A stretch of DNA of 64,000 nucleotides from Favolaschia claudopus (lineage: Eukaryota; Basidiomycota; Agaricomycetes; Agaricales; Mycenaceae), in contig JAWWNJ010000011.1 in NCBI GenBank assembly GCA_037176885.1, positions 124,001 to 188,000 of the forward strand. The letters are read 5' to 3'. Under the pieces are notes generated by a model. The model did no database searches and was not told the DNA's origin. It was given only the letters and a program-made list of their open reading frames with translations. The translations under genes and the position numbers were made by a program. Positions 1 to 64,000 of the stretch are shown piece by piece; position 1 is the first letter of the stretch; each line of letters begins with the position of its first letter.

Positions 1-1571
1 CGCGCGAAGGGTGAAGAGCTATTTGAATTTCAGTATTAGCATTCGTGAGTCTGTCATATATACCATTGACATCGTCACACTCAATCTCTTCCTCAATATA
101 GCCGAACGAAAACACAACCTTGACCCTCTCAGCCCTATCCACACTACGTACGATTCGGCCATTGGCGCACAGAAGGCTTTCGTCGTCTCGCCGTCCATCT
201 GATTCTCTGTCTCTGCACACCTCCTCGACGCATCTGTCCCCGCGGCATCGTTGTTACCCGCAGCAGGATTTGTCAGACCTCGAGACGACGGAATACCTCG
301 TAGACCCGAAAACCGTCAAAACAGTCGAGTCGGCCCCATTCCTTCTCTGCCTAGCACACCCACCGCGTCCGCATTGATGAGTTAGTTGGTGGCGCTTCTC
401 GTCGAAATCGACCTGGACGCGGTATAGCCCGTATCCGTCAGCACCCCATCCCCATGCCCAATTTTCGACCACACACTCTGACACTCACTCGTCAACTCAA
501 AGCCACCTTCTTCCGCCTCTTCGCCACTTTCTTCGTTGTTTCGTGCCTTGCGTGACGTCGAGACTTGCTGGATGCGGCGGTACAGCTCGCATTGTCGGTG
601 TTTTATCCCCAAGTCCCGATCCTCAGAAACGCTCGATGGTCACCCGCAACAGCCTCCGTCAATTCTAGCGACATTTTGGTCCTGTGGCTCACCGTCTGGC
701 ACTGCAGCGGCGAGAATTGTTGCTGCGACGAGCGGGAGCAGATGGGTTGGAAGGGATACCATGTCTTTGATCTCCCTGGTGTTGTTGGTGGACGATGTAA
801 ACCCGAGGCGAGGGTGTGCAGTGCGCTTTCGCGTGAGATCTCTGCTTAGGCGTTGACCCCGGCGATGCCAGTGGTCACCATTACGAGCTGGCTATCGCCT
901 CCCTCTTCGCGTGGAGGTGGTGGTGCTGATCGATGCGGAGATCCGACCCACAGGTCTCGATGGTGGATGAGCTCGTGGCGAATGGCGACGAGCAGGAAGC
1001 GCGAATTACCTCGAGGGATGGATGCAACTGTTTCTCGGTATCGAGTGATCGCCGTTCCTCCTGCAGAATAACTGCTGGGCACCCTCCGGGGCACCCACCC
1101 ATCATGCATCTTTTGATGAGTTTGGGCAGCGCGGTGTGTAATTGCCTCCTCCTCCTCTGCCACCAGCGTAGTCTGAAACTACTTGCGCTGCTTAGATGGG
1201 CGAGGTGTTGCTGGTCGTCACAGACGCCCACCCGAGCTCTCACTTCACGTCGCATAGACGACATCGTGCTGCTTCCTGACGCCGGCCTCTTTCGGAAACT
1301 TGGCGATGAGCACTGTCATAGTCGCGTTTCAGTCGCGCTGTGTGGAGGCTTGCTGTCGGAGACTTTCTTCAAGGCACAATTTGCTCACACTCATGTCGAG
1401 CTTGTCTAGGCATCCATAGTGGATGCGATTCTCTCCCGGGAACCATCCCCCCTTCTTGTCATTAGAATTGACTGGCTGCTCTCCTTTGATTATGCGACCT
1501 GTCGGTCGTGCTCACTTGCTCACTCCCGACCGTCGTCGACGTAGCCGGTATGAGGTGAACTATGGGGTCAA

Positions 1572-1644
1572 GTGTCAAGGATTCGCCCCGGCTTGTGGCG
1601 GAAGACGAGATCGGGCGGCGACATTGACCTCGTCGCCTGAAAAG
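1572..1644 (+). repeat. Imperfect direct repeat, copy 1
   Basis: About 73 bases that recur at 2073-2142 with a few substitutions and a 3-base gap. The shared core includes ATTCGCCCCGG, TGTGGCGGAAGACGAGATC and GTCGCCTG. Both copies are followed at variable distance by CCTCGAGGC. No open frame is shared convincingly, so this looks like duplicated non-coding or decayed sequence. Confidence 0.7.
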
Positions 1645-2072
1645 CCTCGAAACAGGACCTCGAGGCTCTGACGGGGAGTGCTGAATGGCCGCCACGGACG
1701 CCCACCCGTCCTCGCTAAGCTTCTTTCCCAATTCTTTCCCCTCGTTCGTACAGGCAGGCGACATTGCAGCGTCATCGGATCCTTTCGAAGCAGTATCTGC
1801 TCTGTGTTGTCACCGTCGGCCCAGGTCGGCTGTGTACCCCGCTTATGTCCACCTTGTCAAGGTATCGTCAGCCGAATCTACTTCTCTCGCAATACACACC
1901 CCTCTCTTCCCATTCGCGTTTATTCGCTGTCGTGCCCTATGTCCGTCGTACTTACTCCCTCCTCTTCACGACCCTTGACAATGTAGTCCAATACGAGGGC
2001 AGCAAGGGGCGAAAGCAATATCGACGGGGTGTTGTGTACGGCTTCCCGGTGATAGCTGGTGAATTAGGCCAA

Positions 2073-2142
2073 ATGTCAGGGATTCGCCCCGGCCTGTGGC
2101 GGAAGACGAGATCTAGCAGCGACATCGCCGTCGCCTGGGAAG
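2073..2142 (+). repeat. Imperfect direct repeat, copy 2
   Basis: Second copy of the repeat at 1572-1644, in the same orientation and 0.5 kb away. The divergence and small gap suggest an old local duplication. Confidence 0.7.
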
Positions 2143-3816
2143 CTGATTTCCTTGACGTTTCGAAGGTCATAGACTGCAAACCAGACCTCGAGGCCCAGTG
2201 TACCTACATCTTCTCATTCCAGAGCGTTCGTGGCGCCATCGCTATGTAGCGTGCGCATCTGGCAATGGCACATCGGTGGCTGCGCGTCGAAATTCCTGTC
2301 CCGAGAAGGGAAGTGTCGCGGACTCTCCTTGTTCACCCCATCGTCCGACTTTTGGATTTGGATCTTCATCTTCACCTCCGGCAATGAGCCACCGACTGCT
2401 TTCAATGCAACTCGCAACCCTCATTCTCATCGACTTCGGAAAACGCTCCCGAGCTGAGGTTACAAGGCTCGTCTTCCTCCACCGCCACCCTTCCGTCAAA
2501 CCAGATTGGCACATGCACCATATAAGTACAGGACTGTCGTTCCTGGCGATGTCGATTCGTCGAAGCAATCTTCAAGCGTTGGCCGATTCCGTGGGCCACT
2601 CCGAAACTCTTCTCCGATACGCCGCTGACGCCCATCAAGGCAATCTGGGATGGATTTGGTATTATGACTATTGTGGCGGTTTTTTCATCGGCAGATCAGG
2701 AAGAACTTGAGCCCGGTACGAGAGCTGGGTCCTGACAAGGGTGCAGTAAGTAGATGCCGTACGACTCGGAAGCCCTCACGATGACACAATATTAATCGCT
2801 TCTTTTGAGCCAATTGCACAACGTTTACGACTGGAACTTCTCAATCGGAATTCATTGAAAAGTGACTCTGAATTCAGAGAAGCTTTGGCAATCAGCGTGA
2901 GTTGTTTGCTAGCGCGCTGGGAAGCTAGCAAAGCCAAGCATCATCAGATCTTGCAAACGCTCGCGGCTCGCCGCGTTCTACTCGTATTTTGGATTTGAGC
3001 TCGTCAGAATAAGCGTGTTACATGCTTCTATTCTGTCGTTGAGCCTCTGATGCCCTTCTTCCACATTCAAAATCCGAGACCCCGAGTCGTTAAAACTTGG
3101 AACCCAATTGGAACCTGTCGAATGGCCTTCACGGACCGTGCTTCACCCATGCTCATGGTCGCCTCAGGTGAACCTCAGCGGCTGCGTTGTCGGTGACTTC
3201 GGTGACTTGAACAAGACTTGAATCGAGATATGTCACCGGTGTAGCCGCGCAGCGTCGCAGTGCCAGGGCATGCCGCAAAACTCTTTACCTTGTTCAGAAT
3301 CCTGGTCCAGTCTTGCTATACACAACATCAATCAGTCCGCGGGCATCTCGAATGTAGTGCGCAGCGACGGTTTCATCAACCTTATGACCCGATGAAAGTC
3401 AACGTTGAATGAATTCAGCCAGTCTATCTGCGGCGTAATGGTATTTGCCGCGTCGATAATCTCCACTACAGTCTAGAAGCCGACCAAGCAAATATGTTGA
3501 GGCGGGAGCGCCGATTGATGCAGATTGGTGAGCTTCATACATTTTGTCAGGTACTTGTCTCTTCAGGAACATTTACCAGGAATGTCACAAGTCGATTCCC
3601 ATTTCTTTCCTTTTGCACTGCTGTTTCTCGAATCAGCCGCGGCCAAACCACAAGATGTACAGATTCAGAACCCAGCGCGGACCCGCGCCACCAGATACCA
3701 ATAATAGAGCGGGAGAGCGGTCCATTCCAAGTCCGGCAAGAAAGGAACACTGCCGCATATTTAACTGGGGATTTATTCTGACTTTCCCCACTAGCCTCCA
3801 GTACACTTCACTTCGC

Positions 3817-6073
3817 ATGCCCTACTCCTTTATTCTCCCGGTGGTCGTATTGGTTCTCGTCGTTGCCGCCATTTATCGTCGGCGACGGAACTCAATTGCC
3901 TATATTCAAGGGCCGTCTGCTCCTTCGTGGATGTTCGGTATGAATCTCCCGGTTCTCGACGAGTTATGCCGTTTTCCCGACACTCACACGCAGGACATAT
4001 GCAACAGTTGCTTCTCGCATTTCGATATGGAGAACACGAATTCCAATGGCTGAAGGCATACGGCTCTGTGTATCGACTGAAAGGCTGTTTGGGTGTGCGT
4101 GTCGTGCATCCTCTAAATTGCTGACATCTTGCTCATATTTTTTTCCCTGCGCAGCAAAATCGCCTGATGGTGTCTGATCCAGTCGCCTTACAATACATCG
4201 TGAACAGTGCTCACTTTTACCGGTCCCCGCTTAAAGACAACATCTCGTATCTACTGTTTGGGGAGAAGAGCGTAATAACGGCGACAGGTGATTGTTTTCT
4301 ATCACCGCAGTGCGGGTTTACTCATGTCGACGGCATTCCAGGCAGTGAACATCGTAGGCTCCGCTCCGCTCTCAATGTTGGATTTACATCGGCCGCGGTT
4401 CGCAAGTATCAGCCTGTTTTCAAGCGAATAGCAGAAACGGTGGGTTTGTTCCATGTATCTCGTTTGGATTTAAGCACATTGATCTTGGTAGATATCAGAA
4501 GAGTTGGAGAGAAACTCAGAGCCTATGACCGATATTTGCCCGCTTCTCTGTACAGCCGCACTTGGCGCTATCAGCGAAGGTTAAGATCCGCTGCTAGCAT
4601 TTGTCCTATATCGAGCTGATATCATTCTGGTAGCTATCATGGGCGTACCACAGAAAGACCTCGGTCAAGAATTTGTTGATGATACTATTCAGATAGTGTC
4701 AGTTGAAGCTTGAATCACTGCGCTGAAGTGCCGCATTGAACGATTTTACAGCAAATCATCGGCCACTCAAACCAACCGCGACCTCTTGGTCGATGCGGTA
4801 GGATTCCATCTACCGGGCTGGTTTTGGCGCATCGTGATGCGTTTGCCGACTGCGACCTTCAATACCGCACGGACTGTGAGATCCCTTGCAACTGAGATCG
4901 GGGGTCGAATCGTCCGCGAGAAGATTGATGCTACACGCAAGGGGCTGGAAATCAACCAGGACCTTTTCAGTCGGCTTGGTAAACTTCTACTTGCTGAGCC
5001 TTCCTGTTTGTGAAATTGATGTCATGCTCTGCTTCAGTGAATCCAGAATCTCCGACAGAGAGTTCGAAGATGCTTCCCGAAGAAGACATCGTTGCGCATA
5101 CAGCACTGATTGTGATTGCGGGATTGGAGAATACGGTAAATGTTGTGCCAATGATCTGCTTCCGAAGATGACCTTGAGCTCTCCCAGGCAAATGCTTTGT
5201 CCTTCGGCTTGTTAGAGTTGGCAAGGCACCCAGAGTTTCAACGAGATTTACGTACCGAGATTCATTCTTCCCCCCGTGACGCCGACGGAAATATCCCGTA
5301 CGACACCATGCCTTTGTTGAACGCATTTGTCAAGGTAAGAATCTGTACTTGATGACGATTTGCTCTCAAATTGTTCTTGCACTATTATAGGAAACGCTGC
5401 GTCTGTATCCCGGTTTACCGCTGTCGGATCGTGTTGTTGTTGAAGACACAGTTATTCCACTCGGAGAGAGTATCTGTACTCGGGACGGGATCTTCACAAA
5501 CCAGATCCCTGTTTCGAAGGGCCAGCTGGTAACGATTGCCATTGCATCATACCAAAGGTCGTATTACGATCATGTTTGTTTCGGTCGTTCAACCTTGCTT
5601 ATACTGATGACGCCAGACTGCCCTCAGTATGGGGAAACGATGCTCATGAATTCAATCCTTACCGTTGGATCAAAGGCGCCGTTCACCAAGGTGAAGCAGT
5701 TGGTCCATATGCGAATCTGTGCGTCCACAGTATCTAACAAATATTGGTGTTGACTGGCTACACGGAATAGTCTGACTTTCTTAGGCGGCCCACGCACCTG
5801 TCTCGGGTGAGTGATATTTGACTGATGAGGTCTACTATTAACAAACTCACTAGCTGGCGCTTTGCGTAAGTACTGATCTCATGATTTATTTCAGCGCTCA
5901 TTCGCCTCGAAAGCGTTTCCGAGATGCAGATCGTCTTTTGCGAGTTGGTTGGGAAATTTTCTTTCGCTGAGACGGATACGGAGGCTACTCGACCTCGATT
6001 CATGACGAGTCTTCAGCCTATTGCAGAGAACGGGCGCAAGGGCTTGCCGCTCAGAATAATCCGTACTTCGTAG
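3817..6073 (+). CDS. Cytochrome P450 monooxygenase, 14 exons
   Basis: Heme-thiolate monooxygenase, expected to be an ER-anchored protein that oxidises small lipophilic substrates with electrons from P450 reductase. My splice model (exons 3817-3937, 3994-4094, 4155-4287, 4342-4439, 4492-4579, 4634-4697, 4752-4978, 5038-5135, 5188-5334, 5391-5557, 5617-5718, 5771-5806, 5854-5865, 5914-6073) gives 517 residues, a normal family length. An N-terminal hydrophobic anchor (FILPVVVLVLVVAAIY) is followed by RRRR. The I-helix reads IAGLENT, the K-helix ExxR is ETLRLYP, the meander region has FNPYRWI, and the heme loop FLGGPRTCLG matches FxxGxRxCxG with the Cys thiolate ligand. All introns are about 50-60 bp and phases agree. 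Exon 13 is only 12 bp. The family looks like those common in agaric secondary metabolism and xenobiotic clans; the substrate cannot be inferred. It appears intact. Confidence 0.93.
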
Positions 6074-6463
6074 TTAAACGTTCAACTGATGTTGAACAGC
6101 AAATAATGTAGCACGTAATCGCGGTTTGTCGGTGTTCCCAGGCACGAACCCTAACCCGAAATCTTACGTAAGGCAGACTGTCAAAATTTTCCAAGAGAAT
6201 CTCGGCTTTGCCACTGCCTTTCTCCCTCTTGGTTCTCGAATGGCTCTTAGTGTTTCAGCCGTCTCTCTGTCCATACGATTCAACTTACACCGCGTCCGCT
6301 TTCACTGTCTAACGATTCCCGGACTTTCTATGCAAAATAAATATCGAAAATTCCGTTCCTGGTGATTCTACATAATAATTTACAGCTCATCTACAAAGCC
6401 TGACGCGTCGAATGCTTGCATTTGAACTCGGAAGTACGGCTGCGTTCAAGCTCGTCAGCTCCA

Positions 6464-7329
6464 TCAGTACCTTCTGTCTTCTGTCTGGTCAGACGAAGAA
6501 TGGCGCTGGTAACCCTTGCTGTATTCCGGTTGGGGGTACTGTGGCGCAGCAGCTCCTGGGTATCCGGGAAGCCCCATCTGCATCTGGCTCGGATGCTGCT
6601 GGGCCCAGTTCTGCTGATACGGAGTTTGGTACTGGTGCGGAGACTGCGCGTACTGCGGCGCGACGTGCGTCGGTCCTTGGTGAGGGAATGAAGTCGATGA
6701 GGAGGAATGGTACATGCTTCCCCCAGGCATCGGCTGCGCAGCATATGGGCCCTGGGGTGAAGTCATATACGTCGAGGAATTTGGGGCCGCGTACGGCGAA
6801 GACGCCGAACCGTCTTCGCTGCTGCTGTAACGCGAATGGCTGCCGGCGGGGGCGAGGTTGTGGCTCTGCGAGTTACGGCTGCTTGGCTTGCCGGACGAGC
6901 TTGCGGACTCCGGCACGTATTCGTTCCACTGGTCAACAGCATTGACTCGTGCGACCCGCGGTTGGCGACGACGCTTCTCGGGTGCCAGCCGCTGCAGCTC
7001 GTCCATGTCTCGTATCTCGAAATGGAGCTGACGGCTGCGAGCGTAAAGGTCCTCAAATCAAAACCTGAACATATCAAGAGGCGTGCAGCTCACTGTTGCT
7101 TTAGGTTATCCTTGCGCGAGCAGCGAAAGCCGCAACCTGGAACGTCGCATGCGAAGCTCATCTCGCCTGTGTGGATGCGTTGATGGCGCGTTAGGTGGCC
7201 GCTTGTTGCGAATGCTGCAGGACATTCGTCGCATTTGTATGGTTTATCGGCAGAACGCGACTCAGTCGCGTCCGCAGAGGGGAAGTTCTGTGGATTGTTG
7301 CTGCGAGAACCTGAATTGGTGTTCGACAT
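6464..7329 (-). CDS. C2H2 zinc-finger transcription factor
   Basis: Probable nuclear DNA-binding regulator. Two exons (7329-7094 and 7034-6464) give about 268 residues. Near the N-terminus lie two C2H2 fingers: the first is C-x2-C-x12-H-x3-H (CDECPAAF...HLTRHQRIH), linked by TGEM to a second of C-x4-C-x12-H-x3-H form (CDVPGCGF...NLKQHRQLH). The second finger is completed only when the exons are joined with the splice acceptor at 7034, which supports the model. Downstream is a basic stretch (EKRRRQPRVARV) and a long Pro/Ser/Gln/Tyr-rich disordered tail. Finger spacing and the RKDNLKQH motif resemble Nrg1-like or Msn-like fungal factors, but no orthology is claimed. It is transcribed convergently with the P450 upstream. 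Confidence 0.85.
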
Positions 7330-9779
7330 CGAGAGCCAGAGTTTGAGATTGGAAGCAAATTAACCTTCTGTTTTATGCTCTCCAGGACTTGGCGCCAATT
7401 GCCCTTCCGACTCAGTGCGGCGCCTGTTTCGTACGCAAGTGGTGTGAACGCGATCGCCTGATCCTAATGGCTCGTTGTTTAGGATGCGCGGGATGCGCAT
7501 GGATCCAAGGCCTTCGAGTGGTAATCCTTCGCGTAGATCACTTCTCGCTGTTATTAACTGGCTGGTAATATAGGATGGCGTGCAAACCAATGAATTGACG
7601 AAACCTCAACTCAGATGAGGAGGGCGTTCAGAGAAATAGGAAGAGCATAGGATTATGTCGAAAAGTCGCAGTGCCTTTGGGTTCCTTGGTGCCACCACTC
7701 CAAAGTCAGGTCATCTTTTGAGGCTGGAGAAGCATTCGTCGAACGTAAATTAATCCTGGAATGCGAACATGTGTTTATTGTTGTATCTGATTGCCGATCC
7801 AATGAGTTGAAGTATTAGTGTTGATGTCAGGCGAAACCAAGTATCCTCCCCAAATTGAGCTCGTAACGCTGTTTGAAAACATGCTGACTATGAAAATTCG
7901 AGGCTCGCTCGAATGTGAAGCCTTCGACGGCGTAGGATATTTTTGCTTCCTGATTTTTCTGGAATTAACAGACAAAAAATTCAACTTGAGTTCGAACTGT
8001 TGAACATCGTACAATCCGCTGATGCAACTGAAAGGCATCTTGTAATATTGATGATGGCTCGTGTGCTTGCTTGGCGCCTATACTGGGCAGGCTTGATATT
8101 TCCGAAAAACCTCGCATTCTCGACAGCTTTTTGCCACTAAAGACATGCTATGCTGTCATCTCCTCGTGCCGTCTTGCGCCCTTCTAAGAATCCAAGACGG
8201 AAAGAAATAGAACCAGTTCAATCGGTTTCTCAGCGTAAATGTCTACGATGAACAGTGAATATAAATAACGCTCATTGCCCAATCTGTAAAACTCCGAAGC
8301 TCTCACAGCGAACCCTAAAAATATGCTCGGCTAAGTCGGACAAACTGAGGCTACCCTTGGGAAGAGGCCATTCTTATTTGCCATGGTGAATCACTGGAAT
8401 GGCTACGAAGATATCAGATACTTATTTTCACAAAAAGAAACCATCTCACGTACGACAAGAAACACTTCTTTGGAAAACACAGCAAATCGATTGCGTCAAC
8501 ACAGCTGAATTCTGAAAGTTCGACAAAACTGAAAGCAACGACATGAGATGAAGCACCAAGTACGGCAGGATTGTAGTCCTTCGATGCCTTCCTTCCGGTA
8601 CTTACCAAATAGCAAACACCTGCGAGTTGCCTGAATCTTCTCAAACGCCCACGGATCACGATGAGCGACTTCGAGCTGTATCTTTCGCTCTCACATCTTA
8701 TTTCGATCTCCATCGACTGCAGTAGGATGTTGCTATGGGCAATCTGAACATATGCTTTTCATGGAACTTACTTTCGGAAAGGGTGAGGAAAAGATATGAC
8801 TCAGTGTTCAAACCTGTGAGTTTTTGTCAGTGACGGCGGATGGATGAATTTGAAAAAAAAAACGTGCTAAAATCGGCGCAGTTTCAGTGACACAAACTAA
8901 CAGTGGAGGGGGTCGATGGGTTCCTGCGAAGCTTGGGAGACGAGGAGAAGTACGCTGTTGATTGGAGATAACTCAAGCAGGGCGACTGACCGCAAATATA
9001 ACTGCGGGGCGGCCCTTACGCCCTCGCAGTAGCCGCGGCGGTACTGGGCAGCGACATATTCTAAGCTGGAAACCTTACACGGGCTATGTAATTCAGTGGT
9101 CGAGTTCTGCGTCGTCGTATGTCAACTGGTAATGGGGTTCGATGACAAGACAAGCATGCGTGCAAGTCGCGTTTTGGTGCTGATGCGTCTTTGATGAGTG
9201 ATTAGTTCAGGGATTATGCCGTGAAGGACTTACTATAAGGCGTGGCACCATGCGTCGGTATCCCGCGAACTGGTCGCTCAAGAGATTGGCGCCAGCACGG
9301 CGGCGCTTTGCGGATCTCAGTGGGACGAGATATTCTGAGAATTGTCCCTTCATTATTTAGAATGACACCTTGGCTAAAGAGACCCTAGATGCTGAGTAGA
9401 GATGAAGGTTGCGCAGGGAGAAGTAAAACGCGAATTTAACGAAGTAGAGATGCGAGTATTGCTCATTCATTTCGGCAGGCAAAGAAAATAGAAGTGAGCC
9501 CAGAACCACCTCAGACCAGATCTAAGCCAAGTTTCGGTTCACCTGGTTACTAAGTCTGGCGGCGAACGGCGGAGAGTGTACCGCAGAGGTCGACTACAGC
9601 AGCCAGCTGTTGTCGGCCTCCAAGGTGGCAAGGTGCAGCACCAGAAGGCAAAATTCAAAATCGGGACTGGAGGTACGACAACCGAGTATAAATCCAGAGC
9701 CTCTACAAGGGTAAATCCATCGAACTTGCAAGTGGGGAGACCATTGTGCGAAACAGGTAGCCGTATCCCATGAAACCAG
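7330..9779. other. Intergenic, no supported gene
   Basis: About 2.4 kb between the minus-strand zinc-finger gene and the hAT-like MITE. Open frames are short (under 100 codons) with no recognisable motif on either strand. The proximal few hundred bases should hold the zinc-finger gene's promoter, but I see no clear TATA or other element. Confidence 0.5.
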
Positions 9780-9787
9780 GCCGCAAC

Positions 9788-10163
9788 TAGGGATCGGCAC
9801 CGTACCGTATACGGTACGGGCCGTAAGAATACGGCCGTAAAATTTCGCGATTTTGGGGCCATACGGGACGGCTACGGTACGGCGATCAACACCCGTATGC
9901 AACCGTAATACGGTCCTTCCGACGACGAGTACGACTCTGTGACGAGGTGAGGGGGGTGTAAATCGATGAATAGTGAGGTATTTTACCATTTCCACTCCAG
10001 CTTCACCGCTGGTATCACTCACAGAGCCCAGGATATCGAGATCAGTATGTGTCCGTACCGTACCGTATTTTACGGGAGGCGAAAATGGCCCTGTACGGGA
10101 CGGTTACGGGTCCCGTACAGTACGGGCCGTATTGCCGTATTGCGGTTACGGTGCCGATCCCTA
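9788..10163. mobile_element. hAT-like MITE with 8-bp target duplication
   Basis: Non-autonomous DNA element of 376 bp with no coding capacity. Its ends are inverted copies of TAGGGATCGGCACCGTA (17 bases perfect, then partial similarity). It is flanked by an exact 8-bp direct repeat GCCGCAAC at 9780-9787 and 10164-10171. An 8-bp duplication with termini beginning TAGGG is the hallmark of the hAT superfamily. The interior is crowded with CCGTA/TACGG permutations (for example GTACCGTACCGTA), which look like subterminal transposase-binding repeats. The good TIR identity suggests fairly recent insertion. Confidence 0.88.
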
Positions 10164-10263
10164 GCCGCAACTCGATGAACGTTGCCAAAGGTTGCTCAAG
10201 TCACATACGTCACGCTCGGCACCTCGGTGATCGCCGTGATTGATTGATTGCCCTCTGCTACTT

Positions 10264-10385
10264 ACGTGGTCGCTTGCCACGTCGTGCTGACAAGTGGCGC
10301 GCTATAGAGCAAGTCGCGCATTGGAAGACGAGACAGAATGGGTCATAAGAGTTCTGGCGAAAAGACCACTGTATTCTGAGCGGTG
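10264..10385 (-). pseudogene. F-box gene remnant (copy D), truncated
   Basis: On the minus strand this stretch matches the start of the F-box paralogues in this window: the segment reading LPMRDLL..APLVS.TWQATT is preserved in frame, but a TGA interrupts it after the residues ELL, the start codon is missing and the gene ends abruptly about 90 bp before the hAT-like MITE. Bases 10381-10425 continue into the same upstream sequence that precedes copy A (around 12,515-12,560). It is therefore a decayed tandem copy next to copy A. Confidence 0.75.
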
Positions 10386-10534
10386 CAGTATCGTTTATTT
10401 GGTGTTATTCTCACGCTCTGGATGGCTAGCTGAGCTCTGCCCATAGCTCACATCCTCATTGCCTTCCAATCCTACACCCAGCACCAGCGCCTCCACACGA
10501 CTTAGAAAGATGCGCAACTGAGGACGAGAGGCAA

Positions 10535-10705
10535 ATGCATAGCGCGGGAAGTGGTGACGAGCATCGGTATCGCGGCGGGGCGGACAGGGACGAGGACGAG
10601 AATGAGGATGAGGCCGAGGCCGAGGAGGGGTCCTCAAATCCGTCAATCGGAGTGTTTGCTGACAGATTCAAGGATACGGAGGAGAAGGATCGGCAGTGGG
10701 GCTGA
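10535..10705 (+). CDS. Small acidic ORF, conserved in the duplicated unit
   Basis: A 56-codon frame, rich in Asp/Glu, ending in a segment with SSNPSIGV, DRFKDTEE and QWG. It lies on the strand opposite the adjacent F-box copy. The equivalent position in the inverted duplicate (58,176-58,379, minus strand) keeps the same frame and the same terminal segment despite divergence of the flanking DNA, which hints at a real convergent gene or the last exon of one. No known family is recognised. It could also be conserved by recent duplication alone. Confidence 0.35.
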   Translation: MHSAGSGDEHRYRGGADRDEDENEDEAEAEEGSSNPSIGVFADRFKDTEEKDRQWG

Positions 10706-11700
10706 TATGGGACAAAGTGGAAGCAGGAATGAGGACACTGTGCACTGTGCGCACCCAATATTGGATTCGGCAATCCTGCTGGGTTCCACAATCCACTCGT
10801 GGACGGTGGCTCATGTAAAACGTTTTAGGGCATCAGCACGGACGCGTCGAGTGTGCGAGAAAGGCGGACAGTGCTGTCGGTGACGCCAGAGAGCTCTACG
10901 CGAGCATAAGCGCTCCAGACCTTCGTAGACATACGGCAGGCGCACCCAACTAAATTTGACGAGGTCGTAGCAATAGCGTCCGCTGATGACGTTTTCCCTC
11001 TGGGTACGTCGCGTATATTGAGGCAGGCACTGCCAAAATGCGTTCCGTCATCCCGGGCTCACACTGGAGAGAACAGATGACATCGTCCAATCGTCGCGAC
11101 CGGATGGAACGGGACAGGGACGAAGCCGCCACGTCGGCGTAGCTGCTCTGAGGGGAGATGGGGGCGAAACGACGAACTGAAGGCGGGTTGTGCATCCTGT
11201 CCAATTCATAGCGCGGATACGGCCGAGCAGCGGTAGACGCGGAAGGCGTTTCGCGCAGCCATTTCTCCTGCTTGCTATCCCGGTGGGTTTGTGATTGTAC
11301 GCTGCGGCCGTTGCTGTACGGTAGAGCGGGGCTGACGGCGCAGAAGTAAAAAGGATGGACGGAGAGAATAGAGGCGGGGGCCAATGATTTGAGCAACCGG
11401 TGTCTGACAGTCCGAGGCGTATATAGACTATAAGGAAGCTCGAGAGAAGAGAGAGAGCTGTAAGGCCGAGCGACCTCAAGCAAAGTCATGTTAGACCATA
11501 GAGATGACGGCCAGGAGCACTCGTCAAGACGTGCAGCCTTCTTGAAGCTCCACTAGATGCCCGGATTGCATGCAGCGGACAGCAAGATATCCATGTCGGA
11601 AGTCCGCCGACTGTACCAGATCCATGGCATGAAATACTAGTCGAAATTACCCAGTCAGAACGGCGGAAAGGAGACAGAATTCGAGACGATACTCACTCCA
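10706..11700 (-). repeat. Duplicated F-box downstream segment, unit A
   Basis: Read on the minus strand, this block matches 56,980-58,260 downstream of F-box copy B, including the shared stretches AAATGGCTGCGCGAAACGCC and TGTCTACGAAGGTCTGGAGC and a TATATACGCC motif. Weaker similarity extends to 59,780-60,800 after copy C. A minus-strand open frame (11,489-10,950, 179 codons) is not preserved in frame in the other copies, so I do not call it coding. The block establishes that F-box copies were spread as whole segments. Confidence 0.75.
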
Positions 11701-11701
11701 C

Positions 11702-12482
11702 TCAATTCACGCCCTCCTTGCGCTTGCGCTTCAGCTCCAGCTCCTTCTCAATATCCATCAAAAATTCCTTTTCATCGTCGTCGTCCCAGACCACGGGCTC
11801 TTTGAAGGGCGGGTCGAAGGGGATTTCCACAATCTTCATTTCCTCACTGTCGAAGCGAGTGTCGCGCTTTACAGGTCGGGTATCGACCATGCATCCAACC
11901 GACTTCCGCAGGTGGATAGTGGAATCGCCTGTATGCCCGTGCTCGCCAGCAGCTCCGTGCCAATCGATCCAGAACCACACCGTCCTGCGACAACGGCAGT
12001 ATCAAATCAAATAAAAAGCCCATTCGAAGTGAGAGATCAGATAGGGTGGCCTGTCGAGTCGTGGAGCCAAGACGATAGCTGGTTACGTGCTTCAGAGCTA
12101 GAGTCTGAACTGGGGGCTGCGTGACGAGCATACGCCGCCAGCTGGCACCTGCGCGTCTGAATGCGTCAAGCTTTTTGAGCCACGGCATCTCCCAGATGCT
12201 TGCTGTTCGTCCCGGCCAATGGTACGCATGTGGATTCTCCAGACGAGTAAAGAATGGGGAAAATATCTCGGCCAGTAGTGGGTTTTGAATGAGGGTACTG
12301 GGATCCGCAGATGGGTCTGGCTCGAAGAACAAAATGCGTTGCAAATAGGGAGTCGTTGTGGTTGCTTGCCACGCCTTGCTTACAATCGGGGCAATGCAGA
12401 GCAGGTCGCGCATTGGAAGATGAGATAGAATAAGTTCCAGGAGCTCTGTCGAAGAAATCACAGTGTCCTGAGGCGTTGACAT
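11702..12482 (-). pseudogene. F-box protein gene, copy A (frameshifted)
   Basis: F-box proteins bind Skp1 and recruit substrates to SCF ubiquitin ligases. The frame starts at 12,482 (MSTPQDTVISS), and residues about 8-45 form an F-box-like segment (ELLELILSHLPMRDLL, then SKAWQATT). It is about 85 percent identical by eye to copies B and C. Around 11,976-11,980 a 2-bp deletion relative to copy B turns the codons for DGVWFWIDW out of frame. The remaining C-terminal part (WIDWHG...KRKRKEGVN) continues in another frame to the stop at 11,702. Without correction the protein would lose its last third. It is either a pseudogene or an assembly indel. Confidence 0.8.
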
Positions 12483-12624
12483 GGCTGAATGAGTGGGAGA
12501 AAGCTGTGCAGTATTGTTTATTTGGTACGTTCTCACGTGATGCTCTGTTCCTGCTTGGTTCTCGCGTTCACCCAACAAGTCCGCCAATGTTTCGTAGAAT
12601 CTCTGTCTCTTCCCGATTCTGCCT

Positions 12625-14212
12625 TACAGTAACCCAATACCTGTTTTTGGCTCTTCCGTGGCTTCGCGGAGTTCTGTTTTGAAATAGCTCAGAGGTAAGA
12701 CTCAAGAGTCAAAGTTCGGCGCCACCTTGCTAAAAGTTGCTAATTATAAGTACTCGATAGCTCTAGTATATAAGCACAACTGAAACTTCGACACACACCC
12801 GATTTCCCAGCTTGACACTTGTGAAACAAGGGGATACTTACTGTATATGGTAAATAGTAGGGCTATTCTAATTCCTTCCCCCAAACTTCCAATATCGTAA
12901 TATTCAGCTCGGATTCCAGTGTCGCAGAGAAAGCTTCAAGACCTTCGACCTGTAAACCGTGCAAAGTGGGTTGACAGCTTCCTGTTATCTTACCCGCTTT
13001 GCCTGTAAAGCCCGCCGTTGATGTGGGTAGCGCGAGCTCGGATACCTTGGATATTCTCATTCGACGCCGCGTCGCCGCTCGACATGGGAAGCAACAACTT
13101 TCGTTGGGCGGCTGGATAAGGATATCGTTGAAGCACCAATCATTTTATCCTTTCAGTGAGCAATCCTCTATTTCTCGTTGTAACTAATTGAATTACACTG
13201 ACTACATCTGCTTAGCGTTTCCGAGTCGAGGCTGCATCTGGTTTAGTTCTTTGTCGAGTAAGTGATCCATGATGCGTGAAAGTTCCGAGTAATTCGTCGC
13301 ACGCTCACTAAATATGTTTTCCGAATTTGTCCTTTCGTAGTTGGAGAAAGGTAGGGTTCGGCGAATCCCGGCCCTTCTCATATCGGTTCAAGGTTCGTGT
13401 TTCCCAAGCCATATATATTCACCTCGGCCTCCCAACCATGTTATGGTGCGACACTTCAGAAAGGGATTTCTCCGGCTTGGTGGCTTCTCCGTAAACCACT
13501 AGTGCGCCTTTTCGACGTCTAGATATTCACCTTCGCTTTCCCCTTCTGTACTGCTCCGAGGGCCAATTTTCCCTGGCACGACATCCAAATTTTACCCATA
13601 CTACGCCGGCCGATCCGTCAATAGTCGCAAACCAACTGACTCTGGCGCACAGTACATCTGGATTGTATGCAAGCAGCAAGATAATGGAGTCGGCTTACCG
13701 AATCTTCTTCTTGACATTTTCTCTGAGACTGGGATCCACCGAAGCAGGCACTAGCAGGCACCTCTCTATCGAGTGACCTATCTACCACCCCTCCGGCTAC
13801 TCATCCTATTGAGAGATGAGGCTTCTATAATACCGACACAAGGCCTTGGCGAATCAATATATTATCGTGCGTTCAACAAGAACCTGCCATGGAAGTATTG
13901 TATGTCATTCTCTCCTGTCGACGGCGCTGGCGAAACTCGAGATAATGGTCACTTGAGCTTGCAATTGCTTGCGAATCGCAGAGGCATCAAGGTTCGAAGT
14001 AGTCAAGGGTCAAGATGGAGCTAGCTGGCCAATATATTCCGTGTGATCTTCTTTGCTGCAATATCGTGTTAACATGGTCTTTCCCATAGATGCAGCGCAA
14101 CATGGACCATACATTACAGTGAAGTCTTTGCATGGTCTTGACCAGACTCCAGTATGAAATGTTTCGTCGCTCGGAGGCGTTCGGTGTCGAATGAGTCGGA
14201 ATGACCAATCGT
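12625..14212. other. Intergenic, no supported gene
   Basis: About 1.6 kb of AT-balanced sequence upstream of F-box copy A. No frame above 85 codons and no splice-consistent domain was found on either strand. Confidence 0.5.
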
Positions 14213-14221
14213 GGCTTTTGT

Positions 14222-14726
14222 CAGTCTCCTACCCAGCCTCACTTTCGAGTGTTGGGGAGTCACTGAGGGCGGTAGAACAATGTAAATTCACTATGTGTAA
14301 AATCAATTGACAAATTTGATCTTATTACTCCCGAACTTCAAACCCCCAACACTCTCCAGGGAGGCTGGCATAAAACAACTGTAAACAACATAGCCACCTG
14401 CGTCAACAATTTTCTGCGTTCGCCGGCTCGTCATCTGCCTCGACCATATAAAAAATGGGGGGAGCCTTAAAATGTGTTTTTGAGCTGCCTGGGATCTAGA
14501 GCCCATTTCTGTGGGCCGCAAAATATCGACAACAAATATTTTTCCGAAATGTGGCTATGTTGTTTACAGTTGTTTTATGCCAGCCTCCCTGGAGAGTGTT
14601 GGGGGTTTGAAGTTCGGGAGTAATAAGATCAAATTTGTCAATTGATTTTACACATAGTGAATTTACATTGTTCTACCGCCCTCAGTGACTCCCCAACACT
14701 CGAAAGTGAGGCTGGGTAGGAGACTG
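14222..14726. mobile_element. Foldback MITE with perfect 176-bp arms, 9-bp duplication
   Basis: A 505-bp palindromic element: arm 14,222-14,397 is, as far as I can read, an exact inverted copy of 14,551-14,726, around a 153-bp loop. The termini begin CAGTCTCCTACCC. Exact 9-bp direct repeats GGCTTTTGT flank it at 14,213-14,221 and 14,727-14,735. A 9-bp duplication plus very long inverted arms is typical of Mutator-like foldback elements, so that superfamily is inferred. There is no coding sequence. Perfect arms imply very recent insertion or active arm homogenisation. Confidence 0.9.
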
Positions 14727-14735
14727 GGCTTTTGT

Positions 14736-17655
14736 TGCCTACATACACGAAACGGGGACAGAGATCATTCTCCGTTAGGCATTTGCCGCTTTCGACAGAC
14801 AGGTCACAGCTCAGGGACTCTAAAGTCATGCAGGCTTCGCGGTGAACCTATCTACTTCTAGCGAAACCGGTTTGATCGAATACACTCCGTCTCCGCACAG
14901 TTTCCGTGCCGCTGGTGAGTTCTATGTTCAGCTTTTGAGTTCAGCGGATGCATTATTCGGCGTTCTCCGCCACGAAACTCGCATGCTGATAGATATTTTT
15001 ATCAGAAGTTCAGCAGTGTCAACTTTTCCTTGATATCGGCGGAACGAGAAAGACTGCCGTTCGGGATGTCATCGGTACAGGCCGTCATCCGGGGCCTCCG
15101 ATGAATATCTTCTGCGTTTGTGCCGATTCAATGTGAATACTGCTCTGAACCTCAGTCTCTCGTCAGTGATGTTTGTCTGCAAATGAACCATCTCGTTACA
15201 AGAGTAGAAATGAAACAAATCTATTTGCTTGAATGAAATCCGTCTTTTAACGATGAACGGCTATATATTGATGGCAGTATGTCGCGCAGCTCCTCCCCCG
15301 AAATTCTACATTACTGGTGTCAACCGCCACTGGCGAGAAATAGGCAAAAAACATGTTCGATCCAAGTTGAATATTCAATCTTCAATTTCCTCTGTTATTC
15401 TCTCAGAAGTAGTTAAGATGGAACTCGCCGGGAACAGGACATTGGCTGAAGATGTCAGCACAATCTACAGAATCCTTGGCACATAGTGGCATTACTTACA
15501 CAGGCAGTGTCGCACATCTCAAATAGGTTGAACAAGTTACAACGGACGCGGCGGCCCGAGTCTCCGGGTCGAGCACAGGGTTGACAGCCCGGGCCATCAA
15601 AATGTGATCCGACGCTTGTTCGTTGCTTGTTTATGTACTCACTTGCGCCTCCACGTCCGCCGACTACAGATCCAGATCGACCACAGCGCGACGGCGGGAC
15701 GGTCACTATGGTACAGAGGGTCAAGTGATTTTGCTTCCTGTCCCCCAAATCCCAATCTTCTTCAGTCTCGAACTCGTTGTGTCCAATAAAGCTCTCGCCC
15801 TTGAGTATGGCCATTGTCACCATAGAAAACGTTCAAGGTCTATCCTAGTCCTTGCTCAGGCCAGTGATCAAGCGGTCGGAGGGACACACTCAGTAACTCA
15901 GCTGATCTCGGACCGTATCCGAGATCTACGTCGACAGTGGTCGTCTCGGGCGAACCAATAAGCAACCTCGTAAGTAACGTCGCTTGAAACTACCGTTGAT
16001 CAGCCTCAAGCGGTTGGATTTATTGCCAAACGTACACGCAGAGTTTCAGCTTCTGGAAGCCTCTTCAGTAGCATCCGACTGGCCATATTCTCAAACATCG
16101 TGAGTATTTTCACCACTTCGTACGCCTCAGTGGTGAAGTGTAGCTATCCAGCCTAGAATGCCCAGATGCACCGCAACGCAATCAGATCTCGGAAATCTCT
16201 AAATACCCCCAAGCAATTATGCGGGTCATCTTAATCTCCTCCACCAGCTCACGTTTGGCAGGCAGAGCCACGCCTTCGATGGACGGACAACTCCCACCTC
16301 CTAAGAAAGGGTGCCTCACCTCAGAAATCACCTGTTTTGCCAAACCAGGAAAGTGCTCGTCGTCGCGAACCAGTGAATGACTTCCTGAGGCCAATCTTCT
16401 AAACTAAATACCGAATCTCCAACTTGAGACTAGACTCGCATCTTACCTTGCCTTAACTTTAGCCCCTTGATCTTTCAAATCGTCGAAGCTCCATTTATCC
16501 CACTGCTGGCGCCACCCCGGGTTTGAATCCACGCGCGCCACCACTCTGTATCCCTCCATCGGACCTCCTGCACGCCGTCATCGAAAGCTGTGCGTTTTCC
16601 TGCGTTCATATCATGTAATATGGCTCAAGGAATGATTTTCTGCAAGGCAGATTAACCACAGTACCGGTCGTTGCCAGGTACACACTGTTCCCGACCAGAA
16701 TTCCGCCGAACTAAGGACTTGAATATCACCTAGGGCTCGGGCCGACAGCTTTGAGGCGCGCTAGATGCGGAACTCTGAGGACGGATCTCCATACTGAGTA
16801 GTGCCATTATTCTCTGTCTTTCTTCACCGTTGCAATTTCATGACCGTCAATAGCATGTGGTTTCGACCTGCGACTCAGCAAGACGCTGAAGGGACTACAG
16901 CCGAGAGTAAGATACATCCCATCGATACTTGAATCTCAATTCATTTATGGTACCGGCGTACCCCAGAATACGGCGAATTCAAAATGGCTTTCGTGGGGTG
17001 AGTAAACACAGATCTTTACGTGAGGACAACAACTGACTCTCCTCGAATTTTCGTAACCACGCCCGACCTGGGTTGGGTGCCGCGACTTTCGGGATGTCGC
17101 CAGAGCTGCTCCAAAGTACTGTGTCAAACAGAGCAAGGACCGGAGGCTCTTCGCGAGATTTATTGCGGCCAAAGTTGCGTCGTGTGAAGCTCTGATTTCC
17201 AACTTTCCCCATCTCGGCAACCGTTTTCAGGCAGAACATACTCACAGGGGCGCTCCAGTTTCAAAATTATATGGAAGGTATCAGCGCTTCTATCCTTCTA
17301 GTTCGCCCTGAATCAACATCTATGGCTAGCGTGAATGGCGACTCTGCAGCAATTTTTGGGTCCAGTTATCGAGTTTGTCTTGCTCTGAGGTAGGGAGCAC
17401 TTGTCGAGGGGATAATCACCAGCGATTCTCAGGTGAGATCTTCACTAGTCGGAACTTCGGGTCAGAGGCGATACCTAATTCCCAATGAAGATAGTCTGAT
17501 CAACGATCTTCAGCGCCGACAAAGTAGGAAGGCAATGTCCTCAATCTCGTTTTATTACCCGCTGTAGTTGACCGAGCCGTCAGATATACTATCTAGATTG
17601 GACAATCTACTGAATATAAAATCGTTCCTTGATATCCTGCCTCATCCCCGACAGA
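14736..17655. other. Intergenic, no supported gene
   Basis: Nearly 3 kb with only short unsupported frames. A minus-strand frame at 15,823-15,455 (122 codons) is rich in Cys near its end but has no signal peptide and no recognisable spacing, so it is not called. Another minus frame at 16,394-16,182 is likewise unrecognised. The last 200 bp should contain the promoter of the next gene. Confidence 0.45.
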
Positions 17656-18514
17656 ATGGCTTTCAATTTGCGATACGTTGACTACCCAGCTTCCCCGAAT
17701 CGCGAGTTTCAATGCGACTTATGCCCTCTCTCCTTCGACCGCCAACACGATTTAAAACGACACGTGGAGACGCACAGCGGGGAGAAGCCGCATCTCTGCG
17801 ATCGTGGATGTGGCAAGGCCTTTACCAGGAAAGATGCTTTAAAACGCCACCAGGTCAGTAACTAAATGTTTCTGCTGCTCACGAGTCCTCAATCGTCATG
17901 CGCAGACCACTTTCCCCTTTTGCCCGCCCGTACGGTCTCAGCCCCGAGCCGGACAGTCGAGTCCACCCGTTCTTCCGCCTTAAGCTCGTTCACGTATCCA
18001 CCACCTTCCGCCAACTCGTCCATATACGGCCCCGCGAACCCGACACATTACCCAGTACCTCATCACGGATCCCCGCCCCAGTCATGGGCTGGTGTTCCCG
18101 TTTCTCATGAATACGGAAGAAGATCATTGGATTCGTACTACTCTCCATCTCCACCCCAATACAGAGGCCCGCCCTCCCCAGCGATCAAATGCGAACCAGG
18201 GCCAGCGCCGCCTCTCCACGGCAACTATCCATCATTTGTTCCCCCGCCTCAACATGCAGGCGACTATCCGGCGACTCCAGCTCGGCCGTACGCTTGCGAT
18301 GCCTGCCCACTGTCTTTTGAGCGGCACCACGATCTCAAACGCCACAGGATAACCCACGCAGGGGAGCGCCCATATGTATGTAACGGTGGATGTGATAAGA
18401 CATTCACTCGGAAAGATGCATTGAAGCGCCACCAGGTTTGTTAATTCATCGGCTATATGTGCCCAATTCATTCTGATTCAGTACCAGCTTTCCAAAGAAT
18501 GCGGCAAGTCCTAA
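17656..18514 (+). CDS. C2H2 zinc-finger protein with duplicated finger pairs
   Basis: Probable transcription factor. Three exons: 17,656-17,857, 17,906-18,435, and 18,482-18,514. The N-terminal pair begins FQCDLCPLSFDRQHDLKRH and continues to a second finger (CDRGCGKAFTRKDALKRH) whose last His is supplied by exon 2 (H-Q-V-N-H), which fixes the donor at 17,858. A Pro/Ser/Tyr-rich linker of about 110 residues follows. The C-terminal pair begins YACDACPLSFERHHDLKRH and ends CNGGCDKTFTRKDALKRH, with a final short exon coding QLSKECGKS, so the last finger is probably C2HC. The two pairs are near copies and each is interrupted by an intron just after KRHQ, pointing to internal duplication. A more upstream in-frame Met exists at 17,629, but the Met at 17,656 is preferred because the preceding residues look non-coding. 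Confidence 0.85.
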
Positions 18515-20355
18515 CATCTGCTCAATCTAGATAGCCTAGGTCTAACAATCGAGAGGCCTAAGTAAAATTCGTGTATTTCTATGTGTACGAATTAAATCAT
18601 TTTGATTGCTCACACTTCTCGGACCTCAGTGTTCTGTTTCGCGCCTCATGCCTCTTAGACGGACAGAGTTCAACTTGTGCTTGCTCTCCTTCCATTCAAG
18701 CTCGATTCGAATATTAATCTCGTTATCCCGGAGGATAGGAGTGCGGCAACCTTTGCAAGTATTATGTGAGTGTCATTTCCGCAACTCACTGGCAACAACC
18801 TCGCCTGGATTTACGGCGCATCGATACAAGATCGGTATGTAGTAATTCGAGGCCGCATGCCCGCTCGTTACATGGGGAAAATAATGAACTTATGCCTGGA
18901 AACGCGGGCACTGCTCTAATCAGTTCACCGCAAGTTGCTCATTATATTTGAACCATTTCCATTCACCTTCCTCCAAGCTTGCTCACCTCCGACGCCTGTA
19001 GTCAAGTTTCCGCATTGCGTACGCGAATTCGTTCAGACAGCTAGACAACCGGGACGCCCATGCTCGAAATACGAGAGGTATTTCTCTCCAAACTCGATCT
19101 CAACTCAAGAGTGAATATTCCAGTGCCACTGTGCCAAAAATTCTCGAGGCTACATTTGAGTCTGACAGTTGAACTGCCTTCAAGTTCTGAATCGCGAATA
19201 ATTCTTCCGCAAAGTCCGGTTCTAACCGCACCGGTCCTGAAAGTAATAAACTTAGTTACAGCCAGTCTCCGCCTGTGAACCTCAGGCTGTCAAATGACGA
19301 TTCAGAGGCTGTCAAACCTCGTCATTCGACGGGTTCTCTCCAGCGAATTCTCCCGTATGATGCGCTACTTCCGAAATTAGTTCCTTGGTCTCTTCCACGA
19401 ACCGGACCGCACCAATTAACCAGCGAAATAGCGGGACTTCCTCACGCCAAGTCCAGCTAACGTATCAACAGCTTCACTTCACACTGAATCCAACAACATG
19501 CCAAGGACGCTAGCTTCACTTCACACCGAACCCAAATCTCTAAAATTTCATCATTCTCCAAAGCGTACACAAGAAAAGTCATTAAAAATCGTATCCCTCT
19601 CTTTTATTTTGTACGTTAAAACGCAAAACGCAGCAGCCACAGCTATATGTACACAGTCGCCCAAAGGTAATCTAACGAGCCAAAAGAATACCAAAGACGA
19701 AACGACCACGACGACGACCCAACCGACCCCTTCCCCAAAAACACCAAACCATTACAGTCAGGACCGCCGCCACTGTTCGCTGCGCAGCGGAGAGGATCGA
19801 CAGACAGTACGGTGCAGGGGAAAACGAGTGTAGGTATGAGGAACGAGACATCGCAAATCGAATCGAATAGTAGACTGAAAAACCGAGACCATTAGGTTTG
19901 TATGTAGTCAAGCCATCCTTGTAGCAAGCTACGTGCGCATGTATAGTTTGTATTTGTAATCTTTGTATGTATAATACGGGTTCCCCCCACGAGCGCGAGA
20001 CACGAGGAGGAAGGAAGAGAAAACGTGGAGATGGAGATGATGGATGAACAGAAGAAGATGCGAGGACAGACAGAAACAAGGTCGTGACGAGGTATAGTAA
20101 TGTAATCGAGTCAAGTCGTGACAGGGGGCGGCGCGGCGTCAAGCGAAGGGTGCAGTGTAGATGGGATGGGGAGCGGGATGACGGGATGGAGGAGGATATC
20201 AGGAAGCCGGCCACGGGGAATACGGGATTATGTACAGGCGCGGCAGTCTATGCGGAGAGCAGAAATACAGGGGCGGCTTTGAAGAGGGGAGGAGAGGAGG
20301 GAGGGAGCATGCACACACGCACACAACACCAGACGCACAACAACACCACACACAC
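18515..20355. other. Intergenic between zinc-finger gene and H+-ATPase 3' end
   Basis: 1.8 kb between convergent genes. The part from about 19,600 to 20,355 is probably the 3' untranslated region of the minus-strand H+-ATPase. Short frames here have no recognisable product. Confidence 0.5.
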
Positions 20356-23300
20356 TCAAGCCGCCGCCGTCCTGCTCGGGTTCCTCGCCAACGTCGCACC
20401 CACGCGCTGCGCCTGGATCGAGCTGAAGCGCTGCAACTCCTCCGGCTTCATCGAGATCTTCTGCCCAAACCCGACCTTGCGCGCAGCACGCTTGATGAAG
20501 CTGACACGGTTGCTGTACAAGCTCTCGTGGATCGACGCCGCGCGGGACTGGGTGCGCGTCATCGGGACACCCTCCGACGCCTGCTGCGGGGAAGAAGCAG
20601 CGGCCATCTGGGCGGCGATGCGGCGCTCGCGGAGGGTACTTGATGACGGTGGCCTTCATGGCGAACTTGATCCAGTCGAGGGGGATGAACCACACGATGT
20701 TCTACACGCAAAGTGTCATCAGCGTTGGTCCTCATCGAAAGGATAGAAAAAGAAAAGACATACCCAGATCCAAACAATTCCAATCCATCCACCGCTGATT
20801 GCGTGGATCTTAGTGAAGCCCCAGTCGGCGTACGCAGCAATGATAGACGACACGAGCTGCGCAATGCAGAAGGCACCGAGGAGAGCCGTCGACGGACGCT
20901 CCATGAAGAAGAAGCCATGCGAACGGGTGACGAAGATGAGCGCCTGCGAGATGATGGCAACCTGGAGGTAGACAACCATGTGCAGCTGGGCATCATTGTG
21001 CTCAACAGGGAGAGTATCGAGCGAAACGCCAAACTTGTCCTGGAAGAATGTCGTCTCGAGGATGATAATGACGAAGGCGACACTACACACAACCCGTCAG
21101 CTCACATCTTCTCAGGGAAAGGAAGAGGAAAACCTACGTCGAAAGCGTAAGATACAACCCATACGCAACCGCATAACTGAAAATCTCCGCCAAATCCCAA
21201 CTATCCGGCGTATTACTCGGCAGCACCCGATCCACACTCAGCGTCATAATCGTCCCGTCATTCAACAGCGCGATGATCAGAATCATAAACGGCGGGAAGT
21301 CAAACTTGTACGCAAACGCCAGGATGGCAAAGCACACGACGATACGGATGGTGACGGCGCAGGCGTAGATGGAGTAGTTGCGCATGCGCTGGAAGATGAT
21401 GCGGGAGCCGCGGATGGCGTGGACGATGGTGGAGAGACCGGGTTCAGTGAGCACGATGTCGGCGGCACCGCGGGCGGCGTCGGTGGCACCCTCGACGGCG
21501 ATACCGACGTTGGCGCGGGACAGAGCGGGAGCGTCGTTGGCACCGTCACCTAGATAGTAGTTCGTCGTCAGCACCTCTGTCCTTCATGACAGGACACGAA
21601 AAAAAACCCACCAGTCATAGCACACAAATGCCCAAGCCCCTGCAACCGTTTGACAATCTCATACTTGTGCTCAGGGAAGACACCAGCGAAACCGTCCGCA
21701 TCCATAATCATCTCATCGAGACTAGCGTGCTTGCCACCAGGCGCAGGTCCGTCCTTGAGCACCTTCGCGGGGTACATGTGGTCGCCCAATCCAAGACGTC
21801 TGCCGGTTTCCTTTGCAATGGCGAGCTGATCACCGGTGACCATCTTGACCTTGACGCCGAGCGCGAGCGCATCGTCGATGGTCTGCTTGGTGTCGGAACG
21901 CGGGGGGTCGAAGATGGCGAGAAGACCGATGAGCTCAAATCTGTGTACGATGATGATGATGAGCGTTGCTCAGACGGCAACAGGAAGAGAACACCCACCC
22001 GTTACCCTCAGCCTCGAAGTCATCACCATCAACCTCCTCATACGCAACAGCAAGCGACCGCAAACCACGCGTAGCATAGCCTTCGACATCAGTCTCAAGC
22101 TTAGCCTCGAGTTCCTCAGTACGGTTGCGCGAGCAAAGCTCGATGATAGCACCAGTCATACCCTTGGTGACACGCTTGAGTTTGCCAGTAGCCTCCTCGC
22201 GGTAGGTGATCTCCGTGCGCTTGTCAGTGGGGTTGAAGGGCTTGAAGTCCAAGAGCTTGATTCCGGCACGAGCGCGCGAAGGGTCGCCGATGGCCTGGAC
22301 GACAGACGAGTCGATGGCGTCCTGGTTCTCCGTGCGAGACGCATATGCGGCGAGCAGGATGACGTCGTCGGCGGAGAAGGAGCTGTGAGGGGACAGGAGT
22401 GTGAGCAAAAGATGATTGTGGAATATGAGAGGGAATGACAAGAAACCCACCTGTAAGTCAAAATCGTCTCCCGATCAATCGTAAGTTTGTTGGTCGTGAG
22501 CGTGCCAGTCTTGTCAGAGCAAAGGATAGTGACACCCGCGAGCTCCTCGATGGCCGTGATACGGGTGACGATGGCCTACGAGTTCAAGGTAAGCAATGAA
22601 GAGAGAAAGCCAAGAAAAGGCAGGAAGGAGAGAGAGCTAACCTTGTGCTTAGCCAGCTGCTGCGCACCAACCGCAAGCGTAACCGACAACACAGTAGGCA
22701 TCGCAATCGGAATCCCACCAATGAGCAAGACAAGGATGTTGTCGAGACCTTTAAAGCCATCCATCCATATTAGATAAAAAACCGAAGTTTTTGAGAGATA
22801 CGCACCTCTCCGGTACGAATACTTGAACCCAGCATACAACACCAAAATCTCCGCAATCACGAAAATCCCAATCGCCACAAGACAGAAAGACCCAATCTGC
22901 GCCAAAATTTTCTGCAGATGCCCGGTGGTGTCGTCGTCCTGCCCGACGAGCGAGGCGGCGCGCCCGAAGAAGGTGTTGGCGCCGGTGGAGATGACGACGC
23001 CTTCGGCTTCGCCTTGTTTGCAGGTGGAGCCGCTGGGGGGGAGCTGTGTCAGCACATACGAGCGTGGAAGAAGGGGGAAAAGAGAGGCAGAACAGGTATG
23101 CGAGGAAGAGACGAAAAACACTCACGAGAAACATTGATCCCCCAACTTCTTACTCTGGGGCAAACTTTCACCGGTGAGCGCAGCCTGGTCGATGGAGACG
23201 TTGACGGCTTCCGTGAGACGGCAGTCCGCGGGGACGATATCGCCGATTTTGAAGGAGACCTACAGGGAAGGGGAGGCGTCAGCTCGGTCGGAGATGCAGA

Positions 23301-24512
23301 CGGGAGTGGTGTTAGCGGGAAGGAGAAAGTCGGGCGGAGAGGATAAAAATAGCCAGGGTCAAAAGATAGCGAGGGACAAAGAAAGAAAGAATGGGCAGGA
23401 ACGGGGAACGTGAGGAGAGGCAAGGAGAGATAGGTGAGATTGAATGAAGACCGGGGATAAAGGAAGAGGGGACGAAAATAAAAATAGCATGGCAAGGGAC
23501 AAAGAAAGGTCAGGGACGGCGATGGTGAGGGCAACACAGGATGACGACAAGGTATGCATGTATGAAAAGAAGTTGGAAAGAAGCAAATGGGGAGGAAGGG
23601 AACGACGACAGCAAGGCAAGGCGAGCGAGCGAGGAAGCAAGAAGGTTAAGCCACGCCAGACTCGCTCCCCCGTGCACCAATATCCAGTATTTGAATCGAC
23701 AAACAGCGCCGAATGCACGACGCAGAAGGAAGAGCAAAATGAGACGGAACACACCATATCACCGGGCACCAAATCCGCACTCTCAATCTCGCTCCAGTTA
23801 CCGGCGCGCTTGACCTTTGCCTTGGGCGCGAGGGAGTCCATGAGAGCCTTGACAGCGTTCCCGGCGCCACGCTCCTCGTAGAAGCCAATGGCGGAGTTGA
23901 TGAAGAGAAGAAGGACAATACCGACAAAGTCCTGCGAGGACGATAAGTAACGAGTTTAAGGAAAAAATGAAGAGAGGAAAACTGACCTGCCAATCGGGAG
24001 CACGACCCTCGCCGTTGGAGAGGGCGATAGCGACGAGAGCAGCGGCTTCCATGACCCACGAGAGGGGGTTCCACATGAACGACAGGAACTGCACCCTCAC
24101 ATCAGCATACAATTTTTCAAAGAAAAACGCAAAAAACGCAGCACACCTGCAAAAACGGATTCTGCTCCTCACTCTCCAGCTTATTCGGCCCAAAAAGACC
24201 CAACCGCCTCGTCGCCTCCTCCTGGTCCAACCCGTTCTCATCACACTGCAACAGCTTAAACACATCGTCAATCACAATCGTCTCCAAGTCGACTTTCTCC
24301 TTGTCGTAGAGATCCTCGGCCTTGAGCTCAATGGTGCTCATGTCGACGTTGGCGTGCGTGGCCTTTTCCTCGTCGTGCGTGAATTCTTTGTATTCGCGTT
24401 TTTTGCGCTCGCCATTCTGCGGTGGTGCTGCGTCGGAGGAAGGAGCAGGGGCAGAGGGGGAGGAGGCAGGGGGAGCGGGGGAGGTGGAGTCGGAGACCTT
24501 TTCTTCGCTCAT
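20356..24512 (-). CDS. PMA1: Plasma-membrane H+-transporting P-type ATPase (PMA1 type)
   Basis: P3A-type ATPase that pumps protons out of the cell at the expense of ATP, energising nutrient uptake at the plasma membrane. The spliced product is about 990 residues. The N-terminus is acidic and Pro/Ser-rich. In order: membrane pair ([27 protein letters not shown]), actuator loop with LTGES, ion-path helix [12 protein letters not shown], phosphorylation motif CSDKTGT (Asp acceptor), nucleotide domain, hinge GDGANDAP, then C-terminal helices. The tail ([21 protein letters not shown]) matches the autoinhibitory regulatory region of fungal pumps. At least eleven introns are present, mostly 50-60 bp, but one (about 23,268-23,757) is about 490 bp. 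Anomaly: between the codons for IKY and LRERR an extra C (GGG at 20,634-20,636 on the plus strand) shifts the frame. The conserved tail resumes in the next frame, so an assembly error is likely in this normally essential gene. Confidence 0.95.
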
Positions 24513-27500
24513 CGTGGAAGACGACGACGGGACGTCGAGGAGGAGGAGAGGGGAGGGGAGGAAGAGGAAGGGGGACTCTTGATGTGTTACACCACCCGTG
24601 TTTTATTTATTTCACATCCCTTCCCATCACTGTACAAACAAACAAATACATACAACCACCACCACGTCGAGATCTACCGACAACCTTCTTTTCCCCAATT
24701 TCTCTGGTATTTCTGCCTCACTCGGTGCGGACATATCCGCAAATACACGAAGGCAGAGTCATACCCATGTTCAGACCTCTGGAGTCTAGACTCAAGCTTT
24801 CTTTGAGCTTTTTTCGGCACATCGGCTTGTGCTCCTATCGGTATGTATCGGTATCCATGCGGACAACGTTCTTCCGTTGTTGACCATCCAATCCATCGTG
24901 ATCTTGATTGCCGCCAGTGATTCCTCGTCTCCGCCGTTTCACCCGACGCTGCCACGTCTGCGCGACGACGACGAGGCGACTTCCATGTAGCCATTCATTT
25001 ATTCGTCGCTGCCCAGAAATCTCGTATACTCGCGACTTCCAATCCTCTTGTCGACGACCACCCACCCAACCATACCATAGATATTTTGACACGGCCAATA
25101 GCATTTTTCTCTTCCTGCGTCCATTACTCCGATTTCCGATCATCTCACTGTAAGCCGCACTCACTCATTCACCCGACCCTTTCTTCAGAATCTTTTGCCG
25201 GAAAGTGACCGCAACAACCATTCCGACAACCCGCGCACACAGCACATTCCGAGCCCATCGACGTCCGACCTATCATGCCAATGACGTCGCTGCCTGCACA
25301 TTCATCTTCCGTCCGAATCCCTTGACAGTTTCGGATTCCTACCGCACGATCCCGAGTCTGGGTCTATTCCCGACGACGCGCGAATTCCGCCACTTGTTGG
25401 CGGCTTGTTTGACGGAATCCGACTGCATCCCATCCCATTCCGAGTCCATAGTCTATCTACATATAGAACCCTCCTTCCAGTGGCTTCCCCATTCCTGCCT
25501 CGCCGACCCTCGCCGACCCGACAACATGCAGTCCTGTCTCGCACGCAAATTCTCCGACTCCTCCGCACTAACGCCCTCTTACTCTTACTATCTTTAGTTA
25601 TCCCAAAAATCCATCGCATAGCCAAAATCCCTCTCCACTCCTCCTTCCTCACTGTATACTCTGTCTGAGTTTCACCCTTTGAATTTCCTCAGGCTCGACT
25701 ACGAGTCGGCAACCCGTCCCGACGCAAATTCTATTTTTACTTCAAATCACTTTACATAAAAACCTCCCCGGCTAAACACCGTCGCGATGACACCACCCCG
25801 CTTACCCTCATGTCCGTTTTTCCAGAATCCGCCGTCCGACGACCGCTACAGCGCTACTTCGCAGTGCGCACTGGGGGGCTAGCGCTGCGGTCGCCGGTTA
25901 TCATAGACAGGGTGTACAGGGTTCACAACTAAAGTTGATAAGCGGCGGATTTTCTATTATTCGCAATGACCAAGGAATTTAAATTCGCCGACCGCCGCAG
26001 CACATCTCCAAGTTCAAATCCGCGAAACATTCGTTCGGACACGCTGCGGATACCAATTTAACAACCGAATTCAAAAGTTCTAACACCCGAATTGGCGTCG
26101 GCATCAAGTATGAATCACATCTAAATTCAGATACTCAACAATGGGTTCGGGGACGATATCGCCGTGACCGAGTCGCAATTGTATGTATAAAAGCCCATCT
26201 ATCTATTCAACAGACTTGGATTCTTCGCCCTCCCCTCCAATCGCATTAATGGTTTGAAATTCCGAGCCACCAGAATTCCGATCCTATCGTTCGCTGGCAA
26301 TCCGCTATGAATTCACTGTCTCTACCGCAAAATCCTCAAGAAAGACTCCTCATGTTTCCGAATCGAATATCACGTCCCGGATCGAATGGCACTCACTCAA
26401 CACACCTCGCACCAGTATCCCTAAGGCTCCTCCCTATCAACCACAAACACTTGCAAGTTGCAACGCAGACGAGGACGAAGAATCATCTGTCCATCTCTAC
26501 TAGACTTCAGGGCCAGCATTGACACTACTACTAGTACTCCGTTCAATTCGCACTCGAACATTATCTCCTTGGCTCCCTGCTTTCCGCCCTACTCGGATTC
26601 CTCGAGTCTTCGCCTTCCTTACGAATACCACCCACCGCCCAAAACTCAACATTCATTCCCTAGTCTCTCGTAGACAAACGCTACAACAAAAACTATCCTC
26701 GTGCCTGCGGTTGTTTTCCCCCGGTTTGCATTTGCAAACAACCCCGGACGAATCAACGAATGAACTACACTTTCTCATTCTTCCCCTGCCTTGCTATCAG
26801 ACTTCAATATCTACATCCACAATTTGTCACTGCCCAACCTCTCAAAATACTTAGTCCCGCGCCGTGTCAAAATCAACTGCTTAACTTTTAAACTTACCCA
26901 CAAACCGGAAAACAGAACGGCGAACAAGTACATAATTTAACTTCGCTCTTGGCAAAACAAAATTCACAGCACCCAATTCGCTCATCGATTCCAGGCCAAG
27001 CAATTACATGAACATAACAACACTTCGCGACTAAACTTAAAACTTACATACAAACCGGAACGGCGAACAGAATAATCTCGTATGCCAAGAGCCAAGGACG
27101 GACGGAATCTGCCCGAGTTCGCACATAGAGGTTCGAATTCTATTCTCGTCACTCTCCAGCTATCGTATAAGTGCTGGCTCCACTCCGAGGCGTGGGCCAA
27201 TCAAACTGTGTTACGCTGAACCTCCCTCCCCTGCTCTCGTTTATCCACTGCATATTCGCTTTCCCACCGCAAATTCCTCGACCTACCACCTGATATGTGC
27301 AATCCGAACTGAACTCGGTTTGCTGAAGCTTCTTGCGGTCCCAACATTGTGCACTCATCGCACTATGACATTCTAATAATTCACTTTACCATTCACCGCT
27401 GCAGGCACGCCGTCCCTCTTCGATTCTCATGAAGCGGATCGGGGATTTCTTGCTGTGAACCACAGACTCAGAATCACCAGCAACCGCCACATCTATCCAG

Positions 27501-28624
27501 ATATTGATTGTGTCTCTCTCCTGCTGCGTTCGGTGCATGAATACCAGTGTGCTACTCGAACAGGCTTCTCAGATTCCCATGCAAGCACGGTCACATCCTA
27601 ACCCATTCACTATGGGACCGGATTGAATTCGACGACGTTGACCCCATTCCAAACGCAAACCAGTCTGAGGCACTGCCAGTGGTCCGGAAATTGGACTTCG
27701 ACAATTCAACAAGTGGAGCCCGCGCGCAGAATGGCAGGAGCCGGAGCATGAGGATGACAGTTAGTGCGCATTGAGAACGGTGCGGGGCGGTGCGCGACAT
27801 ACTGAAACATTTTTATTCTCTCCACATACGGTCGTCTTAGCCCGTGGAGTCGTTGTTTTGCGAATTATGCCGGACGCAAGTTCCGAGTCTGTACAACTCA
27901 CGGCTGACTGCCTTCCTGCTTTCCGCTTTCCGCCTGGCAAGGTAACCAACAAATTCCGAAGCCATTTTTATCTGCTTCATAAATAAATCAGCGAACGAAG
28001 TTGAACTAAATGTGAACATGCCGGTTCGGCTGAGCACGGGCAAGACCGGCCGATGCACTGCCGCAGGCTCAAAGTGATGTTCCCAACAATTCCCACGCCA
28101 CTCCTTCAACAGTGAACACGTCGAGCCTTGCTTGAGCCTTGCCCAAGTCTCAAGACATTCGAAAGAAAGTCAAGAATAGTCTCCCTCCTGGCCAGCCGTA
28201 TCTTACTCTCGACATGCATATTCTCGGAAACTCTTCCTTCTCTCCTCGCCAACCGGCGACACCAAATTTACAGACTCCGCCCACAACGGCACCACACATG
28301 CCACTGGTGCCAGCCACGCCTCGCGCCGGGCGAAACCCGCCCAGCCCAGAATGCCCAGCCCAGAGTATCCTCCACCCAACACTGTCTCGTTCCCTGCCCT
28401 TCGCCGTCCCTCGGCACGGCAAAAAATCCCCGACCCTGTGCCAGAAAATAGACCATGCCTCACTGACTTATCTCAAAACCAATCTAAGTATAGCATCGCC
28501 TCCGTTCCACATTTTTGGTTTGGTCAACTTATAAAAGGTGGGGGGTATGCGCGGCTTCAGCATCCCGTATTTTCGTCTTTCTCTCCCCCCTTCGCCCCCG
28601 GGTTGAAGCTTTTTTGCCTTTCGA
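24513..28624. other. Gene-poor 4-kb interval upstream of two divergent genes
   Basis: Lies between the start of the H+-ATPase (minus) and the start of the chitin deacetylase (plus), so it should contain both promoters. It is C- and A-rich on the plus strand from about 25,150 to 27,400, with many short frames but no recognisable domain or splice-consistent gene. Strongly expressed genes such as the H+-ATPase often have long promoters, and an unannotated non-coding transcript is possible, but nothing in the sequence proves it. Confidence 0.45.
28530..28538 (+). promoter_or_regulatory. TATA box of the chitin deacetylase gene
   Basis: TATAAAAGG occurs 87-95 bp upstream of the ATG at 28,625, followed by a pyrimidine-rich stretch (TCGTCTTTCTCTCCCCCCTT) as is common before fungal transcription starts. 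The spacing fits a TATA-driven promoter. Confidence 0.6.
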
Positions 28625-30573
28625 ATGTCTATGCATTTTCTATTTTTGTTGGCACTCCCTTTCCTGTCGAGTGCATCGGCCTCTGCTGTGGGACGCCATG
28701 AAGACCACTCGCATGGACTCGAACAACGTCTTCCCAGCGCGACATGGTATCACCACCGAGACCACCCCGGTATGTGGATTCAACAATCACTTTAAGTTTC
28801 TCCGTGTCCTGATTTTTGCTCCCAGTACACTCTCTATTCCGTCGCGACGGAGACACAGACGGGGTCAACTACGCTCCTGTAGGCTCCTCAGGTATCTCTG
28901 CCTCCATACAACATCTCCCTTCACTCCCCTCACTCATTGAATTTGTCCTATAAGAATGGGCCGCAGGATACCCACCCGAACCCCCCACCCTCCCCGACGT
29001 CAAATCCATCCCCGCCTCCTGGATATCAGCCCTCAACGACGCCGTCTCCCGCAAAGCCATCCCCGACATACCCCCGTCCAAGCTCGACTCGGGAGGCAAT
29101 CCCACTTACGCAGGTGAGTACACATCTAATCCTTTATCTTGTTGTATCTTGTCTTTGTGGCGGCGGCTGAGTGATTTTTATCATTACAGGCAAAGACCCG
29201 AACAGCCCGGAAATTTGCTCGTCGACCTATCAGTGCAGGATTGACGGAGACATCTGGGACGCTCCGGCGGGGTCTATCGGTTTGAGTTTCGACGATGGAC
29301 CGGAAGCTGTACGTCGTTCATCTTTACAAGTCTTCCTACAGTATTGATGTTAAATGATTTCAAGGGCTCTGAGAAGCTTATCGCGTACTTGAAGACCGTC
29401 AACCAACCCGTCACTCACTTCCTCATCGGTACTTAATTAAATCGCTCAGCTCAAACCCTCGATTCCTGATACGTTGCGATAGGCAGTAACATCCGAGACA
29501 ACCCTGCCACCTTCCTCAAGATCTTCGAACTTGGAGACGGAATTTGTGTACACACTTGGACGCATCCATACATGACGACTTTGAGCAACGAGCAAGTCGT
29601 TGCAGAGGTACAAAACCAGAAACGATTATTTTGATGGCTCACTTACCGTTTGACAACAGTTGGGCTGGACAATGCAAATCATTCACAACTCGACTGGTGG
29701 ACGTGTTCCGAAGTTTTGGCGGGTTAGTGAACTTTTTCTTTGAATTCTTTCCGACGAGCTGACTTGCACTACGTAGCCTCCCTACGGCGGTAACTAATTG
29801 GTCGATTTGTCGATTTTTTTCTCAACACAGTTCGAACAGACAGCGACAAACGAGTCACTGCGATTGCAAAGGAGGTACGTACTCAACTGTCAATGCACCG
29901 AACTCCTTTCTTATTCGAATCCTTCCTCACAGGTTTTCGGCATGACGACAATTATCTGGAACCAAGAGTAAACGATATCCCTCGCGCGAGCCCTGAACAT
30001 CCCCAACTAATCCCTGAAATTTAGCACCGACGACTGGAGTCTCACCGACTCCCCTCCCGGCACCACCGCCCAAAAGATCAACTCTTCAATGCACACCTGG
30101 CTCACTGGCCCCAAATCCCCCGGCCTCATCATCCTCGAACACGAGCTTTCGGACCAATCCGTCGCCGCATTCATGGCAGCCTATCCTGTGATGCAGCAGA
30201 ACAACTGGAACATTATGTCGCTTGCGGATCTCGTAGGGCACAATGCGTCGTATCAGAATTCCGACAGCAATACGAGCCCGGTGAATGGCGTGGACATCGT
30301 CAATGCGAAGAATGACTCGCCGCCGTCTTCGAGTTCGTCTGTTGCTGCGCCGTCGAGCTCATCAGGGTCTAAATCGTAGGGCGGTTCTGTTTGGTCTTTT
30401 ATGAACTTTTGCTCATTATGGTTTTGATTCGATTCAGTGCAAATTCCGCCTCATCCCCCGCCTCGTCTTCACCATCATCGCCTACCCAAAAACCCAGCTC
30501 CGCTTTATCTCAATGGACAATACAGCCGATCGCATTGATGTTGACCACACTTTCGTTTTTGTTATTACATTAA
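28625..30573 (+). CDS. GPI-anchored chitin deacetylase (CE4 polysaccharide deacetylase)
   Basis: Removes acetyl groups from chitin to give chitosan in the cell wall; a zinc enzyme of carbohydrate esterase family 4. The start at 28,625 gives a signal peptide (MSMHFLFLLALPFLSSASAS). After a variable region (SLFRRDGDTDG, EWAAGYPP) the CE4 motifs appear in order: SFDDGPE (catalytic Asp and metal Asp), HTWTHPYMT (metal His pair), RPPYG, WNQDTDDW and LEHEL (catalytic His). At least nine short introns join in consistent phase, including one inside the WNQD motif and one splitting RPPYG from the following exon. A Ser-rich stretch precedes a final exon (from about 30,438) whose hydrophobic end (IALMLTTLSFLLLH) follows small residues, a good GPI-anchor signal. 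If that last intron is retained, translation stops at 30,379 and a soluble form without the anchor would result. Confidence 0.92.
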
Positions 30574-30685
30574 ACACTTCGGACTATCGCGACGGACATT
30601 TAATGCCTTTCATGTGTACATATATTTTTTGCTTCACGACTCGAATTACTCGAATTATGATCTAGAATATTCCCAAACAAAATGA

Positions 30686-33600
30686 TTAAACCAATACAGA
30701 TTTCCGGGCTACTTTGCTCAACGACGACTGAGGTCCTTCATCTTCCACCTTGCTTCTGGACACCTTTTCATCCACGAGCTCAATGTCCCTAGCCTGCTCG
30801 GAACGAACAAAGCATGGACGCGCGATGCTCCAAAGCTCCAAAGCCTTTTCTTCCTCACCTCTACGACTCTGTAGATCTCCTAGGCGAACAGCACACCAGC
30901 CTCGACTACGATGGATGTCCATCTGCGTGAAACCATCCAGAGCAACTTGGAACAGGCTCTCTGCTGTATCATCATCACCCCAAGCAACGAAAATATCTCC
31001 CAAACACTGAACCGCGTGATGAATGGCTATACGATTCTTGCCCTTCAGCGCGCATCCCATTAATATCACGGCCCATCCGTATGTGGTCCAAGTCTTGTAC
31101 AAGCCGCAAGAAAGATTCCCAAGAGTATTCAGGCAAAAGATTGAGATTTCTTGGTGTTTTCCCGTAGTGTCCCGAAATGACTTTTCCAAAGATAACCTCG
31201 CTTGTGCGAGGGAGCCGTCGCGGATATCTACTAATGCCAGACCCACCTCACATAGAATTATCCCTGTAGGATAATTCATTGATTCGAAGTTGGACTTGAT
31301 TGCGTCGAGGTCTTTTCGAACCTTTCCTGTATCTTCCCCGATCTCGTTGTCGATCAGAGCGAGGTTGAACAGATCGTAGGCTTGGGACAGGGGATCCTGC
31401 TGGAGAGAACTCGACTTGAGATATACAGCCTTTGCCTCCGCAAATTCTGTCTTCCGACTATGGACGTCCCCATCACCAGCCAGAAGAACGAGATCGAGAC
31501 TGGAATCTTGAAAACCGCCGAGGGCGAGAAGGGTCCGCGCGTTTTCAGAAAGCGATAAACAGGGTTTGAGATCGCCCTGACTGACTCTGCAGAGCAGGTC
31601 GATGCGAATAGCCTGAACCTCCTCGTAAAAGAAGCTATGCAGTTGAGCCAGACGGCGCAATTGATGAGCTGTTACTTGGGCGTCGCGGTACTGGCCAAGG
31701 TACCACATGGAGAAGCCGACTCCGCGTAGAGCGGTACAATGTGCTTTGACGTTGTGGACTACCTCGGCAAGGGCTTTCGCCCTTGCAAAATATTTCAAGG
31801 CTTTGGGTATGTCGTGGTCATGGTTTATGAAGTAGTTCGCCAGTCCTGAAAGGAATAAAGCTGCTTCATATCAAAGACGTGTAATTTTCTATATAATCGA
31901 CACTCACATTCTCCGCCAATCTCATCGGCAGCTCTGAAATGATGGATTGCAGTAGCCTCGAGATTGTCGATATCGAGAGGAAGCCCTGGATTGTACCGCC
32001 AGGATCTGACCAGTTGATCTAGATAAGCTCCATGTAGGTCATGGTCGTCCAATTTGTCCAGATATCTTGGCAATAGTTGTAATAGACCAGAAGAGCGCCC
32101 CTTGAGGGAGCGACAAAGGGACTCGGACATAATCGCGCTATACAATGTCTCCGCCAAATCTGGTTCTTCCTCATGCAGTCCGTGTCTAATAACGGATTCG
32201 AAGTTTGCTATATTGACCGCAAGTCGTGGGGCGATGGCAGCGATAGAAAGATGCTGATAATCCCATAGCATCACAAGTTGGTGAAAATGTCGTCGGAGAG
32301 GGCGGCACAAAGAGGGCGAAGGTGGGTTATGGATTTTGATGTATTCGCGAATCGGTGCGAGGACACGTAACCATTTGCCGTGATCGAGGTATGCCAGAGA
32401 AGTGCGAATGAGAGTTGTCTTGCTCCTACCCATGTCTGGAATCATTGGGAAATCAATTTGAAGAAGGTTTGCTTCGGATACGCCATCCGGAAGAAGGGAC
32501 AAAAGGCTGAGGAGAGGAAGCGCCCCCGGACTATTGTGCATCCGCGGGCTGGAGAGCGACAGAAGAATGGATAGGTCCAGGTTTGAACGTTTGTCTGTGC
32601 CTTCGGATAGTAGAGTCGTTTTCTCGGTCCTCCATCGAGACAGCAAGCTCTCATAGCCTTCGAACGCAGAAATGTTTGCGACGAGAGTGATGGCAAGAGG
32701 AAGGTTGTCGGTAAGCTTCAGAAGTTCGGATATTTCGGCATCATTCTGTCGGTGCTCGTCTGTGATATCGTAAAATATTTGACGGGCAGCTGCGTCAGTC
32801 AAAGGATCCAGTGGAGGGAGAAACGGTCGTGTCCATCGAACGCTTCCCGGCCTTTCAGCTCCACGCATTGTGACCTGGATGATGTACAAATCAGCAAAGA
32901 ATCTTGCGTCAAGAAATTCCCAAACCAATATCGCTAGTTGAGAGACATCGGTTAGAGAAGAGAGAAACTCTTCAACCTGCGCTCGAGAAGCAAGAGGCTC
33001 CCACGACGTTTCAAAATTATCGAGAAGCAAGATTGAAGCTTCAGCTCCGGAAAAGTGGCGAAGGATTTGTTTTGTAGGATTGCGAGATGGAGTGACCCCA
33101 AGATGAGATGCGATCGTCGACAACAAAGCGTCGTGAGTGTTTGCGGATTCGCAAGAGACGAAGTACTGATGAGGGTATTTAGCGCTGACCTCTGGATGAT
33201 GCAAGGCAGTCGTTGCGAGGCTGGTCTTGCCGATACCACCAGGGCCGAGAATCGTAACACGCGCCGAGTCCTGGAGTAGAAGCTGAACCAATGCGTGAAG
33301 CTCGGCATCGCGTCCATGGAATATCTTGGGAATTGGCGGTAACAGAAGCAAGGAAGTTGTGCTGTTCATCATAGCTTTTCAAGATGGCACAATGGCAGAA
33401 TTTCGGGTACGTACCTGTTTTTGAGCTCGAACACAGATTTATTGACCTGAATTCAAGATAATTGTTAGTGCGGCAGATGCCTCAAGGAAGAAGACTCGCC
33501 AAAGAGACAGTGTCGGAGCCCTTCGCACTGAACAATTCCACTAGTTCCCCGTGTCGTTTCTCTGCCGCCTCCCGCATTTCAGCCATTTCGGCAGTTGTGA

Positions 33601-34209
33601 GCAGCCGAGTTTCGATCTAAACGACATCAGCACCTCAAGAAACATTTATTTCACGCAACAGCTCACCCCGAATACGTCCAATGCGTGTGCCAATCCAGCT
33701 TTACATTCGGTAAGCAAAGCTGTGTTTTCGTTTTGACGGAAGAAACGCTTGAAAATACCAGCATTCTGCTGGGTGGTTACATATGCGTGAATTTTCTGAA
33801 GAGTGCTACAGGGCGGTCAATGCCTTGCTAATAAATTCGCGGAAAATGGACACAAACTCGGCAAATTTTCCGACGTTGTGTAGTGTTCCCGGTGCAAGAT
33901 CTTCCCCTTGTGCGCAGAGACGTAGCATAACGGAAAGAACCTCCTCGATCCTCGCGACCATTCGTAGGCATTCATCCTGGTTCGTTTTGACGGTCTACAA
34001 ATTCTCTCGTCAGGAACGAACAATGCAACAAGCTTGAGCAAAGTTCGTACCTGAACTATGGTTAATATGGATACGCTGACGGCGGAAATGGTTCGCAAAA
34101 ATGGAATGGACGTTGAATCCGAAATGTCGGAAAGAGTTGAGGCTGCGATTGAAGCATACTTGAGGGTGCGGTTTACTTGACCGGGAGGGGGAGGGCTCGT
34201 CGTCGGCAT
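30686..34209 (-). CDS. NLR-like STAND protein: helical N-domain, NB-ARC, TPR
   Basis: Signal-transducing ATPase of the kind fungi use in heterokaryon incompatibility and regulated cell death. The spliced product is about 1,050 residues. Residues 1 to about 190 form a helical domain (TLKYASIAASTLSDISD, IEEVLSVMLRL, KIHAYVTTQQ, RRHGELVELFS-like helix) resembling the MLKL/HeLo-type four-helix bundle seen at the N-terminus of many agaric STAND proteins. The NB-ARC has the P-loop GPGGIGKT, a Walker B-like ILLLDNFETSWEP and a downstream NLPLAI motif (GLPLA-like). The C-terminal 370 residues are TPR-like helical repeats (GQYRDAQ, AKAVYLKS, GDDDTAESLFQVALDGF). The NB exon is entered through an acceptor after GATGAACAG near 33,361, which keeps the frame. 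The start at 34,209 is chosen because an upstream in-frame Met at 34,278 reads through a likely untranslated leader. A close paralogue lies at 61,379-64,000 in the same orientation. Confidence 0.88.
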
Positions 34210-34711
34210 CGCGGAGAGCGGAAAGCTAACCTGGGTAGAATATCCATACTTATTTATATGTGAGAGAAAGGGAGCCAATTCTTCGATTTCCTTTAGTTAT
34301 GACGAGAAGGAATTCCCATGCGATTGAACGCCTTTCTCACATGGAGACTACTCGAGGACGTCCCCATCAGAGAATCAAGGACGGTATGCGGCCACCAAGC
34401 AGAATCTATCAATGCCACTCAGCGCATTTGATTGAGATACATTCAGCGAAGAACCAGAAAATAGCCAGGGTGAGACCGAGGAGATGGGTATCGAGCACGA
34501 GGAAGGTGCTCATTCAGAATTGTGAAGGCAATTTATTAGACCAAAAACGGCCGGATTTTCAGGTGTGCAAATGAGCAGCAGTCCAGCAGAGCTATAAAAT
34601 AGCGAGGTGGCAAAGGTGGCGGAATTCGTGAGAAGTCTTCCCTTACAGAGCTCTGCAAAGCCACAAAGGAGACAGAAGCAGGTGCTGAGGTCTGTAAGTT
34701 GTGAAATCAAG

Positions 34712-34845
34712 AAGAAACAGAGATTCTACGAAACATTGGCGGAGTTACTGGGTGAACGGGAAAACAGAGGTTCTAGCCGCGAGAACGGCACCAAATAAAC
34801 AAGACTGCACAGCTTTCTCCAGTTAACCATGTACACGGCTCAGGT
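34712..34845 (+). pseudogene. F-box gene copy B, 5' part (cut by insertion)
   Basis: Bases 34,712-34,828 match the upstream region of F-box copy A (shared AGATTCTACGAAACATTGGC and ACCAAATAAACAA...ACTGCACAGCTTTCTCC). The start codon is at 34,829 and five further codons (reading YTAQV with the next fragment) lead directly to the target duplication CAGGT at 34,841-34,845, where the outer element begins. The gene resumes at 56,102. Joined across the insertion with one CAGGT, the frame runs MYTAQVTVISS, matching MSTPQDTVISS of copies A and C. Confidence 0.88.
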
Positions 34846-34889
34846 TATGACGGTTCGTTTGTACAAATAAACAATTACGCGCGCGATCA
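34846..34889 (+). repeat. Outer element, left terminal inverted repeat
   Basis: Begins TATGACGGTTCGTTTGTACA and runs into ATTACGCGCGCGATCA. It is the inverted match of 56,058-56,101, with a single mismatch (position 29). Confidence 0.9.
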
Positions 34890-34930
34890 ATCTGCGCGCG
34901 CGCGCAAACAACACAAGCGCGCGCGCAAGG
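34876..34930. repeat. Alternating CG tracts, left end of outer element
   Basis: Three runs of alternating C and G (ACGCGCGCG, GCGCGCGCGCGC, GCGCGCGCGC) separated by short AT-containing spacers. Such tracts can adopt Z-DNA and are rare in fungal DNA. The same arrangement lies at the right end (56,020-56,072). Confidence 0.85.
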
Positions 34931-35835
34931 GTCCAGGACCGCTGCTGTCCAACTGCTGTCACAGTCTAAGCTAATATCTCTCTCTCTCGCGTTCCTGTAT
35001 CATGATACTCCCTTGTTCTCTACACTGTCGGAATCCTCTGAATACCTCCTGGGCATCCGCTGTCTTCTCAAAATGTGATCACGCTTGCCGCTTGCGCACA
35101 ACAGCATCGGAACGCAAGGCATTTTCACATTATGCCTTTCAATGTTCCTCTATACGCTTTATTCTCCTGGTACCTGCTCTGTCTGTATGGTGGTGCCTTC
35201 CCTGAATCCCCTCTGTAATCGCTCAATAACATCACCGTCACCAGCCTTGCTTCAACTTGTATCTTTTGGTCAAATAACTTTCGTTGAATTAACAAAGTGT
35301 CTTGGGCCCATGAATTACAACTCGCGCTGAAGGAGGAGCGGCGTCAAGCGGCAGAGGGCTGGAGTGCGACAGTCGGTTGACCAAAGGACTTAAGAGCGAA
35401 GCAATTGTCTGTAGGCGGCAGGAGATAGAGACTAAATTGGGGTGGAGGTAAGTCAAGTCTATGCTCACTGGTCTGGACGGAGCTGATTGCTCACTGATTG
35501 GCTGCCCAAGATAAAATTGTATTCATATTCCATCCCAACGCGTGCATTTCATATCAGGTCTGGAATTTATGATTTCTTCAAGTTTCTCAGTACCGCTTAC
35601 AGTAAAGGTACTTGCGACGGAGTATAGAGACAGGTATTATACCCTCACACCGTCTTCTGCACAACTTCGTACTATATGTCAACTATAAGTATGTGCATCA
35701 CAATTAAATTAAACCGATCGCATCCCGCGAGCAATCACAAAATATCCTCCTCATCATGGGTCTTATCCAATTTTTTCTTGACGAGGCACTCGTTTGCGTT
35801 CAAAATTCGAGAACAAGTAATCTGTAGAGAATTGA

Positions 35836-35871
35836 TCTGCCGGATCCGGCGGATCTGGCGGATCCGGCAGA
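35836..35871 (+). repeat. GGATCCGGCGGATC block, left arm
   Basis: Overlapping direct and palindromic repeats built from GGATC and CCGGCGG, preceded by AATCTGTAGAGAA. The inverted counterpart is at 55,390-55,430 (GGATCCGCCGGATCCGGCGG followed by TTCTCTACAGAT). The mirrored position supports one element with two arms. Confidence 0.75.
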
Positions 35872-36245
35872 TGTGATCGTGAACGAGCCCAGAGGTTGTG
35901 AAGGTTTGCTCAAATCTTGCACGATCTGTGGGCTTTCGTGCACGACCCTGGTCATCGTGCACGATCTGCGGCCTCGTTAATGGTTATCTACCACCGTTCA
36001 AGAGAGCTGGACTCGTTCACGAATCAACTAATCTCAAATACAATCAGTAATTCCATTCACGGATTCCGCACTCCTTCATGTTCGACTCAATCGAACACGA
36101 GCACTCAGCTCGTTCACGCGCTTGCCCGACTCAAACACGATTCATGCAATCCCTCCACGAAACGGGCTTCGTCGAGCACGCAGCCTGCCCTCCTTTGCAA
36201 TTTTGTTCATCGAACAAATTCTCTGAGCCGTGAACGACATGTCTG
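35872..36245. repeat. CGTGAACGA / TCGTTCACG motif array, left arm
   Basis: Degenerate repeats of a 9-11 base motif (CGTGAACGAG, CGTGCACGA, TCGTTCACG, GTTCATCGAAC) at irregular spacing in both orientations. A similar array, mostly in one orientation, occupies 55,010-55,330. Subterminal motif arrays of this kind typically bind the element's own transposase; this role is inferred. Confidence 0.7.
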
Positions 36246-36523
36246 GCTTCGTTCAGGAGACCTGCGTCAACACTTTGGACGGTGACCTCCAACCTATCGT
36301 GTCAACAACTCTCAACAATGATCAGCTACTGTGACTCTTGTTTTGAACCCCACCCTCGCTCGCGAAATGTAGTCTTCGAGCAAACTTCAAGCTCTCACTG
36401 TTGGGACACACCACAATCGGTTTGGCTTTCCTGTTCTTACCTGCCTTCCCAGTTGAAACATCAAATGCAGTACCTCTTCGCTGTCGTTTGTGCGTGACAC
36501 TGCGACACCTAGCAGCACCTACC

Positions 36524-36609
36524 AGCCCTATACGGCGATTTAATATATAAAGGACCTGTAATGAAAGGTGGACCTTTTATATATAAAGGCCTTTCGTTAA
36601 AGGTCGAAT
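36524..36609 (+). repeat. KDZ element, left terminal inverted repeat
   Basis: Starts AGCCCTATACGGCG and contains TATATAAAGGACCT, TATATAAAGGCCTTTCG and GTTAAAGGTC. In the outermost 30 bases 22 match the inverted right end, and the similarity continues with one gap through about 85 bases. The TATATAAAGG unit occurs twice in tandem. Confidence 0.8.
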
Positions 36610-37544
36610 TTATTTATATACTAGCGTAACGTACCTATCAATGGATGCCCGGGCGCACCATGTGGCGGCGTCGTCTGGCGGAATCGACCGCCCTGGCGCG
36701 TTTGCGGGATGGCGGGAGGCGCTCGGTGGCGGTGTGACGCATCACCACCCAAATTGGGTGCGATAATTCGCGCCCCACCGCCGCTGTACCGCCAATTCAG
36801 TGGAGAGGACGCAAGTAGATAGGCTTACCTTTATAATTCAATGTGTAGTATGGGCCAGAATGCCTTGAGCGGCTCGCACGACGACGGCCTCTTTGGGGGG
36901 AAATGGTGGGTGGCTTTTGTTTGTCGCTGTTTGAGCGCGATCCGATTGCCGGCACTTGCCGATTCCCAAATTTCCCTGCTCAAATTGTTAATATAGTGGT
37001 GTAGGTTTGCTTAGGATCTATGTAGTATGTGTTCATGGAGTAGGCTGGGACTGTTTTCAAATGGGCGCGCCGTATGAATTAGGATCATATTTGCCACTAT
37101 TTGTACGGCCATCATTTTGCGAGAATATTGGACGGGCCAGATTCGAATGCTCAGAGAAAGATACTAGCATTTATACTTGTACATATATAGTCCCTTGGCC
37201 AAATACGATATCAATTAGAACCGTTTTACACCCAAGAATGTGAACATCAGTTGTGCCTCAACATTCGGCGTTATTCGGTCATTCGGCTTTCAGACACCAG
37301 AGTCGAAAAGCTCGAAGTCCTAAGCGCCTAAGGCGCTTAACACATTGCTTGGGCGGAAAAATGTACAAGTCGCGTTTAAAAATCGCAGGTTGTTATCGGA
37401 GTTCACACAATTCACTCTTGGCAAGTAATCAATTATAGATATTAACAGTAGAACCATTCAGAGCTGTAGATTAAGACAATAAATAAAAGTTATCGATGCT
37501 TCAGTTGAATAAAGACATAATTCAGAGACACGAATCAAATCCTC

Positions 37545-40537
37545 TCAACACAGCGGCTGGTTGAGCAGCGATGCAAGAGCATAAAATGATTTGCAGGAAT
37601 TACCGAGTACGCCTACAGGCCAATGATCAGAGAAATAGAATATTTTACGAGAGGGCAGCAGGACATACTTTTTTTTTGACGGGCCAGGCCGCACATTTTC
37701 AGTGTCGGCTTTGCGCTTAGCTGCCGCTGCGAGCTTCTCCGCCGCTTTCTGCTCTTTCTTCTTCATCGCATCCTTCCGTATGTCTTCCATGGTACGCTTC
37801 TTCGGTGCGACGTAACCGGCCTTAACAGTGCGTTCGCTCGCACCGCGGAGACCGAGAATGCGGGGTTCAGGTGGTGGAGCGCGCGCGCCCAAGGCTGCGG
37901 GTTCAGCGGGAAGTGGGGCGGTGCCGGGTGGAGGAGGAGGAAAAAAGAAAACTCCGTGGTCACGGTCGCGAGCAGCTCGGTCGAGCTTTTTCTGAGCTGC
38001 GGCGGCAGCGGCGGCGGCTTCGCGATTCGGATTGCGTTGCGTCGAGACAGTGCCGAGCTGCCACCTGTTGCCGCCCTCCGCATCGTGACCCAGGAGGTAT
38101 CCGGTGTCCGCATCTCCGCCCCCAGCCCCACCAGCAACCCCTCCTCCACCTCTACCTCTGCCTCTGCCTCCTCTCCCTCTTGTTCCACGTCCTCTGGCAC
38201 CCCCGCCCCTTCCACCGCCTCGCCCTTGGCCCGCTGGAGTCGCTGCTTTGGGAGCTTTGGGAGCATTTGAAAGCGGACGGGACTCCGGAAAGTCATCCGC
38301 TGTCAGCGCTGACAGCACTCTTACCGGCGTCGTTATGGTAACGACGGGTGGAGCTGCGTGAGCTGCAGCGGTCGGGGGCGCGGGGTGTCTGTGGGGGGAG
38401 GGAAGGACGGGAGCGGTGGAGGCAGTGGTCGTTGTCGTTGTCGTGGAGGCAGGGGTCGTTGTCGTTGTCGTCGTGGCAGGGGCTATCCCCGTCATCGCTG
38501 GTAATGGGGGAGTCACTTCGGGAGCGGTAGTCGACGGTGCCGAGGGAGTTGGGGTTGACGGACTACGAGCCGTAAAAACATGTCGGAGCGGCGATGGATT
38601 TGCCGTAGTAGCGCGTTGGAATGCCGTCTGTGGACGCCCGTACGTTGATCCTGCTCGTGTAGGCGTGGACGGAACCGACACGGATCCAGCAGCAAGCAAC
38701 GCCGTCGCACTCGCGAACGGACGAGCCGGAGGCGGGGCGGACGCAGGTGCAGGACGTTGAGGATTACCGAAGGTCGGGGTTGATGGCATTGAAGTATGGG
38801 GCGGAAAAATCCAGTTCTGTGTCAATCCAGACGGCGCGGGAGCTGGGGGTGCTGCTGCCGGTTCTGAATTTGCGGGTGCTGGAGTTGTAGCTGGAGGTGT
38901 CGTCGAGAAAGAACGCATGATGTCGTCAACCCGATCGCCAGACGGTGTATCGCCTGTGATCATCGACAGCGGGTTAGGGCCGGGGGTACCTGCGATGTTT
39001 GGAGGGGCAGAGAAGGCATCGAAGTTGGATAGGGTCTCGTTCGAGAGGGGGAAGTAGTTGAGGTCCAGATCTAAAGGCGGGTAGTCTTGCTGACCAAAGT
39101 CTTCATCCTCACCCGGCAAGAACAGACTAGTGCGGGGAGGAGAGCCATTCGAAGGTGGTTCAGATGCTGTGGGCGGTGCCTCCAAAGCTGGAGAGATTGG
39201 TGGTGGAGTTGGGAGGCGAAAGTTGGGCCCATTTTCGGAGGAGGTCGATGTCGGTGTCTCAGAGGGAGGAATATCGGCAGGTCCACGGCTACCACCGGTT
39301 TCAGTTTGCTCTTCAGTGTTGGATTGTGTCGTGTTGTCGAGCTCAGAGCTCTCCTGAGTACGTATGGCGCGTTCTCGTCGAGTTTGGTGGTCTGAAATAT
39401 TGTTACTGTATTAGCATTGATAACGATGAATATAACTTCAATAACGTACCAAACACCTTCTTCCCAAACTGGTGAAGGGGCTTCACGACTTGGTCCTCCC
39501 ATCCCGAGTGTGCTTGGTCGAATGTATGGCCAGCAGCGGTGACGCCGTGGCAGTAGCTGGAAGAAATGAGATCAGCACACGGTCACGAGTAACGCGAGTG
39601 ACGCGTACGTCTGCGTCCCAATTCTCCCTCCCAAGTTCGGTATCGGCCCAACAAGCATTGTACCTCCAACCAACCCTGTTTTTTGCTCGACGTAGGCATG
39701 GACATGCTTGAGTAAAGGTCCGACCTCGTCAATCCCTCTGCAAAAATCATCTAAATATGAATTAAGGCTGATCGATAATCGCACTCACTGCTGGAAGGCC
39801 TCTGGTGTGCGCACTGACTCTGTCGAGATCGTCGAAGGCTTCTTCTGTGCTTGATACAACTGCTCAACAATTGCCATCTCCTCCGCTGTCGCCTCCAATT
39901 GTAACCGCTTAACGATTTGTTGCCGGAGAGTCTGCTGAGCTCTTCGACCCCTGGAAACCCGCTCCTTCCGCTCCTCAATAGTTTCTCCATCATCTCCGGT
40001 ACCCATGAGATTTTTGAAGCCCTCAGCCTCAAGAGCAGCGTTGATAATAGCTTTATTTCGCTTCTCCCAAATCTGTCGACGCTGCGAACGACGATGCTGA
40101 CGCGAACTACCCCCAAGCGCAGCAATAATCTCCCCTACCGCACCACTGCTGGATGACGCCGGGGTTGCTTCATTCAAGGCTTTCTTTTCTTTTTGAGAGC
40201 GATTATTATACCAATTACGAACGACCTGCGCGACAAGACGGTGAGTAAATGCTCAAAATTCAGTACAAAATCAATTTGCCTTGTTCTCAGTCACTATTGC
40301 CGCGCCAATGGCTAACGTCTCCTGTGGAGATCTCGCATCCTCCCCTATTGCTGCGCCGGTCGAATCCACCAGCGGAAATCCCAGCCGTCGTTCCACAGGC
40401 CAGTTCTGCAACCAGCCGCGAACAACTTTGATCCAAAAATTTCCCAGATGAGGCTGCAACTCGAGAAACTCGGGCCAGAAAGACTCCAAGTACGCTGCTT
40501 TGTCTGCAGGAAGCTGTGACTTTCTCCCCTTTGGCAT
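37545..40537 (-). CDS. KDZ-element cargo protein: helical N-domain, RGG-rich
   Basis: Function unknown. Chosen start MPKGRKSQLPADKAAYL at 40,537. About 90 N-terminal residues (SFWPEFLELQPHLGNFW) are followed, after a short intron, by VVRNWYNNRSQKEKKA, which resembles the recognition helix of a homeodomain (W-x-N-x-R). Next comes a helical region rich in Arg/Gln, then a conserved-looking segment (HVHAYVEQKTGLVGGTMLVGPIPNLGGRIGTQT, abbreviated here to its core GGTMLVGPIPNLGGRI), and a long disordered C-terminus: Pro/Thr-rich, runs of Thr, then RGG/GRG repeats (38,090-38,230) and a Lys/Ala-rich coiled stretch. RGG repeats suggest nucleic-acid binding. Similar proteins without known function accompany KDZ elements in mushrooms, to my knowledge. 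At least five introns are needed; the exact 3' end is uncertain because a final intron at about 37,618-37,667 is possible. Confidence 0.7.
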
Positions 40538-41039
40538 GGTCGACGAGAACGAAGTACAGGAAAATAATGGTGAGCAAGTGCAGCAAGGTATAATATTGTT
40601 GCGAGAGTTGACCACTACAGAGAGCGTCCGAGAGGTGAGTGGTCGAAACAGAGGACTTGTACGTGTTGTCGTTTAGGGATTGACTAATTTTTCTCAATCG
40701 GAAACAGGACCAATTTGCTATTGATTTCCTAACGAGGTAAACATTGGCCCTGTTCCTTCCATAGATCTCCGTGTCAGCTGTTCCTTCCACAGATCTGCGT
40801 GTCGGACCGATTGTCGTCAAGTACGGTACCTAAATGGGTTTCAAGGTGTGTCTCATCAGGTGAATTTACTTCTTTCTGATGTTCCTCATGTGCATCTCGC
40901 TAAATTCTAGTTGTCACATCGCCGATGAGAAGTTGGCCGGCCGCCTTAAGATTCTGACTCCGGCACAGTGTACTTTAAGATGCCCCAAGAAATTCAAATC
41001 GACATTCACACTCACATTCACCACCACCTCCCTCCGACC

Positions 41040-41716
41040 ATGACTGCTGCCCAACCCCCCTCCTCAGCCGTCCCCCAAACCGAGCTTCAAGAGCTTATTG
41101 CCCTCGTTTCTCGCCTTTCTGCTGCCTCCACAGAGGCCATGCGCCTCGCCGTTGAGGTCCAAGGTATGAGTATCTTTCATGTTATGAGACAATTTCTCTT
41201 ATTTTGCTCAAACAGCTCGATTGCCCGTTGTGGTCGCCGTAGAGGTCTCCGCTGCCAGTTCTGCAGCGACTACCGCTGCTCAGGCCGCCGCCGCTCAGGC
41301 CGCCGCCGCTCAGGCCACCGCCGCTCAGGCCGCCGCTGCTCCTCCTCCCCCGCCGAGTCCACCTCCCGCTCATGATTTCGATGAAGGGGGCCCTATATTC
41401 GTCCGCGGTGTTCCCCTCACTCCCGCCGAACTTGAAACAGCTCATCCGCCGGGTTCGGGTGAGACCTGGTATGTTGTTATTCGTGGACGAGAGCCCGGGA
41501 TGTATCATTCCGCGTGAGTTCTTTTGTCTAGTCTCTTTTTTCTTTCGTTTTACTAATTTCTATACTGCTAGTAAGCTTGCGGATGCACAATGCAACGGTG
41601 TTCCCTACCAGCTCAAGGCCAAGAAAACCTCTCGGATTCAAGCTCTCGACTATTATCGTGAGCATTACCAGGGCCCGGATAGCGAGAGTGGTGTTCAGAA
41701 ATGGATCGAGCCGTAG
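41040..41716 (+). CDS. Protein with RNase H1 N-terminal (viroplasmin-like) domain
   Basis: Three exons (41,040-41,163, 41,216-41,513, 41,572-41,716) give about 188 residues. The C-terminal 60 residues contain WYVVIRGREPGMYHS followed by CNGVPYQLKAKKTSRIQALDYYREHY, matching the hybrid-binding domain of RNase H1 (YVV-G-x-PG-Y-S ... V-G-x-x-x-x-x-K), which binds RNA/DNA hybrids and is reused in other proteins. No catalytic RNase H domain follows. Upstream is a short helical segment and an Ala/Gln tract encoded by a 15-base unit CAGGCCGCCGCCGCT repeated four times (41,281-41,340), then poly-Pro. An in-frame ATG at 40,980 would add 20 residues rich in His; the ATG at 41,040 is preferred by context. 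Cargo of the KDZ element. Confidence 0.72.
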
Positions 41717-42021
41717 TTTTCTCGTTATATGTTGTAAATCTGTTGCAATTGGATTTTTCTCGGCGCCGTTTGTGTTTTCTGTACCGCTTGAAAAGTTTTG
41801 CAAAACTAGTAGAGAATTACACGGAAACTACAAATACATTGATTCTAACAATTCTCGTGCCGTCGTCGCTCCATGTAAGCCTCGAAATGAACAAAAAAAC
41901 TAGGTAATTTGGGTTGTGGATCTGGAATTGGATCATCTTCCACCGGTGGGGTCCAGTACCGCCGCCGCGCTCGGCTACAGTATCCGTGAGTGCGTGCGTG
42001 AGGAGGATTAAATTGTCACAC

Positions 42022-42852
42022 TTACAAAGATGATGAGGCTGGAATAGGAACATCCGAAGCCTGTTCTTCTTGCGACACCTGTTCCTGTCGGGTAATTGGG
42101 CTAAGTTCCCAATCAATTTCCGGAGCGCTTCCGATGCCATGTGGATCGCCAGCCACTTCTGATATTGTGCTGTGCAGGGTATCAAACAACTAGCTCGTTG
42201 ATGATGATCCACTTACCGCATACCCATCCCTTCCTCAAACTCGTCTGAGTCTTCATCTTCATCCTCGACGCCGAAGGCAGACCTGCACATATCGCGATCA
42301 CTGGAAAATCTTCAAGACATGAAAGTACCCTCGCTAGTTACCAAGATACGGTCAAGGCTCACCTGTCTGCGTGTCCTGGACGGGCTGGGGAACGTGATCG
42401 CGACGCCAAGACCTCGGTTGATTCTTTCTCGGCGTCGGCCAAACCACGGCTGTTGCTCTCCTTGTTTCGTAATGCGTTTTTTTTCGGTCTAGACTTGTCT
42501 GACTTGCGACGATTCGCCTTGATTTGCGCCCTTCGCTACCGTGTCAATTCGAATGCCCCTCAAATGCTTGCTTTGCTATGCGCCTCCCGCCGTTTCTCTG
42601 CCATCTGAATTCGTCTCTTTGCCCGAATTATGTCTGCGCTGATTGGGACTGTCATGAGTAATCAAAAATTGGTAACATCAACACCTACTTCTGTCGATAA
42701 TAAGTTGCAGAGGCAATTCGCTTTGCCTCTGCTGCCGCGCTGCAGGTAAGAAAAGGGAGTCAGGTAATGCAATGGAAGTAACAATATGAATATCCGTCCA
42801 ACCTCGGGTCCTTATTTTTGTTATTTATTCTTCCCTTCTTCGGTTGCGTCAT
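42022..42852 (-). pseudogene. Decayed basic/acidic cargo protein gene
   Basis: From a Met at 42,852 (MTQPKKGR) through at least three introns the frame gives a Lys/Arg-rich middle (IIRAKRRIQMAEKRREAHSK ... RRAQIKANRRKSDK) and, after an intron, an acidic segment (EDEDEDSDEFEEG) ending ASSSL at 42,022. Splice joins at the 3' half are clean. Two in-frame stops, TGA and TAG, lie close together in the basic region (around 42,545-42,575); both are one C-to-T change away from Arg (CGA) and Gln (CAG). The basic region resembles the small Arg-rich proteins often carried by basidiomycete mobile DNA; no specific function is known. Confidence 0.5.
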
Positions 42853-45046
42853 GTTGTTGTTGCGGTGTGAAGGAAAGAGCGGTGGTGGCTATGCAGCACC
42901 TAAAGTCGACGAGCAAAGTAGACATGGAAGGCGATCAGACAAAGTGGTGAATATTTCGACTTGTCCACTTACCCTATTCTCGTAGCACCGAGCCCCACCG
43001 TTTGAATCCTCCCCGTTTGAATTGATTCTTACCAAACTGCCGCATTTCCTTCCAGGAACATGAAGATTGTGAGCAATACCTTGTTTTGGAGCACCACTTG
43101 AGTTTTGCAGAGAGTTATAGACTTACTTCCGAGGGTCCCAACTCAAATTGATCCACAAATTGAGTCAAACTTGATCTGATACTGGTCATTGAAGATCGGA
43201 ACCTTGAACTTGAATTTCGGTGCTCCGACAGGTTTCTACATGTTAGATGTTTGGTAGGAGTCAACAGAGTCCCAGATCGTTGCGAAAAACGACCGGTTTA
43301 TGCCTGGATATCGCGGCTTCGATCAGGTCAGAGTAAACCTACAGGAACTGACCTTTTTGCATTTGTACGCTGTTCTAATGTAGGTTTCACGAAGATTATC
43401 ATCAAAGTCCAGTCCAAGAGTTCCTCCAGGTGGGTGAACACACAATGATACTTGATTTCTTGAGCGGGCTGATCGTGGTCGAAGTCCAAGTGAAGTTGCG
43501 CTTCAGTCACACGCGTGACAGGACGTGCCAATTTCCTTATATGGACTAATCACTGTCGAAACGCGACTCAAGTATGGCCATTACTCGTTGTTCTGGGGCT
43601 CTCGGGTTATCCGGCCCATAATCTAGATACCATTTACTTCTGAAAGCTCAAGATCTGCGTTAATATGACATCTGTATGGTCCCAACAACCGTTGACAATT
43701 TCGCATTCAAACCATACCAGTCCGAAGCGAAAACGACCTCCGGGATGCATAATAAAGCTCCTACAAGTTCAAATTTATGCCAAACGCGTAGGTGCGCAAT
43801 TTCAACAGGATCAAATTCAATCTCATTAAGTTATGAATTGGACAATTTGAGTCGCTGAGGCATCGGCAACGGTCTCTCGGGTCGCATGTGCTATATATCG
43901 CAATTTCGACCACGGAGAACAATTTCTAAGGTACATCGGTATATTGTGCAGTATAATCTAAGGAATCTGACCATTTCTCACAAATTGACTCGGAGCAGTC
44001 AAAGACAAGATTTTTCAACTTACAACCGAGGATGTCCAACACACAAAACCTTCCGTGCTTTGAAGTTTGAGTCAAGAAATAAGAGAAACGAGTTAAGTTG
44101 CACCTAAATAACTTCTCCTTACCCATCCTCACACTTCTCTGAGCCCGTTGAGGGGTGTACGACCCTCAAAACTTGTTCTGCTTCGATTGTGCAGAGTAGC
44201 TTTGCTTGCTGGGTGCAAGAGGGTCAGTTTTGCGATCTGTTGCTTTGTATTTCAATTATTTGACTCTGGATTAGGTAGAAGATCAAACTGGACCCAAAGA
44301 ATGCTCAGCCCCTGTCCAGTTTCAGTCGTCCAGACGGTTCTTACACTCGCAAAATTTTTGTTCCTTCCACGCACGGCTCACAAGATGTGCTTGACTTATA
44401 AACCTGTAACCTTGGATTCTTGCAGGGACCTACCATAGAGATATAACTGTCATGTACAGAGCAGACGAATGTATACCGTTGCAGCACATTCTAACAAAAT
44501 CCTTGTTCCTGTCTCGCTTCGGCCCTTTCGGACTAATTCGGATAAACGAATCCTCACTCGCCGGCAATCTCCCATACCCCGTTCCGGAAGGTGGACCACC
44601 GGGCCGTGCACTGGATTTGCCGATATGCCGCTTTGGGCACAGTGATGCGTGAGCAATTTGGTTGATTAGTCATCTTTCGTCCCTTGTCGTTTACCATCAC
44701 CTATACGTCTTCTCAAATCTAGCTGGGGCTTCGTCAACCACGGCGCGAACCTTTCAGAGCTTTGAAATATATGACTTCTATGCTTCTTTCTGCCTTGAAT
44801 GCCTGAACTCGACAGCAACTTCTGCTTTTCACTCTTGAGATCAAAAACTACATTTTGTGCCAGTGTTCTCTCTCAGTTTGTTTTAGCCTTGCTCTCGGCC
44901 TTGGATCATGTCTGCCGACAATCTTAACACTTACGACTCCCTGTACTCAAATCCGGGTGATCCTAGCTTGCCCCCATTTGGACCGCTCGCTAAATGTGAT
45001 GGGTTTGATGATTTCGCCTCTAGCCTCTTCTTCCTTTCTTTCTTCC
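42853..45046. other. Non-coding stretch inside the KDZ element
   Basis: 2.2 kb between the decayed basic-protein gene and the next cargo gene. It holds only short frames with no recognisable motif. A frame starting at 44,908 (MSADNLNTYDS) might be an alternative first exon of the downstream gene but I could not join it convincingly. Confidence 0.45.
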
Positions 45047-46455
45047 ATGGCGTACAACATGAACGACCCTGCTCAACGTGCGATTGTCCACGACCGATTT
45101 ATGGCTGGAATATGCCCCACCCTGGGTCCTCAACGAAAAACTCGCGCACGCCGCCATGCTAAGGCCGGTAAGTCGACATTATTTGAAGTACTCTTCAGAT
45201 TTACGCTGATAAACGTTAGCAAAACTCACTAAGGATCGTCTGGCGCGAGAGGCGGCAGAACCAAACCAAACAGAAGAGGACAAAGCTCAAGAGAGACGAA
45301 TGGAGTTCTTCGGTACGTTGTTTTGATTCGCTCACCGTTCTCCTTTCCTGACATTGCTGTATATTAGAGCGCCAAAAACAAATACGTGGCCGTCCTCGAC
45401 CCCCCCCACGCCCCAAACCCACTCTGGTCGACATTGCTCGCGAGAATCTTCAGCGTAGCCTCGGTAGACCCCCTCAATCGTATCTTCATCCCATCCCACG
45501 CTCGAAACCCGCACGCGTCAGCTTTGCCCTCGACGACCATCCCCAAGGGCGACCTCAAGCACGACCCTCTCAAGTGCAAGTGCTGTCAACCGGTAATATT
45601 GCACTTCCCGATGGACCCGGCCTCGCGTTCCGGGATCGACTTGCCGCGTATTTTGGGAAGGAATTTGCTGAGGAGTGTGAGAGACAGAAAAAGGAGTTAA
45701 AGAAGGTCGTATATGCACAGCAAGAGCGCGCACAGCTGGAGGGTGTGATGCGTATGGTTGCAGCGGAGATTTTGGAAGTAGGATCTGAGAAGCGTCGCCT
45801 CGAAAAGGCGGAGAGGGGCCCAGCACCGGACGGCCTTTGGTTTGTGCAGGAGGGGTGCGTTCCATTATATTTTCATTCTGTGGTGTTTACTAATTTTATT
45901 CTTCTCTCTCTCTAATCGTACAGAGACGTGGTTTTTCTCGCTAGAGTCGACGGCGAAGGCCCGCACATGCTTGTGGGGTATGCTGACGAGATCAGAATTG
46001 TATGTAAATGATTTGAGTCGACAATAACCATTGATTTTACCGGTTTCTACTGCCATTGGCCGATAAGAAGCGGGATGAGGATAAAAGGCGCACATTGTAA
46101 GTGGTATGTAAATCTATTCCTATCTATTCTCTCTGTGGATCATGGGGAATTGTGTTGCTGCCAAGCCCGTGGAACGGTCGGTGATTTTCTTCCGAAGTGT
46201 CTGAACCCGCTAACAAGCCGTTTTCCCTATAGCTTCCGCATGACACTTGTCGATGTCAATGCTCACCAGATCGAAGCCGCATGGGCATCATCAAACAACC
46301 CCAGTTGCAGGGAGATGGGGCCGGGGAAGCGGCGGGAAGTTGTCGACGTTTTCGGTGATGGAGGCTACGCAAGGTTCGAGAACAGAGCAGCACGTCGCCG
46401 CCGCATCCTAGAGGAGAGGAAAGCCAGGAGCAAAAAGTCGAAGAGTCCGTTCTAA
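45047..46455 (+). CDS. KDZ-element cargo protein, unknown function, coiled-coil
   Basis: A six-exon model starting MAYNMNDPAQRAIVHDRF and ending RKARSKKSKSPF, about 320 residues. It is basic and Pro-rich at the N-terminus (KTRARRHAK, RGRPRPPPRPKP), has a central helical, probably coiled-coil segment (FAEECERQKKELKKVVYAQQ, then EILEVGSEKRRLEKAE), a compact segment (DVVFLARVDGEGPHMLVGYADE) and an Arg/Lys-rich tail (RAARRRRILEERKA). Phases agree at all joins except the short exon near 46,069, which is my weakest call. No family with a known role is recognised. Because it is collinear with the other plus-strand cargo genes, a role in the element's life cycle is possible but unproven. Confidence 0.6.
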
Positions 46456-46656
46456 AAAATTAGCCGTGTATGGATTCTTACTGCAAAGGAACAGGAAGTG
46501 CTTCCGAGATGATTGTCTGTCCACGCGCTGAAAAGATGGAAGCTCTTCATATCGTAACCATCCAGTCGGGGATACAGGAACAAAATAGGAACAAAACAGG
46601 AACACTGAAAAATTTAAAAGGCTACAGATTTGCGTCGGGGAAGTGGGTCAACTGAA

Positions 46657-47125
46657 ATGGCGAGCCACTGGTACTCCGACCGACCGGATTTCCCTACCAT
46701 TACTGATTCGGTGTAAGTTTTCTCGTTCTTGGTTTTGAATCTTCTCATGACAGGAACACAGAATTATCGGGACTATGTTGAGAGAGGTCAAGCAAGAGAC
46801 AGCTGCTATCGATGCGCACATACGTGTGCTCAAGCGGATGATTCGTTACCATCATCGCAGGTAAAATCTCAGTTCATACCTCCGGATATTGGTGACGAAT
46901 TAATCCAGACGCCTCGTGTCAAGCTCTGGTATCAGGAATGCCAACACACGGAAGAATATTCGAAAATGGCTCCAGATGATCCGCGCGTTCCAAGACCGAA
47001 AGGAGCGAAGTGATTTGTGTGTGTCATATGATATATGCTGCCGATGGGCGGAGAATGCCATCGCCCGAGGCGAGGGGGGCTTTGAGCTTCTGGAGGCGGT
47101 GGATGTGGCATTCCATTTGGTTTGA
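46657..47125 (+). CDS. Small cargo protein with a SYDI-C-W motif
   Basis: Three short exons give about 125 residues: MASHWYSDRPDFPTITDS, then a helical exon (IIGTMLREVKQETAAIDAHI), then an exon ending AVDVAFHLV. The last exon contains VSYDICCRWAENA, which closely resembles ISYDIVCQWHKNI from the KDZ transposase in the same element, the segment that carries one of the proposed catalytic aspartates. The rest does not look like a transposase. It could be a captured transposase fragment, a dimerising regulator, or a chance match. Confidence 0.45.
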
Positions 47126-47200
47126 TGACATGTATGATTTGCCTTACCACAAATTTATACATCCCGACCGACCCACTTTTTTCTACTTCCTTGACGCACC

Positions 47201-48355
47201 ATGCAGCCCCAGATCCCCGACTCTTGTCTCTGTGAAATTCTTCGCCTTTTGAATCCTAACATCCAATCAACAACAATTGTTGTCTCACGACGCTTTGCTC
47301 ACCTTGCTCGGGCTGAGTTATATCGAACTGTGGAAGTCGCAGGCGATAGAACTCAAATGTTTTTCTCCGCGCTGAAATCGAGGCGGGAACTGGGAGCTTT
47401 GGTTGGTTCTCTTTTCTTATATGGAAGATTTCATTCTGACCCACCTTGGAATTCAGGTAACGAAGCTCGTTCTCGTGGGGATTGAATACGAAGGCGACAG
47501 GGATGGCTTGCGGGAAGCATTTTGTTCGTTGGTGAACCTACGCTCCCTCCACATCCAATACAGCCGGTTGGATTTCGCTCACCTGTTGAAGAACATCCCT
47601 GGGCGACTTCAGGATTTATTATACTGGCCTGCAATTTGCGACGGCGCAATCGATTTCTTGATCTCGCAGCCGCACATTACATCGGCGTTCTTCGGGGACC
47701 TCAACTTGGCTGCCAACATTCCCTCGCTTCTCCCCCACCTCACTGACATTGCTGCGCCGCCTGAAGATCTCAATATCATCGTTCCCTCCCGTCCTGTCAA
47801 GGACATAGAGTTTCATTACTCGGAGGGGGACCAAATCCGACGGCCGATCATTTCTTTGAAGTTTTTGTCACTGTCGAGCGCTCCGATTCTATCTTTGGAG
47901 TTGCAAATTTCTCAACTTGTCGCAGCAGCGGAGGAAGTACCGGCACTGCATACCCTCCTACCCGATATTCGACGATTGGTTATTTACCAGGACCAATCCT
48001 GGGGTTCTGCTTTTGTAGCCGCTGTGAGTTCTTGACTTTCTATATTAATTTTGTTGAGGCTCCCTGGTTTATTCAATTACAGGATAATTTCAATGAGTCT
48101 ATCGATACTATGGTGGCCATCGTTGACCAGCTGTCTACGATGCGCCACCTTGTCATCGCATGTACCTATGGCATCACACAGGCGCGTTTGATCCGCCGCA
48201 AATTTGTACGCGGCTCGCGCCTCGACCTTGATCTCCAGGTCATAGGTACAAGAAAGTCCCTCCTTTACTGGACTGATATGGTATATAGATCTGAGTATAT
48301 CTCTGTACCGCTTGAGCCCGCTGCCGCCCGCTATGTAAATAATATGCGATACTAA
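47201..48355 (+). CDS. F-box/LRR-like protein carried by the KDZ element
   Basis: Three exons (47,201-47,401, 47,457-48,023, 48,083-48,355) give about 346 residues. The N-terminus (IPDSCLCEILRLLNPNI ... VSRRFAHLARAELYRTVEV) is an F-box-like segment as in many agaric proteins, where the domain recruits Skp1. The remainder has irregular leucine-rich stretches (LGALVTKLVLVGIE, LVNLRSLHIQYSRLDF, LKFLSLSSAPILSLEL, MRHLVIACTYG) of the kind predicted to form a substrate-binding solenoid. It is not closely related to the host F-box copies A-C in this window. Frame and splice phases are consistent, so it appears intact. Confidence 0.7.
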
Positions 48356-49041
48356 AATTTTAATCTTGTTATTTCCTGTGGTCAATTTTCGTATTAGTTT
48401 TAGTTCAGAGGGTGATTATCATTCCTCAGAATCTCTCTACATAGGCCAAGGGCATAAACAAATCTTGAAATGACTTGTATTCGGCCTCTTCGAGGCGGCT
48501 CGCTGAACCTGTGGGATTTGCCGGCACAAATGATCTGTGGTTCACGCCGCGGCGTAACCTCTTGTCCCACGCTTCAAAGAATTCGTAACTTTTGGGGGGG
48601 CAGAATTTTTCCTAAAACTCTTAGAGATAAATTCATTTAGACATACAACAAACAACTTTGTTATCATTTGCAGAGCAAGGAATACACATGTGAACTCACC
48701 GGTCATCGAACTGCAATGCGAGGGTGACTTCCACAAAGGGAAATTTGATCGTCACAAACTGTGACACGACCAACTCTCCTCTTCTCTCTGACTCTGAGTC
48801 TCCTCGATGCAAGTCGTCAAGGAACTGTTTCGACGCCTCCCCAATTCAATGCGCCGCCTTGCAGCTCATTGATCTCGCTTGCTTTCCTCACTCTTCTGGC
48901 TCCCGCACCACCAATGTCGCCTGGTTGGACTTGATCTGGCAACAACTTCCGTCGCATGATACACCATGCGACGGAAGATCTATCCGCAATCTCTTGGCTT
49001 AAATCAGTCGTCTCTGAATCTCTGTCTCTCTTCCTGCGCTC
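48356..49041. other. Intergenic inside KDZ element
   Basis: About 0.7 kb with one unsupported 92-codon frame (48,724-49,002). No domain seen. Confidence 0.45.
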
Positions 49042-49568
49042 ATGCCCCCCCACCGCCGTGAGTTCACTTTCTTGTTCTTGTTTCTTTTCATTCATTTTAC
49101 TAATGCTCTCAATTTAGGACCTCTTCGTAAATTTCAGGTCAATGCTGCGTCGCCGCTCGTCGAGGAGCGGCGTAGCTACCACCGCCTCGGTCGTCGGGCT
49201 CCTGGCCCTCCGAGATTCCGTCGGGGACTTCCAGCCGGTGTTTCACAAGGTACGTCTCATCGCTAATGTATCATTTTATACAATCTTAAAGGTCCACAGC
49301 CGACGCGGCTAATGATGCAGCCGCATGGGGTGCTCTGTCCCCTGGGCCCGCGTGGGGGTCGAGTGCGAGTTCTGGCTGGGGTGGGGGATCGTGGGGAGGA
49401 TGGGGTGCCACGAGCAACACTTCGTGGGGCGGAGGATGGGGTGCGGGATCGGGATCGGGATCGGACGACGCGCCATCTGGATGGGGTGCGGGATCTGGGT
49501 GGGGTTCGGACTCTGGGTGGGGCCCACCAGCTTGGGGTGATGATGATGATTCGGGTGGGGCGTGGTGA
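49042..49568 (+). CDS. Trp-Gly-rich small cargo protein
   Basis: Three exons join to about 136 residues: MPPHRRPLRKFQ start, a basic middle (EERRSYHRLGRRAPGPPRFRR), then, after the acceptor CCACAG, a tail of about 90 residues with 12 tryptophans, eleven of them in WG pairs (SGWGGGSWGGWG, SGWGAGSGWGSDSGWG) in a Gly/Ser/Asp background, ending GDDDDSGGAW. Only this frame gives an open reading frame through the repeat, and the phase fits. Repeated GW/WG pairs in disordered sequence are the signature of Argonaute-binding hooks; that function is an inference. The gene ends 121 bp before the transposase start, in the same direction. Confidence 0.6.
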
Positions 49569-49689
49569 TTCCTCGGTTCGTATAATCGGTGTCCCTCATC
49601 ACTTTGTATGGACGTAAGTCCGGTTTCGATGCAAATAATCCACATTCCCTTTCCCTCCACACTCGCTCGTGTTCCCTCTGTCTTGAGAA

Positions 49690-52600
49690 ATGAAGCGCAA
49701 GATAACAGGCAGCTTGCGGACTACCGTTGCCTCTGATAGCGAGAGCGAAGACGAAGACCGGGCATTCATTGCCCGCAGCCGGGAGGAAGGGCTATTCCAT
49801 CGTGCTATCCGCACTGATGGGCGGGGTCGCACAGTGGTATCCACGTCCCGGGTCACCGTTCCGGCTTCGCCTACCAAGAGACAACCCCCCGAACGCGACC
49901 TCCTAATGCCCGACGACTTCCAATTTGAAACTCCCATTGAGGCAGACTCTTTGGACGCTATACCACAAGCTGCCTTCCCATTTGCTGGCGAGGATTCATT
50001 CGCATTTGATGAGGGTCATCCCATCGAGGCGCCCCGAAGGAACGAGCGGGATTCGGTGAGTTTCCTTTCACTTTTGGGACTTGATTTAGTTTTAATATAC
50101 TCCAGGATAATCCCATGGCACAATGGCTCAAGCGCCGTGCACGCTTCCTCGACGAACTCATACGCCTCGAAGGTCGTGGCCCGTTTCGCCACCAAACCAA
50201 ATGTGTTAGTTGTGATAGTCCCGCGGCCGAGGCACCATTTCGTTGCAAGGACTGCTTCACCGACGCATTGTCCTGCCGACTGTGCATTGTCTCAACGCAC
50301 AAGGAGAATCCGTTTCATCGGGTCGAGGTAATTCAGTTCTCTTCTAATTGTTGACGTGTCTTTCTTACTTGTTGTTACAGATGTGGAATGATCATGGCTT
50401 TTTTGAATCAGTTACGCTCAAGTCGTTGGGTTTGAGAATCCAGCTTGGGCATGGACGGAATGGGGTATGTCCAGGCACTGTGGCGAAGAGGGCAAGGGAC
50501 GAGGAGATGGCGGCAGCGGCGGCGGAATCTCGGGACGAAGATGCAGTTCCCGCAAAAACTCTGAAACCTCATCGCGACGATTTCTGTGTCGTGGACTCTA
50601 ATGGGATTCACGAAGTCGGACTAGATTTCTGTTGCTGCTCATTAGCCGAAGACCACGACATCCAGCTTCTCCGCTCACGACTCTATCCCGCAACAACAAC
50701 GAACCCTGCCACCGCTGCGACCTTCAGGGTTTTGCGGGATTATCACCTCGTGACGCTCGAGGCGAAATGTTCGGCGCTTCATTTCTACAACAAACTTGCA
50801 CGTCAGACGAATAACAGCGGTGTCTTTCAGCCTCGGGTGAGTTAGACAATGGTATCTTTCGATTTGAAACTCACAACTTCAGTGTAGAGTCGTTATCATG
50901 AGTTTCGACGGATGACACGACAGTGGCGCAATGTGCAAATGCTCAAGCGCGCCGGCCGTGGTCACGCTGTCGATGGGATTGCCGGTACACGGGCTGGAGA
51001 GTGCGCGTTGCTGTGTCCGGCTTGCCCGCAGCCGGGCAAAAATTTGCCTCTAGACGGATCTTGGCGTAATGTCCCGCGGGAGAAACGCTTCATCTACGCG
51101 TTATTTCTGGCGCTCGACGCAAACTTCCAGATGCGGCGAAATGACGTTTCAAGTGAGGCAAAGGATCCGTCTTTAGGTGATGGTATTGCGTTCTTTGGGC
51201 GAGTAGAGGAGTATATGCGACATCTTGAGGCGCATTGGGAACTTGAGCAGGAGGTAGTGTTCATCTCTATCGATTTTCATTCGTCTGCTGAGACCGTTTT
51301 CATCTAGAAAAGCACCTGTGTTGCGCATGATGCGGTGAACGAGCCTAACAGGGAATCATATGGGATGGCGGCATCTGGGATAGGGACTGTGGATTGCGCG
51401 CGACACAATATGAAGAGACCGAATGGAGTGGGAGACCTGCAGAAGGGGGAAAAGTACGCACTATGGTTTCTAACAGGACTTGCGCTCAGATTATCTAACG
51501 AATCACAGGTATATCAATATGGATTTCATGTTATGGGAAAGTCTTGCGAATTACGACGATATTGTGCAACTTTTCATTTCCTACGACATCGTGTGCCAGT
51601 GGCACAAGAATATCTGGACTCGCCTCTCTCAGTACAACCCTCAGCTTCGCCAGCGCGGCTTGAAACGCTACTACGTTTGGCTTATCCCCAAATTCCACCT
51701 TCCCGCCCATATCGAGGACTGCAACATCCTCTATTCCTTCAATCTCACCCCGTTCGTCGGTCGGACCGATGGAGAAGCGCCCGAGCGAGGGTGGGCCAAC
51801 ATCAACAGTATCGCACCCAGCACCAAGGAAATGGGACCAGGGGCTCGGCGTGACGCCCTCGACGATCAATTCAATGACTCCAACCACAAGAAAATCATCG
51901 GGATGGGGAAATCGCTCCTCGAGAAGATACAGAAGGCCGTCCCCAACATGACGCAGCATCGTCTGGAGTTGGCGGAGGCAGAGCGGGGGCTTCCGTCGGA
52001 TGAGGTGGAGAAGTGGCGGGCGGAAATGGAGGCTTGGGAGCTGGATGCCGCAAATCCAAACCCATTCAAGCTGACGGAGAAGTACGAGGGGATGCAGGCG
52101 ATTCGGGGACGGCTGGCGGTGGCGGCAGCGGAGGATCAGGACGAGGACGATGTTCGTGGAGATCTTCATGCGCATGAGATGGTTGTGATGGGGATGAATC
52201 TCGAGGAGCAGCAGCGGCAGCTGGCATTCGATGCGGGGCTTCTCAAGACGCACACCACCGACGGCCAGAAGACGGGGCTTCTGGAAAGGTCCAATAAACT
52301 GGGGAGGAAGATAACACAATTCCTGAAAATTCGTGAATCCTTCACTCCCGTCGTAGCACCAATCCGAGCAGCCGACGATGTTTCCCGCACCAAGACTGAC
52401 AAGCCCGAGCCCACCCCCGCGTTGCCTGTCCCCAACATCAAGCTCTGGCTTCCATCTGCGCTTGCCGCCCTCCCGTCAGTTACGGTGAAATTGACCCATG
52501 CGCGCTGCGAGTTTGAGCTGCGCGTCGGCCAAGCGCACGCTGCATTGGCAGAACTACGGCGGCTTCTCCTCGTCCGCACCGCGAAATATCAATTCAAGGA

Positions 52601-53361
52601 TCTGCATCGGCGTGGGGTGGCAGCTAACACTCGTGCGAAGACGACGATCGAGAGTCTCGACGAGCAAATCCGCCGGACATCTGCGCAGTACCGAGTCGCT
52701 TACCAGGCGGTGGCAGTCCTTGCTCCGCTTCTCAAGGAGACAGCATGGACTCGGACGCTTCGTGTTCTCGCCCCCGACGACGTTCGCCCCCCGACCCCGC
52801 GCTACGTTTAGCGATCCGCAACACAAGTCCAAGAAACGCAGGACGAGGGGGGTTGAGGATCCAGGCGTGAGACGAGAGCAGGACGCAGAAACACGTCCAG
52901 CTTCCTGGATATGGCTTTCGCAGCTGTCGGAGGACGAGGAGTCGCAGGGTGGGATGACGGAGGCGCTGCGGATCGAGTGGGCGAAGACTCGAGCAAGGGC
53001 ATGGAGGTGGACGGAGGAGGTGGATTTGCTCGAGGAGGAAATGCGACGGGTGCTCGAGTTCCTCAAGTGGAAGGCAGAATGGTGGATGGGACTCATTGGG
53101 CAGCGTGAAGAGGACGAGGGATTCATTGCCTATGCGCGCCGCCAATCACGCATCCAGACCGATTTGCGAGCGCGCTTTGAAGGAAATTGGAGAGATGTTC
53201 CTCGGTTCATCGAGATGGGGCGGGCAGGTGTCACAGAGATCTCGGAAGACGAGGGGGAGGGCAGTGAAGACTCTGACGATGAAGACGAAGACACCCCTGT
53301 ACCGGTGGTCCCAAGATATGGTCATCTCGTTGCGTCGCTTGTGGACGAGTCGCTAGCTTAA
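49690..53361 (+). CDS. KDZ (Kyakuja-Dileera-Zisupton) transposase with CxC2 cluster
   Basis: DDE-type transposase that would cut and move the enclosing element. Six exons encode about 1,130 residues. After an acidic N-terminus comes the CxC2 Zn-binding cluster (CVSCDSPAAEAPFRCKDC, then CRLCIVSTH), then NGIHEVGLDFCCC and the catalytic region: GTVDCARHNMKRPNGVGDLQ, ISYDIVCQWHKNIW, PKFHLPAHIEDC and DGEAPERGWANIN. The Asp of VDC, Asp of SYDI and Glu of GEAPE are the likely acidic triad by family knowledge. The C-terminal part (ASWIWLS, ALRIEWAKTRARAWRW) is typical of these proteins. An extra C in the run at about 52,785-52,791 shifts the frame, so translation as given stops at 52,811; the family's C-terminus continues in the next frame to 53,361. 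This is either inactivation or an assembly error. Confidence 0.92.
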
Positions 53362-53658
53362 TTCACCATATCATTGCATTTTAATGGAATACCTACACTA
53401 CCTACTAATACCTACCAATATACCTACACTACCTACCAATATACTGTGCCTTTTCCCTTTTTTCTGGCATTTTTTCGTGGTTTTTAGTGCTATTTCGAGC
53501 TCGCCGTCGGAGACGACGACAAAGTGCTGTGCTCAGTGGCTTCCCAATTTGGATATAACGTAACTCTTGCTCTTCACCGTCTACCACGTCGTACTCAAGC
53601 ACTTGCTCGCCGTGCATCACACAAAACAGGTCAGATCAGCAGTATTATTTCGTACATC

Positions 53659-53744
53659 AGGAGGACCTCTAACTAAAGGCGTTTATACATAAAACTTAGA
53701 CCTTTCGTTAAAGGCCTTTATATATAAACCCGCCATACTGTGGT
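53659..53744 (-). repeat. KDZ element, right terminal inverted repeat
   Basis: Inverted counterpart of 36,524-36,609. Read inward from the right end it starts ACCACAGTATGGCG and contains TATATAAAGGCCTTTAACG and AAAGGTC, followed by a diverged second unit (ATGTATAAACGCCTTTAG). Confidence 0.8.
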
Positions 53745-55009
53745 GCACCTACCCAGTGCATGTACAGGATAAGGATAGACGGAGAGAATCATAGGCAGCG
53801 GGTCAGTCAAGGTGCGCACGCTTTACATCTCATTTGTTTCCCGAACTAAATCCTTGACCGCTCAAAGCTCGTATGAAGTGCGGGCCTGCCTGTCAGCGAA
53901 TCGGTGGTCTCGGAGGTAAATTCTCTGCATACCAAGCTTCCGAGGAACCGGAGCTCATTTCTTTGGCTGCGGTGCATGCTTCGTTTTGCGACACCTGTGT
54001 TTTGGCCATAAGTATGTATCATTCATTTCACCTTTCAATTTTTCTTGAGCTCATTCTGGCGCCACCTATTGTCAAAACATTTTCGGCAGCTCAAGAGCAT
54101 GTTGTTCTGTCTGGTCGACACGTCAACGACGTGTCGCATCTCAGTGGCTTGAAGCTGCCCTCGCCTGGCCTCAGGCTGTTATCATGCCACTTTTATGGCG
54201 AAGCAGTGTGGGCCGCACTGGTTAGTTGTGGTTGCTCGGACTCCGGAGCCTCGTCGTAAGTCGAGTTTGTTTCATGTTTTCGTTTTAAAAGAGTTGTCAA
54301 CCTCATTCATCCTTGAATTACTTTCGATTAGACTTCGCCAACGTAGGACAACAACACGGTGCGGAAGAGATACGATGGGAATTCTCTCGGTAGAGCAAAC
54401 AGCTTCAATTCGTTTCCGCAGTGAGTACCCAATATTGATTGATTGATTGAGGGCTGCTTTCAAAGGAAGCCAGCACGTAGTAGATCCCAATATATAGGCG
54501 GGGTTCAGATGCATATTGCTGTATAGGTTCAGTCCCTAATGACCAAGTTGCCAAGCACGGCGAGAATGTTATCGAGTTCCATTAAACAGAGCCGCGACAT
54601 GGCTATTAATAAAAGTCAGTGATGAGCGCTGAGCATGACAGTCGTGCTAAGACTTGAAAGATTCCGACTCAGCGCAAGGCGTTTAGGCTTCGTGATTCTA
54701 GCACAACTGTGACAATGAGAATCTGGGTTCAATTCACTGGTAGGCAATGAAAATAGCCGCTGATACAGCCGATACAGTATCGCACAGGCTACATATCGAC
54801 TCGAAAGCTACTGCAAATTTGAATAAAATATCGGCATGACGAGGTTGAGGTGGAGGCCACAGAAAGACTGACCGTCGAGAGTTATGTAGTGGTTTCATAA
54901 TGAATATTCGTGCAGTAGGGACAAATTTCAAAGTTGAATGTCATGACTCACGACTACTAAGATTGGTTGTAAAAGACATGTAAGTAACGAAGGGTCGGCA
55001 AGAAGAGAG

Positions 55010-55330
55010 GTGCTGCCGTGAACGATAGAGCCAGGACCGTGAACGAAAGTGGAGGTCGTGGACGAGTAAGGAACGACCTTTAACGAAGGTGCATGTCGAG
55101 GACGAGTACGCAAAGACCGAGAACGAGATTGGATGTCATGAACGAGGTGGTTTATCGTGGACGAGCGAGGAACAGCCGTGAACGAGGGTAGATGTCGTGA
55201 ACGAGTAACGAACGACCGTTAAAGAGCCTGAGGATCTTGAAGGAGGGTGGGATTCGTGAACGAATATGCGACTAATTGTGAAGGAGACCTGTGTCGGGTG
55301 AGCGAAAACGTAGCTCGTTCAAGAGATTCA
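55010..55330. repeat. GTGAACGAG motif array, right arm of outer element
   Basis: More than ten degenerate copies of CGTGAACGAG / CGTGGACGAG / ACGAACGACC at spacings of 20-35 bases. It mirrors the left-arm array at 35,872-36,245 in position relative to the GGATCC block and the end. Confidence 0.75.
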
Positions 55331-55389
55331 GAGGCTCGAGAACGACAGAAAGAGAGTGTTTATGTAGCGAGATGTCGTTCAGGGCAAGG

Positions 55390-55430
55390 TCTGGCGGATC
55401 CGCCGGATCCGGCGGACGGGTTCTCTACAG
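55390..55430 (-). repeat. GGATCCGGCGGATC block, right arm
   Basis: GGATCCGCCGGATCCGGCGG followed by TTCTCTACAGAT, the inverted match of 35,820-35,871. Confidence 0.75.
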
Positions 55431-56019
55431 ATCGGATTTTCATCAAAATTCAGCCTCATCAATTGGCTTTTGCGATATCCGGCATTTGCCGCACCTTCGT
55501 TGATCGGCGTTCAGAAAATCCTCCCTATGTGACGGTCGTGACGGACCGTGACATTATGTCTCCAAGGTCTCTCCCCACGTCTGCCACCACGTCGCACGAC
55601 GTCGAGACACTGAAAGTCTGAACACCACCTTCAACTTGAAGCCGGTGGTTCAGCATTCAGCCTTCATCTGCGTCACTACGGGTGCTGCCTAGCGCTGCGC
55701 TTGCGCTTCGCGCTGCTCCATTTACTCTATGCTTTGGCCCTCGACTTTTTCGCTCCCTGCCCAGTGCCATCGACTGACGTCTCACATCTATTTCAATGGC
55801 ATTTCACCGCACTCCGGCGTTTGGATGTGTCATGTCCGAGGTCGCGGCGAAGGTGTGAAGCGAGTGAACGAGTTGCGATCTTGGGAGCGGGTCTCATTCT
55901 CCGAGCCGCTGGCCCGCCAGAGACCGAGCAATACTTATATTGCTTGTGCACATGCTCAGCCTGTATAAGGATGGACGATATTGGATGACTACTGTAGAGT
56001 ACGATGTATTTGATTTACT

Positions 56020-56072
56020 CGCGCGCGCGCGTTTGTTGTTCGCGCGCGCAAAATGACTGATCGCGCGCGTAA
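56020..56072. repeat. Alternating CG tracts, right end of outer element
   Basis: CGCGCGCGCGCG, CGCGCGCGC and CGCGCGCG runs mirroring 34,876-34,930. Confidence 0.85.
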
Positions 56073-56101
56073 ATGTTTATTTGTACAAACGAACCGTCAT
56101 A
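56058..56101 (-). repeat. Outer element, right terminal inverted repeat
   Basis: Ends CGAACCGTCATA and is the inverted match of 34,846-34,889. It is immediately followed by the CAGGT target duplication (56,102-56,106). Confidence 0.9.
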
Positions 56102-56876
56102 CAGGTCACAGTAATTTCCTCGCCAGAGCTCTTGGAACTCATTCTCTCTCATCTTCCAATCCGCGACTTGCTCTGCAGTGTGCCACTCGTGAGCAAGACG
56201 TGGCAAGCAACCACAACGACTCCCTATTTGCAACGCATTTTGTTCTTCGAGCCAGACCCATCTTCGGATCCCAGTACTCTCATTCAAAACCCATTACTGG
56301 CCGAGATATTTTCCCCATTCTTTACTCGTCTGGAGGATCCACATGCGTACCATTGGCCCGGACGAACAGCAAGCATCTGGGAGATGCCGTGGCTCAAAAA
56401 GCTCGACGCTTTCAGACGCGCAGGTGCCAGCTGGCGACGTATGCTCGTCACGCAACCCCCCGTCCGGACTTCAGCTTTGAAACACGTAACCCGCTATCGT
56501 TATGGTTCCACTACTCGACAGGCCACCCTATCCGGTCTCTCACTTCGCATGGGCTTTCTATTTGATTTAATTCTGCCGTTGACGCAGGACGGTGTATGGT
56601 TCTGGATCGACTGGCACGGAGCCGGTGGCGAGCACGGGCATACATGTGATTTCACCATTCATCTGCGAAAGTCGCTTGGATGCGTAGTCGATCTTCGACC
56701 CGTAAAGCGCGACACTCGCTTCGACAGCGAGGAAAGGCAGATCGTGGAAATTCCATTCGACCCCCCCTTTCCAAAAGCCCGTGGTCTGGCACGACGATGA
56801 CGACGAAGAGGAGTTTCTGATGGATATCGCGAAGGAGCTCGAGCTGAAACGCAAGCGCAAGCAAGGTGTGATTTAA
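56102..56876 (+). pseudogene. F-box gene copy B, 3' part
   Basis: Continues the gene begun at 34,829: VTVISSPELLELILSHLPIRDLL, then SKTWQATTTTPYLQRILFF, and the conserved middle and C-terminal parts (FWIDWHGAGGEHGH, RPVKRDTRFDSEE), closely matching copies A and C. The element now supplies a substitute upstream Met at 56,081 (MYKRTVIQVTV) encoded in its own terminal repeat, so a chimeric start is possible. A second lesion follows: in the C-run at 56,761-56,767 one extra base relative to copy A shifts the frame, giving an early stop at 56,800; the homologous end KRKRKQGVI lies in the next frame and stops at 56,876. Confidence 0.85.
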
Positions 56877-58420
56877 GTGCAGTAAGTATCAGCCTGAATT
56901 CTCTCTGCTTTCCGCCGTTCTGACTGTGTCTGTGTGACTTCGACCAGGATTTCATACCATGCATCTGGTCCAGTCGGCTAAATTCCGACCCGGACATCAT
57001 TTGCTATCCGCTGCTGCATGCAGGATGCGATCCGGGCATCCAGCGAAGTTTCCAGATGGCTGCACGTCTTGACAAGTGCGCCCGCCTGTCATCTTTATAG
57101 ACCAGCATGACTTAGCTTCTTGCAAGTCTCTCTTCTCTCTCTCGAGCTTCCTCCTGGCTCTATATACGCCTGGGACACCGCTTGCTCGAAGTCATTGTTC
57201 CCCGCCTCTATTCACTCCGTCCATTCTTTTCCTTCTGCGTCTTGAGCCCCGCTCTACCGTAAAGCAACGGCACAATCACAGATCCACCTAGATAGCAAGG
57301 AGAAATGGCTGCGCGAAACGCCTTCCGCGTCTACCGCTGCTCGGCCGTATCCGCGCTATGAATCGGACAGATCGCACAGACCCGGTCTTCGTCGTTTCGC
57401 CCTCACCTCCGTCCTCTCTGCACACCTCGTCGCAGCTGCACCCGCGCTGACGTGGCGGTGGTTGCTCCTTTCCCATTCGATCCGTTCGCGACGATTGGAC
57501 GATGTCACCCGTTCTCTCTAGCGTGAGCTCGGGACGACGGATTCTGGCAGTGCCTGCCTTGAAAAGCCGGAAGATATGCAACGTAGCCAGGGGGAAACGT
57601 TGTCAGCGGACGCTATTGCGACGACCTCGTCAAACACAGCTGGATGGGCCTGCCATATGTCTACGAAGGTCTGGAGCACTCATGCTCGCGTAGAGCTCTC
57701 CGGCGTCACCGACAGCACTGTCCGCCTTTCGATCCCTAGCTCGCACAGTTAACGCGTCTGTGCTGATGCCAATAAGGCTCGTAGCACTCCTGAAGACGTT
57801 TTGCATCGTTTCGACTGCGTCAGCCGGCGACCGAAGCCGCCTCCTTTCCGCCCCTCAGCCCTACCTTCATCCGTTGCAGCTTTCCAGCGACCCATTCCGA
57901 TACCGCGGCATCGGAGGACCTCGATCTCAAACTCGGCGAACCACCCTCTCAGTCACCCCACTCAGCCAATAAGGCGCCCTGACACCACTATATATCACGG
58001 TGTCGCTGGGTCTAGAACGCAGGGTGGGCATTCGCATTAACCGCAGCGTCGCCCGTCGATGACGGGGAGTCACGAATGGATTGCGCGAAACCAGCAGGAT
58101 TGCCAAATCCAGTACTGGAGTAATCGGGGCGGCGGCGCATGCGCACAGCGTCCTCAGTCGTGCTTCCACTTTGTCTCATGTCAGTCCCCACTGCGGATCG
58201 TTCTCCTCCGTATCCTTGAATTTATCCGTGACCACGCTGATTGACGGATTTGAGGACCCCTCCTCAGTCTCATCCTCATCCTCGTCCGCCCTGCCGTAGC
58301 TATACCGATACTGATCCTCGGCATCACTTCCGTACCTTTGCTCCTCCTGTTCATACACACCCAAATTGCTCCTCCTCATTCCTTCACAAATAAACGGAGA
58401 GAAATCTCAACCAAACTTGG
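56877..58420 (+). repeat. Duplicated F-box downstream segment, unit B
   Basis: Inverted duplicate of 10,430-11,690 (unit A) with stretches of high identity, and a weaker direct match to 59,780-60,800 (unit C). It contains the shared TATATACGCC and TGTCTACGAAGGTCTGGAGC motifs. Short frames within it are not conserved between units except for the small acidic frame on the minus strand. Confidence 0.75.
58176..58379 (-). CDS. Small acidic ORF, duplicate of that at 10,535
   Basis: 67 codons, starting MRRSNLGVYEQEEQRYGS and ending with EEGSSNPSISV, DKFKDTEE and QWGLT. The Asp/Glu-rich middle and the end match the plus-strand frame at 10,535-10,705 in the inverted duplicate. The 5' halves differ, which may reflect different first exons or decay. 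Function unknown; convergent with F-box copy B. Confidence 0.4.
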   Translation of the reverse strand: MRRSNLGVYEQEEQRYGSDAEDQYRYSYGRADEDEDETEEGSSNPSISVVTDKFKDTEENDPQWGLT

Positions 58421-58876
58421 AGAATTTGTCGTCCAGGGTCAGCTCAGCACCACCGCGTGACGTGTTTGCTTCCTGCTTCCTTACAAGTGGCTCAGCGCTC
58501 AGCCGTCGCCTTTGCCCCCGTCTTGTTCACCAAGTCACTGTTCATACACACCCAAACTACTCATCCCATGCCGCGCTACCCGTTCCCGACCACGCAATGC
58601 TCGAACACTATGCGATCCTACTCAAGTGCGTCCAGAATGTAGGTAGTAACTGTCATAGTAGTACAGTAAAGCAGAGCTCGAGCCTTTGATACGCACTCCC
58701 AGTCGGTATTGCCCATAAAGACGCGAGCGACGTGGGCAGAAAATAATATAACGAGTATCTCAGTTTCCTAGAGGCGCTGTTATTAGTTCTGCGTTGGTTC
58801 TGTGGCCGAATGAGTGAGGAGAAAGCTGTGCAGTATTGTTTGTTTGGTGCTTTAGCTCTGTTCTTGACTTTCAGCC

Positions 58877-59614
58877 ATGTCAACGCCTCAGGACACTGTG
58901 ATTTCCTTGCCGGAGCTCCTGGAACTTGTTCTATCTCATCTTCCGATGCGCGAATTACTCTGTGACGCGTCACTTGTGAGCAAGACTTGGCAAGCGACCA
59001 CACAAACTCCCTCATTGCAACGCATTTTGTTCTTTGAGCCAGACCCATCCGCAGATCCAGCTCTGAACCCACTGCTCGCACAGATATTTCCCCCATTCTT
59101 TGCTCGCCTGAAGAAAATGAAGGAACCACGCCCCCACCACTGGCCAGGACGAACAGCCAGTATCATGGGAATGCCATGGGCAAAAAACCCCGACGCTTTC
59201 AGACGTGCTGGTGCCAGCTGGCGGCGTATGCTTATCACGCAGCCCCCAGTCCGGAGCTTGTCTCTGGAACACGTTATCAAGTACCGTCTTTTCTACATTG
59301 CTGACCAGGCTACTCTATTGGATCTCACACTGCGCATGGGTTTTTTGTATGACCTGATCCTGTCGCTGACGCACGACGATGTGTGTTTCTGGATCGACTG
59401 GCATGGGGCTGGTGCTGGGCACGAGCATTCATGTGACTCCACGATTCATTTTCGATCGGGCAGAAAGAATGGATGCGTAGTCAATTTCCGACCCGCAAAG
59501 CACGACACTCGGTTCGAAAGCGAGGAAAAGCAGATTGTGGAAATCCCATTTCGCTCGCCGTTATCGGAGTCGAGCGTGGACGACGACCGGAGAAGAGGAG
59601 TTTTTAGTGGATGA
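58877..59614 (+). CDS. F-box protein gene, copy C (intact)
   Basis: A single uninterrupted frame of 245 residues starting MSTPQDTVISLPELLELVLS, with the F-box segment at residues about 8-45 (LSHLPMRELL, VSKTWQATT) and the family's conserved blocks (LQRILFFEPDPSADP, HHWPGRTASI, AFRRAGASWRRMLITQPP, FWIDWHGAGAGHEHSCDSTIHF, KHDTRFESEEKQIVEIPF). The expected role is Skp1 binding in an SCF ubiquitin ligase; the substrate is unknown. Unlike copies A and B it lacks the acidic/basic tail (KELELKRKRK). The 45 bp upstream are inverted relative to the promoters of copies A and B. It is the only undamaged member of this family in the window. Confidence 0.82.
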   Translation: MSTPQDTVISLPELLELVLSHLPMRELLCDASLVSKTWQATTQTPSLQRILFFEPDPSADPALNPLLAQIFPPFFARLKKMKEPRPHHWPGRTASIMGMPWAKNPDAFRRAGASWRRMLITQPPVRSLSLEHVIKYRLFYIADQATLLDLTLRMGFLYDLILSLTHDDVCFWIDWHGAGAGHEHSCDSTIHFRSGRKNGCVVNFRPAKHDTRFESEEKQIVEIPFRSPLSESSVDDDRRRGVFSG

Positions 59615-61378
59615 GAACGAGCTCGAGAACACAGGAAGGCCGTGGCTTGAGGTCAGTATCGGCTGAAATTCACCGTGTATACTTTCGACCGTTCTAATTG
59701 TGTGACCTCGACTAGACTCTCATGTTAGGTCTTTGATCTACACGGCGGGATTCCGATTGACTATCTGCTCTCGCGTACAGGATGCGAATCGTACATCCAA
59801 TGGAACTTCAAGTTCGTTGCACGTCTCGACGAGTGTGCCCACCTGTCATCTCGAGAGTCCAGCGCGACTCGTTGAGGTTACAGCCTAGTAGCAGCTTTCT
59901 CTCCTGCTTCCATGTACCTCTCGGACGCGGTGTGGTCGAAATCGTTCTTCTCCGCCTCTTTCCTGCGCCCGTCCGCCCCGCACTGCCCTTCAAGATGCAC
60001 CGTACAAAGACCGCTGAGATGGCGAGAAGAACGGGATGGCTGCCCTGCCCACCATTATGCAGGCTCGCGGTATGATGCGTGCTCGAACCACAAGGAAGGA
60101 GCACACCGAGGAGCTCGCATCCATGTATCACCGACGACCGCTGGTTCTCCCTTACCCTGCTCCAAATGTTGACGCTAGCGCGGCTTCTCACCTCGTCTTT
60201 GCCCTGCCCCTTTCTCGCTCGATACCCCGAGTCACGCTCGCCAGTTTGGCGATTGTCAATGGCATGCGGCATGCCATCAGTGTACTCCTCATGCATGAGG
60301 TGCTCGCTGTCTCTCATCGCCGTCACCGGCGAGACGAACGGGCCAGCGCCGCCCCGAAGTGCTCATGCTGCATAGGGTCACGGTCGTGTATAAATTGGAA
60401 GCAGGAATCAAATTTCGGCTCGCTTGGTCATCGACGGAGTCCGAGTCGGCGACGTTCCATGTCTCGATTCCCATTCCATTCTATTCACTCTTGCGCTCCT
60501 CTATCCGGGGGGGTGGTGCGCTAGACACCCGGGCTTTCAAGCCCACGGCCTCAAGAATCGGTTTCTCGCATGTGCGCTGCATATCGTGGCCAAGTCGCTC
60601 ACTAGCGCTGTACATGTCTAGGAGTCACTTCCCCCCGTCATGCCTACATACGCACCCGCAGACCATTAGCATCCAGCCGCATCTTCTGAATGCAGATAAT
60701 GCACTTTCTTTCGTCATCTACATGCTGTAGGTGGCCGTACCTTGTCGGCGGCCAAATCCTCTTTTCCGTTGGCTCCGACCTTCTAGCCCCACACCTCCGT
60801 ATCCTCTGCCAAACTCGTCCGCTTCCAATTCCTCGCTGGTATCAGCATCGGCCTGGGCATGCAGAGGCATGATGGATGGCTTCATAAGCTGTCTTTATCT
60901 TTGTCGAAAAACCTCGTTTCATTGGGGCAGGCCACCTCTATGGGCTCGTTCATGGGCTTCATATCGCTGCATACTTGCAGTTCTCTCTCTCCCTCAAACA
61001 TGCGACATCATGGTTACACCCACACCTCCCCAAAATACAAGTCACCGCGTCCGTCGGCGAATGACTCCCTTCTCATGCACCCCAGAGGCATTTGCGTAGC
61101 CCGCACGACATGGCACACTGGCTCCGTCGAGGCCGGGACGGCGAAAGTATATACGAGATGGTCCCCAGTCGTCGAGTGGTGCGCTTGCACGAGCGGCTGC
61201 AACATATGTACAAAGTCCATCGACATTGAGAAGGCTGGGAGCCCTTGTCTTTGTACTTCTAGCCCATGCCCCTTCAATTCACACCTTATTAGACTCAGCC
61301 TTCCATGCACGTTCTTGTGCATCCGTTCAGCTTTAGACTAACATTGTTACTTATGTTTACATGATTAGACGAGTGCGG
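59615..61378. repeat. Diverged F-box downstream segment, unit C; no supported gene
   Basis: The first 1.2 kb retains scattered similarity to units A and B (for example GGATGCGA..C..CATCCA and GCACGTCT.GACGAGTG at 59,781-59,845). Open frames up to 172 codons occur on both strands but are not preserved in the other units. The final 0.4 kb should include the 3' untranslated region of the minus-strand NLR gene. Confidence 0.5.
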
Positions 61379-64000
61379 TTATTTTGTTGATTGTGCCACT
61401 TTGGCCGCCCCGACTATTCTTTTATCCACTAGTTCAATGTCCTTTTCCTGCTGGGAACGGACGAAGCACGAACGCGCGATGGTCCAAAGCTCCAGGGCCA
61501 CTTCCTCCTTGCCTCGCCGGTGAAATAAATCTCCTAGGCGAACAGCGCACCAACCTCGACTGCGGTGAATATCCATCACAGTGAAGCCATCCAGAGCCAC
61601 TTGAAAAAGACTCTGAGCTGTATCGTCGTCACCTTCGGCGACAAAATAGTCCCCCATGCATCGCAGTGCATGATGCGCCGCTATCATACTCTTGTCCTTC
61701 CGGGCAAATCCCAATAACACCAGAGACCATCCATACGTAGTCCAAGTGTCGTTTAGGCCATAGGACACATCCCCAAGCATAGTTAGACAAAGAACGGTGA
61801 TTTCTTGATTATTTCCCCGAGTTTCTACAAGAGCCTTCTCCAGGGCTAGTCTTGCTTTATCTGGAAGCCCATCGCGAATGTGTACAGATGCCGATAGCAC
61901 TTCACAAAAAGTCATTCCTGTTGGGTGCCGAATAGATTCAAACACAGCTTTGATTCCATCCAATTGTTGTTGAACTTGCCCGGTAGCCTCCCCCGTTTCA
62001 TTGTCAATGATAGTAAGATTGAGCCGATCGTAGGCATCCACCAGCGGGGCTTGTTTGACAGAGGATGTTCTGGAATATAAAGTTTTTGCCTCGGCAAATT
62101 CCGTCTTCTGAAGATGAACATTCCCCAGAGAACCTAGCAGCACAAGATCAAGGTTGGTATCTTGCATGCCGCAAAAAGTGAGCAGAGCCTGCGCTTCAGC
62201 ACACAGTGATAGGCATGGCTTCAGATCCCCAAGTGAAACCCTGCAGTTTATTTCAACCCGGATAGCCTGAACTTCCTCATGGAAGAAACCATGAAGCTTG
62301 GCTAAACAGCGCAACTCCTGACTGATCATCTGCGCTTCACGGTACTGCCCAAGCTGAACCATGGATTGGGCTGCTCCCCTGAGCGCGAAGCACTGTGATT
62401 TAGTGTCTCCGCCTTCCTCGGCAAGGATTCTGGCTTTGGTATAATATTTCAACGCGTCATCTATATTGTTGTCGTGGTTCAGAAAATAGTGAGCCAGTCC
62501 TGACAAGAACACAGCTGTATTACATGAGATTAATTCGTGAGGCAAAACTTTTTAGTGCTCACATTGCCCGCGAAGGTCATTGGCAGCCCGGAAGTGGTGA
62601 ACTGCTGTTGTTTCTAGAGATTCAGAATCAAATGGGACACCGTGGTGCCATGATCTGACCAGTTGACTGAAATACGCTCCATAGAGCTGGTGATCACCCA
62701 ACTTGTCGAGGTACTCGGGCAACAGTGGTAAAATGCCGGATGGGCGCCGCCTTGAAATATGACAGAAGGAATCAAAAGTTATTGCACTTCGAAGTGTCTC
62801 AGCTAGATCAGGTTCGTCATAGCGCAGTCCGTGTTTGAGCACAGATTCGAAGTTGCCAACATTGGCTGCGAGCCGATGGACAATCCCGACTGTTGACAGA
62901 TGCTGGTAGTCATTCCATAACATTACTAGCTGGTGGAAATGCCGACGTAATGGACGACACATGGGAGGCGGGGGAGGATTGTGAAGTCTGATATATTCGC
63001 GGATGGGAACGAGGACACGTAAGTGCCTGTCGTGATCCAGATACGCAAGGGAGGTACGAATCAAAGTTGTCTTGCTCCTCCCAAGTTCTACAATCGGCAA
63101 GTCGATCTGCTGAAGGTCTGCTTCGAGTATACCATCTGGAAGGAGGGATAACACGCTGAGAAGCTGAAGCGCACCCGGAGAGTTCAACATCCGTGGACTG
63201 GAGAGTGATAGTCGGATTGATAGGTCGAGATTTGAGTGTTTATCGGATCCCTCGGATAATAGACTCGTGTTTTCGGTCCTCCATCGGGACAACAGGGTGT
63301 CGTAGCCCTCAAAAACAGAGATGTGGGCAATAAGAGTGATGGCCAAGGGAATATTATCTGTCAGCTTCAACAGCTCGAAGATTTCAACGTCGTTTTCTGG
63401 TGCTTGGTCCGTGATATCAAGGAATACTAACTGAGCAGCCTTATCGGTTAGTGGGTGCAGTGGAGGGAGGAACGGTCGCGTCCAAAGAACACTTCCCGGT
63501 CGCTCGGCTCCACGCATGGTAACCTTGAATAATATCTGGTTGAGAAAACATCATTACATCGAAGAAAAAAAGTTCTTACCATCAAGGCCAAATGAGGGAT
63601 ATCGGCCAGGAGAGACAAAAGCTCTTCAACCTGCGCTCGGGACACAAGAGGTTCCCAGGCGGTTTCGAAATTATCGAGGAGCAGAATACAAGGTTCAGAT
63701 GCAGAGAAGTGGCCAAGGATTTGTTTGGAAGTATTCAGCGACACTCCGACATGAGATGCAATGTGAGCTATGAGACTATTATGATTGTTAGCAGATTCAC
63801 AAGATACGAAATATCGATGAGTATATTTTGCGCTAATATCTGGATGATGCAATGCGGCTGTTGCAAGACTGGTTTTCCCGATCCCACCGGGGCCAAGGAT
63901 CGCAACACGAGGGGAATCCTGAAGCAGAAGCTGAACTATCGCCGTAAGTTCTTTATCGCGTCCATGAAAAATTTTAGGGTTTGCGGGAACCATAATTAGA
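61379..64000 (-). CDS. NLR-like STAND protein, paralogue 2 (partial at window edge)
   Basis: Paralogue of the gene at 30,686-34,209. Visible from the NB-ARC exon: the segment PKIFHGRDKELTAIVQLLLQ leads into the P-loop GPGGIGKT, Walker B-like ILLLDNFETAWEP and NIPLAI, then about 390 residues of TPR-like helices (GQYREAQ, GDDDTAQSLFQVALDGF, RRGKEEVALELW) ending VAQSTK. Short introns occur at about 63,540-63,580 and 62,515-62,560, at the same places as in paralogue 1. The N-terminal helical domain is expected beyond the right edge, since the exon containing MVPANPK corresponds to an internal exon in paralogue 1. The frame is intact throughout the visible part. NB-ARC and TPR identity to paralogue 1 is high but with many conservative changes, so the duplication is not recent. 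Confidence 0.88.

Follow-up and report, generated by a model that had tools for sequence, protein, structure and literature searches.

A recently mobile 17.2-kb Kyakuja-like KDZ element with seven genes in Favolaschia claudopus

The window, a 64,000-nucleotide stretch of the assembly of the Mycenaceae agaric Favolaschia claudopus (264.6 Mb in 460 contigs), contains a real and recently mobile element of 17.2 kb (copy A; Table 1). Very similar copies occupy different sites, with exact borders, differing 7-bp target-site duplications and the same gene order, and the genes of the set co-occur. We interpret it with high confidence as a large, recently active Kyakuja-like KDZ DNA transposon, whose six genes other than the transposase gene are permanent element genes under selection. 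Mushroom genomes contain many KDZ elements, and the parts of the literature surveyed centre on the transposase and sometimes on TET/JBP; here, a complete, recently mobile KDZ element with exact borders carries a stable seven-gene set. The internal block, the KDZ-like tail, and the gene module with its F-box member and the constraint on it are new as far as seen in the open-access literature searched.

Table 1 Features of copy A in window coordinates
Feature	Position	Strand	Remarks
Complete Kyakuja-like KDZ element, copy A	36523..53745	+	17,223 bp; borders by alignment with copies B and C
Left target-site duplication CACCTAC	36516..36522	.	7 bp; length set by comparing eight further insertions
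Right target-site duplication CACCTAC	53746..53752	.	7 bp, same comparison
Left inverted end	36523..36608	+	16-bp palindromes at 36554-36569 (degenerate) and 36589-36604
Right inverted end	53660..53745	-	Palindromes at 53665-53680 (degenerate) and 53700-53715
g1, predicted homeodomain-like N-terminus and Pro-rich/RGG region, ~880-900 aa	37535..40537	-	Model; annotated homologue P0020, 883 aa
g2, RNase-H1-N-like protein, ~210 aa	40980..41716	+	Gene model
g3, basic protein, ~200 aa	41845..42852	-	Model uncertain
Internal conserved block, ~60 bp	43506..43565	.	GTCAC...GTGAC palindrome, then CTAATNNGGANTAATCACC-like stretch
g5, ~330-340 aa	45047..46455	+	Last exon 46233-46455 with KDZ-core-like motif E..W....REMGPG.RR
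Exon with second KDZ-like stretch VSYDICCRW	46936..47119	+	Part of g6 or separate
g6, F-box protein, ~346 aa	47207..48355	+	F-box E 0.0049, below cut-off, in A
g7, WG-rich low-complexity protein, 160 aa	48956..49568	+	Gene model
g8, KDZ transposase with CxC2 cluster, ~1120 aa	49690..53361	+	Extra C in C-run ~52785-52790

Borders, copies and ends of the element

Copy A starts with CAGCCCTATACGGCG and ends with CGCCATACTGTGGTG. Two near-identical full copies, B (contig C11, 190160-207378) and C (contig C68, 517567-534776), have the same termini (CAGCCC...GGTG), and the similarity among the three ends exactly at these CA..TG termini. The borders given in the initial annotation were off by no more than 8 bp on either side; the exact ends are 36523 and 53745, and the target-site duplication, which had been taken as 9 bp, is 7 bp. 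The string GCACCTACC is found at 36515-36523 and 53745-53753; it is nine bases long because the flanking G and C are the last and first bases of the element, which match the flank by chance. All nine insertions read (six long, three short) have 7-bp duplications and CA..TG termini. The duplications are GAAATAT in copy B, AATTTTA in copy C, CCGGTAC, TTCTTCC and TCCGCCA in the long copies on contigs C22, C1 and C26 (named below by their contigs), and GGATGCC, GTCCGGC and TCCAGGT in the three short elements. A mobile unit had been expected to leave full-length copies with differing duplications and the same gene order, and such copies are found within the same genome.

Over ~17.2 kb, 15 substitutions separate A from B, 18 separate A from C, and 23 separate B from C. 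Copy B additionally has 37 indel events, nearly all single-base, which look like assembly noise. Copies A and B share one orientation and are separated by just 12.4 kb; the A-to-B stretch recurs on contig C304, with 99.7% identity across the 12.4 kb between the copies. Both observations could be accommodated if an ordinary gene cluster had been duplicated, segmentally or in the assembly, and its ends were coincidental repeats. However, C304 is explained as an allelic contig of the A-to-B stretch, the flanks and 7-bp duplications of A, B and C differ where their similarity stops, and related empty sites exist. On the exact termini, the distinct duplications and the empty sites, we reject a duplication of this kind, which has a negligible chance of being correct.

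To locate empty sites, seven joined flank pairs were used as queries, and 40 of 152 candidates were scored. Junction-spanning matches were obtained for copy C (C63:658906, 92%; more weakly C63:645794, 78%, and C68:548089, 79%), for C22 (C12, 92%; C4, 91%) and for the short C19 copy (C41, 74%). The match for the short C5 copy (C110, 84%) has just 26 bases left of the junction, and no junction-spanning match for C1, C121 or C26 was found among the candidates scored. The aligned empty sites at C63:658906, C12 and C4 carry a single 7-mer each, with one base changed; the site at C63:658906 also lacks 10 bases further left. The element probably moves by cut-and-paste chemistry.

Aligned with each other, the two terminal 86-base stretches of A are identical in 64 of 87 columns, confirming the imperfect inverted ends of ~85 bp noted at first inspection. 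The alignment score is 101, whereas 1000 shuffles of one arm reach at most 51.5, and 61-68 of 87-93 columns are identical in five other elements. The 16-bp palindromes are positioned ~32-47 and ~67-82 from each terminus. The strict palindrome pattern occurs twice in A, three times each in C22 and C1, and once in C26 (in its left part); it occurs four, three and four times in the three short elements, where two left inner palindromes are displaced.

The internal block is present in all seven elements examined, gene-less ones included. It is positioned at 6.8-7.06 kb in four long elements and is inverted in three short ones. In a genome-wide search allowing at most one mismatch, CCTAATNNGGANTAATCACC has 16 matches, compared with one for the reversed control; eight of the 16 are inside mapped elements (only those eight were placed), and A and C26, which differ from it at two positions, escape this search.

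The short elements C5 (5,000 bp), C121 (4,259 bp) and C19 (6,804 bp) end in the same type of termini, are flanked by 7-bp duplications and contain the internal block. Comparison with A, C22 and C1 shows shared ends, a shared block and short, scattered matches in translation; no gene of these three long elements was found in them. They resemble non-autonomous derivatives, which presumably move in trans.

Gene content and the transposase frame

Gene prediction that takes splicing into account and uses protein-level conservation against C22 and C1 yields seven genes in the order g1 (-), g2 (+), g3 (-), g5 (+), g6 (+), g7 (+) and g8 (+). A candidate g4 at 43.2-44.1 kb was discarded, being nothing but a spurious 35-aa model. 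Annotated F. claudopus proteins broadly match the models of g1, g5 and g6 with different exon ends, and the annotated g5 proteins include an exon absent from the predicted model. Locus numbers on contig C11 follow the same order (3176599 for g1, 3176602 for g5 and 3176603 for g6). No tRNA is predicted in the window, and 35500-56000 has no Rfam match up to an E-value of 1.

The KDZ transposase with a CxC2 cluster that had been recognized near the right end is g8, with matches to PF18758 (E 2.8e-54) and PF18803 (CxC2; E 1.5e-34), both over the cut-off. The C-run near 52787 has six C in A and five in C304, B and C, and g8 of A is one base out of frame because of the extra C, which is either a fresh frameshift or an assembly error. 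The reading frame across the shift region spans 628 codons in B and C304 versus 445 in A; the sequence of copy C stopped before the frame end. An intron at 52806-52857 in the g8 model was rejected as an artefact of the one-base shift and is absent from the C22 and C1 models.

The RGG, RNase-H1-N, F-box and WG-rich genes of the initial annotation are all present, with the qualification that the RNase-H1-N match is below the Pfam cut-off and the F-box is recognized partly through homologues. Two genes are additional to that list, g3 (basic) and g5 (with a KDZ-like tail). The homeodomain hints for g1 are weak, and the structure models of g1 and g5 (mean pLDDT 45.5 and 49.5, respectively) reveal no more than the weak homeodomain hint. 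For g2, the Cauli_VI match scores 16.5 bits in A and 20.2 bits in C22 (Pfam cut-off 21), and no match at E <= 0.1 is found in g2 of C1; a MelC1 match of g2 was set aside as low-complexity. The F-box of g6 scores 17.2 bits in A against a cut-off of 20.5, and that of the homologue P0011 scores 20.8 bits, over the cut-off. With an F-box at E <= 0.1 in six of nine homologues (best 2.1e-5), g6 is assigned as an F-box protein. No Pfam match was found for g7.

The motif in the last exon of g5 corresponds to residues 611-643 of the transposase of the same element; its profile score is 54.7, whereas 40 column shuffles reach no more than 20.2, and its BLASTP E-value is 5e-6. The second KDZ-like stretch, in the exon at 46936-47119, corresponds to residues 535-562 (profile score 32.0 versus at most 20.4 in 40 column shuffles). 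The two fragments are in reversed order relative to the transposase. Six of the nine annotated g5 homologues aligned end before the KDZ-like tail, and the tail is perhaps not always translated with g5.

Conservation and genomic neighbourhood of the gene set

Unfiltered nucleotide matches between A and C22 run collinearly along the element, with segment identities of 67-81%. Those between A and C1 are collinear in shorter pieces, with the F-box region visible in translation only. Translated matches cover all seven genes (an offset filter kept collinear matches only), and the residue identity is 0.53-0.84 for A-C22 and 0.40-0.74 for A-C1, with g8 the highest.

The dN/dS values indicate constraint on the genes. 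For A-C22, calculated only from columns whose windows reach 35% identity, which lowers dN, and with dS of 0.93-2.12, they are 0.185 (g1), 0.180 (g2), 0.137 (g5), 0.199 (g6), 0.161 (g7) and 0.071 (g8), and g3 is saturated. For A-C1, where the column filter likewise lowers dN, dS is saturated for several pairs and the g3 value comes from 35 codons. The unfiltered comparison with C26 shows low dN/dS for g1 (0.325), g2 (0.249) and g3 (0.352), at dS of 0.24-0.50, as well as for the covered parts of g5 (0.141; 103 codons, 192 gapped or not covered) and g8 (0.097; 778 codons, 345 gapped or not covered). It covers these five genes, and the low values of g6 and g7 come from the filtered columns only. 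Under the model of A, C26 has two in-frame stops in g1, one in g2 and one in g3; no stop occurs in those parts of g5 and g8 that are covered.

Contig C101 has the order seen in A: pieces resembling g1, g2 and, weakly, g3 are followed by the g5 tail, then by an F-box-like piece, which is in the opposite orientation, and then by KDZ. The KDZ part is 43-61% identical to that of A by segment, and ~53% over the longest, main segment. No CA..TG pair with a matching 7-mer was found in the ranges tried for the borders of this element.

To determine where else the genes occur, we searched the F. claudopus genome with the proteins of g1, g2 and g6 (126 of 141, 141 of 141 and 71 of 71 candidates scored, respectively). 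Strong matches (E <= 1e-12) are located at 16 loci for g1, the identical 16 loci for g2, and 19 loci for g6, and every one adjoins an end of the family or a KDZ match, in agreement with the earlier proposal that the gene set is a transposon-borne module. A left-end match accompanies 14 of the 16 g1/g2 loci; the other two, on C119 and C29, have a right-end or KDZ match within ~13 kb instead. The g6 loci comprise 14 of the 16 g1/g2 loci, the allelic A copy on C304, and C206, C40, C253 and C139. C205 has g1 and g2 and no g6 match. The allelic B copy likewise has no g6 match within the sequence up to its g1/g2 match. Measured from the left end in A, C1, C5, C49, C149 (two) and C22 (two), g1 is at ~+2.9 to +4.4 kb and g6 at ~+10.7 to +12.5 kb. 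The ends are 27.7 kb apart in C26 and 53.6 kb apart in C167, presumably through nested insertions.

Weaker matches (1e-12 < E <= 1e-5) number five for g1 (C33, C69, C14, C96 and C76), nine for g2 and two for g6. The weak g2 loci on C101, C10 and C15 are 10.0-10.4 kb upstream of a KDZ match on the same strand, and that on C76 is ~13 kb upstream of one; those on C48, C194, C60, C67 and C388 have no KDZ neighbour among the matches listed. On C48 and C60, a weak g6 match is positioned ~8 kb from the weak g2 match.

The genes had been described as host-like cargo. They are indeed transposon-borne, but they look like conserved element genes, kept across diverged copies. If they were host genes caught between KDZ ends, movement would need g8 and the ends only. 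Short elements free of all the genes fit such passengers, as do C205, without g6, and C139, C253 and C40, where g6 lies within ~3 kb of the left end with no strong g1/g2 match. The latter three loci suggest that g1-g5 may be dispensable, unless these copies are dead. F-box and RNase-H1-N domains are also found in ordinary host genes. On the other hand, gene order is kept between the diverged elements A and C22 and largely in C101 too, the unfiltered dN/dS against C26 is 0.14-0.35 for g1 to g3 and for g5 as far as covered, and no g1, g2 or g6 match at E <= 1e-12 is located away from an element end or a KDZ match. We consider the passenger model improbable and favour permanent element genes kept by selection. 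The frameshift in g8 of A, the stops in C26, the missing g6 of C205 and the inverted F-box-like piece of C101 are points against this preferred explanation, as are the high or saturated dS of the A-C22 and A-C1 comparisons and the inverted repeats, which two Laccaria Kyakuja families are described as lacking.

Relation to known KDZ elements and a possible mechanism

With a KDZ core and a CxC cysteine cluster, the transposase belongs to the KDZ superfamily. In the available text of PMC12730594, Kyakuja elements have 7-bp duplications and CA..TG termini, as does the F. claudopus element (5'-CA..TG-3'), whereas Zisupton makes 8-bp duplications. Kyakuja-1_LB and Kyakuja-2_LB of Laccaria bicolor are also alike in having a KDZ-type transposase, an accessory gene beside it and a host among the Agaricomycetes (PMC12730594, available text). 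Judged by duplication, termini and domains rather than by a transposase tree, the F. claudopus element resembles a multi-gene variant of KDZ transposons, most like Kyakuja.

In contrast to the F. claudopus element with its ~86-bp imperfect inverted repeats and paired palindromes, the two Laccaria families have no inverted repeats according to the same text of PMC12730594, a trait stated for these two families and perhaps not defining. Because inverted repeats are present, we name the element Kyakuja-like. The repeats would fit membership in another KDZ branch (Zisupton, Dileera or an unnamed one), but the 7-bp duplications and CA..TG termini are those of Kyakuja and not the 8 bp of Zisupton, and we regard another branch as rather unlikely. 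The element also differs from Laccaria Kyakuja, by the description in the available text of PMC12730594, in having six other accessory genes and no TET/JBP gene found. No Tet_JBP match at E <= 1 was obtained in its gene models, and none of 38 genome matches is inside mapped elements of the same family; the element is thus not a TET-bearing Kyakuja.

The Cryptococcus neoformans elements KDZ1, KDZ2 and KDZ3 are similarly long (~9-11 kb) and mobile, with inverted repeats and a CxC-KDZ transposase, but have CxC1 instead of CxC2, 139-241-bp inverted repeats, duplications of 8 bp (KDZ1) or 4-8 bp, and no accessory gene set described (PMC12810828, available text). Inverted-repeat motifs are reported for KDZ elements of Marasmius oreades in the available text of PMC8290104.

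An F-box is tied to KDZ transposons in fish as well. According to the accessible part of PMC12062965, F-box and KDZ-type domains co-occur there, in platyfish Zisupton (one isoform with an F-box) and in F-box/CxC7 proteins. There, one protein combines the F-box with KDZ or CxC7 sequence, whereas in F. claudopus the F-box is in a separate element gene. Capture of F-boxes by transposons is raised in that 2025 paper as a possibility for which the part accessible reports no evidence (PMC12062965). An F-box gene with 19 of 19 strong matches beside one KDZ family bears on this question, leaving aside the origin of the gene.

The paired 16-bp palindromes are putative binding sites, by which the transposase g8 most likely recognizes the inverted ends of ~86 bp. 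The transposase would cut at the CA/TG termini and, with a stagger of 7 bp, insert at sites unrelated to one another. The homeodomain-like g1 protein may act on the internal TAAT/palindrome block, as an element-specific activator or assembly factor. The g6 protein could recruit a host SCF ubiquitin ligase, with either a silencing factor or the transposase as target, g5 could modulate the transposase via its KDZ-core-like tail, and g2 (RNase-H1-N-like), g3 (basic) and g7 (WG-rich) may be helpers. The short gene-less derivatives would move in trans with their ends and retain the internal block.

A multi-component machine, in which the F-box protein redirects SCF against silencing factors or the transposase, the homeodomain-like protein reads the internal site and the copied-core protein regulates transposition, is a tentative proposal, possible rather than probable. 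If it were true, even gene-less derivatives would need the internal site plus the ends. With the short derivatives, the symmetric palindromes of the ends and the internal block, it becomes possible to test what a KDZ element requires in cis and in trans.

Outside F. claudopus, no match was found among the ten hits for g5 or the nine for g6, in searches that required shared 5-residue words and scored ~8000 candidates each. Among the three genes searched (g1, g5 and g6), g1 alone is matched in another genus. Its 17 hits comprise eight from F. claudopus and nine from Mycena (M. albidolilacea, M. olivaceomarginata and M. leptocephala), and the Mycena relatives are 41-48% identical and 480-1128 aa long.

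Neighbouring copies and their surroundings

Copy A, the KDZ element of the window, and its near-identical neighbour copy B lie on contig C11 in the same orientation. The facing ends of both copies, flanked as they are on C11, are present on the allelic contig C304; therefore, both haplotypes seem to carry both copies.

In a run of C in the transposase gene (window ~52785-52790), copy A has one more C than copy B, copy C (the near-identical copy on C68), and C304. The extra C is either a fresh frameshift or an assembly error.

Copy A is enclosed between the arms of an outer inverted-repeat pair, which is accompanied by CGTGAACGA repeats on both sides. A target duplication of 5-10 bp was looked for around this pair and none was found. 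The arrangement looks as though an inverted-repeat element that was there earlier had received copy A as an insertion.

Locations of the elements and repeats
Feature	Location	Size or identity	Remarks
Copies A and B	C11:160523-207378	12.4 kb between them	same orientation; nearly identical
Outer inverted-repeat pair	window 35820-35862 and 55390-55432	43 nt, 81%	encloses copy A
F-box-gene subfamily	C139:60490-75895; C253 ~101.2-103.5 kb; C40 ~1014-1017 kb
Short elements L030, L031, L032	C5, C121, C19	4.3-6.8 kb	without genes; ends as in copy A's family

Related elements with fewer genes

At the three subfamily loci, the F-box gene adjoins the left end, and protein searches of the genome gave no strong match (E <= 1e-12) to the homeodomain-like/RGG gene or the RNase-H1-N-like gene there. 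At C139, 13 kb separate the F-box gene from the right end.

The short elements have 7-bp duplications and carry the internal block, a conserved stretch of ~60 bp, in inverted orientation. Eight further matches to the block lie outside the mapped elements of the family in the assembly (C8, C81, C147, C170, C183, C205:296808, C206:37512, and C349), five of them with the same letters. The eight matches are perhaps additional non-autonomous elements.

Tet_JBP and KDZ matches across the assembly

Tet_JBP matches occur at 38 other places in the assembly (22 over the cut-off), none of the 38 being inside a mapped element of copy A's family. Scoring of 150 of 699 candidates gave at least 202 KDZ matches in the assembly. 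At several of these matches, the reading frame stays open for 400-850 codons.
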